Assembly: GCF_003670115.1 (NCBI RefSeq)
Contig: NZ_QQTY01000002.1
Span: forward strand, 806,001 to 870,000
DNA: 64,000 nucleotides
Reading direction: 5' to 3'
Source of the DNA: Natronorubrum halophilum
GTDB taxonomy: Archaea > Halobacteriota > Halobacteria > Halobacteriales > Natrialbaceae
Below, one piece after another: positions 1 through 64,000 of this stretch (positions are counted from its first letter, which is position 1; each line of letters opens with the position of its first letter). The notes beneath the pieces are model-generated. The model had not been told where the DNA came from, did no database searches, and saw only the letters and a program-made list of their open reading frames with translations. Position numbers and translations under genes: made by a program.

Positions 1-182
1 CCCAGTCTGGCCTCCGGGCGAAGGTCACCCGCGCCGACGACGGCGGCAACGTTCGCATGCTCATCCGGGACGGCTCGAGCGTCCAGGAAAACCGCGTCGT
101 CACGACCGCTCGAGATCGAGAGATGGGCGAGCGGATCCGAGACGACCTGAACGACGTACTGGACGAGTCGGAGTTTCAGTGA
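1..182 (+). CDS. C-terminal fragment of a haloarchaeal protein (possibly DUF2103)
   Basis: An open frame enters from the left edge (first full codon at base 3) and ends with TGA at 180-182. It encodes about 59 residues rich in Arg, Asp and Glu, with a segment reading SVQENRVVTTARD and the tail LDESEFQ. There is no start in the window, so the gene is cut by the boundary. In haloarchaea the gene before rpl37ae is often a DUF2103 (predicted metal-binding) protein, and the tail fits my memory of that family. The zinc-binding N-terminus that would settle it is outside the window, so the family name is tentative. Confidence 0.55.
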   Translation, partial: QSGLRAKVTRADDGGNVRMLIRDGSSVQENRVVTTARDREMGERIRDDLNDVLDESEFQ

Positions 183-298
183 CCGCCGCGACGACCCGGA
201 CCGTTCTCGGGCAAATACTGTCACGACCTGACGGAAGTGACACTGCCTGCTGGTTGTCGGCCCCTTATCCGACCGGGCGTAATTAGATATAATTAGCC

Positions 299-502
299 AT
301 GCTCGAGCGTCCCGACGCCGTCCTGGCCGCGATTCCGCTGCTCGCGGTAAGCGGGCTCGCCCTCCGATCGGTCATCGTAGTGACGGGGCTCGGAACGGGA
401 CTGCTTGCCGCCCCGCTGGCCCCCGTCGGCTACCTCGCCGCCCTCGCGTTGGTCGTCCGGGAGTTGTTCAGCGGGCCGGTCGCGGAACGGGCCGACGGGT
501 AG
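299..502 (+). CDS. Small two-helix membrane protein
   Basis: This 67-residue protein has two hydrophobic stretches (about residues 8-30 and 33-54) separated by a short Gly/Pro-containing turn, and a charged tail. That predicts a tiny integral membrane protein with two spans. The ATG sits directly after an AT-rich stretch with two TAATTA words (280-285 and 290-295), unusual in this GC-rich DNA and probably part of the promoter or leader. It lies between the cut-off upstream gene and rpl37ae on the same strand. I do not recognise a family and assign no function. Confidence 0.6.
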   Translation: MLERPDAVLAAIPLLAVSGLALRSVIVVTGLGTGLLAAPLAPVGYLAALALVVRELFSGPVAERADG

Positions 503-575
503 GCGGTGAGCGCGGCGGTTCGGTCCGTCGCGACTCAACAGGTTTAAGAATCCGCTGGGGATAGCTAGTCCTACT

Positions 576-839
576 ATGGCCAATAACGGAATCGTTGGTA
601 GCGCAGGCCGCTTTGGTGCACGCTACGGTCGTGTTGCTCGACGTCGCGTCAGCGAAATCGAAGACGACATGCAAAGCTCCCAGGTCGACGGTGACGACGT
701 GACGCGCGTCGGCACCGGTATCTGGAAGAACGAAGAAACGGGAGAGGTCTTCACCGGCGGTGCCTACCGGCCGGAGACGCCCGCCGGCCAAACCGTCAAG
801 CGTTCGATCCGCGCTGCACTGGCCGAAGACGACGAATAA
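576..839 (+). CDS. rpl37ae: Large ribosomal subunit protein eL43 (L37Ae), cysteine-free variant
   Basis: An 87-residue protein with the eL43/L37Ae core: [20 protein letters not shown] at about 8-27, then GTGIW, then [13 protein letters not shown] and a KRSIRAAL tail. The family normally folds around a zinc ribbon with two CxxC pairs. Here every one of those positions has been replaced and the protein contains no cysteine at all, whereas the neighbouring RpoP keeps both pairs. Zinc-less (C-minus) versions of other ribosomal proteins are known. A TATA-like TTTAAGAAT at 543-551 fits a promoter 25-30 bp upstream of the start. It begins the rpl37ae-rpoP-pcc1 run, a common haloarchaeal arrangement. 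Confidence 0.92.
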
Positions 840-861
840 CGACGACCGACACTGATTCAGT

Positions 862-996
862 ATGAGTTACAAATGCTCCCGCTGTAAACGCGACGTCCAG
901 ATCGACGAGTACGGCGGCGTCCGCTGTCCCTACTGTGGCCACCGCGTGCTCCTGAAAGAGCGCAGCCGCGACGTCAAGGAAGTCGCCGTCGAGTAA
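862..996 (+). CDS. rpoP: DNA-directed RNA polymerase subunit P (Rpo12)
   Basis: A 44-residue protein, the small zinc-ribbon subunit of archaeal RNA polymerase (eukaryotic RPABC4/Rpb12 counterpart). It reads [12 protein letters not shown], with CxxC at residues 5-8 and a second pair in [10 protein letters not shown] at 22-25, which together bind one zinc. The start ATG lies 22 bp after the rpl37ae stop and the stop is 10 bp before the pcc1 start, so the three are very likely cotranscribed. Length and motif order match the family exactly. Confidence 0.95.
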
Positions 997-1006
997 CGAT
1001 TCGCCC

Positions 1007-1273
1007 GTGTCTTCTCACGACGCGACTCTCGAATTTTCGTACGAGACGCCGTCTTGCGCACGGATCGTCGCCGAAAGCGTCGCCCGCGAGATCGGCGAGA
1101 TCGACGACGAGCGCTCCCGAACGACGGTCGAGCGCGACGGGTCGGTCGTCCGAATCGAGATCGCCGCCGCGGACCTGATCGCGCTTCGAGCCGCGCTCAA
1201 CACCTGGTTCTCGCTGGTCGACGTGGCCGAGCGAACGGCAGCTATCGGTGTAGCGTCGCTCGAAGGGCGTTGA
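1007..1273 (+). CDS. pcc1: KEOPS complex subunit Pcc1
   Basis: An 88-residue protein starting with GTG. It has the Pcc1 pattern: an N-terminal beta strand (ATLEFSYETPSCARIVAESV), a short acidic loop, a second strand pair (TTVERDGSVVRIEIAAADL) and a long helix IALRAALNTWFSLVDVAERTA. Pcc1 dimerises and scaffolds the KEOPS complex, which makes N6-threonylcarbamoyladenosine (t6A) at position 37 of ANN-decoding tRNAs. It follows rpoP by 10 bp in the translation-related run rpl37ae-rpoP-pcc1. The GTG start is chosen because it begins the conserved strand with no better upstream ATG. Confidence 0.88.
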   Translation: MSSHDATLEFSYETPSCARIVAESVAREIGEIDDERSRTTVERDGSVVRIEIAAADLIALRAALNTWFSLVDVAERTAAIGVASLEGR

Positions 1274-1394
1274 TCGACGAGGGCGCGTCGGTCCACGTCG
1301 GGTGCTCGCGAACGCCTCGAGCGAGTCGACGATTCCGTCTCGGGATGGCAGTTGCCTGTTTCCGTTTTTTGCCCGTCGAGGGTGAGGATGAGTT

Positions 1395-1889
1395 ATGACG
1401 ACGGTCACCAGTACCCGACGCCGGCTCCTGCTGGCGGGCGGGGCGATCGGGTTCGGGTTCGGCGCTGTTATCGACACCGTGCTCTTCCACCTGATATTCC
1501 AGACGCACCACCTCCTCTCGGGGTACTACGATCCGTACAGTCTCGACGGACTGCGGACGAACGTCATGTTCGACGGGCTCTTCTTGCTGGCCACGCTCGG
1601 GATCACGGCCGCCGGACTCGGGCTACTCTGGGTCACCGTCAACGGGACCGCCGAACGGTTCTCGACGCGGTACCTCGTCGGTTGGATCGTCGTCGGCGCG
1701 GGCGTGTTCAACGTCTACGACGGCATCGTCGACCACTACGTGCTCGACCTGCACAACGTCGTCCACGGCACCGAGGCGTGGAACCCCCCGTGGATCGGCG
1801 TGAGCCTCTTGTTGCTCGCGCTCGGATGGGGTATCCTTCGAACGGTCGACGGGCACGTCCCGTCCGCCGACGCGAGCCGGCTCGAATAA
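1395..1889 (+). CDS. DUF2243 family membrane protein
   Basis: A 164-residue protein with four predicted membrane helices (about 10-32, 56-78, 92-108, 133-152). It carries DUF2243 signatures: GAIGFGFGAVIDTVLFH followed by a QTHHLLSGYY segment, then NVMFDGLFLLAT, and a third helix with GVFNVYDGIVDHYVLDLHNV. The repeated pattern of Asp and His inside and next to helices suggests two homologous halves and possibly metal or haem contacts, but the family has no established biochemical role. It stands alone between pcc1 and a convergent lipoprotein gene. Confidence 0.8.
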   Translation: MTTVTSTRRRLLLAGGAIGFGFGAVIDTVLFHLIFQTHHLLSGYYDPYSLDGLRTNVMFDGLFLLATLGITAAGLGLLWVTVNGTAERFSTRYLVGWIVVGAGVFNVYDGIVDHYVLDLHNVVHGTEAWNPPWIGVSLLLLALGWGILRTVDGHVPSADASRLE

Positions 1890-1929
1890 CGAATTCCGCC
1901 GGCACCGAGCAGACTGACGGACGGCGACG

Positions 1930-3003
1930 CTATCCGTCGAAGGGGATCGTCACCGTGTTCCGCTCGAGGAACGCCGTTTCGTACCCCTCGTGGCGTGCCA
2001 GCTGCGGCGGCGTCTCGAGGGTGATCGACAGCTCGTCGCCTCGCTCGAAGTCCCCCGGATCGATCGACGTTCTGTAGTGATGTCCGTACCGCGGGTCGAT
2101 CGTCTCCTGAAGCGAGCCACCGGCGATCCCCTCACCCGCTCGAGAAACCGTCGCGGAGAGGGAGGCGAACGGGAGCGGATACCGGTTGTGCGCCGTCCGT
2201 AGCGCTACTACGAGCGCCGCCGTTCCGTTCCGATCGCTCTCGACGAATGCGGCGGTGGAGACGATACCGTCGTTCGTTTCGGAGCCGACTCGAGTCACGC
2301 GCTCGCCGTCGAACGCGGACTCGACGCGCTCCCCGCCTCGGTCCGCCATCGGCTCGAGCGCATCGGGGTCGCCGCGGCCCTCGTCCTCGTCGATCAACCG
2401 GCGCTCGAGGCCCTCGATCTCGGCGGCCTCGTACTCGAACTCGAGATCGACGGTCGTCGGCTCCTCGAGCCCGTCCGCGAGCGCGCCGACCGCGTCGGCG
2501 CTCGTCGCTCCGATTCGAATCGTCGCCGAGTACGTGCCGTCGCCCTCGAGCGGGACGTTGTCGCCGTAGTGCGGCCCCATGCGCTGGGAGAGCATCGGCC
2601 AGAGGGACCGACGATCGACGAGGCCACCGTCTTCGGCCGCCCCGTCTCGCCGTCGGATCGCCGCGGTCACCGGCGAGGGGATGATCGCACCCGTTTCGGT
2701 ATCTCGGACGTCGACCATCAGGTGGAGCGCGTGCCGCGAGCGGATGTCGGCCCGGCTTCGCTCGTCGCCGGCGACCGGCCAGAACGAGTGGGGACGCGAC
2801 GCCAGCAGCGCGATCTCTCGACCGTCCGCAGTCGCCGTCCCGTAGGTCACCATCCCGTCGGCGTGGGGCGGGACGTAGACCTCGTCGGGCGGGTCGACGA
2901 CGAGTTCGCGCCAGGCGTCCTCCCGCCGGAGCGTCTCGAGGCAGCCGGCCGAGGCGGCACTCAACAGGCAGCCGCCGGCAGCGAGTACCGTTCGCCGTCG
3001 CAT
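1930..3003 (-). CDS. Tat/lipobox lipoprotein with a P19/Tp34-like domain (DUF7350-like)
   Basis: A 357-residue exported lipoprotein. The N-terminus has an Arg-rich n-region (MRRRTVL), a hydrophobic stretch and the lipobox SAGC, so it is probably lipid-anchored at Cys21 on the cell surface. The ATG at 3003 is preferred over an upstream GTG because it starts the signal peptide directly. Residues about 38-200 resemble the P19/Tp34 iron- and copper-binding fold, including MGPHYGDNVPLEGDGTYSAT. A second beta-rich domain follows (about 235-357). P19 relatives bind Cu or Fe outside the cell and support iron uptake. The role here is inferred from that fold. Haloarchaeal relatives are, I believe, filed as DUF7350. 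Confidence 0.72.
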   Translation of the reverse strand: MRRRTVLAAGGCLLSAASAGCLETLRREDAWRELVVDPPDEVYVPPHADGMVTYGTATADGREIALLASRPHSFWPVAGDERSRADIRSRHALHLMVDVRDTETGAIIPSPVTAAIRRRDGAAEDGGLVDRRSLWPMLSQRMGPHYGDNVPLEGDGTYSATIRIGATSADAVGALADGLEEPTTVDLEFEYEAAEIEGLERRLIDEDEGRGDPDALEPMADRGGERVESAFDGERVTRVGSETNDGIVSTAAFVESDRNGTAALVVALRTAHNRYPLPFASLSATVSRAGEGIAGGSLQETIDPRYGHHYRTSIDPGDFERGDELSITLETPPQLARHEGYETAFLERNTVTIPFDG

Positions 3004-3111
3004 CACGACCACCACGACTGCGTTCCGGATAGGGATGCGGGTTGCACGTCCCGGCCCCGCTGATCGACGTCAAAGCTTGGCTTTATCAGTCCGGAGGGCG
3101 ACGGTCGAAAT

Positions 3112-3513
3112 ATGCAAGGTAATCTACCCCCGGAAGCACAAGAGAAAATCGAACAGCTTCAGGACCTGCAGGAGACCGCACAGCAGGTCGCCGTCCAGAA
3201 GCAGGAAGCCGAATCGAGCCTCACCGACTCCAAAAACGCCCTCGAAGAGCTCGAGAACATCGACGACGACACCGCCATGTACCGCAAGGTCGGCGAACTC
3301 CTCGTCGAGACCGAGTACGACGCCGCGGAAGACGACCTCGAGGACAAGGTCGACTCCCTCGAGATCCGACTCGAGACCCTCGAAAAGCAAGAAGAGCGCG
3401 TTCAGGAGCAGTTCGAGGACCTGCAGGGCGAACTCGAAGAGTTGCTCGGCGGCGCGGGCGGCGGCATGGGCGGCCCGGCCGGCCCAGGCGGCCCGGGTGC
3501 TGGCGGCGCATAA
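3112..3513 (+). CDS. pfdB: Prefoldin subunit beta
   Basis: A 133-residue protein with the prefoldin-beta layout: an N-terminal coiled-coil helix rich in Gln and Glu ([20 protein letters not shown]), a central beta-hairpin region around [17 protein letters not shown], a second long coiled-coil helix (about 75-113) and a flexible Gly-rich tail ending at Gly/Ala. Prefoldin is an ATP-independent hexameric cytosolic holdase (two alpha, four beta) that passes unfolded proteins to the thermosome. Its stop TAA directly abuts the ATG of the DUF3194 gene. A TATA-like GGCTTTATCAG precedes it at about 3078-3088. Confidence 0.93.
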
Positions 3514-3771
3514 ATGTCGACGACGGACGAGCCGTCGGACGAAACCGTCGTCCAGACGGCCTCCGACGCTGCGGAAGGCTACGTCTTCTCGCAGTACAAG
3601 CAATCGGCGGTGCGTGATATAGACGTCACCGTAACCTTCGAGGACGGCACCCTCGAAGTCGACGTCTATCTCAACGCACCCGACGACGGGGACGGACCCG
3701 ACCCCGAACGGGTTGCCGACGATGCCGCGCTCGCCGCGCGGGAGGCGGTCGACGACCTGTTCGCGGTGTAA
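3514..3771 (+). CDS. DUF3194 family protein
   Basis: An 85-residue acidic protein beginning immediately after the pfdB stop codon with no spacer, so it is cotranscribed and probably translationally coupled with prefoldin beta. It has a helix (VVQTASDAAEGYVFSQ), then beta strands (IDVTVTFEDGTLEVDVYLNA), then a C-terminal helix (ADDAALAAREAVDDLF). Archaeal DUF3194 proteins occur repeatedly beside prefoldin beta or Pcc1. No activity is established. A role in protein folding is suggested only by this conserved neighbourhood. Confidence 0.82.
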   Translation: MSTTDEPSDETVVQTASDAAEGYVFSQYKQSAVRDIDVTVTFEDGTLEVDVYLNAPDDGDGPDPERVADDAALAAREAVDDLFAV

Positions 3772-4094
3772 GGGGCGTTTCGATTCCTCTCGACCGCTCG
3801 ACACCACAGAGCGGTGCGTCCCTCGAGCCAGGACCCGATCGCCTTCCGTTCGGCTTACTGACCGGTCCACAACTGATTTGTAGTTCGCCCTCGAGTTTCG
3901 AACCGAGACTGATGGAGATCCTCTCCTTCCGCTGAACCGGGTGTTGCGCTTCCGTCGTACCGGACGGTACGAGCAACCAGTCGGGACGCGAGCACCCGGT
4001 CGTGTTCACACCGTGAGCCCCGGCTCCGCGGTTCGCTCGAGTTAGGGTTCCAGTATCGATTTTCGACAGCCATGCAGCCACACCACCAACACCA
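3772..4094. other. Intergenic spacer pfdB-DUF3194 / hflX
   Basis: About 320 bp without a convincing gene. I see no tRNA fold and no extended hairpin. The last 30 bases before hflX contain CAC/CCA-rich direct repeats (about 4076-4094). Open frames here are short and lack haloarchaeal codon bias. Confidence 0.5.
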
Positions 4095-5408
4095 ATGTCA
4101 CGAACACACGATCGACGCACAGTCGTTGCGAAACGATCGGCGACCACCCCCGTCGAGACCGCCGAGATTCGGGCGCTCATCCGTGCGGCCGGTGACGACG
4201 TCGTCGCCGAGGTAACACAGGCCGGCCCGGAAGACGCCGGAACGTACTTCGGCCGCGGCAAAGTCCGCGAACTCGCCGAAACCGTCACCGACCGCGATGC
4301 ACAGCGCGTCGTCGTCGACGGCGAACTCACGCCGAGCCAACACCACGCTCTCGAGTCGATGCTCCCCGACGGGACGGCCGTCGTCGACCGGTACCGACTC
4401 GTCCTCGAGATCTTCGAGGCCCAGGCCGGAACCCGACGAGCCCAGCGACAGGTCGAACTGGCTCGGCTCCGATATGACCTGCCGCGATTGATCGAGTCCG
4501 CGGACGAGGGCGCGCTCAACAAAGGGACCGAGAAGGGATCGCCGGTCTACGACGTTCGCGACCGGATCGATCGCCTCGAGCAAACGCTCGAGGAACTCCC
4601 GAATCCGGCCGAGCAGTTCCGCCGGCGTCGTCGCGAGGAGGGGTTCGACCTCGTCACGATCGCGGGCTATACGAACGCCGGCAAATCGACGCTGTTGCAC
4701 CGACTCGCGGACGACCTCTCGCTCGAGGAGTCCCGGGCCGACCAGGAAACGGAGCCGGCGGACTCGACGGAGAACGCCACCGCGGCCGTCGCGGATCGGC
4801 TGTTCGAGACCCTCGAGACGGCGACGCGGCGGGCGACCATCGACGGTCGGCCGGTGCTCGCCACGGATACGGTCGGCTTCGTCGACGACCTGCCCCACGA
4901 CCTCGTCGAATCGTTCAGTTCGACGCTGTCGGAGGCGGCCGCGGCGGACGTCGTCGTACTCGTCGCCGACGCGAGCGATCCGCCCGAGCGGTTTCGTGAT
5001 CGACTCGAGGTCTCGCTCGAGGTGCTCGCCGCACAGGGCGTCGACGACGACCGAATCGTTCCCGTGTTGAACAAGGTCGACCGGCTCTCGAAGAGCGAGC
5101 GAACCGGCCGACTCGAGCGTGCACTGGGCTGTCTGCCCGCCTCGGCAGCGGAGCCGATTCCGGCGAGCGTCCTCGAGGGGACGAACCTCGAGGCGCTCCG
5201 GACGGCGATTCGCGACCGACTGCCGACGGAGTCGGCGACGATACGGATGCCCAACTGCGACGAGGCGATGGCGCTCGTCTCGGAGGCCTACGACCGGACG
5301 AGCGTGGAGTCGGTCGACTACGACGGGAGCGAGGTGCGACTCGAGTGCCGGGGTCGGCCGTCGGTCCTCGAGCGGTTCCGAAGTCGGGCCGCGGCGCTGA
5401 CTCGGTAG
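4095..5408 (+). CDS. hflX: Ribosome-associated GTPase HflX
   Basis: A 437-residue HflX/Obg-superfamily GTPase. The N-terminal HflX domain (about 5-180) carries the Gly-rich TYFGRGKVRELAE and the RRAQRQVELARLRYDLPRL linker helix. The G domain shows the P-loop AGYTNAGKSTLL (about 190-200), the switch II segment DTVGFVDDLPHDLVESF, the G4 motif NKVD, and a C-terminal domain. HflX binds the 50S subunit and splits or rescues stalled ribosomes. An acidic insert of about 25 residues after the P-loop (DQETEPADSTENATAA) is a likely halophilic adaptation. It is a single gene with spacers on both sides. Confidence 0.93.
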   Translation: MSRTHDRRTVVAKRSATTPVETAEIRALIRAAGDDVVAEVTQAGPEDAGTYFGRGKVRELAETVTDRDAQRVVVDGELTPSQHHALESMLPDGTAVVDRYRLVLEIFEAQAGTRRAQRQVELARLRYDLPRLIESADEGALNKGTEKGSPVYDVRDRIDRLEQTLEELPNPAEQFRRRRREEGFDLVTIAGYTNAGKSTLLHRLADDLSLEESRADQETEPADSTENATAAVADRLFETLETATRRATIDGRPVLATDTVGFVDDLPHDLVESFSSTLSEAAAADVVVLVADASDPPERFRDRLEVSLEVLAAQGVDDDRIVPVLNKVDRLSKSERTGRLERALGCLPASAAEPIPASVLEGTNLEALRTAIRDRLPTESATIRMPNCDEAMALVSEAYDRTSVESVDYDGSEVRLECRGRPSVLERFRSRAAALTR

Positions 5409-5502
5409 TCGGCTTCGGGCGGGTTCAGTTCGTAGCAGACTGGGTTGTAGCGAGCGAACGGAGATCATCGTGATCGGACCAGGTGCCGTGGTACGTGGGC
5501 TC

Positions 5503-5556
5503 AGACGTGATCGGTGAATCAGATGTAGTACGCGAATCAGACGTGATACGCGGATC
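5503..5556. repeat. Three imperfect 18-bp tandem repeats
   Basis: Three adjacent 18-bp units at 5503-5520, 5521-5538 and 5539-5556: AGACGTGATCGGTGAATC, AGATGTAGTACGCGAATC and AGACGTGATACGCGGATC. They lie in the short spacer between the convergent hflX and NmrA-like genes, about 95 bp past the hflX stop and 50 bp before the other stop. The period is a multiple of three, but no recognisable protein uses it. Confidence 0.75.
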
Positions 5557-5607
5557 ACTGCCGCTGGCGCGGTTTTCGTCGGTGGCAGAAAACGAATTCG
5601 CGTCCGT

Positions 5608-6513
5608 TTATTGCATCGCTTTGACCCAGCCGGGAACGGACGCCATGCCCTCCTTGTCCTCCCAGCCGTTCTCGCGGAGGTAGGACTCGAGATCGGTGAA
5701 CGCGAAGCCGAACCGGTCTTCGAGGGCGGGGATGTCCGCGCTGTAGCCGACTTCGTTGAACCACTCGCACATGACGGTGAACTCCTCGCCGAAGGAGTCG
5801 TAGGCGTCCTCGATGGGGACGTGGACCGGCTCTACGTCACGGCCGGTGACCTCGGAGAGGACCTCGGCCGTCTCGGCGAGCGTCTTCTCGTCGCCCGCGA
5901 GTTCGACGCGCTCGCCGACGAACTCCTCGCGGTTCTCGAAGGCGACCGCGGCCGCGCGGCCGACGTCGTCGGTATCGATCATCTGGAGGCTGACTCCCTC
6001 CTCGAGCGGGAGCGCAATCTGGCCGTCTTTGACGACGTCCTCGGCGAAGGCCTCGAGGTTCTGGAAGAAGAACACGGGCTGGAGGACGGTCAGCGGCAGG
6101 TCGAGGTCCTGGGCGTGCTGGTCGATCTCCCAGGCGGAGTCGAAGTGAGGGACGCCGGTCTCTTTCTCGTGGCTGCCGACGCCGCTGAGGACGAACTGGT
6201 CGACGCCCTCCTCGGCCGCGACCGCCGCGACGTTCTTGCCCTGCTGGACCTGCTGCTCGTAGCCTACCGTCCAGAAGTTGGTGACGGCGAAGACCGCGTC
6301 GACGTCGGCGACGTGGGGCGCGAGCGATTCCCTGTCGTTCAAATCCCCCTCGACCATCGTCACGCCCCGATTGGAGAGTTCCCGAGCGCGCTCGCTCGAG
6401 GCGTCGCGGGTCAGTCCGCGGACGTCGAAATCGGCGTCGGACTCGAGGAGGTGTTCGACGACGCTTCCGCCTTGATTACCGGTGCACCCGGTGACGAGGA
6501 CGCTCGTGGTCAT
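5608..6513 (-). CDS. NmrA/HSCARG-like NAD(P)-binding protein
   Basis: A 301-residue atypical short-chain dehydrogenase. The N-terminus holds the dinucleotide-binding motif VTGCTGNQGGSVVEHLL (GxxGxxG, about 8-15), followed by an acidic strand and loop, and VDAVFAVTNFW. A QFVLSGVGSHEK segment stands where classical SDRs have the catalytic Tyr/Lys, and that pair is lacking. NmrA-like proteins sense the NADP+/NADPH ratio or act as quinone or isoflavone reductases. The minus-strand leader contains a GGAGG ribosome-binding site about 10 bp before the ATG, a TATATA box at 6621-6626 and a 14-bp palindrome upstream of that, so the gene looks regulated. It is convergent with hflX. Confidence 0.85.
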   Translation of the reverse strand: MTTSVLVTGCTGNQGGSVVEHLLESDADFDVRGLTRDASSERARELSNRGVTMVEGDLNDRESLAPHVADVDAVFAVTNFWTVGYEQQVQQGKNVAAVAAEEGVDQFVLSGVGSHEKETGVPHFDSAWEIDQHAQDLDLPLTVLQPVFFFQNLEAFAEDVVKDGQIALPLEEGVSLQMIDTDDVGRAAAVAFENREEFVGERVELAGDEKTLAETAEVLSEVTGRDVEPVHVPIEDAYDSFGEEFTVMCEWFNEVGYSADIPALEDRFGFAFTDLESYLRENGWEDKEGMASVPGWVKAMQ

Positions 6514-7087
6514 GTTAGTTCGTCCCTCCGAATCGGTCGCTGGCGGGTGGAGACGATACGACCGCAGGTGGAACGCGCACAGCTAGTTTCATCACGGTAC
6601 CTAGTTCGGCTCCGAACGCGTATATAGCGCCGGCGACACGATCGATACTACCTAACACCGGTGTTACCGACACCCCCGTGAAGGAGATGTTGGGAGTGAT
6701 GACGCAGTTGCGCGTCTCCCACAAACGGCTCCCATGGCTGCATTCCTGGCGTCGTCGGATCGGTATCTTCTCTGGCGGCAATAGCGGCCGCTCGTGGGTA
6801 GTAAAGAGACGGGGTAGGTCAGTCAACGTGACTACACGTGGAAACCACGCGAGTCGAAAGGTGGCTGCCTGACCGTGCCGCCTATTCGCCCCTCTTTTCC
6901 ACCGCTACAAAACACCTCCGGTACTCCGTTCTGGTACGCGCCGAGTTTTCGGGACCATCGCTCTGCGGGCTGCGCGGTCTGTACCGAGTGGTGTACGGTT
7001 CACCCGTATACCGTCGCGGCGGCGGATCGATCACTCGTCGGAATTTCAACGGCGACAGAAGAACCAGTGTTCGGCTCGGGCGGGTCA
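6514..7087. other. Intergenic spacer upstream of the NmrA-like gene and downstream of guaAA
   Basis: About 575 bp. The left part holds the NmrA-gene promoter (leader, TATATA at 6621-6626, palindrome at 6653-6666). The rest (about 6670-7087) has no gene I can support: open frames are short and Arg/Ser-rich like other-frame artefacts. A short inverted repeat CGTGGAAACCACG lies at 6837-6849. Confidence 0.5.
6653..6666. promoter_or_regulatory. 14-bp perfect palindrome upstream of the NmrA-like gene
   Basis: TAACACCGGTGTTA reads identically on both strands. On the minus strand it lies about 36 bp (centre to centre) upstream of the TATATA element at 6621-6626, which would drive the NmrA-like gene. 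Such a position suits a dimeric activator or a repressor blocking TFB/TBP. The TAAC...GTTA arms recur at the HxlR regulator gene (61474-61488). The binding factor is not known. Confidence 0.6.
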
Positions 7088-7642
7088 CTACTGCGATTCG
7101 CAGATCTCGAGGAAGTTCTCGAAGATTTCGTCGCCCTGCTCGGTGTGGGCGACCTCGGGGTGCCACTGGACGCCGTAGAGGTCGCGGTCGGTGTCGCTCA
7201 TCGCTTCGACGTCGCAGACGTCGCTTCGGGCCGTCAGTTCGAATCCCGCGGGCAGTTCCTTGACCTCGTCGGCGTGACTCGCCCAGACCCGAGTTTCGGG
7301 GTGGAGCGAGCCGGTCAGCGGGTCGTCGCTGTCGACGATGTCGACGTTCACGTCGGCGTAGCCACCGTACTCGCCGCCCCCGACGCGACCGCCCAGTTCG
7401 TCGGCGATCAGCTGCATGCCGAGACAGATGCCGAGCACCGGGACGTCCGCCTCGAGGTACTCGACGGACTTGCCGATCCGGTCCATATCCGGGCCGCCCG
7501 AGAGAACCACGCCGTCGGCATCGACGTCTTCGGGTGGTGTCTCGTTGTCGATCAACGCCGTGTCGACGCCGAGGTCGCGAAGCGCTCGGCGCTCTAGGTG
7601 GGTGAACTGGCCGTGATTGTCCACCACGACGATTTTCGTCAT
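7088..7642 (-). CDS. guaAA: GMP synthase, glutamine amidotransferase subunit
   Basis: A 184-residue class I glutaminase. The nucleophile Cys73 is in GICLGMQ and the His/Glu of the triad is in VQWHPEVAHT (His161, Glu163). An oxyanion-loop signature VVLSGGPDMD precedes. In many archaea GMP synthase is split: this subunit releases ammonia from glutamine, and a separate GuaAB ATP-pyrophosphatase subunit uses it to convert XMP to GMP. The synthetase subunit is not in this window. Length matches the stand-alone archaeal GuaAA. PurL (57480-59663) is the other purine gene here. Confidence 0.93.
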   Translation of the reverse strand: MTKIVVVDNHGQFTHLERRALRDLGVDTALIDNETPPEDVDADGVVLSGGPDMDRIGKSVEYLEADVPVLGICLGMQLIADELGGRVGGGEYGGYADVNVDIVDSDDPLTGSLHPETRVWASHADEVKELPAGFELTARSDVCDVEAMSDTDRDLYGVQWHPEVAHTEQGDEIFENFLEICESQ

Positions 7643-7883
7643 TAGGTATGCCTAGCCAGTCACCCGGTAAAAACGGTCCGGAAACCGATCTCCGTTCGGC
7701 GCGACTCGGCTACCGGACGCTCCGACGCGTCTCTCGTCAGTGGTTGTCGATCACGACCGTACCGTCCACATATCGTGATAATTATTGCTATTTTCACTCT
7801 TTCTGGCCGATACAGTGACTTCTTCCAGCAGTGACTGGACGCATACCAAAACGTTCATGCATGCGGGTGGAGTACCGCCACAT

Positions 7884-8057
7884 ATGACACTCGAGGCCGA
7901 GTCTATCGGGAGTCTGCCTGTAGACGACAGCGACGTCGTCGCTGCAATCGATGAAATCGACGGACGCTCGCAGCTCGTTATCGCCGATATCGCACGCGAC
8001 GACGTGTGGCTTTCGATGGCCGAGCGAGATGCCGTCTCGCTGGAAACGTGGCGGTAA
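7884..8057 (+). CDS. Small haloarchaeal protein, DUF7556-like
   Basis: A 57-residue acidic protein. The ATG at 7884 is chosen because the conserved part begins there. It reads VVAAIDEIDGRSQLVIADIARDDVWLSM followed by an SLETWR tail. The pattern I(A)DI..D.AWLSM..D....L..WR occurs in many short haloarchaeal proteins that I recall as DUF7556. No function is known. It is on the same strand as the 45-residue membrane peptide that follows. Confidence 0.7.
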   Translation: MTLEAESIGSLPVDDSDVVAAIDEIDGRSQLVIADIARDDVWLSMAERDAVSLETWR

Positions 8058-8151
8058 CGGACCGTCGCTGACCGTCCGTTGTAGCCGCTCGGAAGCCGGG
8101 GTCGTCCCCGGTTCCGGTACGTTTATGCTGTTCTCACCGAACGATACCGGT

Positions 8152-8289
8152 ATGGCAGTCGATCTCAACGAGTTCGAGCATCCGTCGTGGATCACCGCGG
8201 CCGGAACGGGTCTCGGCTATCTACTGATCCTCGCCGTGTTGACGGTGGCGCTGTTTATCGTCCCGTGGCTGGTCTTTGCGGCGCTATAG
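8152..8289 (+). CDS. Single-span 45-residue membrane protein
   Basis: A 45-residue protein with the short polar N-terminus MAVDLNEFEHPSWITAAG and one long hydrophobic helix (about 20-43: LGYLLILAVLTVALFIVPWL). The ATG is preceded by a TATA-like GTTTATG about 30 bp upstream (8121-8127). Small one-helix proteins like this are common and conserved in haloarchaea. I recognise no function. It lies about 95 bp after the DUF7556-like gene and is convergent with pan. Confidence 0.65.
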   Translation: MAVDLNEFEHPSWITAAGTGLGYLLILAVLTVALFIVPWLVFAAL

Positions 8290-8487
8290 CGCCGTAATCG
8301 AGGTCTCGAGGCCACCCCGTTCGCAGATCCGCGCCGCGCCGTTCCGACCGTTTTGCGAGTCGGCCTCTGTAGTTCGTCACCCTCGAGTGAGCGCTACGGT
8401 CTTGTCCGCGGACTGAAACCGCCGGCAAAGTCGCTCTCGAGTCGACGGAAATCGGGGCCACCGACGGGACGGCGAAAAACGACCGGT

Positions 8488-9705
8488 CTAGGCGAAGGTC
8501 TTCGAGACTTCGTCGGTCTCGTCCGAGTCTGCCTGAACCTTCTCCCAGGCGTTGCGGAAGTCCTCCATCCGAATTTCGGTACGCTCGTCGCGGATGGCGA
8601 ACATTCCGGCTTCCGTACAGACGGCCTTGACGTCGGCACCGGAGGCCTCATCGGCGTCTTCGGCCAGTTCCGCGAAGTCGACGTCGTCGGCGACGTTCAT
8701 CCCGCGGGTGTGGATCTGGAAGATGATCTCGCGACCCTCGGCGTTCGGCTTGGGGACCTCGATGAGGCGGTCGAATCGACCGGGGCGAAGGATCGCGCGG
8801 TCGAGCATGTCGAAGCGGTTAGTCGCGGCGATGATCCGGATCTCGCCACGCTCTTCGAAGCCGTCCATCTCCGAGAGCAACTGCATCATCGTCCGCTGAA
8901 CCTCGGCGTCGCCCGACGTTTTGGACTCCGTTCGCTTGGCGGCGATGGCGTCGATCTCGTCGATGAAGATGACGGCGGGTTCGTGCTCGCGGGCGACCTT
9001 GAACAGGTCGCGGACGAGCTTCGCGCCCTCGCCGATGAATTTGTGGACCAGTTCCGAGCCGGCCATCTTAATGAAGGTGGCGTCGGTCTGGTTGGCGACG
9101 GCTTTGGCGAGCATCGTCTTGCCGGTCCCAGGCGGACCGTACAGGAGGACGCCGCTCGGCGGATCAATTCCGACGTCGTCGAACATCTCCGGCTTCTCGA
9201 GGGGCATCTCGACGGTCTCGCGGACCTCCTGCATCTGCTCTTCGAGTCCGCCGATGTCCTCGTAGCTGACTTCCGGGCTCTCGGTGACCTCCATCACGCG
9301 AGCGCGCACGTCGGTCTCGTTCGAGAGGGACTTGACGATCGAGAGCGAGTTGTTGACTGCGACCCGGGCGTCGGGGTCGATCTCCTCACGCAGTTCGTCC
9401 GTGACCTCCGTCAGTGCCTCCTGGTTGTTCCCGTGCTGTTTGATAATGACGCCCTCGTCCGTGATCTCCTGGACGGTGGCGACGAACAGCGGTGACTGCT
9501 TAAGTTTCTTGTTCTCGTGAGTTAACCGCTCGAGTTTCTGCTGGTACTTGTTATTCTCGGCGTTGGCGTCGAGGAGCTTGTCCCGCATCTCCTCGTTTTG
9601 CGCCTCGAGGATCTCCAGCCGTTCCTCGAGCGTCTGGATCTTCTCCTGTTGGGACGCCTCGTCCTCGTCGTATGGGAGGTCGACGTCGTCCACGGTGTCG
9701 CTCAT
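8488..9705 (-). CDS. pan: Proteasome-activating nucleotidase (PAN), AAA+ ATPase
   Basis: A 405-residue AAA+ unfoldase feeding substrates into the 20S proteasome. The start at 9705 (MSDTVDDVDL) is preferred over an upstream frame extension. The N-terminal coiled coil (about 15-75) is followed by an OB domain, then Walker A GPPGTGKT, Walker B VIFIDEIDAI, and the second region of homology RAILRPGRFDR. It lacks the canonical C-terminal HbYX docking motif: the chain ends SKTFA, with Thr and Phe at the hydrophobic and Tyr positions. It is divergent from the wHTH gene at 9831, with an AT-rich shared promoter region between. Confidence 0.94.
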   Translation of the reverse strand: MSDTVDDVDLPYDEDEASQQEKIQTLEERLEILEAQNEEMRDKLLDANAENNKYQQKLERLTHENKKLKQSPLFVATVQEITDEGVIIKQHGNNQEALTEVTDELREEIDPDARVAVNNSLSIVKSLSNETDVRARVMEVTESPEVSYEDIGGLEEQMQEVRETVEMPLEKPEMFDDVGIDPPSGVLLYGPPGTGKTMLAKAVANQTDATFIKMAGSELVHKFIGEGAKLVRDLFKVAREHEPAVIFIDEIDAIAAKRTESKTSGDAEVQRTMMQLLSEMDGFEERGEIRIIAATNRFDMLDRAILRPGRFDRLIEVPKPNAEGREIIFQIHTRGMNVADDVDFAELAEDADEASGADVKAVCTEAGMFAIRDERTEIRMEDFRNAWEKVQADSDETDEVSKTFA

Positions 9706-9830
9706 CACCCGTCCTTTGGGTGTTGGTTCATAAGAGACTTCGGGTAGGTGCACCGGCGGCCAAAAATATAACCACTGGGCATTTATCGAAACAGAAAATA
9801 TTATCAGCTTGTATCCGAAACGGGGTAGTG

Positions 9831-10100
9831 ATGAGTGCTTCAGAGTCGTTGCGACAAGAAACCGACAACCGGGGGACGTGGGACGATGTCAGAGAGCTAC
9901 CGCCGAGTGCCAAACTCGTCGCGAAGGTGCTCGAGTACAACGACACGATGACCCAACAGCAGATCGCCGACGAGACGCTGCTGCCGTCGCGGACGGTGCG
10001 CTACGCCCTGAACCGCCTCGACGAGGAGAGCGTCATCGACTCGCGATTTTCGTTTTCCGACGCCCGCAAACGACTGTACAGCCTCGATATCGAGGCCTGA
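9831..10100 (+). CDS. Small winged-helix (MarR-like) transcription regulator
   Basis: An 89-residue protein that is little more than one winged helix-turn-helix domain. ELPPSAKLVAKVLEYNDT is the first helix, MTQQQIADETLLPSRTVRYA the HTH with recognition helix, and RFSFSDARKRLYSL the wing. Such single-domain wHTH proteins are abundant haloarchaeal regulators. The upstream region (about 9756-9830) is AT-rich with AAAATATAACC and CATTTATCG, which are TATA candidates. It is divergent from pan, so it could regulate pan or itself, but only position suggests this. Confidence 0.85.
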   Translation: MSASESLRQETDNRGTWDDVRELPPSAKLVAKVLEYNDTMTQQQIADETLLPSRTVRYALNRLDEESVIDSRFSFSDARKRLYSLDIEA

Positions 10101-10664
10101 ATAGACGGTCGGACGATCGACGCGTCGACGGTTCGTTTTCCTCCTCCGATCCTTCTATTCTGGTTCGATCGGTCGTTACGGCTTCCCGACGTTCTATTCC
10201 GGGCTCCGGACTCCCTCGAGCTCCGGATACCGATTTTGGGTGCGCGGTGGCGCGCGCCGAGTCGCGGCGAGTGACTAACGAGACGCGACTCAACACCGTG
10301 CGAGGGATGAGTGAGTGAGCGTAGCGACTGAACGAATCGGCTGGGGAGGAGGTGGAAATCCTCGTGTCCACGTTTGCAGAACGCTCGCCTACGAGTTGAT
10401 CACACTGGCGGCTAGGGACTCCACATCCTCCCCAGCCGATTCACTCGCTCCCGAAAGTCGCTCGTTCATCCCTCGCACGGTGTATCGACCGCCCTCACTA
10501 TCGTTCGGTCGGACGACAGCGCGCGCCACTGCACGAAATGCTGCCAATCGGCTGTTGTGGGGGTCTTTTTTCGCTCACAGGAGACCCCACTACTGTACGA
10601 ACTTCGTTTCACTTTCAGTTCGGTCGCGGAACCCCTTTAGGGCGGGCCTGCCAACGAACGGACA
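10101..10664. other. Intergenic spacer between the wHTH gene and mre11
   Basis: About 560 bp with no supportable gene. Half of it is the 283-bp foldback element annotated separately. Just before mre11, a GGGGTC/GACCCC hairpin (10560-10565 with 10583-10588) encloses a T6 run (about 10565-10571). This could be a terminator-like structure or part of the mre11 leader. Confidence 0.6.
10247..10529. repeat. 283-bp imperfect foldback (inverted repeat) element
   Basis: Three nested, perfectly complementary blocks define a long palindrome. The outer 11-bp arm GTGGCGCGCGC (10247-10257) pairs with 10519-10529. The middle 17-bp arm CACCGTGCGAGGGATGA (10294-10310) pairs with 10466-10482. The inner 16-bp arm AATCGGCTGGGGAGGA (10335-10350) pairs with 10426-10441. 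The sequence between blocks is partly complementary, and the central loop is about 75 bp. It has no coding capacity. The structure suits a MITE or foldback element or a structured RNA. I have the impression that CCTCCCCAGCCGATT-type repeats are dispersed in Natrialbaceae genomes, but cannot check it. Confidence 0.75.
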
Positions 10665-12059
10665 ATGACACGGGTGATACATACGGGCGACACCCACATC
10701 GGGTACCAACAGTACAACGCGCCCGAGCGACGCCGGGACTTTCTCGAGGCCTTTCGATCCGTCGTCGAGGACGCGGTCGCCGAGGACGTCGACGCCGTGA
10801 TCCACGCCGGCGACCTCTTTCACGATCGACGGCCGGGACTGGTCGACCTGCAGGGCACCGTCGAGATCCTCCGAACGCTCGCCGACGCCGAGATCCCCTT
10901 TCTCGCCGTCGTCGGAAATCACGAGGGCAAACGCGACGCACAGTGGCTCGATCTCTTCGCCGATCTCGGACTCGCGACGCGACTCGGTGCCGAACCCGAA
11001 ATCGTCGACGACGTCGCCGTCTACGGCCTCGATTTCGTCCCCCGGTCGCGACGCGAAGCCCTCGAGTACGAGTTCGCCCCCGTTCCCGAGGCGGCCGAAC
11101 ACGCGGCCCTCGTGAGCCACGGGCTGTTCGAGCCGTTCGCCCACGCCGACTGGGACACCGAACGGCTCCTCGAGGAGTCGACGGTCGAGTTCGACGCCGT
11201 CCTGCTCGGCGACAACCACAAACCCGACACCGCGGACGTATTGGACACGTGGGTTACCTACTGCGGCTCGACCGAACGGGCGAGCGCGAGCGAACGCGAG
11301 GACCGGGGCTACAACCTCGTCGACTTCGAACGCGACGGAGACGCGTCGGTCGCGATCAGCCGCCGCGGACTCACCGACACGCGCGAGTTCGTCTTCGTCG
11401 ACGTCGAACTCGAGGACGGCGAGGGAGTCGACCGCGTGCAAGAACGCGTTCGCCAGCACGACCTGGCGGACGCCGTCGTCATCGTGACGCTCGAGGGCGA
11501 GGGCCGACCGATCACGCCGGCGACGATCGAGGAGGCGGCTATCGATCGCGGCGCGCTCATCGCCCGCGTAAACGACCGCCGGGAACTGCCCGACGAGGAC
11601 GAGGAGGTGTCGGTGAGCTTCGCCGATCCCGACGCCGCCGTCCGCGAGCGCGTTCGCGAACTCGGATTGAGCGACGCCGCCCTCGACATCGACGAGACCG
11701 TTCGGAACGACGAACTGGTCGATTCGAACGTCCGCGAGACCGTCGAACGGCGCGTCCGCGAGCAGCTCGAGGACGATGCGGCCGCGTTCGTCCCCGCCCC
11801 GGAACGCGAGCCGGCGGACGAGGACGTGACGACGGTTGCGGACCAGCTTACAGCGGACGAAGCGACGGGCGAGACCGACGCGACCGAGGAAGCGGCCGCT
11901 GAGGGCGACACAGCCGACGAGACATCGACAGATAGCGCTGCAACCGACGAGAGGCCGCCGGACGACGACACGGCGGTGGACGCAGCCGGGACGGACGACG
12001 ATACGAAAAGCGACGAACCGGCCGATGCCGACACCGCATCGCTGGGTGATTTCGCGTGA
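10665..12059 (+). CDS. mre11: DNA double-strand break repair nuclease Mre11
   Basis: A 464-residue metallophosphoesterase. The phosphodiesterase motifs are in order: GDTHIGY (Asp9, His11), AGDLFHD (Asp50), GNHE (84-87), VSHG and LLGDNHKP. Mre11 is a Mn-dependent exo/endonuclease that, with Rad50, tethers and processes DNA ends. After the capping domain, the C-terminal about 80 residues are a very acidic low-complexity tail (DE/T/A-rich, from about residue 385), a typical haloarchaeal extension. The last four bases overlap the GTG start of rad50, so the two subunits are translationally coupled. Confidence 0.95.
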   Translation: MTRVIHTGDTHIGYQQYNAPERRRDFLEAFRSVVEDAVAEDVDAVIHAGDLFHDRRPGLVDLQGTVEILRTLADAEIPFLAVVGNHEGKRDAQWLDLFADLGLATRLGAEPEIVDDVAVYGLDFVPRSRREALEYEFAPVPEAAEHAALVSHGLFEPFAHADWDTERLLEESTVEFDAVLLGDNHKPDTADVLDTWVTYCGSTERASASEREDRGYNLVDFERDGDASVAISRRGLTDTREFVFVDVELEDGEGVDRVQERVRQHDLADAVVIVTLEGEGRPITPATIEEAAIDRGALIARVNDRRELPDEDEEVSVSFADPDAAVRERVRELGLSDAALDIDETVRNDELVDSNVRETVERRVREQLEDDAAAFVPAPEREPADEDVTTVADQLTADEATGETDATEEAAAEGDTADETSTDSAATDERPPDDDTAVDAAGTDDDTKSDEPADADTASLGDFA

Positions 12060-14788
12060 GAGTCGACCGGCTCCGACTGCTGAATTTTAAGTGCTACGGC
12101 GAGGCCGAACTCGGCTTGGAGCGCGGCGTCACCATCGTTCACGGCGTCAACGGCAGCGGAAAGTCGACGCTGCTCGAGGCGACCTTCTTCGCCCTCTACG
12201 GCTCGAAGGCGCTGGACGATCGCACGCTCGACGACGTGATCACGACCGGCGAGGAGGAGACGGAGGTCGAACTCCGATTCACCCACGACGGCCGCGAGTA
12301 CCGCGTCGAGCGCCACCTCAAGCTCAGAGGGGATCGCGCGACGACCACGAAGTGCGTCCTCGAGACGCCCGGGGAGACGATCGAGGGCGCTCGCGACGTT
12401 CGCCGGGAGGTCACCGAACTCCTGCGGATGGACGCCGAGGCGTTCGTCAACTGCGCGTACGTCCGCCAGGGCGAGGTCAACAAGCTCATCCACGCCTCGC
12501 CGAGCGATCGACAGGACATGATCGACGACCTCCTCCAGTTGGGGGCGCTCGAGGACTACCGCGAGCGAGCTAGCGACGCTCGGCTGGGCGTCAAGACCGT
12601 ACTCGACGGCCAGCGGGAGGTCCTCGAGAACGTCCGCCAGCAGGTCGAACAGAAGGAGGACAAGGAGCTCCACGAGCGACTGAACGGCCTCGAGACCCGT
12701 CGCGCGGACGTAGCCGAGGAGATCGAGAACTACGAGGCCCAGCGCGAGCAGGCCAGAAATACGCTCGAGACCGCCGAAGACGTCCTCGAGCGCCACGAGG
12801 AGACCCGCGAGGAGATCGAGACGCTCGAGACGGAGATCGACGACCTCCGATCGAAGATCGAAGCGACCGAACGCGAACGCGAGGACGCCAAAGCGGAGAT
12901 TCGAGACCTCGAGGAGCGACGCGAGGAGCTCGCAGCCGAGCGCGACGAACTGCTAGCGGACGTCGAACTCGACCCCGGGGCGGACGGCGGAGACGACGCA
13001 GTCGAGGAGCGCATCCGCGAACTCGAAGCCCGCGACGAAGACCTCCGGGACGACCTCGAGGAGGTGCGCGTCTCGATCACGGAGACCAGCGGCGAGATCG
13101 AACGCCTTCGCGAGGAGGCCGACGACCTCGAGTCCCAGGCGGTGGACGCTCGCGAGGAGGCCGACGAACTCGAGGCGACGCTCGAAACCGACGAGGAGGC
13201 CATCGAGGATCGCGAGGCGGATCTGGAGGATCTCGAGGAACAGATCGAGACGGCGCGCGAACAGTTCGACAGCGGCGAGGCGTCTCCGACGCCTCGGGAA
13301 GGCGGTGAAACCGCCGACGCACCGGTCGAGTTCGGCGAGGCAACCGCTCACTTCGAATCCCTCGAGACCGACCGCGAGGAACTGACCGACGAGATCGGCG
13401 ATATCACGGCGGATATCCGGACCGTCGAAAACGCCATTGAGGAGGGCGAAGCGCTGCTCGAGGAGGGCAAGTGTCCCGAATGCGGCCAACCGGTCGAAGA
13501 CTCGCCCCACGTCGACGTGTTAGCCGAGAAGCGCGAGGAACTCGCCGACCTCGAGGATCGACTCGAGCGGCTCGAGGACGACCGCGACGACCTCGACGAG
13601 CGGATCGAGCGCGCCGAGGAACTCCGCGAGGCCGAACGACGGGTCGACCGACTCGAAGAGAACCGCGACAACATCGAGACGCTGGTCGCGGAAAAGCGCG
13701 AGACGCTCGAGAACCGACGCGAGCAGCGCGACCGTCTGCGCGAGGACGCGGAACAGTACGAGACCGACGCCGAGGAGAACCGCGCGAGAGCCGCGGACCT
13801 TGATAGAGAGGTCGACGACATTCGATCCGAACTCGGATCGATCAACACCGAGCGCGGCGAGATCAAGGACGATCTCGAGTCGCTGCGCCGCGTCGCCGAG
13901 ATCGACGTCGAGCGCGCCGATCTCGCGACCGACGTCGAAAACCTCCGGGAGCGTCGCCGGGACTGGCAGACGATGAACGACGAGCGCCGCGAGACGCTCT
14001 CGAGCAAACGCGAGCGCAAGCGCGAGCTCGAGTCGGAGTTCGACGAGGAACGCATCGAGACGGCCCGTACGGACAGGCAAAACGCCGAGAACTACCTCGA
14101 GAAGGTCGACGCGAAACTCGAGGATCTCGAGGCGAAGCGGACGAACCTCCAGAACGCGATCGGAGCCGTCGAACGGGAACTCGAGGAACTCGAGGAGCGA
14201 CGCGAGGAACTCGAAGCCCTCGAGGAGCGATGTGAGCGACTCGACTCGCTGTACGACGAAGCCGAGACGCTGCAGGCGACGTATGCGGACCTCCGGGCGG
14301 AACTGCGTCAGCGCAACGTCGAGACCCTCGAACGGCTGCTCAACGAGACGTTCGAACTGGTCTATCAGAACGACTCCTACGCGGCGATCGACCTCGACGG
14401 GCAGTACCGACTGACCGTCTACCAGAAGGACGGCGAGGCGCTCGAGCCCGAACAGCTTTCGGGCGGTGAACGGGCGCTGTTCAACCTCAGCCTGCGGTGT
14501 GCGATCTATCGGCTACTCGCCGAGGGGGTCAAGGGAACGGCACCGCTACCGCCGCTGATTCTGGACGAACCGACGGTCTTCCTCGATTCCGGCCACGTCA
14601 CTCAACTCGTTTCGCTGATCGAATCCATGCGGGATCTCGGCGTCGAACAGATCGTCGTCGTCAGCCACGACGAGGAACTCGTCGGCGCAGCGGACTCGAT
14701 CGTCCGCGTGGAGAAGGATGCGACCTCGAATCGCTCGCGCCTCGAGTCCGGCGAACCGCCGGAAATCGCGCTACTCACGTCCGACTAG
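12056..14788 (+). CDS. rad50: DNA double-strand break repair ATPase Rad50
   Basis: A 910-residue SMC-like ATPase starting with GTG inside the mre11 stop region. Walker A GVNGSGKST is at 30-38. Two long Glu/Arg-rich coiled coils (about 170-460 and 490-780) flank the zinc hook CPECGQPV (Cys473, Cys476), through which two Rad50 coils join. The ABC signature LSGGERALFNLS is at about 801-812 and Walker B LILDEPTVFLD at about 834. It partners Mre11 in end recognition. All catalytic elements look intact. The coiled coil has a short insert before the hook (SPTPREGGETADAPVE). Confidence 0.96.
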   Translation: MRVDRLRLLNFKCYGEAELGLERGVTIVHGVNGSGKSTLLEATFFALYGSKALDDRTLDDVITTGEEETEVELRFTHDGREYRVERHLKLRGDRATTTKCVLETPGETIEGARDVRREVTELLRMDAEAFVNCAYVRQGEVNKLIHASPSDRQDMIDDLLQLGALEDYRERASDARLGVKTVLDGQREVLENVRQQVEQKEDKELHERLNGLETRRADVAEEIENYEAQREQARNTLETAEDVLERHEETREEIETLETEIDDLRSKIEATEREREDAKAEIRDLEERREELAAERDELLADVELDPGADGGDDAVEERIRELEARDEDLRDDLEEVRVSITETSGEIERLREEADDLESQAVDAREEADELEATLETDEEAIEDREADLEDLEEQIETAREQFDSGEASPTPREGGETADAPVEFGEATAHFESLETDREELTDEIGDITADIRTVENAIEEGEALLEEGKCPECGQPVEDSPHVDVLAEKREELADLEDRLERLEDDRDDLDERIERAEELREAERRVDRLEENRDNIETLVAEKRETLENRREQRDRLREDAEQYETDAEENRARAADLDREVDDIRSELGSINTERGEIKDDLESLRRVAEIDVERADLATDVENLRERRRDWQTMNDERRETLSSKRERKRELESEFDEERIETARTDRQNAENYLEKVDAKLEDLEAKRTNLQNAIGAVERELEELEERREELEALEERCERLDSLYDEAETLQATYADLRAELRQRNVETLERLLNETFELVYQNDSYAAIDLDGQYRLTVYQKDGEALEPEQLSGGERALFNLSLRCAIYRLLAEGVKGTAPLPPLILDEPTVFLDSGHVTQLVSLIESMRDLGVEQIVVVSHDEELVGAADSIVRVEKDATSNRSRLESGEPPEIALLTSD

Positions 14789-14863
14789 GAGCTACTCGAC
14801 GTACGAATCGAGCAGCGGAAGACAGCAATCGTGCCGGTGACCGCCGGCTGTGCTCTCCTGCCG

Positions 14864-15343
14864 TTATGACGTATTAGACGTTTCAGTCGCCGCCTCGGCG
14901 ACCGCGTCCGGGTTGGTTTCGTCCGTGCGGATCGATTCGAGCGCCTGCTTACACGTCTCGGTAATTCGATAGCCGCGCTCGCCAGCGACCTCCGTCTCTT
15001 CGATCAGGTCGGCGGTTGACAAGACCGTGAAACGACCGTGGAGATCGCTCTCACAGAAGTCGTAGGCGTTGAGCACCGTTCTCACGGCGAGCGGTCCGCG
15101 GCTCTCGAGTTCGATCAGAAGGCCGAGGGTTGCCTCGTCGTGGACGGTCGTAACGAGCGTTCGGACCGGACCGGAGACGCTTCGGGCGGCGGTCTCGAGC
15201 GGAGATTCGTCGTCGAGGTCCTCCAGGCGGTCGTTCTGGACGTAACACTCGTTTCCGTTGTGTGGATCGCGCACGAGACTCGCGTGTTCGGACCGTTTGA
15301 GAAGCAGGTATCGTTTGCCGGTGTCGTCTTGGACGGTTTTCAT
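14864..15343 (-). CDS. Haloarchaeal DUF7346-like protein
   Basis: A 159-residue soluble protein. Start 15343 (MKTVQDDTGKRYLLLK) is chosen over an upstream in-frame ATG because this is where the conserved sequence begins. The N-terminal about 45 residues form a beta-rich segment. The rest looks like a winged helix: LVTTVHDEATLGLLIELESR, then RTVLNAYDFCESDLHG, then the wing and LTETGRGYRIT-like end. That suggests a DNA-binding regulator. It is convergent with rad50, and I recall similar proteins (DUF7346) beside mre11-rad50 in other haloarchaea. Function unknown. Confidence 0.7.
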   Translation of the reverse strand: MKTVQDDTGKRYLLLKRSEHASLVRDPHNGNECYVQNDRLEDLDDESPLETAARSVSGPVRTLVTTVHDEATLGLLIELESRGPLAVRTVLNAYDFCESDLHGRFTVLSTADLIEETEVAGERGYRITETCKQALESIRTDETNPDAVAEAATETSNTS

Positions 15344-15411
15344 GATCGGTCGGAATCGTCCGGTAACTGGTGTTCGGAGAGCGTCCCTCAAGTAGTTTCG
15401 GCTGTCCCCAG

Positions 15412-15936
15412 TTATTTCGAGTCGGCGGTGGTGTCGTCGGAGTGTTCGCTTTCGAGGGGTTCGTCCTCGAGTTCGAGCGGTTCATCGCTCGCTTCGGACT
15501 CTCGTTCGTCCGGGTCGTCGTCCCGGTTATCCGCCGTCGAGGAAGCGTCGGTCGCGCGCTTGAAGTTCCGATAGCGGCGAATGCCGAACCCGGTGAAGAC
15601 GAGGGTGACGGCCAACAGATAGGCGCTGTACGTGACGTTACCCTCGAAAATCAGGAACATCAGACTGAGTGCGAACGCGAGGACGGCGACGTTGATCACG
15701 AACACCAGCGCCCAGAAGTGTCGGAGGGTTTCGCCGTCGACGTCCGTTTCGGAGCTCGACAGGTCGGGAATCTCGGCTTCGTCCGCCTCCATCTCCGACC
15801 GCAGGTCCGACCAGAGGCCCGATCCGGCGTCCTCCGTCGGGACGCGTGGGATCGTGATGGAGTCGCTATCCGGGTCCCTGAACTCCGCTTCCGGATCGTA
15901 CTCGTCGGGTTCGTTCTCGGTCCGATCTGATACCAC
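15412..15936 (-). CDS. Two-span membrane protein, DUF7322-like
   Basis: A 174-residue protein. An acidic N-terminal half (EYDPEAEFRDPDSDSITIP) leads to two adjacent membrane helices (about 92-113 and 119-136: FWALVFVINVAVLAFALSLM, then YSAYLLAVTLVFTGFGI) and a basic stop-transfer RRYRNFKRA. It ends in a Glu/Asp/Ser-rich tail. The layout fits the haloarchaeal DUF7322 family as I remember it. It precedes the DUF7346-like gene on the same strand, 68 bp apart, and may share its transcript. No function is known. Confidence 0.68.
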   Translation of the reverse strand: MVSDRTENEPDEYDPEAEFRDPDSDSITIPRVPTEDAGSGLWSDLRSEMEADEAEIPDLSSSETDVDGETLRHFWALVFVINVAVLAFALSLMFLIFEGNVTYSAYLLAVTLVFTGFGIRRYRNFKRATDASSTADNRDDDPDERESEASDEPLELEDEPLESEHSDDTTADSK

Positions 15937-16026
15937 ACATGGATAGTGGGCAACTCAAATAAAAAGCGTTCGCGTTCGAAGCGAACGGACCAGTGTACTG
16001 TCCGAAAGTGTGCGCGCCGGACCAGT

Positions 16027-16212
16027 TCAGGCGAGTTCCGTCAGGGTGAACGTTCTGGAGGTTTCTACCCACGCGAGCGGATTCTCGGAATCGTAGAAGA
16101 CGACTCCGTCGTCCGTCTCGTAGGACTCGATGGTCGCGGTGCCCGCTGGCTCACTACACGGCTCGCCTCGGTCCGTCGTATCGTCGTTGATGTGGGTGGA
16201 CACTTCCATCAC
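16027..16212 (-). CDS. Small DUF7331-like protein
   Basis: A 61-residue acidic protein containing TIESYETDDGVVFYDSENPL followed by AWVETS near the C-terminus, a pattern (ESYE.EDGVVFYD..NPLAW) shared by short haloarchaeal proteins filed, I believe, as DUF7331. The true start could be Met1 or Met2. It is divergent from polB, sharing a promoter region of about 140 bp. No function is known. Confidence 0.68.
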   Translation of the reverse strand: MMEVSTHINDDTTDRGEPCSEPAGTATIESYETDDGVVFYDSENPLAWVETSRTFTLTELA

Positions 16213-16350
16213 CTGACTGTATGGTATGTGTTACCACGTTATATGTCTTGTTGCCCCAGCAATATTGCGACCGGGCGGTGGGTTCCGGACGAACGGAATC
16301 GTGAATCGAAGTGTGGGGGTTTTTATTCGGCGACTGCCAATCCAGAGACC

Positions 16351-19080
16351 ATGACTGAGGCGGGCCAAACTGGACTCACGGAGTTTTCCGGTGAGTCCGA
16401 CGAGCGACCGGACGAGGAAGCGGTTGCCATCGCAGGAAACGGTGGATCGAGCGCCGGAGAGGTGATCGACGTCGTCGAGGAAACGCTTCCCGAGGCGACC
16501 GGTGAGCTCGAACTCGCCGTGATGCAGGTCGACTACACCATCGCCGGCTACGGCGACGAAGAACGCCCGATCATGCACGTGTTCGGGCGCACGTCCGAGG
16601 AAACCCTCGAGCACGTCCAGGTCGTCGGTTTTCGACCGTACTTCTACGCGCCGACGGACTCCCTCGAACGCCCGCCCGAGGAACAGTACGATCGGCTCAC
16701 GGGGAGCCGCGAGGTCGGCGAGGACGGCGAGCCCTACGAAAGCATCCGCGGCGAGAAGCTCACCAAAATCTTCGGCCAGACGCCGCGGGACGTCGGACAG
16801 GTCCGCGACGAGTTCGACCACTACGAGGCCGACATCCTCTTTCCGAATCGGTTTCTGATCGACAAGGACGTTCGTAGCGGGATTCGCGTTCCGGAGCGAC
16901 GCGCCGACGACGACTCGCTGGTCGTCCCCCACGACGAGGTCGAGGCGACGGCCGTCGACGTCGATCCGCGAGTAAACACCTTCGACATCGAGGTCAACGA
17001 CCGCGCGGGATTCCCGGAGGACGGCGAGGAACCGATCGTCTGTCTCACGAGTCACGACTCCTACCGCGACGAGTACATCATGTGGCTCTACGAGGCACCC
17101 GTCGGCGACGGGGAGATTCCGACGGAGATCGAGGACTACGAGCCGATCGAGAGCGATATCGAGCACGAGATCCGGAGCTTCGACGAGGAGGAGGCGATGC
17201 TCGAGGCGTTCGTCGACTACATCCGAGAAACCGACCCCGACATCCTCACGGGTTGGAACTTCGAGGACTTCGACGCGCCGTACTTCCTCGACCGGCTCGA
17301 GGTGCTCGAGGATCCGACCCACGACTACGACCTCTCCATCGACCGCCTCTCTCGAGTCGACGAAGTCTGGCGGAGCAACTGGGGCGGTCCCGACATCAAG
17401 GGTCGAGTCGTCTTCGACCTGCTCTATGCCTACCAGCGGACGGTGTTCTCCGAACTCGACTCCTACCGGCTGGACGCCGTCGGCGAGGCGGAACTCGGCG
17501 TCGGCAAGGAACGCTACGCCGGGGATATCGGCGACCTCTGGGAGGACGATCCGACGAGGCTGCTCGAGTACAACCTGCGGGACGTCGAACTCTGCGTCGA
17601 ACTCGACCGCCAACAGGAGATCGTCACCTTCTGGGACGAGGTGCGTTCGTTCGTCGGCTGCAAACTCGAGGATGCCCCTACCCCAGGAGATGCAGTGGAC
17701 ATGTACGTCCTTCACGAGGCCTACGGACGGTTCGCGCTGCCCTCGAAGGGCCAACAGGAGGCGGGCGAGGAGTACGAAGGCGGCGCGGTGTTCGATCCGA
17801 TCACGGGCGTCAAAGAGAACGTCACCGTGCTCGACCTGAAGTCGCTGTACCCGATGTGTATGGTGACGGTCAACGCCTCGCCCGAGACGCGGGTCGATCC
17901 GGACGAGTACGACGGCGAAACGTTCATCGCGCCGACCAGACCCGAGCCGACGCACTTTCGCAAGGAGCCCGACGGCGTCATGCGGGAGATGATCAACGAA
18001 CTGCTGGCCGAGCGCGAGGAAAAGAAGTCCCAGCGAAACCAGTACGATCCCGGCACGAGAGCCTACGAGCAGTACGACCGCCAGCAAGGGGCGGTGAAGG
18101 TCATTATGAACTCGCTCTACGGCGTGTCGGGCTGGGAACAGTTCCGGCTCTACGACAAGGAAGCGGCGTCCGCGATCACGGCCACCGGACGCGAGGTTAT
18201 CGAGTTCACGGAATCCGCCGCGAACGAGATCGACTATCAGGTCGCCTACGGCGATACGGACTCGGTCATGCTCGAACTCGGACAGGACGTCTCGAAAGCA
18301 GACGCGCTCGAGCAGTCGTTCGAGATCGAGGAGTACCTCAACGAGCGCTACGACGATTTCGCACGCGAGGATCTCAACGCCGAGGAGCACCGGTTCCAGA
18401 TCGAGTTCGAGAAACTCTATCGGCGGTTCTTCCAGGCCGGCACGAAGAAACGCTACGCCGGCCACATCATCTGGAAAGAGGGGAAGGACGTCGACGACGT
18501 CGATATTACCGGCTTCGAGTACAAGCGCTCGGACATCGCGCCGATCACCAAGGAAGTCCAACACCGCGTCATCGAGATGATCGTCCGCGAGGGTGACATC
18601 GAGGGCGCAAAGGAGTACGTGAACGCGGTCATCCAGGACGTGCGCGCCGGCGAGGTCTCGCTCGACGAGATCGGCATTCCCGGCGGCATCGGTAAGCGAC
18701 TGGACAATTACGACACCGATACGGCGCAGGTTCGCGGCGCGAAGTACGCCAACCTCCTGCTCGGGACGAACTTCCAGCGGGGCAGCAAACCCAAACGGCT
18801 CTATCTCAAGCGGGTGGATCCGTCCTTTTTCGAGCGACTCGAGGCGGAGGAAGGGTTCGACGCCCGTACCGATCCCCTCTACGGGGCGTTCAAACGCGAT
18901 CCAGACGTGATCTGCTTCGAGTACGAAGACCAGATTCCCGACGCGTTCGAGGTCGATTACGACACGATGCTCGAGAAGACGCTGAAAGGACCGATCGAGC
19001 GCATCCTCGAGGCGCTGGACGTGTCTTGGGAGGAAGTGAAAAGCGGCCAGGAGCAAACCGGATTGAGCAACTTCATGTGA
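16351..19080 (+). CDS. polB: Replicative DNA polymerase family B (PolB1), intein-free
   Basis: A 909-residue family B DNA polymerase with proofreading. The start at 16351 (MTEAGQTGLTEF) follows a TATA-like TTTTTATTC about 25-30 bp upstream, as in a leaderless transcript. Exonuclease motifs: FDIEV (about 212), GWNFEDFD and YNLRDVELC. Polymerase motifs: DLKSLYP (about 496), KVIMNSLYG (about 582-588) and YGDTDS (about 633). These three pol motifs are frequent intein insertion sites in haloarchaea, and all are uninterrupted here. The protein synthesises DNA with PCNA in chromosome replication. Confidence 0.96.
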   Translation: MTEAGQTGLTEFSGESDERPDEEAVAIAGNGGSSAGEVIDVVEETLPEATGELELAVMQVDYTIAGYGDEERPIMHVFGRTSEETLEHVQVVGFRPYFYAPTDSLERPPEEQYDRLTGSREVGEDGEPYESIRGEKLTKIFGQTPRDVGQVRDEFDHYEADILFPNRFLIDKDVRSGIRVPERRADDDSLVVPHDEVEATAVDVDPRVNTFDIEVNDRAGFPEDGEEPIVCLTSHDSYRDEYIMWLYEAPVGDGEIPTEIEDYEPIESDIEHEIRSFDEEEAMLEAFVDYIRETDPDILTGWNFEDFDAPYFLDRLEVLEDPTHDYDLSIDRLSRVDEVWRSNWGGPDIKGRVVFDLLYAYQRTVFSELDSYRLDAVGEAELGVGKERYAGDIGDLWEDDPTRLLEYNLRDVELCVELDRQQEIVTFWDEVRSFVGCKLEDAPTPGDAVDMYVLHEAYGRFALPSKGQQEAGEEYEGGAVFDPITGVKENVTVLDLKSLYPMCMVTVNASPETRVDPDEYDGETFIAPTRPEPTHFRKEPDGVMREMINELLAEREEKKSQRNQYDPGTRAYEQYDRQQGAVKVIMNSLYGVSGWEQFRLYDKEAASAITATGREVIEFTESAANEIDYQVAYGDTDSVMLELGQDVSKADALEQSFEIEEYLNERYDDFAREDLNAEEHRFQIEFEKLYRRFFQAGTKKRYAGHIIWKEGKDVDDVDITGFEYKRSDIAPITKEVQHRVIEMIVREGDIEGAKEYVNAVIQDVRAGEVSLDEIGIPGGIGKRLDNYDTDTAQVRGAKYANLLLGTNFQRGSKPKRLYLKRVDPSFFERLEAEEGFDARTDPLYGAFKRDPDVICFEYEDQIPDAFEVDYDTMLEKTLKGPIERILEALDVSWEEVKSGQEQTGLSNFM

Positions 19081-19417
19081 TCGGCCGAATCGGTTCGTTT
19101 CGCTGTCGTATCGGACGCCGCGATTCACGGGCCGATCGGACGCGAGTGGCCGTCGCCCGGCGCCGACTACCGAGTTGCCTCGGCGAGTTCGTACTGGACA
19201 TCGTTCGCCGGGACGGTTCACCTCGAAGCCGTCGCGAACTCGTTGACAGACGATCGTAAACGCGGACCGCAGGCTACTAACTCGGTTCCGATAGTTATTA
19301 TTCGAACGGAACAGGTGTTTTCGTTTCGGGAACTTATTTTACTGATGTGGGACCGTATCCAATTGGATACGAAACCGTTATGAGTCAGACGGCCCACGAT
19401 TCAGACGACAGAATACT
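19081..19417. other. Intergenic spacer polB / sufC with suf promoter
   Basis: About 340 bp without a gene. The right half is AT-rich and regulatory: GTTCCG...CGGAAC arms at about 19283-19310, a TATA-like CTTATTTTA at about 19333-19341, then the 18-bp palindrome and a leader of roughly 50 nt before sufC. Confidence 0.6.
19354..19371. promoter_or_regulatory. 18-bp perfect palindrome at the suf promoter
   Basis: CGTATCCAATTGGATACG is identical on both strands. It begins 12-15 bp downstream of the TATA-like CTTATTTTA (about 19333-19341), so it should cover the predicted transcription start about 25 bp from the TATA box. That geometry is typical of a repressor operator. The operon behind it makes the Fe-S assembly machine, so an iron- or Fe-S-responsive dimeric regulator is the obvious candidate. 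The regulator's identity is unknown. Confidence 0.7.
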
Positions 19418-20329
19418 ATGGCACGTCTCGAACTGAACAACCTACACGCGGAAGTAGCAGAGGGCGACGAGAAAATCCTCGAGGGCGTCAACCTCGAGGT
19501 CAATTCGGGCGAAATCCACGCCCTGATGGGGCCCAACGGCTCCGGGAAGTCGACGACCGCGAAGGTCATCGCCGGCCACCCGGCCTACGAGGTCACCGAG
19601 GGCGAAGTGCTGCTCCACCTCGAAGCGGGCGAGTTCGGCGACGAGATCGAGATCGACGAGGACCAGCGCACCTGGAACATCCTCGACCTCGAGCCCAACG
19701 AGCGTGCCGCACTCGGCATCTTCCTCGGCTTCCAGTACCCGGCCGAGATCGACGGCGTCACCATGACTAACTTCCTCCGAACGGCGCTCAACGCCAAGAT
19801 TGACGAGCGCGAGGAACTCTTCGAGGACGAAGCCGACGCGGACGACGAGGAAGACGAGGACGAAGGCTTCGAGACCTCGCCGATGGAAGGCAACGTGGAC
19901 GAGGGCGACGTCGGCGTCGCCGAGTTCCAGCAGATCCTCCAGGAGAAAATGGAGTCGCTGGACATGGACGAGAAGTTCGCCCAGCGCTACCTCAACGCCG
20001 GCTTCTCCGGCGGCGAGAAGAAACAGAACGAGGTCCTTCAGGCGGCCATCCTCGAGCCGTCGATCGCCGTTCTCGACGAGATCGACTCCGGGCTGGACAT
20101 CGACCGTCTGCAGGACGTCTCCAACGGGATCAACGCGCTGCGCGACGAGGAGGGCACCGGCATCCTCCAGATCACCCACTACCAGCGAATCCTCGACTAC
20201 GTCGAACCCGATCACGTCCACGTGATGATCGACGGCCAGATCGCAAAAAGCGGCGACGCCTCGCTCGCGGAGGAACTCGAGGACAAGGGGTACGACTGGG
20301 TCCGCGAAGAGGTCTACGGCACGGCGTAA
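19418..20329 (+). CDS. sufC: Fe-S cluster assembly ATPase SufC
   Basis: A 303-residue ABC-type ATPase. It has Walker A MGPNGSGKST (37-46), the signature FSGGEKKQNEVLQ, Walker B-type AVLDEIDSGLDID, and the switch His in ITHYQR. SufC powers the SufBCD scaffold on which Fe-S clusters form. It is about 50 residues longer than bacterial SufC because of an acidic insert at about 130-165 (EDEADADDEEDEDEGF), probably a haloarchaeal surface feature. It is first in sufC-sufB-sufD, with 61 bp to sufB, and is controlled by the promoter carrying the palindrome at 19354-19371. Confidence 0.95.
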   Translation: MARLELNNLHAEVAEGDEKILEGVNLEVNSGEIHALMGPNGSGKSTTAKVIAGHPAYEVTEGEVLLHLEAGEFGDEIEIDEDQRTWNILDLEPNERAALGIFLGFQYPAEIDGVTMTNFLRTALNAKIDEREELFEDEADADDEEDEDEGFETSPMEGNVDEGDVGVAEFQQILQEKMESLDMDEKFAQRYLNAGFSGGEKKQNEVLQAAILEPSIAVLDEIDSGLDIDRLQDVSNGINALRDEEGTGILQITHYQRILDYVEPDHVHVMIDGQIAKSGDASLAEELEDKGYDWVREEVYGTA

Positions 20330-20390
20330 CCGAATGCAGCTAGAACAACGGTAATAACCCTGTAGCCGTAACCATATACACAATCAAATT

Positions 20391-21821
20391 ATGAGTTCCG
20401 AACAAGATCACCTGAAAGACACTGACACCGAAGCGCGGTTCGAGTTCAAGAAAGACCAGAACGCCGCGGTGAAATCCGACAAGGGCCTGACCGAGGAGAT
20501 CATTCGCATGATCTCCGACGACAAGGACGAGCCCGACTGGATGCTCGAGCGACGTCTCCGCGCGCTCGAGCAGTACCAGAACATGCCGATGCCGACGGAC
20601 TGGCCCGGCCAGCCCGACCTGACCGAACTGGACATCGAAGAGATCGTTCCCTACATCCGCCCGGACGTCGACAAGCGCGAAGGCGTCGACGACTGGACGG
20701 AGCTGCCCGACGAGATCAAGGACACGTTCGACAAACTGGGCATTCCGGAAGCCGAGAAGAACGCACTCTCCGGCGTCGGTGCCCAGTACGAGTCCGAGGT
20801 CGTCTACCAGAACATGCAAGAGCAGTGGGAGGAGAAGGGGGTCATCTTCTGTAACATGGACAAGGCCGTCCAGGACCACCCCGAGCTCCTCAAGGAGCAC
20901 TTCATGACGACCTGCGTCCCGCCGAGCGACAACAAGTTCGCCGCGCTCCACGGTGCCGTCTGGTCGGGCGGCTCGTTCGTCTACGTCCCCGAGGACGTCA
21001 CCGTCGAGATGCCGGTCCAGGCCTACTTCCGCATGAACTCGGAGGGGATGGGCCAGTTCGAGCACACGCTCATCATCGCCGAGAAAGGGTCGGAGGTCCA
21101 CTACATTGAGGGCTGTTCCGCACCGAAGTACGGCAGCCACAACCTCCACTCGGGCGGCGTCGAGGTCTTCGTCGGCGAGGACGCTCACGTTCAGTACTCG
21201 ACCGTCCAGAACTGGTCGAAGAACACGTTCAACCTGAACACCAAGCGCGCCATCTGCGAAGAAAACGGGACGATGGAGTGGGTCTCGGGCAGCATGGGAT
21301 CCAAAGCGACCATGCTCTACCCGTGTACGATCCTCAAGGGTCGCGGCGCGACGGACACCCACATCACTATCGCCTTCGCCGGCGAGGGCCAGAACATCGA
21401 CACCGGCGCGAAGGTCTACCACAACGCGCCGAACACCAGTTCGACCATCGAGTCCAAGTCGATCTCCAAGGACGGCGGCCGCACCAACTACCGCGGCCTC
21501 GTCCACATCGCCGATGGCGCCGAGAACTCCTCGACTGCGGTGGAGTGTGACGCACTGATGTTCGACAACGAATCCACGTCGGACACCATGCCGTACATGG
21601 AGATCGAGGAGTCGAAGGTCGACGTCGCTCACGAGGCGACCGTCGGCAAGATCGGGGACGAAGACATCTTCTACCTCCAGTCGCGCGGACTAGACGACGA
21701 CGACGCCAAGAAGATGATCGTCGCCGGCTTCATCGAGCCGATCACGGAGGAACTGCCGATCGAGTACGCGGTCGAACTCAACCGTCTCATCGAACTCGAG
21801 ATGGAGGGGAGCCTCGGATAA
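20391..21821 (+). CDS. sufB: Fe-S cluster assembly scaffold SufB
   Basis: A 476-residue SufB. The N-terminal helical domain (about 1-140) is followed by the long right-handed beta-helix core: FVYVPEDVTVEMPVQAYFR, GSEVHYIEGCSAPKYG, and a C-terminal segment ending with FYLQSRGLDDDDAKKMIVAG typical of SufB/SufD. With SufC and SufD it assembles and transfers Fe-S clusters in the cytosol. The stop is one base before the sufD ATG, so translation is tightly coupled. An AT-rich stretch before its start (20370-20390) may hold a secondary promoter. Confidence 0.95.
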   Translation: MSSEQDHLKDTDTEARFEFKKDQNAAVKSDKGLTEEIIRMISDDKDEPDWMLERRLRALEQYQNMPMPTDWPGQPDLTELDIEEIVPYIRPDVDKREGVDDWTELPDEIKDTFDKLGIPEAEKNALSGVGAQYESEVVYQNMQEQWEEKGVIFCNMDKAVQDHPELLKEHFMTTCVPPSDNKFAALHGAVWSGGSFVYVPEDVTVEMPVQAYFRMNSEGMGQFEHTLIIAEKGSEVHYIEGCSAPKYGSHNLHSGGVEVFVGEDAHVQYSTVQNWSKNTFNLNTKRAICEENGTMEWVSGSMGSKATMLYPCTILKGRGATDTHITIAFAGEGQNIDTGAKVYHNAPNTSSTIESKSISKDGGRTNYRGLVHIADGAENSSTAVECDALMFDNESTSDTMPYMEIEESKVDVAHEATVGKIGDEDIFYLQSRGLDDDDAKKMIVAGFIEPITEELPIEYAVELNRLIELEMEGSLG

Positions 21822-21822
21822 T

Positions 21823-23043
21823 ATGAGCGCAGGAACACAGGTACACGCCAATCTGACCGACGCACAGGTGCGCGAAATCAGCGACAACCTCGGGGAGCCC
21901 GAGTGGCTCACGGAGACCCGTCTCGAGGCCCTCGACGCCCTCGATGACCTCGACATGCCGGACGTCATCCGGACGCCGGGGCGGGACTGGACGAACCTCC
22001 ACGAACTCGACTTCGAGTCGCTCGTGGACCCGCTGAACGCCGCCGAAAACAAGGATCAGGTCGGTCCCGACGAAGCGGACGTGCTTCCGTGGGCCGAGGC
22101 CGTACAGGAGCACGAAGACCTCCTGAAAGAGCACTTCGGCTCGATCATCGATCCCCAGGAGAACTACCTGACCGCGCTCTCGACCGCCCTCTTTAGCACC
22201 GGCACGGTCATCTACGTTCCCGAGGGCGTCGACGCCGAGGACGTCACCATCCGGACCGAACAGAACTCTCGCTCGCTGTTTAACTACACGCTCGTGGTCA
22301 CCGAGGAATCGTCTTCGGTCACGATCCTCGAGCGCCAGTCCACTGGTGCCAAAGCCGAGGAGCAGTACTACAGCGGCATCGTCGAGGTCGCCGCCGGCGA
22401 GAACAGCTACGTCCAGTACGGCAGCCTCCAGAACCTCTCGGAGGAGGCCTACAACTTCACCCTCAAGCGCGGCGTCGCCGACACGTACGCCACGATCGAC
22501 TGGATCGAGGGCAACCTCGGCACGCAGTTGACCAAGACGGAGGTCTCGACGCTACTCGAGGGCGACTCCTCGGAGACCCAGATCGTCGGGGCCTTCTACG
22601 GTCACAACGACCAGCACTTCGACCTCGACGTGAAGGTCTGGCACCGCGCCGAGCACACGACGGCCGACCTCGTCACCCGCGGCGTCACCGACGACGTCGC
22701 CCGCTCGGTCTACGAGGGCGTTCAGGACGTCGGACGGGATGCCTGGGACACCAGCTCCTACCAGCGCGAGAACACGCTGATGCTCTCGGACGAGTCCGAG
22801 GCGGACGCCTCGCCGAAGCTGATCATCAACAACCACGACACCGAGGCCAGCCACTCCGCGACGGTCGGCCAGATCGACGCGGAGGATCTACTCTACATGA
22901 CCTCCCGCGGTGTCGACCCGCGCGCCGCGCGCAACATGCTCGTCGAGGGCTTCTTCGTGCCCGTTCTCGAGGAAGTCGACGTCGACGAACTGCGCGAGGA
23001 CCTCGAAGGCCTGATCGCCGAGAGGCTCCGCGAACGCGAGTAA
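21823..23043 (+). CDS. sufD: Fe-S cluster assembly protein SufD
   Basis: A 406-residue paralogue of SufB. It has a helical N-terminus (TDAQVREISDNLGEPEWL), beta-helix core FSTGTVIYVPEGVDAEDVTI, then SSVTILERQSTGAKAEEQ, and the family C-terminus LLYMTSRGVDPRAARNMLVE. It pairs with SufB and binds SufC dimers. It starts one base after the sufB stop and closes the operon. No SufS desulfurase or SufU follows in the window, so the sulfur donor must be encoded elsewhere. Confidence 0.94.
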   Translation: MSAGTQVHANLTDAQVREISDNLGEPEWLTETRLEALDALDDLDMPDVIRTPGRDWTNLHELDFESLVDPLNAAENKDQVGPDEADVLPWAEAVQEHEDLLKEHFGSIIDPQENYLTALSTALFSTGTVIYVPEGVDAEDVTIRTEQNSRSLFNYTLVVTEESSSVTILERQSTGAKAEEQYYSGIVEVAAGENSYVQYGSLQNLSEEAYNFTLKRGVADTYATIDWIEGNLGTQLTKTEVSTLLEGDSSETQIVGAFYGHNDQHFDLDVKVWHRAEHTTADLVTRGVTDDVARSVYEGVQDVGRDAWDTSSYQRENTLMLSDESEADASPKLIINNHDTEASHSATVGQIDAEDLLYMTSRGVDPRAARNMLVEGFFVPVLEEVDVDELREDLEGLIAERLRERE

Positions 23044-23171
23044 CGAGGAACTCGTCCGAACTCTCGTTTTCGAGAGCCGAATCGAACCGCTCTCCGGATC
23101 GTTTTGCGGGCGCTGTTCACTCGACGCTCGAGCGCTATCAGTTCCGTGCCCTCGCCGCGTCTGACGACGAC

Positions 23172-23178
23172 TTTTATA
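23172..23178 (+). promoter_or_regulatory. TATA box of the RHH-like gene
   Basis: TTTTATA lies 24-30 bp upstream of the ATG at 23202, the spacing expected for a leaderless haloarchaeal transcript whose first base is close to the start codon. Confidence 0.6.
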
Positions 23179-23201
23179 CCGGGACCTGATACCTCGGAAC
23201 C

Positions 23202-24167
23202 ATGCGGGCCCTCTCAATCGAACTCGAGGACGATCTCGTCGACGCGCTCGAGGCGGAGCGGGAACTGTTCGGGTTCGAGAGCCGGCAGGCGTACGTCCGG
23301 TGGATCATCGCGAATCGCGGCTCGATCGAGGCCGAGCAGCGAGCCGATCACGGCGGGGAGCGAGACCGGTCGATGGCCGATTACGATGCGCGACTCGCCC
23401 ATCTCGAGGAGCGGGTCGCATCGCTCATGGAGACCATCGATCGCAACGACGAGAGCGACTCACGAGCGGACGGACCCGAACGGGCCACCGACGCGGCACG
23501 AACGACCGACGAGTCGGTGCTCGAAGTCCGCGGCTCCCCTCGAACCGTTCGGCAGAGCCCTGACTCGAGCGGTCAGTCGGCCGAGGAAGCCGCGGACTCG
23601 GGCCCGGCCGATCGAACGCGCGAGGAATCGGAGCCGGAGGGAGCGGCGGAGGCGAACTCGAGTTCCGGCGGACGGTCGGTCGACTCGTCGACCCTGACGC
23701 CGGAGCGCGTCGCGCGCATTCCGGAGGATCCGGTGCTGGAAGACGCCGGCGTGTTAGGCTCCGTCGAGACCGAGCGGCTCGACGAACTCTCCCGGCGGGC
23801 GGTTGCGAGTACGCGAAAACGCCTCGACAGGGACGTCCAGACGGGCCTCGAGTACGCGTCTTCGACCCGACTCGCCAGTAGCGACGTTCGCCCGGGCGAG
23901 GATATCACCGATCTCGACGCGCTCTCGGTTCCGGGTCGCTCGAGCGAGACGCTCGAGAAGCGCCGCCGCGCCGTCGGTCGAGCGCTGGCTTACGTGCGAG
24001 ACGAGGGGTCGGCGCGACGGTCGGATTTCGTCGAGGCCCTGTACGCGGAGTGTCCGGCCGACTACGAAACGGCCGACGGCTGGTGGCGGTGTATCAAGGA
24101 GGGTCTCAAACAGGTCAACGTGGTCGACGGCGGTGACGGCGCGCGAGCGTGGCGGTATCGCGGCTGA
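23202..24167 (+). CDS. Haloarchaeal protein with N-terminal RHH/CopG-like segment
   Basis: A 321-residue protein. Residues 1-40 (LSIELEDDLVDALEAERELF, then SRQAYVRWIIANRG) look like a ribbon-helix-helix DNA-binding unit. A short coiled coil follows (RLAHLEERVASLMETIDR), then a low-complexity Ser/Glu/Asp linker of about 100 residues. The C-terminal about 70 residues are a compact helical domain (GSARRSDFVEALYAECPADY, DGWWRCIKEGLKQV, WRYRG) resembling a winged-helix. I do not know the family. A site-specific DNA-binding role is inferred from both ends. It follows the suf operon with its own TATA box. Confidence 0.72.
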   Translation: MRALSIELEDDLVDALEAERELFGFESRQAYVRWIIANRGSIEAEQRADHGGERDRSMADYDARLAHLEERVASLMETIDRNDESDSRADGPERATDAARTTDESVLEVRGSPRTVRQSPDSSGQSAEEAADSGPADRTREESEPEGAAEANSSSGGRSVDSSTLTPERVARIPEDPVLEDAGVLGSVETERLDELSRRAVASTRKRLDRDVQTGLEYASSTRLASSDVRPGEDITDLDALSVPGRSSETLEKRRRAVGRALAYVRDEGSARRSDFVEALYAECPADYETADGWWRCIKEGLKQVNVVDGGDGARAWRYRG

Positions 24168-24308
24168 CTTCGGGGACCGTCCAGCCGAATATACTATCCG
24201 ACCGCACCTGTGCGACGTTTGCGCGGTCGATACGGCACCGACGGTGATCCCGGTCTCCGAAGCCATCGAGTAGGGACGGTTAAGTATCAGCGGCCCGGAC
24301 GACGTGAT

Positions 24309-24803
24309 ATGAGTTTGGGACAGCGTGTCTCGAGCGACAACCAGCTTACTCGGCTCCTCCAGATCGGGGTCGTTCTGGAGGAAGTCGTCGAGTCACGCGC
24401 CGCCCACCACCTCGACTCGCTCCCGCCGGACGCGCGAGCGGAGGTCGACGAGGCGGTGCGAGAGTTGCTCGCCGACGCCGCCGAGGAGTCCGCCGATCAC
24501 CGCGAGCGACTCGAGGCGCTGATCGACGATCTCGAGGCTGAGACGGTCGCTTACGAGGAGATCAACGCATTAGTCGACGCCCAGTACGGACCGCCCGAAG
24601 ATACCGACGGCGTCCTCTACGATCAGTTGGCGAACGAGGAGACGGCCTACAAGTTCTACGACGATCTGATCGATGCGATCGAGGCCTCCGACGCCGAGTT
24701 CGCCATCGACCGCCACCGACTGCTCGAGACGCTGTACGACATTCGCGAGGAGGAACGGGAGGGCGTCGAAGAGGTGACCGAAATCATGGAGTACAGAGCA
24801 TGA
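24309..24803 (+). CDS. Ferritin-like four-helix protein
   Basis: A 164-residue all-helical protein with Glu and His residues spaced along helices: LLQIGVVLEEVVESRAAHHL (about 17-36), ESADHRERLEALIDDLEAE (about 74-92), LANEETAYKFYDDLIDAIEA (about 113-132) and DRHRLLETLYDIREEEREGV (about 140-159). The E/H pattern matches ferritin/rubrerythrin-type di-iron bundles. It stands 140 bp before a DtxR-type metal regulator on the same strand, a pairing that supports a role in iron or manganese handling. The exact ligands are not certain from sequence alone. Confidence 0.72.
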   Translation: MSLGQRVSSDNQLTRLLQIGVVLEEVVESRAAHHLDSLPPDARAEVDEAVRELLADAAEESADHRERLEALIDDLEAETVAYEEINALVDAQYGPPEDTDGVLYDQLANEETAYKFYDDLIDAIEASDAEFAIDRHRLLETLYDIREEEREGVEEVTEIMEYRA

Positions 24804-24945
24804 TCGGCGCGGTGTGGTACACGGTCGCTTCGATGTGCGGTGCTCTCACAACCGCGACGATGGAAAGACGCACCTGTACGGGCTCCCGGACTGTGGCGTT
24901 CCGGCGCGAAACTACCGCAGTGGACGGTCTCAACGGAGGGATACG

Positions 24946-25380
24946 ATGAACACCGCAGACCAATATCTCAAGGCGATCTACCTCGCACAACGAATCGAAG
25001 AGGGGCCCGCATCGACCGGTACGCTGGCGGACCTACTCGAGGTCAGTCCGGCCAGCGTCAACGAGATGATCGGCAAACTCGAGGGCAGGGGGCTCGTCGA
25101 ACACGAGAAGTACAAGGGTGCGAGCCTGACCGACGAGGGGATCGAACGCGCCCACGACGCCCTCCAGACCTACTGCATCATCGAGCGATTCCTCGCGAAC
25201 GTCCTCGAGGTCGGGGAGTTTCGTGAGGAGGCGCGCGCGCTCGAGAGCGTCATCGACGATACCGTCGCCGGGCGTCTCGATACCATCATCGACCGGCCCA
25301 GCGAGTGTCCGGACTGTTTCGACCCGGAACAGGACTACTGCGAGCGACTAGAGGTCGGTCCCGAGGGCTGTCTGGACTGA
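24946..25380 (+). CDS. DtxR/MntR-family metal-dependent regulator (SirR-like)
   Basis: A 144-residue metalloregulator. The N-terminal winged helix (MNTADQYLKAIYLAQRIEEG, then SVNEMIGKLEGRGLVEHEKY) is followed by the dimerisation domain with EREALESV-type acidic residues (RALESVIDDTVAGRLD). The end carries a Cys cluster ECPDCFDPEQDYC that may add a metal site. DtxR-type proteins repress iron or manganese uptake genes when metal-loaded. ATG 24946 begins the conserved sequence, with a GGAGGGAT Shine-Dalgarno-like stretch about 10 bp upstream. There is no SH3 domain, as in MntR and SirR. Confidence 0.9.
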   Translation: MNTADQYLKAIYLAQRIEEGPASTGTLADLLEVSPASVNEMIGKLEGRGLVEHEKYKGASLTDEGIERAHDALQTYCIIERFLANVLEVGEFREEARALESVIDDTVAGRLDTIIDRPSECPDCFDPEQDYCERLEVGPEGCLD

Positions 25381-25381
25381 G

Positions 25382-25822
25382 CTAGACCGACCGTTCGTCC
25401 TCGTAGAGTCGAGCCATTCGATCGAAAAACAGGAGCATCAACGCGAGCGACGCGACCGTTCCCACCCCCGTTCTGAGCGGCTGCCGGTTCGCGGCCGAGC
25501 GCAGCGTGAACAGGTAAACCGGCGCGCAGGCGAGCGTGAACCAGGTGTGACTCGAGGAAACCAGTCCTCGCTCGAGCCAGACCCGTTCGGCGAGGACGAC
25601 GCGCGTCGCCCACGCGTCGTCTGTCTTCGGCGGGGAGAAGAGGAGCGGGTTCACGGCGACGAACAGGAGCGTACCGACCAGCAGCGGCCGACTCCGGCGG
25701 TAGATCGACGCAACGAGCAGGAGGTACGCCCCGACGAACGTCCAGACGCTTCCCGGATTCGCGTGACGGGACCAGAACAGGCGGTTCGCGAGGCCAGCTT
25801 CGGGGTCGGGCTGACTGATCAT
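25382..25822 (-). CDS. DUF6653-like membrane protein
   Basis: A 146-residue protein with about four hydrophobic segments (about 26-42, 46-62, 94-107, 119-133). Conserved-looking features are LFWSRHANPGSVWTFVG near the N-terminus and FSPPKTDDAWATRVVLAERV in a loop, with SSHTWFTLACAPVY in the third helix. I recall this pattern as DUF6653. No function is known. Its stop lies just past the convergent DtxR gene stop. Confidence 0.72.
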   Translation of the reverse strand: MISQPDPEAGLANRLFWSRHANPGSVWTFVGAYLLLVASIYRRSRPLLVGTLLFVAVNPLLFSPPKTDDAWATRVVLAERVWLERGLVSSSHTWFTLACAPVYLFTLRSAANRQPLRTGVGTVASLALMLLFFDRMARLYEDERSV

Positions 25823-25874
25823 CTCGAGAGCGAACGTCGCCCGAAACCATAAACGTAAACGCTCCAGCCGCGTC

Positions 25875-27674
25875 TCACTCGGGATCTCCGAACCGGACGT
25901 ACCGACGGCCGACGAACGCCGCGAGTGCGAGCGCGGCGAGGGTGGTGAGGGTCACGCCGAACGGGAGCCGCCACGATCCGCCGTCGGCCGACCAGTCGGC
26001 TTCGAACACGTCCGCGTAGTACGTCGCGACCGCTTCGCCGTGAAGCGCGAGGAGGACCTCCCGATTGTTCTCGAAGGAGTTCTCGTTCCAGTTGGCACTC
26101 CCGACGATCGCCGTCTCCCGATCGATGACGACGCCTTTCGCGTGTATCTTCTCGAACCGGTCGGTCTCCTCGACGAGTGTGACCTCGAGTGACAACGACT
26201 CGTCGGCGGCGATCCGCTTGAGTTCGTCCGCCAACGCATCGTTTTGTTCCTCGTGGTACCACGTCGAATCGAGCAGTATTTTCACGTCGACGCCGCGGCG
26301 GGCCGCCTCGATCGTCTCCTCGAGAACATCGGCGTCCGCGGCGATACTGGCCTGTTTGACGAGGATTTCGTCCTCGGCCGCGGCTAGCAGTTCGATCACC
26401 CGCTCCTCTGCGTTGTCCGGGGCCACGAGGAGTTCAGCGGACTCGAGCGGGACCGTCGCCGGTTCGTGTTCGGTGGGGAGCGCGTTCGAGGCGGACTCGA
26501 CACCCTCATCGTCGACGAACGAGGTGCGTTCCCGGTGCGTCGCGCCGGATTCGGTATCCCACCCCTCGTAGTCGGTCCGGAACACCGTCGCGAGATCGGC
26601 GGCGAGCGTCGCGTCTTCGAGTCGAACGCCCCAGCCGCGACTCGAGGCACCGCCGATGCCCGACGGCTTCCAGTTCTCGCTGGTGACCAACACCCGATCG
26701 TCGGCGACGGCGTACTTCGGGTGATGGTAGCGATAGCGAGCGCCCTCCCCGCCGGTGACGCGAACGTCAACACCGCCAGCCTCGAGCGTTTCGAGTACCG
26801 GTTCGGTCGCCTGGGGCGTTCCACCGACGGGGCTCGACTCGAGGAGGACCGCAACGTCGACGCCGCGTCCGGCAGCCTCGACGAGATCGGCCGCGATCCT
26901 CTCGGAAGTGAACGTGTAGCCGGCGAGCAGGAGTCGGTCGTCGGCCGCGCGGATCGTCTCGCGCGGGATCTCGGGCGCGTCGGGAAGGACGAAGGCCGTC
27001 GCCTCGTCGACGTCAGCGCTCGAGACTGGCAGACAGGTCGCTCCTCGAGGATGCCAGACGCCCGCAGCGGGGGTTGAACTGGCCGTCCCCTTGCGATCGT
27101 CGGCGTTGCTTCGATACCACCGTTCGGCCAGGGGGGCACGGTCGTACGCGACCGTATCGACCGTCGTCGTCTCGTTTCGAAGCTCGAGGTCGTCACCATC
27201 GGCGGCGAGTCGCAACGTGCCCTCGAACTCGAGCACGGAATGGGCGGTGAGCCGCGCGGTAGCGTCGGGGTCGGCACTCACCGCAACGCGCCCGGAGACG
27301 GTCTCGTTCGGAAGGGAGGCGGTCGTGTGGCCGTCGGTGAGCGTCCAGTTCTCCAGGCGGGTCTCCGGCGGCGTCTCGAGGACGAGATACTCGCCGACGT
27401 TCCCGTGCGTCGTCGGGTTCGGATACAGTTCGACGATCCGCGGAGCGGCGACGGTGGCGTTAGTCGCGGTTGCGTCCGTTGCGTCGATCCCCTCTCGTCC
27501 GTCGGCCGCCCCCGGCACGCCGGTGGGACAGGTCTGATCGATATCGCCGACTTCCGGGTGTAGCGGCGCTTCGTCCGTCGCCGTCTCGCCGGGTGTAACC
27601 CCTCCCACCGTCGTTCCGGCGGCGACGAGTCCGAATCCGAGGAACGCAACGAGAACGGTTCGCCGGAGGTCCAT
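25875..27674 (-). CDS. Secreted phospholipase D-like protein with lamin-tail-type domain
   Basis: A 599-residue exported protein. A signal peptide (RRTVLVAFLGFGLVAAGTT) is followed by a beta-sandwich (about 80-190) opening with IVELYPNPTTHGNVGEYLVL, typical of lamin-tail domains fused to secreted nucleases. Two PLD half-sites follow: HPKYAVAD (HxKx4D) and HAKGVVIDRETAIVGSANWN. A C-terminal membrane helix (about 573-591) anchors it outside. PLD family members cleave phosphodiesters by a two-His mechanism. Vectorially secreted nuclease is the likelier reading than phospholipase, because archaeal lipids are ethers. Confidence 0.85.
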   Translation of the reverse strand: MDLRRTVLVAFLGFGLVAAGTTVGGVTPGETATDEAPLHPEVGDIDQTCPTGVPGAADGREGIDATDATATNATVAAPRIVELYPNPTTHGNVGEYLVLETPPETRLENWTLTDGHTTASLPNETVSGRVAVSADPDATARLTAHSVLEFEGTLRLAADGDDLELRNETTTVDTVAYDRAPLAERWYRSNADDRKGTASSTPAAGVWHPRGATCLPVSSADVDEATAFVLPDAPEIPRETIRAADDRLLLAGYTFTSERIAADLVEAAGRGVDVAVLLESSPVGGTPQATEPVLETLEAGGVDVRVTGGEGARYRYHHPKYAVADDRVLVTSENWKPSGIGGASSRGWGVRLEDATLAADLATVFRTDYEGWDTESGATHRERTSFVDDEGVESASNALPTEHEPATVPLESAELLVAPDNAEERVIELLAAAEDEILVKQASIAADADVLEETIEAARRGVDVKILLDSTWYHEEQNDALADELKRIAADESLSLEVTLVEETDRFEKIHAKGVVIDRETAIVGSANWNENSFENNREVLLALHGEAVATYYADVFEADWSADGGSWRLPFGVTLTTLAALALAAFVGRRYVRFGDPE

Positions 27675-27796
27675 CGATCGGTCTGGCCGCCCCTTACTAT
27701 ATAAGCACTCGGTGGGGAATCAGCGGCCGGCCTTGCAGTGACTCGGCCTCGCGGCCAATGAGCGATTCGGCAAAAACGGACCGCGCGCTCCGCTCT

Positions 27797-29158
27797 TCAG
27801 GCCGCCGGCTCGAGCGTCGCCTTCTCGGCTTCGGCCTGGACGAGATACGCGCGGTCGTCGCCGTAGTCGGCGACGATCTCGAGGGCGTCTCTCGTGCCGA
27901 TACGGTTGAGCGCCCATGCGGCGCTGGCGCGGACGCGATCTTCCTCGTCGTCCGCGAGGACGTCTGCGAGCGGCTCGATGGCGCGAGTGTCGCCGATCAG
28001 GCCGAGCGCGCGAGCGGCCCAACTTCGAACGTCCGGGTTGTCGTCGACCAGTTGGTTGGCGATCGGCTGAACTGCCTCCTCGGCACCGATTTCGCCGAGC
28101 GCTCGAAAGGCCGGCTGCTGGAGGGTCGGGTTGGAGTCGACGTAATCGAGCAGCGTTTCGACGACCTCGTCGTCTTCGACGCCGATCTTCCCGAGGATGG
28201 CCATCGCCGCCGTGTCTCGTCGATTGGCCTTCTGGACCATCGGCTCGATGGCTTCCTCGGGCCCCATTCGCTCCAGGGCCTCCATGCAGTGTTCTTCCAT
28301 GAAGTCGGAGCCGAACGTCTCGAGGGCGAGCAGGATCATCTCGACGTTGCCGCGCTTCTCGTGGACCTTGAGCGCGTGCCATTCCGGCGGGTAGTCCTTG
28401 ACGTGGTCGAGCACGTCGTAGTAGCCCTCCCGGCGCAGTTGTTCGCGAATCTTGAGGTCGGTCCACTCGGTCGCGTCGTCGATATCGGACTCGAGGTCGT
28501 CGGTCGCGTCGAGCAAGCCCGCGATCGTCTCCGCGTCGTCGTCCGCGTCGAGTTCGGCGGCCTGGACGGCTCCGGCCGCCTCGTCGAGGGTTCCCTCGAG
28601 CTGTTCGGGAACGCCCTCGCCCTCGTTTGTCAGCGTGACGGCGCTACCGAGTAGGTCGTTGACGTCGTCGAGGAAGTCGTCGACGGCCTCGATCAGTTCG
28701 GCGTTGCCTTCCTCCGTCCAGCGAACGTCCGTGATCGATCCGCTCGCGCCGTCGATCGCGTCGACGACGTCCGCACCGTAAGGACCGCGCTGGTTCTCGA
28801 GGTCGGACTCGAGGTCAGAGACGTCGCTCTCGATGTCGTCGTAGCGCTCCTGAAGTTCCTCCTCCGGCGTGATCTCTTCTTCGTCCTCGTCGTCCTCGTC
28901 ATCGTCGACGTCTTCGGGCTCCGGCGGATCCGGAATCTCGATCTCTTCGAACTCCTCGCGGAACGAGTCGATCTCCGCCTCGACGACATCGAGGTCGTCT
29001 TCGGTCTCGGCCGCCTCGAGATCCGTCTCGAGGTCTTCGATGTCCGCTTCGAACGACTCGAGGGCCTCGCGGATGGCCTCGAGATCGACCGGTTCTTCTT
29101 CGGTCGGCTCCTCCGCAGCGTCCGATCCGTCGTCACCGGCCGGCTCGTCCTCGCTCAT
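27797..29158 (-). CDS. HEAT-repeat protein with acidic coiled-coil N-terminus
   Basis: A 453-residue protein. The first about 250 residues are strongly acidic with predicted coiled coils (EALESFEADIEDLETDLEAA and EELQERYDDIESDVSDLES). The C-terminal about 150 residues form HEAT/PBS-type repeats: EEAIEPMVQKANRRDTAAMA, LQQPAFRALGEIGAEEAVQP, DVRSWAARALGLIGDTRAI, RVRASAAWALNRIGTRDAL. HEAT solenoids bind other proteins. Orthologues are widespread in haloarchaea without an assigned role. It is upstream of nothing obvious and 73 bp from pssA-like on the same strand. Confidence 0.82.
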   Translation of the reverse strand: MSEDEPAGDDGSDAAEEPTEEEPVDLEAIREALESFEADIEDLETDLEAAETEDDLDVVEAEIDSFREEFEEIEIPDPPEPEDVDDDEDDEDEEEITPEEELQERYDDIESDVSDLESDLENQRGPYGADVVDAIDGASGSITDVRWTEEGNAELIEAVDDFLDDVNDLLGSAVTLTNEGEGVPEQLEGTLDEAAGAVQAAELDADDDAETIAGLLDATDDLESDIDDATEWTDLKIREQLRREGYYDVLDHVKDYPPEWHALKVHEKRGNVEMILLALETFGSDFMEEHCMEALERMGPEEAIEPMVQKANRRDTAAMAILGKIGVEDDEVVETLLDYVDSNPTLQQPAFRALGEIGAEEAVQPIANQLVDDNPDVRSWAARALGLIGDTRAIEPLADVLADDEEDRVRASAAWALNRIGTRDALEIVADYGDDRAYLVQAEAEKATLEPAA

Positions 29159-29230
29159 GGTACCACCCGGGTCCGGAGGCGGCGCTGGCGCGCGACAGTG
29201 TACATACGTTACGGTCGTTGCAGGATCGCC

Positions 29231-29956
29231 CTAAGCGTTTCCATGCACTTCGGGCGCTGCCGGCTGTGCATCCTCGCGCCAGTAGAGCCACGGGCTGAGC
29301 GTCATGTAGGCGATGCCGAGGGTCAACAGCGCGTAGGGAAACGTTCGGCCGGCGAAGTTCGGGATGAGGATCGCGAGCACGTGGACGACGCCCATGATCG
29401 CGGCGTCGCGGGCGAGCAAGTCGGGGTACTGGATGCGCGACACCATCAGGTAGCAGAACGCGCCGGTGACCCCGAGAATCAGCAACGGGTTGGTTTCGCC
29501 CGCGAGAATCGCCGCACCGATCACCGTCGCGGCCAGCGTCGTCTGGACGCCCTCGGTGTGGCTTCCCGAGATGTCGTAGGCCGTGTACATCCCGAGGCGA
29601 GTGACGGCCATCGCGACGAACAGCGCGGAGATCACCGTAACGAGGAGGAGTTCGGGCGTTACCGTATCGAATCCGAGCTCGAACCCGTCGGTGATGACGA
29701 CGAACGCGAGGACTGCGGGGGCGACGGCGAAGGACGCGACGTCGGCCAGCGAGTCCAGATAGGGTCCGGCGTCGGTGCCGCCGTATCGGCGAGCGAGGAT
29801 GCCGTCCAGCCCGTCCGCGACGGCCGCAAACAGGATGAGTCGGGCGGCGAGGTCGATGTCGATAAAGGCGATAACGACAGCGACGAACCCCAGGGCAGCG
29901 TTGGCGATCGTCACTGCGTCGGCGATGCCGAGTCGCCCGACGAACCGGGGGAGCAT
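29231..29956 (-). CDS. pssA: CDP-alcohol phosphatidyltransferase, archaetidylserine synthase (PssA-like)
   Basis: A 241-residue membrane enzyme with the CDP-alcohol phosphotransferase signature DGLDGILARRYGGTDAGPYL followed by DSLAD (D-G-x2-A-R-x8-G-x3-D-x3-D). Six to seven hydrophobic helices fill the rest. It transfers serine (or a similar alcohol) to CDP-archaeol, giving archaetidylserine, a precursor of archaetidylethanolamine. In haloarchaea PssA is linked to archaeosortase-dependent lipid attachment of surface proteins. The subfamily is judged from length and the motif, not from a tree. Confidence 0.85.
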   Translation of the reverse strand: MLPRFVGRLGIADAVTIANAALGFVAVVIAFIDIDLAARLILFAAVADGLDGILARRYGGTDAGPYLDSLADVASFAVAPAVLAFVVITDGFELGFDTVTPELLLVTVISALFVAMAVTRLGMYTAYDISGSHTEGVQTTLAATVIGAAILAGETNPLLILGVTGAFCYLMVSRIQYPDLLARDAAIMGVVHVLAILIPNFAGRTFPYALLTLGIAYMTLSPWLYWREDAQPAAPEVHGNA

Positions 29957-30078
29957 ACTCGCGGATTCGACGGGCAGTTACCTTACGTGTTTTCGTTTCG
30001 TCACGGAACCGGTCGATTCTGACCGCTTTCGACGATCGAACCGGGGCGGTTATATCGGAACTGTCCTAACGCGTTTGT

Positions 30079-30513
30079 ATGAACAGGCGCGTCTATCTCG
30101 CCGCCGTCGGAACCGCCGCTTCCGCCGGATTGGCTGGCTGTTCGGCCGTTCGTAGCGCCTTCGAAGACGAGCCGTGTAGCGGCGACGACTGTACCATCGG
30201 AATGACTCGCAACGAGTTCCTCCCCGACGAGTACGAGGCGAGCATCGGCGAAACCGTGGTCTGGAAGAACACCAGCGGTGCCGACCACACCGTCACCGCG
30301 CTCGAGAACCACATCCCCGAGGACGCCGAGTACTTCGCAACCGGCGGCTACGAGGACGAGTCGACGGCTCGTGACGCCTGGGACCACAACGGCGGCGGCC
30401 TCGGACCCCGTGACACGTTCGAACACACTTTCGAGGTTCCCGGAACGTACGACTACATCTGTATTCCCCACGTCCGAGCGGACATGACCGGAACCATCGT
30501 CGTCACCGAGTGA
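30079..30513 (+). CDS. Halocyanin-like blue copper lipoprotein
   Basis: A 144-residue lipoprotein. The signal peptide MNRRVYLAAVGTAASAGLAG with twin Arg ends in the lipobox LAGC (Cys21). The cupredoxin domain follows with Cu ligands His in GADHTVTA and the C-terminal loop CIPHVRADM (Cys, His at +3, Met at +8), the full type-1 copper set. Halocyanins shuttle electrons at the membrane surface. A TATA-like GGTTATATCGG lies about 25-30 bp upstream of the ATG. It is a single gene, followed by a regulatory-looking spacer. Confidence 0.9.
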   Translation: MNRRVYLAAVGTAASAGLAGCSAVRSAFEDEPCSGDDCTIGMTRNEFLPDEYEASIGETVVWKNTSGADHTVTALENHIPEDAEYFATGGYEDESTARDAWDHNGGGLGPRDTFEHTFEVPGTYDYICIPHVRADMTGTIVVTE

Positions 30514-30540
30514 GTTCTCCGGTCCGCGGGTGGAACGCTA

Positions 30541-30584
30541 TTTTCGATACGTTTCAAGTGAGTTTTCGATACGCTTCGAGTGAG
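30541..30584. repeat. Tandem duplication of 22 bp
   Basis: Two adjacent 22-bp copies, 30541-30562 and 30563-30584, both starting TTTTCGATACG and ending AGTGAG, with two mismatches. They start 28 bp past the halocyanin stop codon. Confidence 0.75.
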
Positions 30585-30631
30585 CGGGTTCTCACTGGCT
30601 CGCTCGAGCGCGTCACACCCTCGAGTAGAAT

Positions 30632-30648
30632 TACTCCGTTTTCGAGTA
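30632..30648. promoter_or_regulatory. TrmB-like operator upstream of pckA
   Basis: TACTCCGTTTTCGAGTA is a perfect TACTC-N7-GAGTA inverted repeat. The TrmB sugar-sensing regulator of Halobacterium recognises TACT-N7/8-GAGTA, and gluconeogenic genes are among its targets. The site is about 140 bp upstream of the pckA TATA box, a position that suits activation more than repression. A second GAGTA lies just upstream (GAGTAGAATTACTC, 30622-30635), so two dyads overlap. Confidence 0.6.
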
Positions 30649-30653
30649 TATTT

Positions 30654-30684
30654 CCACAATTATCTGAAAACAGATAGGTTGTGG
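30654..30684. promoter_or_regulatory. 31-bp dyad/hairpin upstream of pckA
   Basis: CCACAA (30654-30659) pairs with TTGTGG (30679-30684), and inside it ATCTG (30662-30666) pairs with CAGAT (30671-30675) around an AAAA loop. It may be an operator or a terminator of upstream transcription. It lies six bases past the TrmB-like box. Confidence 0.55.
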
Positions 30685-30785
30685 TAAACATGTTATATCC
30701 TATTTTTGGTCACACAGAGGGCTCTTTCATGCATATCTATACCGCGCTGGCTAGAAAGTGACACACGCTGAGTAGAATCCTCACG

Positions 30786-30791
30786 TTTATA
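30786..30791 (+). promoter_or_regulatory. TATA box of pckA
   Basis: TTTATA sits 27-32 bp upstream of the ATG at 30818, matching a leaderless or near-leaderless haloarchaeal promoter. This spacing also favours 30818 over an upstream in-frame start at 30809. Confidence 0.6.
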
Positions 30792-30817
30792 CATCGGGAT
30801 GATGGTGCATGTGGTAT

Positions 30818-32329
30818 ATGTCCGAAACCGGGGCTGAGACCCGTCCGCTGGTCCGACAGCTTCCCGACCCAACGACTGCGTCGAACGTCCGGTACAACCC
30901 ATCGCTCGCGGAACTTCGCGAACTCGCGGCCGACGACGAGACGACGACCGAGTTCGGATCGCCGTCGTACGTCAGCGAGAATCGATCGCGGAGCGCGGAT
31001 CGGACGAAAAACACCGTCGATGACGAGTTCTCCGAGCACGATCACGAACTCGTCGACGAGGCGCTCGGCCTCGCCGGCGACCGCGAAATGGTCTGTGTCG
31101 ACCGCCTGATGGGGCGTCATTCGGACGCAACGTTCTGTTGTCGTCTGTTCGTTCCCGTCGAACACGCCCGGATCGCACTGGGGTGGGCGAACCTGTTCGA
31201 GCCGACCGACGGCCGCGACCCAGATCTGTACACCGTCCAGCTACCCGACTACGACGAGACGGCGATCCGCGTGCTCCCCGAGGCCGGCGTGACCGCCGTG
31301 CTCGGAACCGACTACATCGGCGAAGCCAAGAAGTCGTTCCTGCGGCTGTTCATGTTTCGGCTCAAAGAACGGGGCGGACTCGGCCTCCACGCCGGCAGCA
31401 AGCGCGTTCGCGTTCGCGACGCCGACGACGAACTGCACACGGTGGGACAGTTGTTCATGGGTCTCTCCGCGACCGGCAAGTCGACGCTGACCTCCCACGG
31501 CTGCTGGCTCGAGGATCCCGAGGACGCCGCGATGTTGCAGGACGACGTCTGTGGACTCCTCCCGGACGGCTCCGTTCCCGGCAGCGAGGGCGAGGGGCTG
31601 TTCATCAAAACCATCGGTCTCAATGAAGCCGAGCAGCCGGAACTCTACGAGGCCGCAACCCACGAGTCGGCGGTTTTCGACAACGTCGCCGTCGACGACG
31701 ACGGAACGGTACACTTCGACGAGGATCGGTACACCTCGAACTCCCGAGCGATCGTCCGGCGCGAGCACCTCGAGAGCGCCGACGATGAGATCGACCTCGA
31801 GCGGATGGATCAGGTCTTTTTCATCACCCGAAACCCGCTGATGCCACCGGTCGCGAAGCTGACCACCGAGCAGGCGGCCGTCGCTTTCATGCTCGGCGAG
31901 TCGATCGAAACCAGCGCCGGCGATCCGTCTCGAGCGGGCGAGTCGATCCGCGTCGTCGGCACGAATCCGTTCATCGTCGGCCCCGAGGGCGAGGAGGGGA
32001 ACATCTTCCGGGGCCTCATCGACGCACTCGACGCCGAGTGTTACGTCATCAACACGGGCTATCTCGGCGCGAAGTCCAAAGATATCGGCGTGACGGAATC
32101 CGTGACGGTGCTCACCGAGGCCGCGCGCGGAACGATCGAATGGACCGACGACGAGCGAATCGGGCTGACGATTCCCGAGTCGGTCCCGCGACTGGACATC
32201 GAGGAGTACTACGTTCCCGATCACGTCGAGGACTACGACGAGGCCGTCGCGGCGCTGCGAGCCGAACGGCGCGAGTACCTCGCGCAGTTCGACGAACTCC
32301 GCGAGGAGATCAGAGACGCCGTTTACTGA
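30818..32329 (+). CDS. pckA: Phosphoenolpyruvate carboxykinase (ATP)
   Basis: A 503-residue ATP-type PEP carboxykinase, converting oxaloacetate and ATP to PEP, the entry step to gluconeogenesis. The kinase-1 P-loop is FMGLSATGKSTLTSHG (about 212-227) and kinase-2 is LQDDVCGLLPDG. ATP-type family signatures TSNSRAIVRREH and NTGYLGAKSKD are present. The N-terminal part is shorter than in bacterial enzymes. MSETGAETRP is taken as the start. The upstream TrmB-like box implies glucose-responsive control, consistent with haloarchaea switching between sugar and amino-acid or acetate growth. Confidence 0.93.
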   Translation: MSETGAETRPLVRQLPDPTTASNVRYNPSLAELRELAADDETTTEFGSPSYVSENRSRSADRTKNTVDDEFSEHDHELVDEALGLAGDREMVCVDRLMGRHSDATFCCRLFVPVEHARIALGWANLFEPTDGRDPDLYTVQLPDYDETAIRVLPEAGVTAVLGTDYIGEAKKSFLRLFMFRLKERGGLGLHAGSKRVRVRDADDELHTVGQLFMGLSATGKSTLTSHGCWLEDPEDAAMLQDDVCGLLPDGSVPGSEGEGLFIKTIGLNEAEQPELYEAATHESAVFDNVAVDDDGTVHFDEDRYTSNSRAIVRREHLESADDEIDLERMDQVFFITRNPLMPPVAKLTTEQAAVAFMLGESIETSAGDPSRAGESIRVVGTNPFIVGPEGEEGNIFRGLIDALDAECYVINTGYLGAKSKDIGVTESVTVLTEAARGTIEWTDDERIGLTIPESVPRLDIEEYYVPDHVEDYDEAVAALRAERREYLAQFDELREEIRDAVY

Positions 32330-32531
32330 ACGAGTCGGCGGAGCGTCCGTCCCGTCGCTTTCGATGCGCGATGACGGCTGTTGCAGTGTTTTCGTTCCGA
32401 ATCGCTCCGCTACGGGGTCGTCGTACGGACCGAAAAAGGGCGTGTTACCCAACGCGACTGTCTCTCCCGTTGAGAGGCAGCACTTGCCGGACAGGAATAG
32501 CGTTATGTGTGTGCAGTTCTCACAACCGGTA

Positions 32532-32723
32532 ATGAGTCCACAGGTACGAACGCCAACGGCGCGCGTCTGCGAACGGTGCGACCGCGCGGAACACTGGGAT
32601 ACCACCCTCGAGGCGTGGCAACTCGTCCGCGAGGACGGCGAAAAGCAAGTCGGCAATCCGCACTGTCTCCACGAGTGGGATATCAACGGGACGTTCAATC
32701 CGGTCGTTCAGAACGAAAGCTAA
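32532..32723 (+). CDS. HEWD family small zinc-type protein
   Basis: A 63-residue protein with CERCDRAEHWD (a CxxC knuckle) near the N-terminus and the signature HCLHEWDINGTFNPV near the C-terminus. Haloarchaeal proteins with this HEWDING ending are named after the HEWD motif. The Cys pair, the later Cys and the His residues could hold one zinc. An in-frame ATG 28 bp earlier is possible, but 32532 begins the conserved sequence. No function is known. Confidence 0.72.
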   Translation: MSPQVRTPTARVCERCDRAEHWDTTLEAWQLVREDGEKQVGNPHCLHEWDINGTFNPVVQNES

Positions 32724-32834
32724 GCGCTCGCCCGTCGGACGACGAATCGCTCGGTCGATAGTCGCCCCAGCGTCACATCCGCAGCGCGAGCACGGTGCGC
32801 GGATCTTTTTGCGGCGTCTCGCGTATTCGGACGT

Positions 32835-33137
32835 ATGCCGACCGCCTATATTACGGTGCCACCGGCCGACGCCGACGAAATCGCCGAAACGCTGATCGAG
32901 GAACGGCTTGCAGCCTGCGTGAATCAGTTGTCAACCACGTCCACCTACCGCTGGGACGGCGAGGTACACCGCGACGACGAGGTGATACTGCTCGCGAAGA
33001 CCACACCTGACGCCTACGATCGGTTGGTCGAGCGAGTGCGAGAGCGCCACCCCCACGACGTGCCGTGTATCGAGCGCTTCGACGAGAGCGACGTCCTCGA
33101 GTCGTTCGCGGCGTGGTGGGCGGAAAGCGTCGAGTAA
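32835..33137 (+). CDS. cutA: Divalent-cation tolerance protein CutA
   Basis: A 100-residue CutA1. The fold starts with strand MPTAYITVPPADADEIAETL, continues with ERLAACVNQL and the YRWDGEVHRDDEVILLAKT segment, and ends with HPHDVPCIERF and a C-terminal Trp-rich tail. CutA1 forms very stable trimers structurally like PII proteins and is linked to copper tolerance in bacteria. The archaeal role is not settled. A TATA-like stretch GGATCTTTTTGCG lies about 30 bp upstream. Confidence 0.93.
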   Translation: MPTAYITVPPADADEIAETLIEERLAACVNQLSTTSTYRWDGEVHRDDEVILLAKTTPDAYDRLVERVRERHPHDVPCIERFDESDVLESFAAWWAESVE

Positions 33138-33253
33138 CGGAGCGGGGACCACGATGGGCGTTCTCCGCCGTTCCGACGGGTGCGTCAGTCGGTCACAGGC
33201 GGGGACTGCCCGAATTAGCAACCCTTAAAACTCGCGCACGGGTTTTCATGGGT

Positions 33254-33742
33254 ATGGCTGGAACCATCGAAGTGCTCGTTCCGGGTGGCCAGGCCAACCC
33301 TGGCCCACCGCTCGGTCCCGAGCTCGGACCGACCCCCGTCGACGTGCAAGCTGTCGTACAGCAGATCAACGACCAGACGGAAGCGTTCGACGGCACCGAA
33401 GTGCCCGTCACCGTCGAATACGATGACGACGGCTCGTTCGAGATCGACGTCGGCGTCCCACCGACCGCGGCACTCATCAAGGACGAGGCCGGGTTCGAAA
33501 CGGGTAGCGGCGAACCCCAGAAGGACTTCGTCGCCGACATCTCGGTCGAACAGGTCAAGAAAATCGCCGAGCAGAAACACCCCGACCTGCTCGCCTACGA
33601 TACGATCAACGCGGCGAAGGAAGTCGTCGGCACCTGCGCCTCGATGGGCGTCACCATCGAAGGCGACGACGCTCGCGAGTTCAAGGAGAAGGTCGACGGC
33701 GGCGAGTACGACGACGTTCTTGCAGCCGAAGCGGAAGCGTAG
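33254..33742 (+). CDS. rpl11: Ribosomal protein uL11
   Basis: A 162-residue uL11, the GTPase-centre protein binding 23S rRNA helices 43-44. It has the N-terminal signature IEVLVPGGQANPGPPLGPEL with the linker GPTPVDVQAVVQQIN, and the C-terminal rRNA-binding domain containing GTCASMGVTIEGDDAREF. A start two codons earlier (ATGGGTATG) is possible, but MAGTIEVL matches the family. TATA-like CCCTTAAAAC is about 25-30 bp upstream. In haloarchaea rpl11 is usually near rpl1-rpl10-rpl12. Here about 1.2 kb separates them. Confidence 0.96.
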   Translation: MAGTIEVLVPGGQANPGPPLGPELGPTPVDVQAVVQQINDQTEAFDGTEVPVTVEYDDDGSFEIDVGVPPTAALIKDEAGFETGSGEPQKDFVADISVEQVKKIAEQKHPDLLAYDTINAAKEVVGTCASMGVTIEGDDAREFKEKVDGGEYDDVLAAEAEA

Positions 33743-33837
33743 TCCGCGAGCGTTCGAAACACACAGCGGACGTGTTTCGTGATGCTCGTCGACGGCGCGA
33801 AGCGTAATCGGTTCGGACGTCGACGCCGGACGAGACG

Positions 33838-33843
33838 TTTTTT
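33838..33843 (+). terminator. Oligo-T transcription stop candidate after rpl11
   Basis: TTTTTT after GAGACG. Haloarchaeal transcripts commonly end at such T-runs without a strong hairpin. Assignment to rpl11 is by position only. Confidence 0.35.
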
Positions 33844-33897
33844 CGATCCTCGACTCGAGAGCGACGGGTGTGCTAGTCGCGGGAGTCGCGCCAGCAC

Positions 33898-34041
33898 GTG
33901 GAGATCGTGCGCAACGACGAGGTCGTCGGTCTCGAGATCGCGTCCGCGGCGCTCGAGTTCTTCCGGGACGCCGTCGATCCCGACGAGCGCGAATGCGTGT
34001 TCCTCACCACCGGAGTCACGACTGGCCGATACGGTCGATGA
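33898..34041 (+). CDS. Possible 47-residue protein or gene remnant
   Basis: A GTG-initiated frame reads VEIVRNDEVVGLEIASAALE and then FFRDAVDPDERECVFLTTG before a TGA. The composition (acidic, amphipathic, ordered VGLEI...ALEFF...DPDE) is much more protein-like than random frames in this GC-rich DNA. There is an in-frame stop shortly upstream, so it is either a tiny intact protein or the surviving end of a decayed gene. I recognise no family. Confidence 0.35.
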   Translation: MEIVRNDEVVGLEIASAALEFFRDAVDPDERECVFLTTGVTTGRYGR

Positions 34042-34144
34042 TACGGGTCTGTCCCACTACCGCTCTGGCGACGACGACTCGAACGGAGCGATCAATGCGC
34101 TCGATAGCGGCCGAAAAACCGGTCACCGGTCGAGTGGCTCGAAC

Positions 34145-34753
34145 CTATATTTTGTTCGCGGGAGGCACGGTTCGGTCGTCGGGTCTGGTCGTTCCGCCGG
34201 CGCCCATCAGCACGCGGACCCCGGCACCCGTGCCGAGTGATCCAGCGAGAACGACGGCGAGAACGGTTGTGACGAGCGACAGGCCGACGAGACCGCTGAG
34301 CAGGCTACCGACGAGGACGCCGGCCCACAGTTGATCGCGACCGAACCGCGCCGCGACCGACTGGCCGATCGCGACGAAGCCAATGGTGGTTAGCGCCGGT
34401 ACGACGGTCAGACCGATGATAACTAACACCACGCCGAAGAACGTCCCGAGACTCGTTCCGAGGATCAGATACCCCGTACTCGAGACGCCGGCGATGACGA
34501 GCAGGCTCGGCACGCCGATACAGCTCGAAATGACCGGGCTTCGACGGGCTTTCGTCACCGTTCTCGAGCCGTAGCCCTGGACCAGACCGAGGACGACCAT
34601 CGCGACGATGAGCGTTGCGCCGAACTGGAGCCCCGCCCGTTCGAGCGCGCCGAGCGCCCGATACGTTTCGGGCCCGATATCGGTGACTGTGAGAGCTCCG
34701 ATCGGCTCGAGTGCCGCCGCCCCAACGACACTATATAAATCCACTGGCCACAT
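34145..34753 (-). CDS. Multi-pass membrane protein, family uncertain
   Basis: A 202-residue protein with four predicted helices (about 42-60, 82-105, 108-130, 142-178) and a pattern LIVAMVVLGLVQGYGSRTV reminiscent of short haloarchaeal membrane proteins of the DUF8173 type. The start is uncertain: a TATA-like ATTTATATAG (minus strand, 34731-34740) lies inside the first codons, so translation may begin later, although no good in-frame start follows until about residue 51. It is inserted, in reverse, between rpl11 and rpl1. Confidence 0.6.
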   Translation of the reverse strand: MWPVDLYSVVGAAALEPIGALTVTDIGPETYRALGALERAGLQFGATLIVAMVVLGLVQGYGSRTVTKARRSPVISSCIGVPSLLVIAGVSSTGYLILGTSLGTFFGVVLVIIGLTVVPALTTIGFVAIGQSVAARFGRDQLWAGVLVGSLLSGLVGLSLVTTVLAVVLAGSLGTGAGVRVLMGAGGTTRPDDRTVPPANKI

Positions 34754-34860
34754 GTTGAACAGCTACATACTCATATCCAATAGTACTTTCGGTCTGTGTT
34801 GATTGTTCCCACTGCTGACTCATACGCATCAGTCGGGTGTGGGCGCGAAGAACAGTTCGA

Positions 34861-34957
34861 CGGGTTTAAGTTTGGCATGGCACTCCGTTCAATGGAGACA
34901 GGCGTCGCCTGTTTCACTAACCCGTAGGAGCATTCCTGCGTACTACGGAGGTGAACG
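34861..34957 (+). promoter_or_regulatory. rpl1 promoter and structured leader (probable L1 autoregulation site)
   Basis: GGGTTTAAGTTT at 34862-34873 is the TATA region, giving a leader of roughly 70 nt. It can form CTCC/GGAG (about 34882-34897), ACAGG/CCTGT (34898-34902 with 34908-34912) and CCGTAG/CTACGG (34922-34927 with 34943-34948) hairpins before the GGAGG ribosome-binding site at 34946-34951. Halobacterial L1-L10-L12 mRNAs are known to carry a leader mimicking the L1 site on 23S rRNA, through which L1 represses its own translation. The last hairpin overlaps the ribosome-binding site, as expected for that mechanism. Confidence 0.65.
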
Positions 34958-35590
34958 ATGGCAGATTCGGATATTAACACCGCAGTGGCTCGCGCACTCG
35001 AGGAGTCGCCCGATCGGAACTTTACCGAGACGGTAGACCTCGCGATTAACTTGCGCGACCTTGACCTGAACGAACCGTCGAACCGTGTAGACGAGTCTAT
35101 CGTCCTGCCGTCCGGAACCGGCCAGGAGACGATCATCGTCGTTATTGCCGAGGGAGAAACCGCCGTCCGCGCCGAAGAGGCCGCGGACGACGTGCTCTCG
35201 GGAAGCGACGTGGCCGATCTGGACGACGACGAAGCTAAAGATATGGCGGACGAGACGGACTTCTTCATCGCCGAAGAGTCGATGATGCAAGACATCGCCC
35301 GGCACCTGGGTACCGTTCTCGGTCCCCGTGGGAAGATGCCGGACCCGCTCTCGCCCGACGACGACGTCGTCGAGACCGTCGAGAGACTCAAAAGTACTGT
35401 GCAGCTTCGCTCCGGCGACCGACGAACGTTCCACACGCTCGTTGGTGCCGAGGACATGGACGCCGAAGACATCGGCGACAACATCGACGTTATCCTGCGT
35501 CGTCTGCACGCCGACCTCGAGAAGGGCCCCCAGAACATCGACGCGGTCTACGTGAAGACGACGATGGGGCCAGCTCAGGAGGTAGTCTAA
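34958..35590 (+). CDS. rpl1: Ribosomal protein uL1
   Basis: A 210-residue uL1 forming the mobile L1 stalk. It starts [20 protein letters not shown], with [20 protein letters not shown] and the domain II signature [20 protein letters not shown]. The ribosome-binding site GGAGGTG lies 6-8 bp before the ATG. It is followed by rpl10 one base after its stop. It is probably autoregulated through its leader. Confidence 0.96.
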
Positions 35591-35591
35591 C

Positions 35592-36632
35592 ATGAGCGCA
35601 CAGGCTGAACGCAAGACCGAGAACCTTCCCCAGTGGAAGAAAGAGGAAGTCGCCGAGCTCGAACAGCTCATCGAAGAGTACGAGAGCGTCGGCGTCGTCG
35701 GCATCGCCGGCATTCCGAGCAAACAGCTTCAGGACATGCGCCGTGACCTGTACGGCACCGCCGAGTTGCGGGTCAGCCGCAACACCCTGCAGGTTCACGC
35801 GCTAGAAGACGCTGACCTCGGCGATCTCGTCCCCCACATCGAAGGGCAGGTCGGCCTGATCGCGACGAACGACAACCCCTTCGCACTCTACAAGGAACTC
35901 GAGGCGTCGAAGACGCCCGCCCCGATCAACGAGGGCGAGGTCGCCCCGAACGACATCGTCATCCCCGAGGGTGACACCGGTGTCGATCCGGGGCCGTTCG
36001 TCGGCGAACTGCAAGGTATCGGTGCGAACGCACGCATCGAGGACGGTTCGATCCAGGTCATGGAGGACTCGACGGTCTTAGAAGCCGGCGAGGAAGTCTC
36101 TGCGGATCTGGCGAACGTCCTCAACGAACTGGGTATCGAACCCAAGGAGGTCGGTCTCGACCTTCGTGCAGTCGTCGCCGAAGGCGTCCTCTTCGATCCC
36201 GAGGACCTCGACATCGACATCGAGGCCTACGAGAGCGACGTGGCGACGGCCGCCGCTCGCGCTCGGAACCTCTCGATCAACGCGAGCTACCCGACCGAGG
36301 CGACCGCGCCGACGCTCATCGCCAAAGCCACGGGCGAGGCCAAGAGCCTCGGCCTGCAGGCTGCGATCGAGGACGAAGCGCTCATGCCCGACCTCGTCAG
36401 CAAGGCCGACGCACAGCTGCGTGCGCTCGCGGCCCAGATCGACGACGAGGAGGCGCTGCCTGAGGAACTGCAGGGCGTCGAAGCCCCCGCAGAACCGACG
36501 GCGGACGCCGACGAGGACGCAGACGAATCGGCAGATGACCAGGACGACGCTGAGGCCGACGACGCCGACACCGACGATGACGACGAAGACGACGGTGACG
36601 GTGCTGAAGGGCTCGGCGCGATGTTCGGCTGA
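35592..36632 (+). CDS. rpl10: Ribosomal protein uL10 (P0 stalk base)
   Basis: A 346-residue uL10/P0. The N-terminal RNA-binding domain ([20 protein letters not shown], then [17 protein letters not shown]) is followed by the archaeal insertion domain and the C-terminal spine helix that binds L12 dimers. The tail is extremely acidic and ends with the conserved EGLGAMFG, shared with rpl12, which recruits translation GTPases. It is coupled to rpl1 (one base) and 18 bp before rpl12. Confidence 0.96.
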
Positions 36633-36650
36633 TCAACGGAGAATCTAACA

Positions 36651-36992
36651 ATGGAATACGTATACGCTGCACTCATCCTGAACGAGACGGACGAAGAGCT
36701 CAACGAAGACAACCTGACGAACGTACTCGACGCTGCCGGCGTCGACGTCGAAGAATCCCGCGTGAAGGCGCTCGTCGCCGCACTCGAGGACGTCGACATC
36801 GACGAGGCAGTCTCCGAGGCTGCAGCCGTCCCCGCCGCCGGAGCCGCCGCAGGCGGCGCTGCGGCCGGCGAGGCTGCAGGCGACGAGGACGAAGAGGCCG
36901 AAGAGACCAGCGACGTCCCGGACACGACGGACGACGACGAGGACGAAGACGACGACGCCGGCGGCGAGGGCCTCGGCGAACTCTTCGGCTAA
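36651..36992 (+). CDS. rpl12: Ribosomal protein P1 (archaeal L12)
   Basis: A 113-residue archaeal/eukaryotic-type stalk protein, unrelated in sequence to bacterial L7/L12. The N-terminal helical dimerisation domain ([40 protein letters not shown]) is joined by an Ala/Gly hinge to an acidic region and the C-terminal GTPase-binding motif GEGLGELFG. It closes the rpl1-rpl10-rpl12 operon. A T-rich stretch about 35 bp later (GATTTCTTTCG) may terminate it. Confidence 0.96.
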
Positions 36993-37079
36993 GTCGCGAC
37001 ACGACGACTCAAGCAATCCCGATTTCTTTCGACGCACCCGTTCGGGAGCTACTTCTGTTCCCCGCGTGAGCGACACACC

Positions 37080-37772
37080 ATGACGACTGCCGTCTACTTC
37101 GACCTCGACGGAACGCTGTGTACCTACACGACTCCGTTCGAGACCCAGTTCGAGACGACCGTTGCACCTTACGGGAAGGCTAGTGATGCGGCCTACGAGG
37201 CGTACCTCGAGCGACTGTTCGACGCGCTCGAACGTTGCAAATCGGACCCGTACCGCCGGGCATTTGCGACCGTTACGGAGACCGGCGACCTCGACGCATC
37301 GCCGGCCACGCTCGCAGTGGAACACTGCGAGATGGAACTCGAAGCGACCCGCGTGTCGGCAGCCGCAAAGCGGGTGGTCGAGCGCGTCGCGGTGACCGAC
37401 CCGACCGGCGTGCTGACGAACGGTGCGGGTCACCAACAACGAGCGAAACTCGAGCGCCACGGACTCGAGGCGGTGGTCGATGCAATGATCGTTTCCGGCG
37501 ACGTCGGCATGCGGAAACCGGATCGACGGATCTTCGACCGTGCGAGACGGGAGCTCCCGGCTGACGACTATGTTTACGTCGGTGATAGCTACGAGGAGGA
37601 CATCGTTGGCGCTCGAGACGCGGGATTTCGAACCGTGTACGTCGCTGAGGACGGCGGCAAGGGAGCGGCTACCGACGCTGCAGATGCTGTCGTCTCGAGC
37701 GTCGACGACCTGCTCGAACCGGATTTACTTCCAGGACCCATCAGACGGCCGTTCGAATTGCCAAAGAGCTAA
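37080..37772 (+). CDS. HAD-superfamily hydrolase (IA subfamily)
   Basis: A 230-residue HAD phosphohydrolase with all four motifs: I FDLDGTL (nucleophile Asp8, Asp10), II LTNGAG, III Lys in MRKPDRRIF, IV GDSYEEDIVGARDAG. A helical cap lies between motifs I and II (about 20-110). Class IA members remove phosphate from small sugar phosphates or nucleotides, or dehalogenate. The substrate cannot be read from sequence. The gene follows the ribosomal operon after 87 bp and likely has its own promoter. Confidence 0.88.
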   Translation: MTTAVYFDLDGTLCTYTTPFETQFETTVAPYGKASDAAYEAYLERLFDALERCKSDPYRRAFATVTETGDLDASPATLAVEHCEMELEATRVSAAAKRVVERVAVTDPTGVLTNGAGHQQRAKLERHGLEAVVDAMIVSGDVGMRKPDRRIFDRARRELPADDYVYVGDSYEEDIVGARDAGFRTVYVAEDGGKGAATDAADAVVSSVDDLLEPDLLPGPIRRPFELPKS

Positions 37773-37896
37773 CGACCACGAGCTGCCGATGGAGATCGTC
37801 GCCCCGGCGAGCGTCGGGGAACTGGAGTAGTCGACGCGTTGCTCGAGCGGTACCGAGTCCGAGAGTTGATAACCGAAGCCGCGGCCAGATCGGTCG

Positions 37897-39141
37897 ATGG
37901 CCACCGCCCCGGTCGAGTTCGTCGCCGAACCCTCGCTGACGCTGCAGTTGCTCGCGTGGATCGGGGCCGGCGCGACACTCGGCTGTTGTAGCGGTCTCGT
38001 GCCGGGACTCCACGCCAACAACTTCGCGCTCTTGCTCGCCGGCTTCGCGCCGTCGGTTCCCGGCCCGCCGCTGTTCGTCGGCTGTGCGATGCTCGCGGCC
38101 GGCGTCGTCCACACCTTTCTCAACGTCGTTCCCGCGATGGCACTCGGTGTCCCCGACGCGGAGATGGCCGTCACCGCCCTCCCGGGCCATCGAATGGTCC
38201 TCGAGGGACGGGGCTACGAGGCGATCCGCCTCTCCGCGCTCGGGAGCATTCTCGCGGTCCTCGCGGCGGTGCCACTCGCCGTCCCGATCACTTGGGGCGT
38301 GACGGCCGCGTATCCGACGATTCGGGACCATCTGGCGCTCCTGCTGGCGATGGTCATCGTCGGGTTGATCGCCTCGGAGCACACGTGGCGCGCCCGCGTC
38401 GGCGGCCTGCTTTCGTTCGCGCTCGCCGCCGGATTGGGCCTGCTCACGCTCGACCTCTCGACGGATGCGCCCCTCGAGGCCGGCGGGATGCTCGCACCAC
38501 TGTTCGCCGGCCTCTTCGGCGCGCCGGTGTTGATCGACGCGATTCGCGGGAGCGGTATCCCGCCCCAACGTGCCGACACGATTACAATGTCCGGTCCGCT
38601 CGTGACGCTGACGGCGCTCGCCGGCGCGCTCGCGGGTGCGATCGTCGGCTACATTCCCGGCATCTCAGCCGCGATCGCCGCGGTCGCGGTACTGGCGTTC
38701 GTCCCGGGGCACTCCGGTGATCGAGGCTACATCGTCGCGACGAGCGGCGTCGACACGGCAAATACGATCTTCGCGCTCTTTGCGCTGGTCGCTATCGGCC
38801 AGCCCCGAACCGGGGTGATGGTCGCCTTCGAGAGCCTTAACGCGCCGCTCGAGGTACCGATCCTCCTCGCGGGTGTCGTCCTCGCGGGACTGCTCGGATT
38901 CGTGCTCGTCATCGTCGTCGGGGACGCGTACCTCGAGACTGTCGGCCGAATGGAGTACTGGAAAATCTCGGTCGCGGTTCTCGGTCTCCTACTCGCCCTC
39001 TCGTACCTGTTTACCGGCGGTATCGGGATCGCCGTTTTCGTCGTTGCAGCCGGCGTCGGCATGGTTCCGGTGCGCTTGCGCGCCCGGCGCGTTCACCTGA
39101 TGGGGGTTCTGATCGGACCGTTACTGTTCAGTTTCTCGTAA
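37897..39141 (+). CDS. TctA-like (tripartite tricarboxylate transporter-type) permease
   Basis: A 414-residue integral membrane protein with about ten helices. It carries the family motif LGCCSGLVPGLHANNFALLL near the N-terminus and the matching GAIVGYIPGISAAIAAVAVL in the second half, showing the internal duplication of TctA proteins (both contain PG.(S/H)A). Bacterial TctA works with TctB and a periplasmic TctC, but no such partners are adjacent, so it may act alone as haloarchaeal members appear to. Substrate unknown. Confidence 0.82.
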   Translation: MATAPVEFVAEPSLTLQLLAWIGAGATLGCCSGLVPGLHANNFALLLAGFAPSVPGPPLFVGCAMLAAGVVHTFLNVVPAMALGVPDAEMAVTALPGHRMVLEGRGYEAIRLSALGSILAVLAAVPLAVPITWGVTAAYPTIRDHLALLLAMVIVGLIASEHTWRARVGGLLSFALAAGLGLLTLDLSTDAPLEAGGMLAPLFAGLFGAPVLIDAIRGSGIPPQRADTITMSGPLVTLTALAGALAGAIVGYIPGISAAIAAVAVLAFVPGHSGDRGYIVATSGVDTANTIFALFALVAIGQPRTGVMVAFESLNAPLEVPILLAGVVLAGLLGFVLVIVVGDAYLETVGRMEYWKISVAVLGLLLALSYLFTGGIGIAVFVVAAGVGMVPVRLRARRVHLMGVLIGPLLFSFS

Positions 39142-39237
39142 CGACAGCCGACCGGTCGACGATTTCTACGACTGGTTGTGAATGACGGACAAACGTTTTT
39201 GCTCGCCGTCGGTGTACTTCCCCGAGGTGTCAACAGG

Positions 39238-40050
39238 ATGGTAAACGCGACGATCGACGTCCTCTATCGCGGGGGACTCGAATGCGACCAGAACTACATG
39301 CTCGAGGGCCACACCCTCGGAACGCACGACGAACCCAACCCGGACGTGGACTACGACGAGATCCCCGTCTGGAGCCTCGTCATCGATCACCCCGAGGGGA
39401 CGATCCTCTGGGACACCGGCAACCACCACGAGGCGCTCGAGGGCCACTGGCCGGAAGGCCTGTTGCAGGCGTTCTACCCGTACAACGCCGACGAACACCG
39501 TCTCGACGACGACCTCGAGAAGGCGGGCTACGGCATCGACGACATCGACTACGTCTTCCAGTCGCACCTTCACCTCGACCACGCGGGTGGGTTGGAGTTC
39601 TTCGACGGCACCGACGTGCCGATCTTCGTCCACGAAAGGGAGATCAAGTACGCCTACTACAGCGCGAAAACCGACAAGGGGAGCGGGGCGTACATCCTCG
39701 AGGACTTCGACCACGACCTCAACTGGCAGGTCCTCCACCAGGATCGGGAGGAACACTTCGACGACCTCGAGTTCGTTCGGTTCCCCGGCCACACGCCGGG
39801 GCTGACCGGGAGCGTGATCCACCTCGACGACGACGGAACGCTCGTCTTCACCGGCGATCAACTCTACCGAGCGGAGAACTTCGAGGAGGAGATCCCGCTT
39901 GGCGCGTTGCTCCTCTGGGGCAAGACGGAGTGGTTCGAGAGCCTCCAGCGGATCAAGGAACTCGAGCGCCGCCACGGCGCCCAGATCGTGTACGGCCACG
40001 ACAGCGGTCAGTTCGAGGAGATTCGAGACGGATGGGGGACGGCGAGATGA
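39238..40050 (+). CDS. AHL/gamma-lactone lactonase-like metallo-beta-lactamase-fold hydrolase
   Basis: A 270-residue MBL-fold enzyme of the N-acyl-homoserine lactonase (AttM/AiiA) type. The metal ligands are all present: SHLHLDH (His110, His112, Asp114, His115), GHTPG (His185), TGDQL (Asp207) and YGHDS (His254). The ATG at 39238 fits the family length better than a GTG 60 bp upstream. The last four bases overlap the start of the iron alcohol dehydrogenase gene (ATGA). In Agrobacterium the related AttM/BlcC hydrolyses gamma-butyrolactone and is paired with a dehydrogenase of the same type. That suggests the natural substrate here is a small lactone rather than a signal molecule. Confidence 0.88.
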   Translation: MVNATIDVLYRGGLECDQNYMLEGHTLGTHDEPNPDVDYDEIPVWSLVIDHPEGTILWDTGNHHEALEGHWPEGLLQAFYPYNADEHRLDDDLEKAGYGIDDIDYVFQSHLHLDHAGGLEFFDGTDVPIFVHEREIKYAYYSAKTDKGSGAYILEDFDHDLNWQVLHQDREEHFDDLEFVRFPGHTPGLTGSVIHLDDDGTLVFTGDQLYRAENFEEEIPLGALLLWGKTEWFESLQRIKELERRHGAQIVYGHDSGQFEEIRDGWGTAR

Positions 40051-41366
40051 GCTACGATCGATCGGTCTCCGCCCCCGACCACGAACTCCAGCCCGAGACG
40101 GTCTGGCACCTCCAGATGCCACAGATCCGGTTCGGCCGCGACGCCGTCGAAGAGCTGTGCTTTCAGTTGGCCGACCTGGGTGTCAGCGCCGACGGCGGTG
40201 CTCACGGCCTCGTCGTCACGGACGAGAACTTGGTCGACATCGGTCACGTCGACCGCGTCACCGACCACCTGGAGGACGCGGGCTACGACGTCACCGTCTG
40301 GGACGGTGCCGAACGCGAGCCGTCGATCGAGAACGTCGACACCTGTCTCGAGTTCGTCCGCGAGAACGAGGGCGAGGCAGGCTACGACTTCTACGTCGGC
40401 TTCGGCGGCGGCAGCTGTATCGACGTGGCGAAGACGACCCGCGCGGTGATCGCCAACGGCGGACAGGTGCTCGATTACATCGCCGAGCCGACGGGCGAGG
40501 GCGAAGCGCTGACCGATTCGGGGCCGCCGCTCGTCCTCATGCCGACGACGGCGGGGACCGGCGCGGAAATCTCGCCCGTCGCCATCCTCTCGGTCGAGGA
40601 AAAGGAGATCAAGGAGGGTATCTCGAGCAACCACGTCCGGGCCGACGCGGCCGTCCTCGATCCCACGTTTACGACGACGCTGCCCGCCGAGATGTCGGCC
40701 AAGACCGCGATGGATGCGCTGGGCCACGCCATCGAGGGCTACACGACCCACCCGTTCGACGGCCTCCTGCGGGCGTCGGATCCCGAGTCGCGGCCCGTCT
40801 ACGCCGGTCGGACGGAACTCACCGAGATGTTCTCGGAGAAGGCGATCGACCTCCTCTCGAGTAACGTTCGTACCGCGGTCCACAACGGGGACGATCTCGA
40901 GGCTCGATCGGGGATGCTCAAGGGTGCCCTGTTCGGCGCGATAGCGGGCCTGACGGCCGGCGCGAGCCTCTGTCACGCGATGGCCTATCCCGTCGGGAAC
41001 CGGTACCACACCTACCACGGCGAGACCATCGCTACCCTCACGCCCGCGACGACGCTGGGGTACAACGTCGCCAGCGATCCGGAACGGTTCGTCGCGGTCG
41101 CTGAGATGCTGGGTGCCGAGACCGACGGCATGGGCACCCGCGAGGCGGCAGATCAGGCCAGACGGGAGTACGTTCGCCTGCAACAGGACTTGAACGTTAT
41201 TCCCAGCGGCCTCAATGAACTCGCCGGGATCACCGAGGAGGACGTCGACTGGCTCGCGACTCAGACCGTCGAGACCCAACAACGGCTGTTGCGCTGTAAT
41301 CCCCGTCCGGTGACGGAAGCGGACGCCGCCGACATCTTTCGGGACGCGCTGTACAACTGGGAATAG
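40047..41366 (+). CDS. Iron-containing alcohol dehydrogenase (hydroxyacid-oxoacid transhydrogenase type)
   Basis: A 439-residue group III dehydrogenase. The NAD-binding GGGS is at about 120-123, TTAGTGAEISP at 167-177, and the Fe ligands Asp223, His227 (DALGHAIEGY), His310 (CHAMAYPVGN) and His324 (HTYHGET) are all there. The N-terminal HLQMPQIRFGRDAVEEL is typical of the HOT and 4-hydroxybutyrate dehydrogenase branch. Such enzymes oxidise 4-hydroxybutyrate to succinate semialdehyde, with NAD or by transfer to 2-oxoglutarate. The overlap with the lactonase gene indicates one transcript and linked function. Confidence 0.88.
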   Translation: MSYDRSVSAPDHELQPETVWHLQMPQIRFGRDAVEELCFQLADLGVSADGGAHGLVVTDENLVDIGHVDRVTDHLEDAGYDVTVWDGAEREPSIENVDTCLEFVRENEGEAGYDFYVGFGGGSCIDVAKTTRAVIANGGQVLDYIAEPTGEGEALTDSGPPLVLMPTTAGTGAEISPVAILSVEEKEIKEGISSNHVRADAAVLDPTFTTTLPAEMSAKTAMDALGHAIEGYTTHPFDGLLRASDPESRPVYAGRTELTEMFSEKAIDLLSSNVRTAVHNGDDLEARSGMLKGALFGAIAGLTAGASLCHAMAYPVGNRYHTYHGETIATLTPATTLGYNVASDPERFVAVAEMLGAETDGMGTREAADQARREYVRLQQDLNVIPSGLNELAGITEEDVDWLATQTVETQQRLLRCNPRPVTEADAADIFRDALYNWE

Positions 41367-41395
41367 CGCAGACGGTCCGGGCTGGGTCAGGGGAT

Positions 41396-42223
41396 CTACG
41401 AGTCGTTCGCTGCCGTTACCACCGATTCGACGCGCTTGCTCGAGACGCGGTTCGTCGTTTCGCTCCCCTCCTTGAGCGCCGTTCCGACGATGACACCGCG
41501 AGCACCCGCCTCGAGACAGTCACCGACGGTGTCGCTCGTCACTCCGCTGCCGACGAACACGGGAGCGGCGTTTTCCTCGCGATCCGAGAGCACGTCGGCG
41601 ACCCGTTCGACGTCCGCGAGCGCGGTTTCGTCGCCCGTGCCCGACCCGGAGACGATCACGCCGTCGGCCCGGCCGCGCTCGACGGTCTCGAGCGCCGCTC
41701 GTTCGATGTCGTCCGCGCCGATCGGGCTGGCGTGTTTGACGTGGACGTCGGCGAGGATCGCGACGGGCGCGTCGATCCGATCGCGGAGGCGAACGGTCTC
41801 GTGCGCTCGGCCCTCGACGACGCCCTGGTCGGTCGCGGCCGCGCCGACGTGGACGTTCACCCGCACGAACTCGGCACCCGCCGCGGCGGCGATCGAGAGG
41901 GCCGCCTCCGCGTCGTTTCTGAGCACGTTGATCCCGACGGGAACGTCGACGGCACTCGTCAGACTCGTTGCCAGCGCGGTCATCTCCGCCGCGACGTGCG
42001 TCGGAACGTCGTCGGGGTAGAACGGCGCGTCGCCGAAGTTCTCGAGCATAATTCCGTCGATCCCACCGGCCTCGAGGCGGCGTGCGTCCTCGAGCATCCG
42101 GCTCCGAACGGCGGCGCGATCACCGTCGAACCCCGGCGCGCCGGGCAGGGGCGGAAGGTGGATCATTCCGACGACGGGATGTTCCGCGTCGAACCGGTTC
42201 AGAAGCGGTGTCGGTGTGGACAT
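41396..42223 (-). CDS. BtpA/SgcQ family TIM-barrel protein
   Basis: A 275-residue protein with the BtpA pattern: VVGMIHLPPLPGAPGF near the N-terminus, GIDGIMLENFGDAPF, VGINVLRNDAEAALSIA, FVRVNVHVGAAATDQGVVEG and the C-terminal VFVGSGVTSDTVGDCLEAGA. Start 42223 (MSTPTPLL) is chosen because the upstream in-frame extension lacks conserved residues. BtpA supports photosystem I stability in cyanobacteria, while SgcQ sits in sugar operons. The archaeal role is unknown. It converges with the lactonase operon. Confidence 0.88.
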   Translation of the reverse strand: MSTPTPLLNRFDAEHPVVGMIHLPPLPGAPGFDGDRAAVRSRMLEDARRLEAGGIDGIMLENFGDAPFYPDDVPTHVAAEMTALATSLTSAVDVPVGINVLRNDAEAALSIAAAAGAEFVRVNVHVGAAATDQGVVEGRAHETVRLRDRIDAPVAILADVHVKHASPIGADDIERAALETVERGRADGVIVSGSGTGDETALADVERVADVLSDREENAAPVFVGSGVTSDTVGDCLEAGARGVIVGTALKEGSETTNRVSSKRVESVVTAANDS

Positions 42224-42482
42224 AGCGGTGGTGGGGACTCGAGTAAAATAAGTGATCGTGGAGACGGCCGGGTTCGAATATCCGGACCCGTAGCGACCGA
42301 CCCGGTATCGACGCGTCGTCCGGTAGCGACCAGTCGGTCGTAGTTCTAGCCTGTTCACTTCGAGTCTGAATTAGTGCCCGTGTATCCGTTTCGACCGAAC
42401 ATAGTCGAGAGCACTCCCAGTTTGAGGGAATGTGGTACGCTATTCAATAACTAACGGTTGGTAGTCTCCGGTGAGGACGCCC

Positions 42483-42941
42483 ATGACTGTACACACCCGA
42501 CGAACGGTCCTGAAAGCTGCGGGCGCATCGACGATTGCGGTCGCCGCCGCAGGCTGTCTCGGCGGTGACGCCGAGAACGGCGGCAACGGGGACGGCGGCA
42601 GTGACGAGTTCAAAATCGAATCCGGCACGGACATCGCCCTCGAGGGGTCCGCCTCTCACTGGAAGGGGACTGGACCGTCCGAGATCGACGGCGAAGAAAA
42701 CCCGACCCTCGTCCTCACGGAAGGGGAGGAGTACACGATCGAGTGGACCAACGGCGACGGGATGGACCACGATCTCCAGATCCGGGACGATAGCGGCGAC
42801 GTCGTCGACGATCTGGTCAGCGACACGGTCGGAGAGCAAGGCGAAAGCACCACGCTCGACTTCACGGCGCACGCCGACATGACCACGTACATCTGTGGCT
42901 ATCACGAGATCAATCAGGTCGGCGACCTCGTCGTCGAGTAA
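42483..42941 (+). CDS. Tat-exported cupredoxin-like lipoprotein lacking the axial Met
   Basis: A 152-residue lipoprotein with Tat signal (HTRRTVLKAAGASTIAVAAA) and lipobox AAGC. The mature domain has a cupredoxin pattern: His in DGMDHDLQIRD and CGYHEINQVGD near the C-terminus (Cys, His at +3). The axial Met expected at +8 from the Cys is absent: Val stands there, with Gln at +7. Start 42483 is preferred over the GTG 12 bp earlier. Possible roles are electron transfer or copper binding with altered redox potential. Confidence 0.8.
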   Translation: MTVHTRRTVLKAAGASTIAVAAAGCLGGDAENGGNGDGGSDEFKIESGTDIALEGSASHWKGTGPSEIDGEENPTLVLTEGEEYTIEWTNGDGMDHDLQIRDDSGDVVDDLVSDTVGEQGESTTLDFTAHADMTTYICGYHEINQVGDLVVE

Positions 42942-43035
42942 CGCGATCGAAACGCGTTCCAGTCGCGGAGGACGTTCGGCTGTCGCCTTCGACACGGCCG
43001 CCGTTATCGCCGATTCTGCGAAACTGATCGGTTCG

Positions 43036-43599
43036 TCACTCGTCGGTCCACTTGATCGAACAGCCCTGGGAGGGCCGCCACTCGAGGTCGACCGAGTCGC
43101 CGGCGAGGACGGCCTCGATCGCCTCCCGAACGTGGAAACGGGTCGGTTCGTCCTCGGGGTTCAGGGCGTCGTCGAGGCGGCCCTGGTAGACGAGTCGGAA
43201 CTCGCCGTCGTCGCGTTCGAAGAGGAACGGATCGGGCGTGCACACCGCACCGTACTTCCGGGCGACCTCCTGGCTCTCGTCGCGCAGGTAGGCGTCGTAC
43301 CGGATCGTTCCGTCCTCGACGTACTCCCTCATCTTCTCGAGGGAGTCCTCGGGGTACTCCTCGGCGTCGTTGGAATTGATCCCGACGACGGCGACGTCGT
43401 CGTACTCTGCGGCCAGGTCGTTCAGCAGGTCGAACTTCGCTTTCGCGTACGGACAGTGGTTGCAGGTGAACACGAGCAAGAGCGCGTCGTTCCCGGTGAA
43501 CGACTCGAGCGCGTACGTCTCGCCGTCGGCACCCTCGAGTTCGAACGCGGGGGCGGCGTCGCCGGCTGTGAGTTCGGAGTCGGATTCCTCGAGTACCAT
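43036..43599 (-). CDS. Thioredoxin-family (peroxiredoxin-like) protein
   Basis: A 187-residue thioredoxin-fold protein. The N-terminus DAAPAFELEGADGETYAL is the AhpC/TlpA-type start, followed by the redox motif TCNHCPYAKAK (CxxC, Cys46 and Cys49), then VGINSNDAEEYPEDSLEKMR and PDPFLFERDDGEFRLVYQGR. This architecture (CNHCP, with VxINSND and PDPFLxD) marks a conserved thioredoxin-like family in many prokaryotes, whose substrate is unknown. There is no signal peptide, so it is cytosolic. It is convergent with the cupredoxin gene. Confidence 0.88.
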   Translation of the reverse strand: MVLEESDSELTAGDAAPAFELEGADGETYALESFTGNDALLLVFTCNHCPYAKAKFDLLNDLAAEYDDVAVVGINSNDAEEYPEDSLEKMREYVEDGTIRYDAYLRDESQEVARKYGAVCTPDPFLFERDDGEFRLVYQGRLDDALNPEDEPTRFHVREAIEAVLAGDSVDLEWRPSQGCSIKWTDE

Positions 43600-43837
43600 A
43601 GCGTCCGGTTTTGGACGAATCGTCTTAAGCGTCGTGCTCGTCCCCGCTTCTCAGCCAAACCGCCCCGCGGCGAGCGAAGACGGACCGCGGCGGGTACGCG
43701 GTGCGAACCGAAAGGGATCGCGGATCGTTCGCGTGACCTCATTGCAAAGACGGACTACTGTATCGGCGAACGAGCGGCTGCGAAACCGGTCCCGAACACG
43801 GCCCACATATTTGTACCCCCCGCAACATCGATGTGGT

Positions 43838-44443
43838 ATGCAAACGCTCGAGGTCACCGACGAACAGTACGCGGTCATCCAGTACCTCCGCGAAGAGATC
43901 TCCGAACGGGTGGTCGGCAAGTACGGGTTCGTCCGCGAACGCGACGCCGTCCAGTTCCTGATCGACAACATCGACGACGACGTCGATATCGAGATCGACG
44001 CGGAGTTCGACTCGTCGGCGACCGACGATGTCGCCGCTTCGGTCGGAGCCGCCATCAACGGCGAGTCGGACCCGAACGAACTCGAGGAGGTCTCCTACAT
44101 CGAGGACGATTCGACCGAGGAAGAGACCGACGGCGAGACGGATGCGGACGCCGGTGGCGAGGATGCGGACTCGGGTGCGGAGTCGGTACCCGCGGACGAC
44201 GACGCGACAGACGAGACTGCTGCTGCTGCAGACGACGAATCCGACGATGACGACGGCGACGGCTCGGCCGACGACGACGATATGCTCGACGAGATGATGA
44301 GCCTCCTCGAGACCCACGACGACAAGTGGGAGGAGTCAGCGTCGGCGGATTACCGCTATAGCGTCGAGTTACCGGACGGCTCGACGGAAGACGTCCAGAC
44401 GAAAGACGACGTTCGGGCGCTGCTGTTCAAGAACTATCGATAA
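43838..44443 (+). CDS. Haloarchaeal protein with two small domains and acidic linker
   Basis: A 201-residue protein. The N-terminal domain (about 1-60) begins MQTLEVTDEQYAVIQYLREE and contains GKYGFVRERDAVQFLIDNI, suggesting a small RHH or helical unit. A low-complexity acidic linker of about 90 residues follows. The C-terminal 45 residues (THDDKWEESA, YRYSVELPDGSTEDVQTKDD) form a second module. The ATG follows a TATA-like CACATATTTG (about 43804-43813) at the usual distance. Similar proteins occur in many haloarchaea, and function is unknown. Confidence 0.72.
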   Translation: MQTLEVTDEQYAVIQYLREEISERVVGKYGFVRERDAVQFLIDNIDDDVDIEIDAEFDSSATDDVAASVGAAINGESDPNELEEVSYIEDDSTEEETDGETDADAGGEDADSGAESVPADDDATDETAAAADDESDDDDGDGSADDDDMLDEMMSLLETHDDKWEESASADYRYSVELPDGSTEDVQTKDDVRALLFKNYR

Positions 44444-44632
44444 CGTCGATTCCACCTGCGGTGGTGACGAGACGCGACCGCGGTCTCCCGGCTCTCCGAC
44501 CGGTCGTCGATAGACGCGATACTCGGTGGTCGCTCGAGAGCCCTGCGCGCTCGCTCGCGGGATCGTCTCGTCCGTAGCTGCGGGCGGCCCAACAACGTTA
44601 GAACTTTACTCACGCTCGCGTTTCGAAAGGAT

Positions 44633-45118
44633 ATGAGCGAACGCGAGGTGCTTGAGTTGCTTCGTGAGAACGCGCGCTACTCCACGGCGGATATCGCGCG
44701 AATGACCGACCTCGAGGAGCAGGAGGTCGAGACAACGATCGAAGCGCTCGAGGCGGCAGGCGTGGTTCGTGGCTATCAGGCGGTCGTCGACTGGGACAAA
44801 CTGGAAGACGAACGCGTCCGCGCCGAGGTCGAGTTGAACGTCACGCTCGACCGCGAGACGGGCTACGACGAGATCGCAGCGCGCCTCGCACGGTTTCCAC
44901 AGGTCAAGGCCCTCCGGCTGATCAGCGGCGACTACGACTTCGATATGGAGGTCGAGGGCGACTCGATCCGCGAGGTTTCCCAGTTCATCAGCGAGAAGGT
45001 CGCGCCCGTCCCCGAGATCACCCAGACGGTCACCCACTACGTGATGACCTCCTACAAGGAACACGGGATCGAACTCGGCGACGGCGAGGATGACGACCGG
45101 CTCTCGTTTTCACCCTGA
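44633..45118 (+). CDS. Lrp/AsnC family transcription regulator
   Basis: A 161-residue regulator. The N-terminal wHTH (EVLELLRENARYSTADIARM, then TTIEALEAAGVVRGYQAVVD) is joined to a C-terminal RAM/AsnC ligand-binding domain (ALRLISGDYDFDMEVEGDS). These proteins respond to amino acids and usually regulate adjacent genes. It is two bases before the aminotransferase gene, so the pair are cotranscribed, and an amino acid of that pathway is the natural guess for its ligand. Confidence 0.92.
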   Translation: MSEREVLELLRENARYSTADIARMTDLEEQEVETTIEALEAAGVVRGYQAVVDWDKLEDERVRAEVELNVTLDRETGYDEIAARLARFPQVKALRLISGDYDFDMEVEGDSIREVSQFISEKVAPVPEITQTVTHYVMTSYKEHGIELGDGEDDDRLSFSP

Positions 45119-45120
45119 CC

Positions 45121-46281
45121 ATGACGTTCGAACTCTCAGATCGCGTCCAGACGGTTCCCCCGTCGGGAATCCGGCGCTTTTTCGAAATCGCCGAAGAACG
45201 CGACGACGTGATCTCGCTGGGCGTGGGTGAACCCGACTTCGCGACGCCGTGGGCGGCCCGCGACGCCGCGATCACCTCCCTGGAGCAGGGAAAGACCTCC
45301 TACACCGCGAACCGCGGCAAGCGTGAACTTCGGGAGGCGATCGCCGACTACGTCGCCGACCGGTTCGAGTTGGGCTACGATCCCGAGGAGGAGATCATCG
45401 TCACCGCGGGCGCGAGCGAGGCGGTCGATCTGGCGTTCCGGGCGTTCGTCGATCCCGGCGACACGGTCGCGATCGCCCAGCCGTCGTACATCTCCTACGA
45501 ACCGGGCGTGATCTTCGCCGGCGGCGAGGTCTGTCCGGTTCCGACGACGGAAGAAGACGAGTTCCGACTCACCGCGGCGGGCCTCGAGGAGGCCGGCGCC
45601 GACGAGGCCGACGTGCTCGTGCTCTGTTACCCCAACAATCCGACGGGAGCGATCATGACCGAATCGGACCTCGAGCCGATCGCCGAGTTCGTCCGCGAGC
45701 ACGATCTGTCGGTCCTCTCCGACGAGATCTACGCCGAACTCACGTACGATCACAACGAGCACACCTCCATCGCGAGCCTCGAAGGCATGCGCGAACGCAC
45801 CATCGTCTTCAACGGCTTCTCGAAAGCCCACGCGATGACCGGGCTTCGGCTGGGCTACGCGCTCGGCCCGGCGGCGGCCATCGGCGCGATGAACAAGGTC
45901 CACCAGTACACGATGTTGTCCGCGCCGACGACGGCCCAGTACGCCGCCCTCGAGGCGCTCGACTCCTGTGACAACGACGTCCGCGAGATGGTGGACCAGT
46001 ACGACCGCCGCCGACAGTTCGTCCTCTCGCGGTTCCGCGAGATCGGGATGGACGTGTTCGAGGCCCGAGGGGCGTTTTACTGTTTCCCCGAAGTGCCCGA
46101 CGGCTTCACCGCCGAGGAGTTCGCCGAGGGCGTCCTCCGCGAAGAGGGCGTCGCGGTCGTCCCCGGCGACGTCTTCGGCGCGGGCGGCGAGGGTCACCTT
46201 CGGATCTCGTACGCGACCGGACTCGAGGACCTCCGGAAGGCGCTGGCCCGGATCGAGTCGTTCGTCGAGAATCACGCCTGA
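45121..46281 (+). CDS. PLP-dependent aminotransferase (class I/II)
   Basis: A 386-residue fold-type I aminotransferase. It shows SLGVGEPDFATP near the N-terminus, YPNNPTGA at 170-177, the active-site Lys235 in FNGFSKAHAMTG and the substrate-binding Arg in LRISYATG. This is the aspartate/aromatic aminotransferase group, transferring an amino group to 2-oxoglutarate. The exact substrate is not deducible. It is cotranscribed with the Lrp regulator just upstream. Confidence 0.93.
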   Translation: MTFELSDRVQTVPPSGIRRFFEIAEERDDVISLGVGEPDFATPWAARDAAITSLEQGKTSYTANRGKRELREAIADYVADRFELGYDPEEEIIVTAGASEAVDLAFRAFVDPGDTVAIAQPSYISYEPGVIFAGGEVCPVPTTEEDEFRLTAAGLEEAGADEADVLVLCYPNNPTGAIMTESDLEPIAEFVREHDLSVLSDEIYAELTYDHNEHTSIASLEGMRERTIVFNGFSKAHAMTGLRLGYALGPAAAIGAMNKVHQYTMLSAPTTAQYAALEALDSCDNDVREMVDQYDRRRQFVLSRFREIGMDVFEARGAFYCFPEVPDGFTAEEFAEGVLREEGVAVVPGDVFGAGGEGHLRISYATGLEDLRKALARIESFVENHA

Positions 46282-46881
46282 CTCGCGCCCGGCGATTCCT
46301 CCCGCCTCGAGCGGGTCGGGACGGTTGCTCGAGACCCGAAGGCGGGTCGTTCGACGTAACACGTGATTACTTGCGACAGGTCTTTACCGACTGACTCAGA
46401 TCCGGGAGTTCGACGGCGGAGACGGCTCTCGGAGCGACTATCGTCGAGCAACGTCATCGCCTTTCGCCGTCGGAGCGTGACCGGCAACTGTGAACGAGGG
46501 AACCGCCGAAGCGACTCGGACGCTCTGCGTACACGTCCTGCGATCAGATATCAGACGATAGACACTGATAGCCCGAAGACAGTTTCACGGGGATCGGTGC
46601 CCTGTCGATCCGTGAACGCTACAGTCGGGACGACTCACGGGATCGATTCACTAACCAATCGTCTGTTATCGACGGCCGCGGAGCGGTCTCTCCCGAAAAC
46701 GTGTACTCAGACGTCGAACTCGTCCGTCGGTATTTTCTCGCGCGCTACGGTTCGGTTTTCCTGCAAATCGCAGTAAAAGACGGTTCCACGGATCTGTCAC
46801 TCCCGGACCCGAACGGTCGGATTTCGGACGATATTTGTACCGACGCCATTACAAAGCGCGTTCCGAGCCTCGCTCGAGACG
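46282..46881. other. Intergenic spacer after the aminotransferase gene
   Basis: About 600 bp. I find no tRNA, no repeat and no frame with haloarchaeal composition: the longest is Arg/Ser-rich. The right end (about 46830-46880) contains GATATTTGTACC and CATTACAAAG, the probable promoter of the channel gene. The sequence around 46540-46800 is somewhat AT-richer than genes nearby. Confidence 0.5.
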
Positions 46882-47634
46882 ATGGTACAACAACTACCGC
46901 TGCAGCAGGGACAGCTTCCACAGTTTCTCCAGGACACCGTCGCCAACATGGTGGCGTTCGTGCCCCGGTTGATCGGCGCCTTACTCATCCTCCTCATCGG
47001 ATGGATCGTCGGCCGCGTCGTGGCCGGCGTCGTCATGCGGATCGCCGACGGTATCGAGCTCGATCGGATGGTCCTCGAGACTCCCCTCGGGCGGATGCTC
47101 GGCGGGACCGAGAGCGCGGTCTCGCACGCGTTCGGCACGCTCGCGAAGTGGTTCGTCTACGCGATCGCGATCCTCGCAGCGTCGAACGTGCTCGCCATTC
47201 CGGAGTTGTCCGCGCTGGTCGCCACCGCGGTCACGTACTTGCCGCTGCTCATCGCCGGAATCGGCGTCATCGTCGTCGGGTTCGTGGTTGCCGATTTCAT
47301 CGGCGACATCATCGAACGGACGCAGGTGGCGACGGAAAGCGGGTTTACGACGATGTTCGCCAGCGGCGTCAGGGTCTTCCTGTACTTCACCGCGATCGTG
47401 ATCGGCCTCGACACGATGGGGATCGACGTCAGTATCCTGTACGTGTTCGCCCGCGCGCTCTCGTGGGGCGTCGCCGCCGCCGTCGCGATCGGAGTCGGCG
47501 TCGCGTTCGGCCTCGGCGCTCGCGATTACGTCTCGGAGAACATCGGACAGTGGGCGGGTCGCACGCCGTCGCTGTCCCAGTCCGACCAGCGGGAACCAGG
47601 TGCCGGACCGAGTCCCGGCGCGGACGACGACTGA
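46882..47634 (+). CDS. MscS-type mechanosensitive channel-like protein (TM-helix repeat)
   Basis: A 250-residue membrane protein. Four to five helices: FVPRLIGALLILLIGWIVGR, LAKWFVYAIAILAASNVLAI, YLPLLIAGIGVIVVGFVVAD, VFLYFTAIVIGLDTMGID and LSWGVAAAVAIGVGVAFGLG. This is the conserved-TM-helix form related to the MscS pore region but without the large cytoplasmic beta domain. The tail is polar and acidic. It may be an osmotic channel subunit. Its family gives a role in pressure release, which I cannot confirm for this short form. Confidence 0.85.
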   Translation: MVQQLPLQQGQLPQFLQDTVANMVAFVPRLIGALLILLIGWIVGRVVAGVVMRIADGIELDRMVLETPLGRMLGGTESAVSHAFGTLAKWFVYAIAILAASNVLAIPELSALVATAVTYLPLLIAGIGVIVVGFVVADFIGDIIERTQVATESGFTTMFASGVRVFLYFTAIVIGLDTMGIDVSILYVFARALSWGVAAAVAIGVGVAFGLGARDYVSENIGQWAGRTPSLSQSDQREPGAGPSPGADDD

Positions 47635-47643
47635 TCGGCGAGG

Positions 47644-48066
47644 TCAGTTCCTTGAGACGGGCCGTTCCGCCGCCTGCGGATCGGCCGGTTTCGGAAAGAG
47701 GGATCTGACCGGGACGACGACGTGAGATTTTTTGCGTCCGCGACGACACCGTCGCGACTTGGTGTAGTGTACCACGTTATAGACGTCTCCGTACAAGCTC
47801 TCGATCCCGTCGACGAATCGCTCGAACGCGGTTCGATCGAACTGATCGCACGCGACGGTATCCGTCGTGACAACCAGCCGTTTCCTCGTAACGGTGACGT
47901 CGATTCGACCCTCGCAGGCGTATTCGAGGTCGTCGATCCGATCGCGGAGTGCGCCGAGCGACGGGCCGTCGGACGGCCGGGAGGGGAACGATGCGTAGAC
48001 GTGGTAGACGTCCGGGTCGGGGGTGCGAGCGACGTATCGCTTCCAGAGTCGGGATAGTGAATCCAT
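47644..48066 (-). CDS. Haloarchaeal protein of unknown function
   Basis: A 140-residue protein starting MDSLSRLWKRYVARTPDPDV. The core alternates strands and helices (VYHVYASFPSRPSDGPSLGA, RIDVTVTRKRLVVTTDTVAC, then FVDGIESLYGDVYNVVHYTK) and ends with a basic patch, RRCRRGRKK, unusual for a haloarchaeon and possibly nucleic-acid binding. The start at 48066 is taken because the reading frame farther upstream is antisense to the acetyltransferase gene. The family is not recognised. It converges with the channel gene, 9 bp apart. Confidence 0.65.
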   Translation of the reverse strand: MDSLSRLWKRYVARTPDPDVYHVYASFPSRPSDGPSLGALRDRIDDLEYACEGRIDVTVTRKRLVVTTDTVACDQFDRTAFERFVDGIESLYGDVYNVVHYTKSRRCRRGRKKSHVVVPVRSLFPKPADPQAAERPVSRN

Positions 48067-48357
48067 GGGTAACAGGTCGTGTTCGGTCCGTTTGCGCGCA
48101 CGGAGCGGGAATCGATGAGGGCGATCCGTCGGGCGGCTGCCGTAGCGCTTGGCACTGGTCTGGCGACGGGAGTAATATGTCTTTGGAACGACATCGTTCC
48201 AGACGATGGACCTATTCTCAATTCGGAACGTCTCGTTTCTCGATCGGTTCGCCCCTCGAGTTCGCGCTCGGTTTTCCCGTCGAAACCCCATCGCGAGTAG
48301 TCCGCCACCGCCCCACGATGACGAACAGTTTTCTCGGTCGCCCACGCTCTCGTTCGT

Positions 48358-49605
48358 ATGGCGTACTACCGTCCCATCCCGGACGAGCGGGACCTCTTCT
48401 ACGAGTACTGCAGCTACGCGTTCACGCCGGAGAACGGGCTGCCGGCGTACGACCCCGACGAACACGAACTGCCGCGGGACACCCTCGGCTCCCGGCGCGG
48501 CCTGTACGCGTCCGGCGCTGCCGACGACGCGGACCCGCGCTGTGTCTGTCGACACTACTGGCTCGAGGCTCGCGTTCGCGGCGACGCCCTTCGGACCGCC
48601 GGACTCGCGTCGGTTGCGACGCCGCCCGAGTACCGTCACGGCGGCTACGTCAGGCAACTGCTCGCCCGCTCCCTCGCGGAGTACCGCGACCAAGACGTCC
48701 GGTTCTCGGTGCTGTGGCCGTTCCGGTACCGGTTCTACCGACGGTACGGCTGGGACACGTGCAACCGGATCGTCACCCACGAGTGCGAGCCGACGGTGCT
48801 GTCGTTCGCGACCGAGGCGGCGGACGCACCCGGCAGCGCTGGTGCCGGCGAAACCGAACTGGGATCCTTCCGCCGACTCGAGGCCGACGAGTACGAGGCG
48901 CTCGAGCCGGTCTACGCGGCCCACGTCAACCGGTACGGCCTCGCCCTCGAGCGCGACGAGGAGTGGTGGCGCCACCGCGTGTTCGAAGGTCACGACCGCG
49001 ACCCGTTCGTGTACGCGTACGAGCGCGACGGGCGGGCGCGGGGCTATCTCGTCTACACGATCGACGGCGAGGCGGGCGATCGAACGATGGACGTCTCCGA
49101 ACTGGCGGCTACGGATCACGACGCGCTCCTGGCGCTGCTCTCGTTCTGTCACAGACACGCGTCGCAGGTCCAGCGCGTTCGTCTTCGCGTGCCCGCCGAC
49201 GTCCCGCTTCGAGACATCGCTCGAGATCCCGACGAGATCGACACCGCGGTCGCGGACGGACCGATGGTCCGCGTCGTCGACGTGGCCGAGACGCTGTCCG
49301 CGCTTTCGTATCCGGATCTCGAGGCGAGCCTGACGATCGCCGTCGAGGATCCGCTCGCCGAGTGGAACGACGGCGCGTTCCGACTCGCGGTTTCGGACGA
49401 CCGAGTCACCTGCGAGCGCCTCACTGGCGACGCGACACCCGACGTCACCCTCGAGATCGGCGCGCTCTCGCAACTCGTCGTCGGCGCGCGGTCGGCGGCA
49501 ACGCTCGAGCGAACGGGCGGGCTCGAGACGACGGGTTCGGACGCGATCGAGACGCTCTCGAGGCTCTTTCCGGAGACCGGCGTCTATCTCGGCGATCGGT
49601 TCTGA
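48358..49605 (+). CDS. Eis-like GNAT acetyltransferase
   Basis: A 415-residue protein with the Eis layout of two tandem GNAT-fold regions and a C-terminal SCP-like domain. The acetyl-CoA site is in ASVATPPEYRHGGYVRQLLA (the V-x3-x-x-x-R-x-x-G pattern). The C-terminal part (about 310-415: SYPDLEASLTIAVEDPLAEW, then EIGALSQLVVGARSA) is the sterol-carrier-like domain. Bacterial Eis acetylates aminoglycosides and protein lysines. The haloarchaeal substrate is unknown. It is a single gene. Confidence 0.85.
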   Translation: MAYYRPIPDERDLFYEYCSYAFTPENGLPAYDPDEHELPRDTLGSRRGLYASGAADDADPRCVCRHYWLEARVRGDALRTAGLASVATPPEYRHGGYVRQLLARSLAEYRDQDVRFSVLWPFRYRFYRRYGWDTCNRIVTHECEPTVLSFATEAADAPGSAGAGETELGSFRRLEADEYEALEPVYAAHVNRYGLALERDEEWWRHRVFEGHDRDPFVYAYERDGRARGYLVYTIDGEAGDRTMDVSELAATDHDALLALLSFCHRHASQVQRVRLRVPADVPLRDIARDPDEIDTAVADGPMVRVVDVAETLSALSYPDLEASLTIAVEDPLAEWNDGAFRLAVSDDRVTCERLTGDATPDVTLEIGALSQLVVGARSAATLERTGGLETTGSDAIETLSRLFPETGVYLGDRF

Positions 49606-49687
49606 CGCCCGCTCGAAGCGATGCACTGGCGACGCTTGCCCGCCGTTTCGGAGATTTCCGCTCGAATCCCGCTCCTCGAGCGAGTCG

Positions 49688-50905
49688 CTATCGCCCGTAG
49701 ACGTTCGTCAGCGGCGTCGCGGTCGCGCCGTGGGCGACGATCGACGCCGCGATCACCAGGCTGGCGACAACCCAGCCGATGTCGGAGCCGGTCTCGCGAA
49801 CGGAGACCGTCGCGTACAGGAGCGCCGCGACGCCGATCGGGCCGAACCAGCCGGCGAACAGCGCGTCGCTTCGGCTCCGAAGCGGTCGGACGAACCGTCC
49901 CAGGACGAGCCACGCGGGGAGCCGCCGGAAGAGAAGGATCGCGACTGCGACCGTGAGTCCGCCGGCGCCGAGTGCGAACCAGTCGGTCCACGGGAGCGCA
50001 GCGCCGAAGACGACGAACGCCGGAATCGTCAGCAGCCGTTTGATCGCGTCCTGAACCTCGCTCTCGACGGCTTCGTCTCGAGGATTCGCGAAGTGGTTGT
50101 AGAGCAACCCCGCGACGAACGCGGCGAGGACGTCGCTCGTCCCGAGGATCGCGCCGACACCGAGCACCGTCACGGTCAACGCCACCGTCACCGTCAGCAC
50201 CGACGGCTCGTCGAGGAATCCGTGGCGCTCGGCTTCCCGCTCTAGGTAGCCGATGGCCGCTCCGCTGACCGCCCCGAAGACGACGGCGACGACGACACCG
50301 ACCAGTACGGCATCGACGAGCCACCGCGTGAGCGCTCCCTCGAGCGGAGTCTGTAGCGCGAGAATAGCGAGCATGACGATCGGGTACGCGAGTCCGTCGT
50401 TTGCACCGGCTTCGGCCGACAGCACTCGTCTGATCCGTTCAGGGATCCGTTCTTCCGCGAACGAGCCGGTAACGATGGTGTTGGCGATCACCGGGTCCGT
50501 CGGCGTGACGATCGCGCCGATCAGCAACGCCGTCCAGATCCGAACGTCGAGGAAGAGCGCGACGATTGCGGCGCTCGCGCCCCACATCGCGAGCATTCCC
50601 GGACCGAGGACGACGGCGAGCGTGCCGGCCCGGTCGCGGACGTAGCCGAGCGGGATCCGCAACGCGATCCCGACGACGGCGAAGCCGACGGTCACTCGCG
50701 CGACGTGCTCGAGGATCACGATCGGATCGCCCCACGTCGAGAGCGTCAGGAGGCCGAGCCCCGCGGGGCCGACGGCGACGCCGAACGCGGTCGCGATGAA
50801 CGGTTGGGAGAGTATCGGGACGCGCTCGGTCAGGAGGCTGCTCGAGAGGTTCAAGACGAGGAGCAACCCACCGAGCAGCGCCAGCGCGACGTCCAGCGGT
50901 CCCAT
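49688..50905 (-). CDS. Cation:proton antiporter (CPA1 type, Na+/H+)
   Basis: A 405-residue membrane protein with about twelve helices. The start at 50905 (MGPLDVALALLGG) fits the first helix. It carries TPTDPVIANTIVTGSF (helix 5 region) and EAGANDGLAYPIVMLAIL with the Asn-Asp pair of the ion site, the CPA1/NhaP signature. It exports Na+ in exchange for protons, essential for salt and pH homeostasis in halophiles. There is no cytoplasmic TrkA-type tail. Confidence 0.9.
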   Translation of the reverse strand: MGPLDVALALLGGLLLVLNLSSSLLTERVPILSQPFIATAFGVAVGPAGLGLLTLSTWGDPIVILEHVARVTVGFAVVGIALRIPLGYVRDRAGTLAVVLGPGMLAMWGASAAIVALFLDVRIWTALLIGAIVTPTDPVIANTIVTGSFAEERIPERIRRVLSAEAGANDGLAYPIVMLAILALQTPLEGALTRWLVDAVLVGVVVAVVFGAVSGAAIGYLEREAERHGFLDEPSVLTVTVALTVTVLGVGAILGTSDVLAAFVAGLLYNHFANPRDEAVESEVQDAIKRLLTIPAFVVFGAALPWTDWFALGAGGLTVAVAILLFRRLPAWLVLGRFVRPLRSRSDALFAGWFGPIGVAALLYATVSVRETGSDIGWVVASLVIAASIVAHGATATPLTNVYGR

Positions 50906-50970
50906 CCCGTACACTGGGGCGGCCGATACCGAAGTCGGTTCACCATGAAAATGCAGCGACGGGCCGCGTT

Positions 50971-52146
50971 TCAGACGACGTTTCGCTCCGCCCGTTCGAC
51001 GCTCCGGTCGAACCGATCGCTCGAGAGCGACTCGATGTCGACCAGCGACGCCTCGCCCTCGGTGACCAGTTCGGCGACGAGTTTCCCCGTCGCGGGCGCG
51101 TGCTGAAAGCCGTGGCCCGAGAAGCCGGCCGCGGTAACGAAGCCGGGGACCGTCTCCTCGACGATCGCGCTGTCGTCCGGCGTCACCGCGTAGAGCCCCG
51201 CCCAGCCGCGCTTGATGGCCGATTCGGGTCCGAAATAGGTCGCCCACTCGGAGACCGACTCGAGGGCGTCGACGGCCCACTCGAAGTCCATCGAGCGCGC
51301 GTAGGCGTCGGGATCGGCGTCAGGGTTCGACTCGCCGAAGTGACCGCCGACCAGGGCGTCGCCGTCCCGGTCCGGCCGAAAGTACGAACCGCCCTCGAGG
51401 TCGATCGCGAACGGGTCGGTCTCGGGCGCCGGTCGTTCCGGTTCGACGATGGCGATCTGGCGGCGTTTCGGAGCGATCGGCAGCGGGACGTCTGCCGTGG
51501 CTGCGATTTCGCCCGCCCACGGCCCCGCCGCGTTGACGACGAACTCGGCCTCGAGTCGGCCGTCGGGCGTCTCGACACCGGTCACTCGGCCGTCGTCATC
51601 GCTGCCGTTGGCAACGGAACGCTCCCGAAGCACGTCTACAACCGGCGTCTTCGTCCGCACGTCGACGCCCGCATCGGCCGCCGCCCGCGCGTACCCCTGC
51701 AACGCAAGGTGCGGGTCGGCGAAGCCGTCCGTCGGCGAGTACGTCGCTGCGACGAACCGCTCGGGGTCGATCCCCGGACAGCGCGCGTGTGCCGTTTCGG
51801 GCTCGAGAACCTCGCTCGGGACGCCGCGTTCGTTCTGCATAGCGACCGTCGTCTCGAGCCGTTCGGCCGTGTCCTCGCTCCGGGCGAGAAAGAGATACCC
51901 CGTCCGCCGGTAGTCGATATCGGTTCCAAAGCGCTCCTCGAAGGCCTCCCAGGTGCGCATGCTCGCGAGGGAGAGGTCGACGTTGACCGGCGTCGAGAAC
52001 TGCGCACGGATCCCGCCCGCGGCCCGCTCGGTGCTGCCGTTACCGATCGACCCCTGCTCGCAGACGACGACATCGATATCGCGAGCGGCGAGTTCGTACG
52101 CGCTCGCCAGGCCGACGATGCCGCCGCCGATCACGATAACGGTCAT
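50971..52146 (-). CDS. FAD-dependent amino-acid/sarcosine oxidoreductase
   Basis: A 391-residue DAO-family flavoprotein. It begins with the FAD dinucleotide-binding motif VIVIGGGIVGLASAYELA, and has ERAAGGIRAQFSTPV, a central AEFVVNAAGPWAGEIA, the ASGVTPDS-type AVTPDDSAIVEETVPGFVTA and the terminal GFSGHGFQHAPATGKLVAEL. Such enzymes oxidise secondary amines or D-amino acids to imines. It is next to a second DAO-family gene and an ornithine cyclodeaminase homologue. Confidence 0.9.
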   Translation of the reverse strand: MTVIVIGGGIVGLASAYELAARDIDVVVCEQGSIGNGSTERAAGGIRAQFSTPVNVDLSLASMRTWEAFEERFGTDIDYRRTGYLFLARSEDTAERLETTVAMQNERGVPSEVLEPETAHARCPGIDPERFVAATYSPTDGFADPHLALQGYARAAADAGVDVRTKTPVVDVLRERSVANGSDDDGRVTGVETPDGRLEAEFVVNAAGPWAGEIAATADVPLPIAPKRRQIAIVEPERPAPETDPFAIDLEGGSYFRPDRDGDALVGGHFGESNPDADPDAYARSMDFEWAVDALESVSEWATYFGPESAIKRGWAGLYAVTPDDSAIVEETVPGFVTAAGFSGHGFQHAPATGKLVAELVTEGEASLVDIESLSSDRFDRSVERAERNVV

Positions 52147-52257
52147 ACGATAGCGTACCACAGTACTCGGGATAAGGGTTCGTCCGGACGGCGAAACCGG
52201 CTATCGCTCTCGGGTGGTCGTCACACGACCGACGCCGGCAGTGACGGCCGGGGGCCG

Positions 52258-53367
52258 TTAGAAGCGATCGGGCGAGAGAACCGTTCGAGCATCGTCGTCG
52301 CCGGATCCCTCGAGCACGCCGGCGACGACGTCCGCGACGGCCGGCGCGAGCGTGACACCCTGCCCGGTCATTCCGCACGCGACGACGTACCCACCGACGC
52401 TCGTCTCGCCGACGATCGGCCGACCGTCCGGCGTGACCGTTCTGAGTCCGACCCACTCGTCGACGACCGTCGCGCCCTCGAGGGCGGGAACGCGTGTTCC
52501 GACGCGAGTCGCCGTCTCGCGGAACTCCGTCGGAACGGAGCACTCGCTCGGCGCGTAGCGTTGCCCCGCGACGTACTCCGTTCGGTACTCGCCGACCCAC
52601 GCTCCGGTTCCGTCGGCTCCTGCGGGACGAACGTAGCGCTTGGACTCGAAGATCGTCATCGGGCACGCGACGGGGTCGGATCCCTCGAGCGCGACCATCG
52701 GCCCCAGCGTGTGGCTGAGCGGGAGGGAGACGCCGACCGTCTCGTTCAACTCCGGAGCCCACGGACCGGTCGCGTTGACGACCCGATCCGCCGGTAGTGT
52801 CCCTTCGTCGGTTTCGACGGCGGAGACGGAGGCGGTTCCGTCGCGCTCGCGCGTACTGACGCCGGTTACCGTCACCCCGGTTCGCACGTCGACGCCGCCG
52901 CGCCGAGCGCACGCCGCAAACCAGGTCGCGACCGCCGTCGGGTCGCAAACCCGGTCGTTCGGCGTGTAGAGCCCGCCCACGGCCCCGTCCGGCTCGACGC
53001 CGAGTTGCGGGAGCTCCGCCGCGACCAGAAACGACGCTTCGACCCCGTGTTCCCGAAGGGTCGCCGCGGATTCCTCGAGTCGGTCCGCGAACGCGGTCGT
53101 TTCGGCGACGTAGAGCGTCCCGATCCGGTCCGCCTCGAGCGGTCCGCGGTCGAACAGTCGGCGGTAGGCGGATTCCGATCGTTTCCTGAATCGCGCGTCG
53201 AACGACGTCGGCGCGATTCCGGACTGCATCAACACGCCCGCGGAGGCCGCCGTCGTTTCGTCCCCGATCCGTGCGCGCTCGAGAAGGGTGACGTCGTGCT
53301 CGGTCTCGCCGAGACGTGCGGCGATCGCCGTGCCGATGATCCCGCCACCAACGATGACGATATCCAT
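52258..53367 (-). CDS. Second FAD-dependent amino-acid oxidoreductase (DAO family)
   Basis: A 369-residue paralogue. N-terminal IVIVGGGIIGTAIAARLGET binds FAD, with SAGVLMQSG, the mid-domain DRVVNATGPWAPELNETVGV and the C-terminal TPDGRPIVGETSVGGYVVAC plus GMTGQGVTLAPAVADVVAGV. Start 53367 (MDIVIVGGG) excludes an unrelated upstream extension. It is on the same strand as, and 111 bp upstream of, the other DAO gene. It is divergent from the ornithine cyclodeaminase homologue, sharing a spacer of about 150 bp. Confidence 0.9.
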   Translation of the reverse strand: MDIVIVGGGIIGTAIAARLGETEHDVTLLERARIGDETTAASAGVLMQSGIAPTSFDARFRKRSESAYRRLFDRGPLEADRIGTLYVAETTAFADRLEESAATLREHGVEASFLVAAELPQLGVEPDGAVGGLYTPNDRVCDPTAVATWFAACARRGGVDVRTGVTVTGVSTRERDGTASVSAVETDEGTLPADRVVNATGPWAPELNETVGVSLPLSHTLGPMVALEGSDPVACPMTIFESKRYVRPAGADGTGAWVGEYRTEYVAGQRYAPSECSVPTEFRETATRVGTRVPALEGATVVDEWVGLRTVTPDGRPIVGETSVGGYVVACGMTGQGVTLAPAVADVVAGVLEGSGDDDARTVLSPDRF

Positions 53368-53516
53368 GCGTAGTGCTACCACGCCCATCACCAAACACTC
53401 TCCCATCGGTCCGGTTCGCGGGTCGTGACCGGTCCGATCGACTCGCATACCGTCCGGAGCGATCGACGAGCGGCACCACCGTCACCACTGAAGTGATCGA
53501 CCGACGATGTGTCCGT

Positions 53517-54566
53517 ATGGTTCGCGTGCTCGCCGACGAGGATATCGCGTCCGTGCTCGATCTCGAGACGTTGCTGCCGGTCGTCGCCGAGGCGTTCGAC
53601 AAGCAGCGGTCGGGAGCGGTCGAACGACCGGAGCGACCTCACTACCCCATCGGAGCGGGAACCGATCCCGACGCGCCCGGGGAGCCGACGGGTACCGGAC
53701 TCTGTATGCCGGCGTACATCCACGGCGCGAGCTACGCCGCGACGAAACTCGTGGCCGTCTGTGAGGACAATCCCGAGCGCGGGCTTCCGACCGTCACCGC
53801 ACATATCACGCTCACCGACGCCGAGACCGGCCAGCCGGTCGGCTACCTCGCGGGCGATCGGATCACCAACGCCCGAACCGGCTGTATCGGCGGCCTCGCC
53901 GCCCGCGAACTCGCGACCGGCGGCGTCTCGCGGGTTCCCCGCTCGACTGACCGCGGATCGTCGCTCCGCGCGCCCCTCGAGCTCGCCGTCATCGGCGCGG
54001 GCGCACAGGCCCGGTGGCAGACCCGAGCGATCGCCGCTGCGGTCGGCGTCGACCGACTCGAGTCGATCCGCATCTACTCGCCCAGCGACTCCCGCGACGA
54101 GTGCGCCCGGGACCTCGAGTCGGAGCTCGGCGCGTCCGTGGCGGCGGTCTCGAGTCCGCGCGCGGCCGTCGCGGACGCGTCGATCGTCGTTACGGCGACG
54201 ACGAGTACCGAGCCGGTGTTTCCGGGCGAGGCGCTCGAGGCGGGCGCGCTCGTGATCGCCGTCGGCGCGTACACGCCGGCAATGCGCGAACTGGACGCCA
54301 CGACCGTCGAGCGCGCGTCTCGTATCGTCGCCGACGTCCCGGACGAAGCCGGCGAGACCGGCGACCTGTGCGAACACGACGACCTCGAGATCCGCTCGCT
54401 CGGGGACGTGCTGGCCGGCGACGACGGGCGGGTTTCGGGGGACGAGATCATCGTTCTCGAGAGCGTTGGGTCGGCGGTGCTGGACGCCGCGACCGCCGAG
54501 TTCGTCTTCGACCGGGCTGTAGAGCGCTCGCTCGGTACGACGGCTCCGCTGTATGGCAACGACTGA
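53517..54566 (+). CDS. Ornithine cyclodeaminase / mu-crystallin family protein
   Basis: A 349-residue enzyme of the OCD/mu-crystallin family. It has CMPAYIHGASYAATKLVAVC, ARTGCIGGLAARELA, and the NAD(P) motif LAVIGAGAQARWQTRAIAAA, then VVTATTSTEPVFPGE and AVGAYTPAMRELDA. Members include ornithine cyclodeaminase, alanine dehydrogenase and ketimine reductases that reduce cyclic imines to L-amino acids. It is divergent from two DAO-type oxidases. Its stop codon lies inside the first bases of a dispersed repeat. A 12-residue insert after GGVSRVPRSTDRGS precedes the dinucleotide motif. Confidence 0.88.
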   Translation: MVRVLADEDIASVLDLETLLPVVAEAFDKQRSGAVERPERPHYPIGAGTDPDAPGEPTGTGLCMPAYIHGASYAATKLVAVCEDNPERGLPTVTAHITLTDAETGQPVGYLAGDRITNARTGCIGGLAARELATGGVSRVPRSTDRGSSLRAPLELAVIGAGAQARWQTRAIAAAVGVDRLESIRIYSPSDSRDECARDLESELGASVAAVSSPRAAVADASIVVTATTSTEPVFPGEALEAGALVIAVGAYTPAMRELDATTVERASRIVADVPDEAGETGDLCEHDDLEIRSLGDVLAGDDGRVSGDEIIVLESVGSAVLDAATAEFVFDRAVERSLGTTAPLYGND

Positions 54567-54686
54567 AACGATTCACACACCGATCGCACGAGGGGAGCGG
54601 TTCGGAGCGAGCGCGGTTCGGAGCGAACGGAGTGAGCGAGAACCGCGGACTGTGCGATCGGGTGCGCATCGACGTTCAGTGGCTAC
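54558..54686. repeat. Dispersed hairpin repeat, copy 1 (long-loop form)
   Basis: It begins with ACTGAAACGATTCACACACC at about 54561 and ends GACGTTCAGTGGCTAC at 54686. CGATCGCAC (54581-54589) and GTGCGATCG (54652-54660) form a 9-bp stem. The 62-bp loop contains the internal duplication GCGGTTCGGAGCGA (twice). Copy 2 at 63134-63204 has the same flanks but a two-base loop. The repeat overlaps the stop codon of the ornithine cyclodeaminase gene. Confidence 0.8.
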
Positions 54687-54854
54687 TATCGATATGTGGT
54701 ACCCCTTCACAGTGCCAACCTCGGCCACGAAGCTGAAATAGGCACTCCGCAAAGTAGGCACTGACCATCTGTCGATGAACACAACGATAGCGCGAGCCGG
54801 TGGTATCCGGCCCCGGGACGTTACAACGGCGTTGGGCGACGGGGGCAACGAGCC

Positions 54855-56744
54855 GTGACGCTGCGATCCCTCCCGATCCTCGATCGGGTCACCGACGCCT
54901 TTTTCGCGCTCGATACGGATTTCCGGTTTACCTATCTCAACGCGCGCGCCGAAACCTTGTTGAAACGCTCCCGCGAGGACCTCATCGGTCGAGTCATGTG
55001 GGACGAGTTCCCCCAGACCGTCGAAACCCAGTTCCCCGACGGGTTCCACCGGGCGATGGACGAGCAGGTCCCGGTCTCCTTCGAGATCTACCACGCGCGG
55101 TTAGAAACGTGGTTCGAGGCCCGCGCGTACCCCTCCGAAACCGGTCTCTCGGTGTACATGCGCGACGTCACCGGGCGGAAGTCACAGGAGACCACGCTCG
55201 CCCAGCACGCCGCCGTCGTCGAGGCGGTCCACGACGCCGTCGTCACCCTCGATCGAAACCGGGAGATCGTTACCGTCAACAACGCGCTCGAAAAGACCCT
55301 CGGCATCGATCGGTCGGGTCTCATCGGCGAACACGTCGAAACGCTTACTCAGAACGCGGGGATCTCCGACGACCACGCCGTCGAGATCGGTCGAGCGATC
55401 ACCGACATCGATGTCGGAAGCGCGACCAAGCGACAGCTCGAGGTGCCGTTTACCGCTGCCGACGGGACCGATCACATCGGCGAGGTCCGGTTCGTACCGA
55501 TCGAAGACGACCTCGCGACCGTCGCCGGCGTCATCCGGGATGTCACCGACCGGCACGAGTACGAACGCGTCGTTACGTCGCTCCACGAGGTCACCCGATG
55601 GTTGCTCGAGTCCGACGACCCGGCGGAGATCTGTGCGATCGCCGTTCACGCCGGCAGCGACCTCCTCGATCTGCCACTCAGCGGCGTCTGGCTGTTAGAG
55701 GAAGAACACGGCTACCTCGATCCCGTTGCCGGGACCGCCGGCGCTCACGACGAGTTCGGCGGCCTGCCGCGGTTTTATCCCGGAGAGGGGCTCATCTGGG
55801 ATACCTTCGAATCCGGCGTCGTCGAACGATTCGACGATCTGGAGACGGTCGAAGACCTCTATAATCCCGACTCGCCGATCCGCTCGGAGATCATCGCCCC
55901 GATCGGAACCCACGGCGTTCTCATGACCGGCTCGCTCGAGCCCCACCGCTTCGACGAGACCGATGTCGATCTCATTTCGACGCTCGTCGAGAACACCCGG
56001 GCGGCCCTCGACCGAGCCGATCGCGAGCAGGTGCTCCGGGACCGCTCCGCCGAACTCGAGCGCCAGACCGAGCGCCTCGAGTCGATCGCCGAGATCCTCT
56101 CGAGCGACCTGAAACAGCAGCTATCGACGGTCGCGAACGCGCTCGACGGTGACGGGGACGCGGCCGACGAGTGGGAATTCCCGCTCGCCGAGGATTCGGT
56201 CGAGGAAACGCTCGATCGGGCCGAGCAACTCGTCGACGACGTCCGCGAGTTCGCACGGAACGCGTCGACCGTCGGCACTCGGAGCCGGGTTCAGCTCGAG
56301 TCAGCGATCGAGGAGGCCCTCGAGCAGTCACCGCTCGATGCGGACCGCGTCATCGTCGAGCAGCCGGCGACGCTTCGAGCCGACGCCGATCGGTTCGTCC
56401 ACCTCCTCGAAACGGCGTTCGAGGACGCGATGGCCCGCTCCGACGGCGACGTGACGATTCAGGTCGGACTCGTCGGCGTCGACGAAACCGATCGCGCTCG
56501 AGGCTTTTTCATGCTGGACGACGCCGCCGAGATTCCGCCGACGGCGCGAAAGCAGGTCCTCGACCCGACGGTCGATGCCGATGCTCCCGCGCTCACTGCC
56601 AACACGAGCATCGACGGCCTGGGCCTCGCACTCGTCAGGGCGATCGCCGAAGCCCACGACTGGACGCTGACGATCGAGACGGGCGCAAACGGCGGCACAC
56701 GTCTCGAAATTCGCAACGTGATGACGCTCGAGAGACGGCCCTAG
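54855..56744 (+). CDS. PAS-PAS-GAF sensor with degenerate (pseudo) histidine kinase core
   Basis: A 629-residue cytosolic sensor starting with GTG at 54855. PAS1 (about 5-105, ILDRVTDAFFALD), PAS2 (about 118-232), GAF (about 240-385), coiled coil (390-412), then a dimerisation/ATPase-like region. In the phosphoacceptor helix the usual SHDL is replaced by SSDL (Ser417 where His should be). The ATPase N-box asparagines are lost (TAFEDAMARS) and the G1 motif reads DDAAEIP instead of DDGPGIP. GLGLALVRAIAEAH survives. So it is probably a non-phosphorylating sensor. It converges with a HalX response regulator at 56790-57383. Confidence 0.88.
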   Translation: MTLRSLPILDRVTDAFFALDTDFRFTYLNARAETLLKRSREDLIGRVMWDEFPQTVETQFPDGFHRAMDEQVPVSFEIYHARLETWFEARAYPSETGLSVYMRDVTGRKSQETTLAQHAAVVEAVHDAVVTLDRNREIVTVNNALEKTLGIDRSGLIGEHVETLTQNAGISDDHAVEIGRAITDIDVGSATKRQLEVPFTAADGTDHIGEVRFVPIEDDLATVAGVIRDVTDRHEYERVVTSLHEVTRWLLESDDPAEICAIAVHAGSDLLDLPLSGVWLLEEEHGYLDPVAGTAGAHDEFGGLPRFYPGEGLIWDTFESGVVERFDDLETVEDLYNPDSPIRSEIIAPIGTHGVLMTGSLEPHRFDETDVDLISTLVENTRAALDRADREQVLRDRSAELERQTERLESIAEILSSDLKQQLSTVANALDGDGDAADEWEFPLAEDSVEETLDRAEQLVDDVREFARNASTVGTRSRVQLESAIEEALEQSPLDADRVIVEQPATLRADADRFVHLLETAFEDAMARSDGDVTIQVGLVGVDETDRARGFFMLDDAAEIPPTARKQVLDPTVDADAPALTANTSIDGLGLALVRAIAEAHDWTLTIETGANGGTRLEIRNVMTLERRP

Positions 56745-56789
56745 TATCGCCGTTGAACGGTTCCGCTCCACCCGCAGCTAGGTGCGTAC

Positions 56790-57383
56790 TCAATCGGATT
56801 CCTGAAGAATCGAATTTCTGGTGATATCCCGACAGAGCTGTCGGTATCCGTCCCGTGCGAGCAGTTCCTCCATCGTTTCGTCGACCTGGACGCGGAGTAC
56901 CGCGAGTCGGTCCCGCAATCGGGCGTACTCCTCGCTGGACTTGCGTTCGGCTTCGGTCTTCTCGGCATCCAGCAGGGCTTTCTTCGAAGCGAGTGCGAAG
57001 AACTCCTGGAGTTGCTCGTTGTAGCTCGAGCGCAACAGCAACTGGTCGACGACCCGGACCAGTTCGTCCTTCGAGATGGGTTTGACGAGGTAGTCGTCGA
57101 ACCCCATCTCGACGATATCGAAATCGGGGTCGACGGCGGTTACCATCGCGACTCGGCAATCGAGTTCCCGGTCTCGAATGGTCGGCAGAACGGTGTCGCC
57201 GGACAGCCCCGGCATCCGACGATCGAGGAGGACGACGTCGACCGCGTCGTCGATATTCTCGAGTGCCTTCTCGCCATCGTACGCCGTCTCGACGTCACAG
57301 GTTCCCTCGAGCCAGGCGGCGTACAGGTTCGCGAGATCCGACTCGTCTTCGACGATCAGGACCAGCGGTGTGTCAGTGGCCAT
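56790..57383 (-). CDS. Response regulator with HalX domain
   Basis: A 197-residue response regulator. The receiver domain (about 1-115) keeps the acidic pocket (VEDES at 11-15), phosphoacceptor Asp54 (VLLDRRMPG), Thr82 and Lys101 (VKPIS). The C-terminal helical HalX domain (about 120-190: EFFALASKKALLDAEKTEAE) is typical of haloarchaeal regulators. It is not obviously DNA-binding. The adjacent sensor is degenerate, so its phosphodonor must be another kinase if it is phosphorylated at all. Confidence 0.92.
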   Translation of the reverse strand: MATDTPLVLIVEDESDLANLYAAWLEGTCDVETAYDGEKALENIDDAVDVVLLDRRMPGLSGDTVLPTIRDRELDCRVAMVTAVDPDFDIVEMGFDDYLVKPISKDELVRVVDQLLLRSSYNEQLQEFFALASKKALLDAEKTEAERKSSEEYARLRDRLAVLRVQVDETMEELLARDGYRQLCRDITRNSILQESD

Positions 57384-57479
57384 CGAACGGTATATCCTCC
57401 GAATCGGTCGGTTCGTGATAGGAGTTGTACTGGGAGTATATCAAGATACCGGGCAGCATTCACGTCCCGAGGCGCGGCC

Positions 57480-59663
57480 TCACTCGAGTTCGCGCTCGAT
57501 CGTCGCGCGTCGCTCTCGAATCCCAGCCGCGTCGGTCGCGATCGTCCGATCGCCGATTCCGATCTCGAGGGTCCCGTCCGCGGTCGCCGCGCCGAGTTCG
57601 ACGACCGGAGCGACGCCGTCGAACGCCTCGACGACGGCCGCCGGCGACTCGGTCTGGATCAGCGCTCTACCCGGCTGTTCGTGGAAGAGCGCGGCTGCAG
57701 CGGCCGTCTCGCGTTCCGATTCGGAGACCGGAATCGAAACGTCGAGTCCGGCGTCGTCGGTAACCATCTCGGCGAGGGCGACGGCGAGACCCCCGTGGCT
57801 AACGTCGTGAACTGCGAGCGTCGACTCCGCGTTCGCGACGCCGGCGAGCGCCTTGACGACGGCAGCGGGTTCGTTCGGCAGGGCCGGGAACCGATCGCTG
57901 CCACCGGAGCGAGCGAGGTACTCGGAGCCGCCGAGGCGGAGCTCGTCGTCCTCGAGCCCCACGTCGCCGACCAGCAACAGTGTGCCGTCGGACTCGACCG
58001 ACAACGACGGCGCGTCGTAGCCGTCTTTCGATCCGACCATCGCGAGCGTCGGCGTCGGCGGAATCGGGCCGGCGACGGAGTCGTTGTACAGCGAGACGTT
58101 CCCGCCGACGACCGGAGCCGACAGCGTTTCACACATATCCGCGAGGCCGTCGACGATTCCTTTGAAGCCGCCGTAGACCTCCGGCTTCTCCGGGTTGCCG
58201 CCGTTGAGACAGTCGACGGCGGCGAGCGGCGTCGCTCCCTTGGCCGCGATGTTCGTCGCGTTCTCGAGGGCGATCGCCCGCGCACCTTCGTAGGGCGCGG
58301 CAGCCGTCCAGTTCGGTGCCGCGCCGGCGGAGATCGCGAGCCCCTGGTTCGCTTCGCGAACCGCAATAATCGCGGCGTCGTCGCCCGGTCCGACGCTCGT
58401 TCGCACGCCGACCTCGTGGTCGTACTGCCGGTAGACCCACCGCTTCGAGGCGGTGTTCGGACTCGAGACCACGGCGTCGAACGCCGCCTCGAGACCGACG
58501 TCGGGAAGGTCGGTGCCGGGCTGGGTCGGTGCCTCGCTCGCGAGGTCGTTCATCGGCGCGCCCTCCCCGAGGAAGAAGGCGTCGACGTCGACGACGGTCT
58601 CCCCGTTAAACGTACAGGTGTAGTTCCCCGCCGTGACTTCGCCGATAACCGAACAGCCCAGATCGAACCGCTCGGCGATCTCGCGCACGCGCTCGACGTT
58701 CTCCGGTTCGACCTCGTAACACATCCGCTCCTGGGACTCGGCCAGCAGGATCTCGAGGGCGTTCATGTTCGGCTCGCGCTGGTGGACCCGCTCGAGTTCG
58801 ATGTGTGCGCCGAGACCGCCTTTGGCGACCAGTTCGCTCGAGGCACCACCGAGGCCCGCGGCTCCGAGGTCGCGGGCGGACTCGATGAGTCCCTCCGCGA
58901 CGAGTTCCTCGTTGGCCTCGATGAGCAGCTTCTCGGCGTACGGGTCGCCGACCTGAACCGCGGGTCGGTCTTCGGTTTCGGCGTCTTCGGCCAGATCCTC
59001 GCTGGCGAAGCTCGCGCCGCCCAGTCCGTCGCGACCGGTTCCGTTGCCGACGAGCACCAGCTTGTTGCCGGCTTCCTGTGCGACGGCCGTGACGAGCCGT
59101 TCCTCGTCGGTCAGGCCGACGCAGGCGACGTTGACCAACGGATTCCCCTCGTAGTCGGGGTGGAAGTCGACGCTCCCTGCGACCGTGGGGACGCCGATAC
59201 AGTTACCGTAGTGGCTGATCCCCTCGACGACGCCCTCGAAGAGGTACTTCGAGTGCTCGTCGTCGAACTCGCCGAAGTACAGCGAGTCCGCTAGCGCGAT
59301 CGGGTACGCGCCCATCGAGAGGGTGTCCCGAACGATTCCCCCGACGCCCGTCGCGGCTCCGTCGAAGGGATCCACGTAGGAGGGGTGGTTGTGGCTCTCG
59401 ATCCCCATCGTAATGTACGTGCTCGCCCCGTCCTCGCCCGTCTCGTCGTCTTCGCTCTCGGGCAACGCGACGACTGCGGCGTCGTCACCCGGCCCGATGA
59501 CGACCTGCTCGTCCTCGCTTTCGAAGGCCGAGAGCAGCGGTCTCGAGGAGCGGTACGCGCAGTGTTCGCTCCAGAGGTTCTCGAACAGCGCCGCCTCGGC
59601 CGGGGACGGCTCTCGCCCCAGTTCTTCGACGACGAGTTCGCGGTCCGAATCGGCAAGACTCAT
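57480..59663 (-). CDS. purL: Phosphoribosylformylglycinamidine synthase subunit PurL
   Basis: A 727-residue AIR-synthase-type ATPase. It opens [20 protein letters not shown], has [14 protein letters not shown], the glycine-rich [31 protein letters not shown] and, in the second half, [16 protein letters not shown]. The two-fold internal repeat is clear. It converts FGAR plus ammonia to FGAM in purine synthesis. Glutaminase PurQ and PurS, the other subunits of this small-subunit type, are not adjacent. The ATG at 59663 is followed by no alternative start. Confidence 0.95.
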
Positions 59664-59778
59664 TCATGTCGGTGATGGAAGTCGGGTAGTAAAGGGGTTT
59701 CTATGTGCACGTTCGTGTGTATTTTTGAGTAGCCGTCGGATGCGTCGTACCGTCGCACCTGAACCGAACCGATACGAC

Positions 59779-60906
59779 TCACTCCGGAAACGAGACCGTC
59801 CCGTCCGACCCTGCAACGTGTGTAACCGTGCCTGAATCGACGACGATCCCGCTCGTGTTCACGACGTCGACGGTGATTTCGTACGTATCGCCCTCCGTTC
59901 CGCCCTGTTCGTACGTAACCGATCCCGTCGTGAACGCGCCGGCCGTTTCGGTCCTCGTCGCCCAGCTTTTGTTCGGTTCGGTGTTCTCGAACGTCACGCG
60001 GACCTCCTCGAATCGATCGGGGTTGGAGAGTTCGTACGTAACCGTGTAGTCCGTATTGTTGTGCAACGTCTCGTCGGTGACGGTGAACGACTCGAGTCGT
60101 GGCCCGTCCGGGTCGGTCGGCTGTTGATTCCCCGGCGGTTCGTCGCCGTCCGCGATGTCGGTCACCGACTCCGAGAGCACGATCGAACCGCTCGCGTCGT
60201 ACACGTCGAAGGTGATCAGGTACTCGCTGTTCGCAGCGCCGCCCCGAGAATACGTGATCACCCCCTCGGTGTCGGTCCATGATTTCGTCACGTCCCCGAC
60301 CCAGCCGAGGTCGAGGTTTTCGAACGTCACGGTGATGCTGTCGAACGTATCGACTCCGGACACCTGATAGGTGACCTGATATTCGGCGTTGTTGTTCCGC
60401 GATTGGTCCCTGATCGATCGAACCAGGGACGCTGGTTTTACGATGTCGACCGAACGGGTCATCGATATCGAAATCCCCTCGCCATCGGTCGCCGTAATCC
60501 CGAACGAGAGCGCGTTCGTCCCGGTCGCACTCCCGCCCGCAACCGAAACCGAGACCGTGTTGGAAGCACCGCTCTCGAGCGAGCTACTCGCCGGAGTGAC
60601 CGATCCCTGCGAGGAGTCCGCGAGCGCGGTCGAAACCGTCAGGACGGTGGCCGTGTTGTTCGTCACCGTAACGAGCGGGGTCTCACCGCCGCCGGCCTCA
60701 ACCGACGAAACGGGGCTCACTCCGAGCAGTGCCGACTCGTCCTCTGCCGTTGCCACATTCGTCACGCGGCTTGCCACCGTCTGAGAAAACGCATACGAGT
60801 CACCCAGCATCATCGCACCGCCGACACCGACGAGCAACCCTCCGGCGACGAAGGTGCGCCGAGAAAGTGCGGCACTTCCTCGATCATCCGGGCGACGGTC
60901 GGACAT
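59779..60906 (-). CDS. Tat-exported protein with duplicated beta-sandwich repeats
   Basis: A 375-residue secreted protein. The Tat signal SRRTFVAGGLLVGVGGAMML is followed by a Ser/Thr/Gly/Val-rich segment (about 50-140) of beta type. Two similar repeats of about 90 residues follow: one at about 155-250 (SIRDQSRNNNAEYQVTYQVS, then DSITVTFENLD), the other at about 275-368 (FTVTDETLHNNTDYTVTYEL, then EEVRVTFENTE). The shared pattern N(N/T)..Y.VTY....D.F..(I/V).VTFEN looks like tandem Ig-like domains. There is no anchor at the C-terminus. Function unknown, probably a surface or extracellular structural protein. Confidence 0.75.
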   Translation of the reverse strand: MSDRRPDDRGSAALSRRTFVAGGLLVGVGGAMMLGDSYAFSQTVASRVTNVATAEDESALLGVSPVSSVEAGGGETPLVTVTNNTATVLTVSTALADSSQGSVTPASSSLESGASNTVSVSVAGGSATGTNALSFGITATDGEGISISMTRSVDIVKPASLVRSIRDQSRNNNAEYQVTYQVSGVDTFDSITVTFENLDLGWVGDVTKSWTDTEGVITYSRGGAANSEYLITFDVYDASGSIVLSESVTDIADGDEPPGNQQPTDPDGPRLESFTVTDETLHNNTDYTVTYELSNPDRFEEVRVTFENTEPNKSWATRTETAGAFTTGSVTYEQGGTEGDTYEITVDVVNTSGIVVDSGTVTHVAGSDGTVSFPE

Positions 60907-61072
60907 ACGACAGATAAGCGGTCAGTAAGTAAATGTGTACTGGTACAAACATAGATCTTGAATTACCGACACGATACAACAGTACTCTGCGCTGTGGGCT
61001 GACGATGCGGCCCGTTGCACTGGCCGAGAAGTGTTATCCCGGCGAATCACTCGAATGAGCGATGCCGTCGAG

Positions 61073-61417
61073 TCAGTTCTCGAACCCGTCGAGCCACGAG
61101 CCGGCCCAACACTCGATCTCGTCGAACACCGGCTCGAGCGACTCGCCTTTGTCGGTCAAACTGTAGTAGGTCGCGATCGGGGCGTCTTCCTCGAGACGGC
61201 GTTCGACGAACCCCATCTCGCCGAGGTCGTCGAGCACGCGCGAGAGGGTGCGCGCGTTCGCGCCGGTCGAGCGCTTGAGTTCGTTGAAGCGCTGCTCGCC
61301 CGTAAGCAGTTCGTGGAGAACGGCGAGTCGCCACTGGGAGCCGATCTGCTCGAGCGATTCGATAACGGGGCAGGCGTCGACGGGGTCCTCGCGGGACTTC
61401 GTCCGTGGAGATGACAT
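61073..61417 (-). CDS. HxlR family winged-helix regulator
   Basis: A 114-residue regulator. It has CPVIESLEQIGSQWRLAVLH near the N-terminus (the Cys-containing HxlR start), the recognition segment FNELKRSTGANARTLSRVLD, the wing IATYYSLTDKGESLEPVFDE and the C-terminal dimerisation helix WAGSWLD. HxlR proteins respond to redox or electrophile stress, often through that conserved Cys (Cys16). A palindromic CTAAC-N5-GTTAG lies about 57-71 bp upstream of the start, a candidate autoregulatory operator. Confidence 0.9.
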   Translation of the reverse strand: MSSPRTKSREDPVDACPVIESLEQIGSQWRLAVLHELLTGEQRFNELKRSTGANARTLSRVLDDLGEMGFVERRLEEDAPIATYYSLTDKGESLEPVFDEIECWAGSWLDGFEN

Positions 61418-61473
61418 CGTGGTTGATCCGCGGCTACGTCGCGAGCGGCTTTAGCAGTTCGGGTTCGAACCAG

Positions 61474-61488
61474 CTAACATAACGTTAG
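61474..61488. promoter_or_regulatory. CTAAC-N5-GTTAG inverted repeat upstream of the HxlR gene
   Basis: CTAACATAACGTTAG forms a 15-bp dyad. On the minus strand it is about 57-71 bp upstream of the HxlR start codon, a likely autoregulatory site. The 14-bp TAACACCGGTGTTA near the NmrA-like gene has the same TAAC/GTTA arms with a spacer one base longer. Confidence 0.5.
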
Positions 61489-61526
61489 TTGCACCGACGG
61501 TACGCCGCTCGGTACGGCTCTCGCGC

Positions 61527-61937
61527 TCATTCCTCGGCGACCAGCAGTTCCTCGAGTCGCTCGAGCGCGCGCAAACAGACCGGCACGGAGCCGACGGCGT
61601 GCAACGGGAGTTCGAAGGCGATTCGACACCGTCCCTCCCGCAGGTCGTCGACCCGGTGGGATGCCACCGGCACCCTCGAGATTCGCCAACTCCACCGGTA
61701 GTCCGAACAGTCGGTGATCCGAAACGGAACCCAGACGCCGGACACTCGCACCCGACCCGTCGTCCCGGTTCGAATCCGTCGGTCGGTGGACTCGACGCCG
61801 TTTACGAGCGGCGACCACTCGGGCCATCGAGCGGTGTCGACGAGCACCTCCCACGCGTCGGCCGCAGGGACGGACAGGACGTGTGAGACCTCGAGTCGGC
61901 GACCGTCCGGCGTTCGCGTCCGCTGAAGACGAGTCAT
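61527..61937 (-). CDS. SRPBCC (START-like) family protein
   Basis: A 136-residue protein with the polyketide cyclase/SRPBCC fold. VSHVLSVPAADAWEVLVDTA is the first strand and helix, followed by RWPEWSPLVNGVESTDRRIR, the strands TTGRVRVSGVWVPFRITDCS and YRWSWRISRVPVASHRVDDL, and the closing helix LRALERLEELLV. Such helix-grip proteins bind hydrophobic ligands. Start 61937 (MTRLQRTR) is favoured. It is upstream of the HxlR gene on the same strand, 110 bp apart, possibly one transcript. Confidence 0.82.
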   Translation of the reverse strand: MTRLQRTRTPDGRRLEVSHVLSVPAADAWEVLVDTARWPEWSPLVNGVESTDRRIRTGTTGRVRVSGVWVPFRITDCSDYRWSWRISRVPVASHRVDDLREGRCRIAFELPLHAVGSVPVCLRALERLEELLVAEE

Positions 61938-62551
61938 GGGTACTGATAACGGCGGCATGGGCTATGGAAGTTTGCAACGGCCCGGTTCGACCGCGGAAGG
62001 GAAAACCGACTCCCGTAACCGTATTCGGAGTGAACCTCCGTGAGCTATGCTATCCCCTCTCTCCAATCTGGTGTGAGGACTCGTGGACGATGGAATCGTC
62101 GCGTTTCACTCGCACTTCACACTGGGAGGTCGGGCATTCAACGGAACTTGAGACTGTGTACTGAGTTACGAAGAGGACCAGAGCCACGCAATACCAATCA
62201 GAGCATAACCGATTCCGGAGTCCGCAACAAGTACATTATCGCTCGAAAGACCGAGTCCTACATGAACAAGACCCGATATGACAAGCAGCGGGAGAAGCTT
62301 CTGGACGCTCTCTTGTTGCACACACCGTAATCAGTTCACAGATATATAATACAGTTGATCCCTGTACTGATCAGTAACTACGTACGAGTAGTTACCGCTG
62401 GCTTCCCACCAGTTACGGATACTGTGCGTAGCCTCGTGCAAGATACACAGCGCATCGTTCACACGCCAGTCGTTGCGAAGCCGCCGTTACCGGTAGCCGA
62501 ATCGGTAATAGTATCTCGGCACGAGCCGATGTCCACCGTTGGTTTCGTTCA
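61938..62551. other. AT-richer spacer, possible gene remnant
   Basis: About 610 bp of visibly lower GC than elsewhere. A frame at about 62200-62330 reads SGVRNKYIIARKTESYMNKT, then RYDKQREKLLDALL and a stop. It is Lys-rich and not acidic, unlike host proteins, so it may be a scrap of a mobile-element gene. No transposase motif or terminal repeat is visible. A 22-bp inverted repeat lies at 62374-62395. Confidence 0.45.
62374..62395. promoter_or_regulatory. GTAACTAC-N6-GTAGTTAC inverted repeat
   Basis: Perfect 8-bp arms, GTAACTAC (62374-62381) and GTAGTTAC (62388-62395), with six bases between. It follows an AT-rich GATATATAAT (62341-62350) that resembles a TATA box. No gene starts nearby on the plus strand, so it may be the promoter region of a lost gene or an uncharacterised RNA. 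Confidence 0.5.
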
Positions 62552-62932
62552 TCAGTTTTCGTAACTGACGATGGAACGGAAACCGCCGTACGACATGCGC
62601 TCCGTGTCAAAGGGCATCTCCTCATCGAAGTTGTCCGGATCCATCGCGGGGTCTTCCATCACCTTCGCGTTCACCTCGTCGCGGTGGTCCCGCGACTCGA
62701 ACACGATAAATGAGAACACGACCGTCTCGTTGTCCCCTGTTTCTGCGAGTTGTGGGAAGGTCACCGTCGGCATCCCATCCATGTCGGGCTCCATGTCGTC
62801 TCCGACCCCTTCGAAGTACTCGAGAGCACCGTGTTCAATCCAGAGTTTTCCGGCCTCGTCGGCCATTTCGCGGTACGAATTGAGTTGATCATTCGGGATC
62901 GGGATAACGAAGCCGTCAACGTAGCGTTCCAT
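62552..62932 (-). CDS. DUF1428 family protein
   Basis: A 126-residue protein with the DUF1428 (YbaA-like) sequence: MERYVDGFVIPIPNDQLNSY, KLWIEHGALEYFEGVGDDM, a central VVFSFIVFESRDHRDEVNAK and MPFDTERMSYGGFRSIV. The fold is a ferredoxin-like dimeric alpha/beta barrel, related to NIPSNAP and ABM-type domains. No enzymatic activity is established. It is a single gene with AT-rich flanks. Confidence 0.9.
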   Translation of the reverse strand: MERYVDGFVIPIPNDQLNSYREMADEAGKLWIEHGALEYFEGVGDDMEPDMDGMPTVTFPQLAETGDNETVVFSFIVFESRDHRDEVNAKVMEDPAMDPDNFDEEMPFDTERMSYGGFRSIVSYEN

Positions 62933-63133
62933 AACCTTAGTATAGGACGCGACGGGAGTTGAACTTTTTCTCTCACCGGCCGATATCTCTCGGTCGGTTG
63001 TCTATCTGCTCTGTAGTCAACACGCCGTTTTTGATAGTGTTCACGCAGAATGAGCAGCCGCTGTTGAATAGAACGCGCATATCTCACAGGAAGCTGACCC
63101 CTGACTGGAACGGATCAACCAGTCCGTATAGTA

Positions 63134-63204
63134 ACAACCGAAACGATTTCACACACTGATCGCACAGTTGTGCGATCAGGCCTGCATTGACGTTCAGCGG
63201 CTAC
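63134..63204. repeat. Dispersed hairpin repeat, copy 2 (short-loop form)
   Basis: It matches copy 1 at both ends: CCGAAACGATTTCACACACT on the left and GACGTTCAGCGGCTAC on the right. The centre CTGATCGCACA-GT-TGTGCGATCAG (63156-63179) is a near-perfect palindrome with 11-bp arms. It lies 12 bp from the stop codon of the histidine kinase gene on the minus strand. Confidence 0.8.
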
Positions 63205-63216
63205 GGTAGAGTGATT

Positions 63217-64000
63217 TTACGTATCGTCACCGCTTGCAACAGGGAGCGTAAACGAAAAGGTCGCGCCCTCGCCCGGTTCGGACTCGACCCAGATGTCGCC
63301 ACCGTGACGCTCGACAATGCGCTTACAGAGCGCGAGGCCGACCCCCGTACCCGAATGCTCGCCCTGCGCGTGCAGGCGCTGGAATACTTCGAAGACACGC
63401 TCTCTGTCGTCCGGGTCAATTCCGATCCCATCGTCGGTGACTGAGACGATTACCTCGGAACCGTTCCGCACAGCCGAAACATCTACCTGTGGCGGGTCGT
63501 CGCTGTACTCGATGGCGTTATCGACCAAGTTCTGGAATACCTGGCGTAACTGCCCTGGGTCGCCCTCGACACGAGGCAGCGACTCGACCGTGATTGCGGC
63601 GTCGCTCTCTTCGATTTTTATCTTGAGGTCCCGGCGAACATCCGCGAGAACGGCGTCCAGATCGATCGGTTCGAAGGGATCGCCGCGCCTTTCGACCCGT
63701 GAATACTCGAGCAATCCCTTGATCATGTCGTGCATCCGGTCGGCACCATCGACGGCGAAGTCGATGAACTCCTTACCGTCCTCGTTGAGCTCATCGGCGT
63801 AGCGGCGTTCGATCAACTGGAGATAGCTCGTGACCATCCGCAGGGGTTCTTGCAGGTCGTGAGAGGCAGCGTAGGCGAACTGTTCGAGACGCTCGTTGGA
63901 TTCCTCGAGTCGCCGCTCGAACTGCTTGCGCTCGGTGATATCGGCCAGGGCGCCAGGGAACGACACTGGAGTACCGTCATCGTCGTACTCGACGTGACCG
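63217..64000 (-). CDS. Sensor histidine kinase, partial (N-terminus beyond the window)
   Basis: At least 260 residues, open at the right edge. The visible part begins in a PAS end ([20 protein letters not shown]), then the HisKA helix with the phosphoacceptor His in [21 protein letters not shown]-box [14 protein letters not shown]1 [13 protein letters not shown]2 [20 protein letters not shown]. All catalytic motifs are intact, in contrast with the degenerate sensor at 54855. It is the phytochrome/PAS-type haloarchaeal kinase class. Its 3' end is 12 bp from a hairpin repeat. Confidence 0.94.

Follow-up and report, generated by a model that had tools for sequence, protein, structure and literature searches.

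The window, that is, the whole 64,000-nucleotide stretch analysed (G000:C2:806001–870000 of a 4.67 Mb haloarchaeal genome, with Natronorubrum and Natronococcus as its nearest named relatives), carries a lactonase gene (start ATG at 39238, stop TGA at 40048–40050) and, immediately after it on the same strand, the gene of an iron-containing alcohol dehydrogenase (Fe-ADH, below ADH; start ATG at 40047, stop codon ending at 41366). The two open reading frames share the nucleotides ATGA, as a preliminary description of the locus had stated. The features are as follows.

39238–40050, + strand: lactonase gene, 270 aa, metallo-beta-lactamase fold, motif HxHxDH..H..D..H plus Tyr210
40047–41366, + strand: Fe-ADH gene, 439 aa, HOT branch, ligands D223, H227, H310 and H324
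40047–40050, + strand: ATGA stop/start overlap of the lactonase and ADH genes
40752–40805, + strand: codons of HOT insert 1 (about residues 236–253), as defined in PMC5125639
39142–39237, + strand: intergenic region 5′ of the cassette, with a putative AT-rich box AAACGTTTTT and a putative degenerate TTGT-N9-ACAA inverted repeat
37897–39141, + strand: TctA-family transporter, flank, outside the cassette, kept in all 10 genomes of the genus, whether or not they have the pair
41396–42358, − strand: BtpA-family protein, flank, outside the cassette, 68–93 bp from TctA in pair-less relatives

The neighbours of the pair in the window are TctA, BtpA, a HAD hydrolase, ribosomal proteins L1, L10 and P1 and others; the earlier remark that no semialdehyde dehydrogenase gene is adjacent is true here. 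Upstream of its ATG, the ADH frame remains open across the lactonase gene (39282–41366, + strand, 694 aa), likewise in several relatives, so that automatic annotation could miscall an overlong ADH start.

Conservation was surveyed in 243 genomes of the haloarchaeal order, with orthologues called at identities of at least 67% for the ADH and at least 68% for the lactonase. An ADH orthologue was found in 46 genomes, a lactonase orthologue in 39 and both in 36, and in all 36 the lactonase gene lay directly before the ADH gene with a gap of −7 to +8 bp. This pairing is far beyond chance and bears out the claim that the pair is conserved beyond the strain. At the level of named loci, the lactonase gene was directly 5′ of the ADH gene in 40 of 48, and stop and start overlapped or abutted in every one of these 40 (−13 to +1). 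Gene clustering revealed no other unit conserved past the synteny blocks of related species; the neighbours vary by genus, and some copies of the pair reside on megaplasmids (a plasmid of Natronococcus occultus SP4, for instance, carries it). In five same-genus genomes without the pair TctA and BtpA are separated by 68–93 bp, indicating that the pair comes and goes as a cassette; in pair-bearing genomes of the genus the interval is about 2.25 kb, with just the lactonase and ADH genes inside. TctA is also kept by the pair-less genomes of the genus and was therefore rejected as a third member of the functional unit. Ten genomes retained the ADH with no orthologous lactonase beside it, which indicates that the ADH has some lactonase-independent use; in one of them, G235, from the same family and another genus, the order is TctA-ADH-BtpA with the lactonase alone missing. 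Decaying copies were also seen, one with a lactonase gene followed by a 79-aa ADH remnant (L141 4280–5314) and one with both genes broken (G156:C34:19027–21141). The trees of the two proteins gave matching subclades (Halolamina with Natrialba asiatica, which belong to different families; Halorubrum with Haloprofundus; Haladaptatus with Halegenticoccus), so that the pair has probably been passed on as one unit, by inheritance and by joint transfer between lineages. A literature search, with most subscription journals outside its coverage, found no report of a lactonase-ADH pair in haloarchaea.

Both enzyme classes named in the preliminary description hold, since the Pfam scores were well above the cutoffs (Lactamase_B, 75.6 bits for the lactonase; Fe-ADH, 136 bits, and ADH_Fe_C, 112 bits, for the ADH). 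The metal ligands, described there as intact in both proteins, were invariant in the orthologue alignments: D223, H227, H310 and H324 of the ADH together with its GGGSxxD motif in 24 sequences, and H110, H112, D114, H115, H185, D207 and H254 of the lactonase together with Tyr210 in 18 haloarchaeal sequences.

The assignment of the ADH to the HOT branch was borne out by its position in the tree. When insert-1 columns were left out, the clade of pair ADHs (100/100) was nested in the HOT branch (99/98), which also holds haloarchaeal, Peribacillus and actinobacterial proteins named hydroxyacid-oxoacid transhydrogenase in RefSeq. Agrobacterium BlcB and the Bacillota lactonase-linked Fe-ADHs formed a separate branch (97/85), the inner order of which is unsure because some long branches meet there, and constraining the pair clade together with BlcB was rejected (p-AU 0.019). 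HOT has been defined by two inserts, insert 1 of about 19 residues between helices 5 and 6 and insert 2 of 13 residues between helices 8 and 9, the latter stated for all HOT proteins (PMC5125639). Insert 1 was present in the window ADH (about residues 236–253) and in the HOT-branch proteins, and missing in BlcB, FucO and the Bacillota lactonase-linked Fe-ADHs; insert 2 was a gap in the window ADH, its orthologues, the haloarchaeal HOT-annotated paralogues and Peribacillus HOT, and was present in Mycobacterium and Rhodococcus HOT. Therefore, the window ADH is a HOT-branch protein but not a canonical HOT, and transhydrogenase chemistry cannot be assumed for it because the second insert is missing. 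It has insert 1, the metal ligands, the NAD motif and the tree placement in common with the HOT subfamily (cd08190; animal ADHFE1), but differs in lacking the 13-residue insert 2 and in sharing an operon with a lactonase. A good AlphaFold model of the ADH (pLDDT 87) confirmed only the Fe-ADH fold; its nearest structures were methanol, propanediol and lactaldehyde enzymes, and insert 1 was poorly modelled at residues 241–251. In an orthologue without a lactonase (G078; L138 5597–6904, − strand), Gln replaces the metal ligand His227. Two haloarchaeal HOT-annotated paralogues, 43–44% identical (L122 3915–6257 and L127 152–2973), adjoin regulators of the IclR family, the regulator class of blc.

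The lactonase has the HxHxDH..H..D..H motif with the catalytic Tyr seen in AHL lactonases of the MBL fold, and its top NCBIfam matches are AHL lactonases, but it missed every curated cutoff (AhlS, 168.5 bits against 475; AttM, NF045700, 120.2 against 390, a model on which AttM of Agrobacterium C58 itself scores 486; AiiA, 110.8 against 375). Its top PDB matches are GcL AHL lactonases, and RefSeq labels its orthologues 'N-acyl homoserine lactonase family protein'. What it has in common with the GcL, AhlS and AiiA enzymes is family-level sequence similarity, the metal ligands and the catalytic Tyr. It is about equally far from AttM (30% identity) and from the GcL/AhlS type (32–33%), and among the deep branches of the lactonase tree the separation of AttM was the sole resolved split. 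The AlphaFold model of the lactonase, with a mean pLDDT of 70 and low confidence around the active site, was set aside. A second lactonase of the genome, 57% identical (G000:C2:582158–582943; L143 5153–5944), adjoins a branched-chain-type ABC transporter; in Natrinema thermotolerans and Halorientalis, its relatives and an AMP-binding acyl-CoA ligase are encoded head to head.

Upstream of the lactonase gene in close relatives (L066, L067, L180 and L181), a palindrome-like TGTG-N7-CACA sequence lies just 5′ of the AT-rich box, and the window has a degenerate version of it (about 39177–39193); this element is a possible operator. A scan of the upstream regions of the pairs found the motif in 4 of 49 (1.2 expected, shuffled maximum 6); no operator was conserved upstream of all pairs, the motif being confined to close relatives.

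A third gene accompanies the pair in some relatives. A 453-aa aldehyde dehydrogenase is encoded about 20 bp 3′ of the ADH gene in Halolamina salifodinae (L089), in a further Halolamina genome (G183; L195) and on pSTJ001 of Halobacterium hubeiense (L193), the only three pair loci seen with such a neighbour. The H. hubeiense protein is labelled NAD-dependent succinate-semialdehyde dehydrogenase (SSADH) in RefSeq and that of Halolamina scored best on the NADP-SSADH model (592 bits, cutoff 730), so the three are likely, though not certainly, of the succinate-semialdehyde type. Beside the pair, such a gene would complete a route from lactone through omega-hydroxy acid and semialdehyde to diacid. 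The window genome has a 64% identical homologue about 220 kb away (G000:C2:623951–625315); SSADH-like genes far from the pair are so common (a match at E≤1e-100 in 161 of the 243 genomes) that their joint occurrence with it carries no information. Candidate transporters 5′ of the pair differ by lineage (TctA in the window, SSF in Halolamina, TIGR00366 in N. occultus), and several pairs, like the 57%-identical lactonase paralogues, have AMP-binding acyl-CoA ligases nearby. In Peribacillus, Mycobacterium dioxanotrophicus and Rhodococcus, too, the bacterial HOT genes lie near SSADH genes. In M. dioxanotrophicus (L121 5971–10115) the HOT gene overlaps that of an FAD/Fe-S oxidoreductase, which could recycle D-2-hydroxyglutarate, with SSADH and MFS genes nearby. 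Candidate flavoproteins for this recycling exist in the window genome in several copies, none near the pair, and therefore say little about it.

The preliminary description had presented the pair as an archaeal counterpart of the blc/att module, which degrades gamma-butyrolactone in Agrobacterium (PMC5924552). As far as reaction logic is concerned, this stands: blcABC (attKLM) of Agrobacterium fabrum, on pAtC58, likewise joins a lactonase and an iron ADH (and an SSADH, as in the three relatives), and the predicted conversion of lactone to hydroxy acid and semialdehyde is the same. Descent from blc, on the other hand, was rejected. The ADH, 31% identical to BlcB, carries insert 1 and falls in the HOT branch, apart from BlcB, and the lactonase, 30% identical to BlcC/AttM, is far below the AttM cutoff. 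In addition, the Agrobacterium module has the order SSADH-ADH-lactonase with an IclR regulator, whereas the order of the haloarchaeal pair is reversed, no SSADH gene adjoins it in the window and no BlcR-type IclR regulator was found among the ten flanking genes scanned there. The haloarchaeal module thus looks as though it works like blc but was independently assembled. Plasmid cassettes of Bacillota provide another comparison: in Planococcus and Peribacillus (L128 5965–10018; L129 4539–8027) an AhlS/GcL-type 'quorum-quenching' lactonase gene directly precedes an Fe-ADH gene in a tight cluster with an aldehyde dehydrogenase gene, which suggests that these clusters also serve lactone catabolism; their Fe-ADH, however, lies outside the HOT branch and their lactonase is only 32–33% identical to that of the window. 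We take the haloarchaeal, blc and Bacillota arrangements to be at least two, and probably three, separate assemblies of one logic.

Taken together, we infer with reasonable confidence that the pair is a translationally coupled, mobile haloarchaeal catabolic cassette leading from a lactone through an omega-hydroxy acid and a semialdehyde to a dicarboxylate, blc-like but not blc by descent. The lactonase would open a small or medium lactone to the omega-hydroxy acid, the HOT-branch ADH would oxidise its terminal alcohol to the semialdehyde with either NAD or, in a transhydrogenation, an oxoacid as acceptor, and a semialdehyde dehydrogenase, encoded next door in a few species and elsewhere in the window genome, would yield the dicarboxylate. 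The likeliest single substrate, at somewhat less than even chances, is gamma-butyrolactone, with 4-hydroxybutyrate and succinate semialdehyde as the intermediates; close alternatives are delta-valerolactone, by way of 5-hydroxyvalerate, and a substituted lactone. Haloferax mediterranei fed gamma-butyrolactone puts 4-hydroxybutyrate into its polyester (PMC3880725), indicating that some haloarchaea can use this lactone. Against the main reading stand the scarcity of an adjacent SSADH-type gene (three of the pair loci seen), the ten genomes that keep the ADH with no orthologous lactonase next to it, the missing insert 2, and the acyl-CoA ligases near pairs and lactonase paralogues, which would also fit longer or acylated substrates. 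A stronger form, in which an independent haloarchaeal lactone cassette couples hydroxy acid oxidation to 2-oxoglutarate reduction rather than to NAD, and would give a prokaryotic HOT-branch protein its first physiological role, seems to us rather unlikely.

Quorum quenching or AHL catabolism, to which we give a small chance, would have the lactonase open AHLs from bacteria nearby, or an archaeal signal resembling them, and the ADH oxidise the freed primary alcohol of N-acyl-homoserine. The database matches and RefSeq names of the lactonase agree with this, and the acyl-CoA ligases beside pairs or lactonase paralogues resemble the Rhodococcus qsd operon, which consists of a lactonase and an acyl-CoA ligase (PMC6262395); but each AHL-lactonase cutoff was missed by more than half, and quenching needs no strictly linked hydroxy acid dehydrogenase. 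The view that AHL signalling is not to be expected in haloarchaea was too strong, since AHL-like bioassay activity is reported for N. occultus (PMC4187201), a species with the pair on a plasmid of SP4; nevertheless, AHL chemistry is unproven in haloarchaea, and diketopiperazines may account for such signals (PMC10223598). It is similarly improbable that the same two steps act on delta-valerolactone, epsilon-caprolactone or the lactone of a hydroxy fatty acid, with a diacid or acyl-CoA beta-oxidation as the outcome. This would fit the AMP-binding ligases encoded close to the pair in Haladaptatus, Halegenticoccus and H. hubeiense, the thiolase/OB-fold genes (G123) or acyl-CoA dehydrogenase gene (G104) that adjoin lactonase-less ADH orthologues, and the existence of CpnD, a 5-hydroxyvalerate dehydrogenase, among known Fe-ADHs (PMC5125639), but the aldehyde dehydrogenases of the three-gene loci are most like SSADH. 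Detoxification or metabolite repair, with the lactonase clearing spontaneously formed lactones and the ADH reducing aldehydes, is very improbable: the patchy, accessory distribution of the cassette and the reductases (FucO, 1,3-propanediol oxidoreductase) among the fold and NCBIfam neighbours of the ADH are consistent with it, but the aldehyde dehydrogenase of the three-gene version points to oxidation.

The pair is thus a real, conserved and probably catabolic cassette. A 2016 paper on iron alcohol dehydrogenases describes the role of HOT proteins outside animals as unknown (PMC5125639), and the strict conservation of the lactonase-ADH operon, joined in three species by a semialdehyde dehydrogenase, narrows the candidates to a small set of substrates and offers a testable clue to the function of the prokaryotic HOT branch. 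If the catabolic reading is true, archaea, Bacillota and Alphaproteobacteria each put together a lactone catabolism of their own, and many archaeal genes annotated as quorum-quenching lactonases may be catabolic. The cassette would also be a candidate haloarchaeal entry point for gamma-butyrolactone, the feed from which 4-hydroxybutyrate bioplastics are made.
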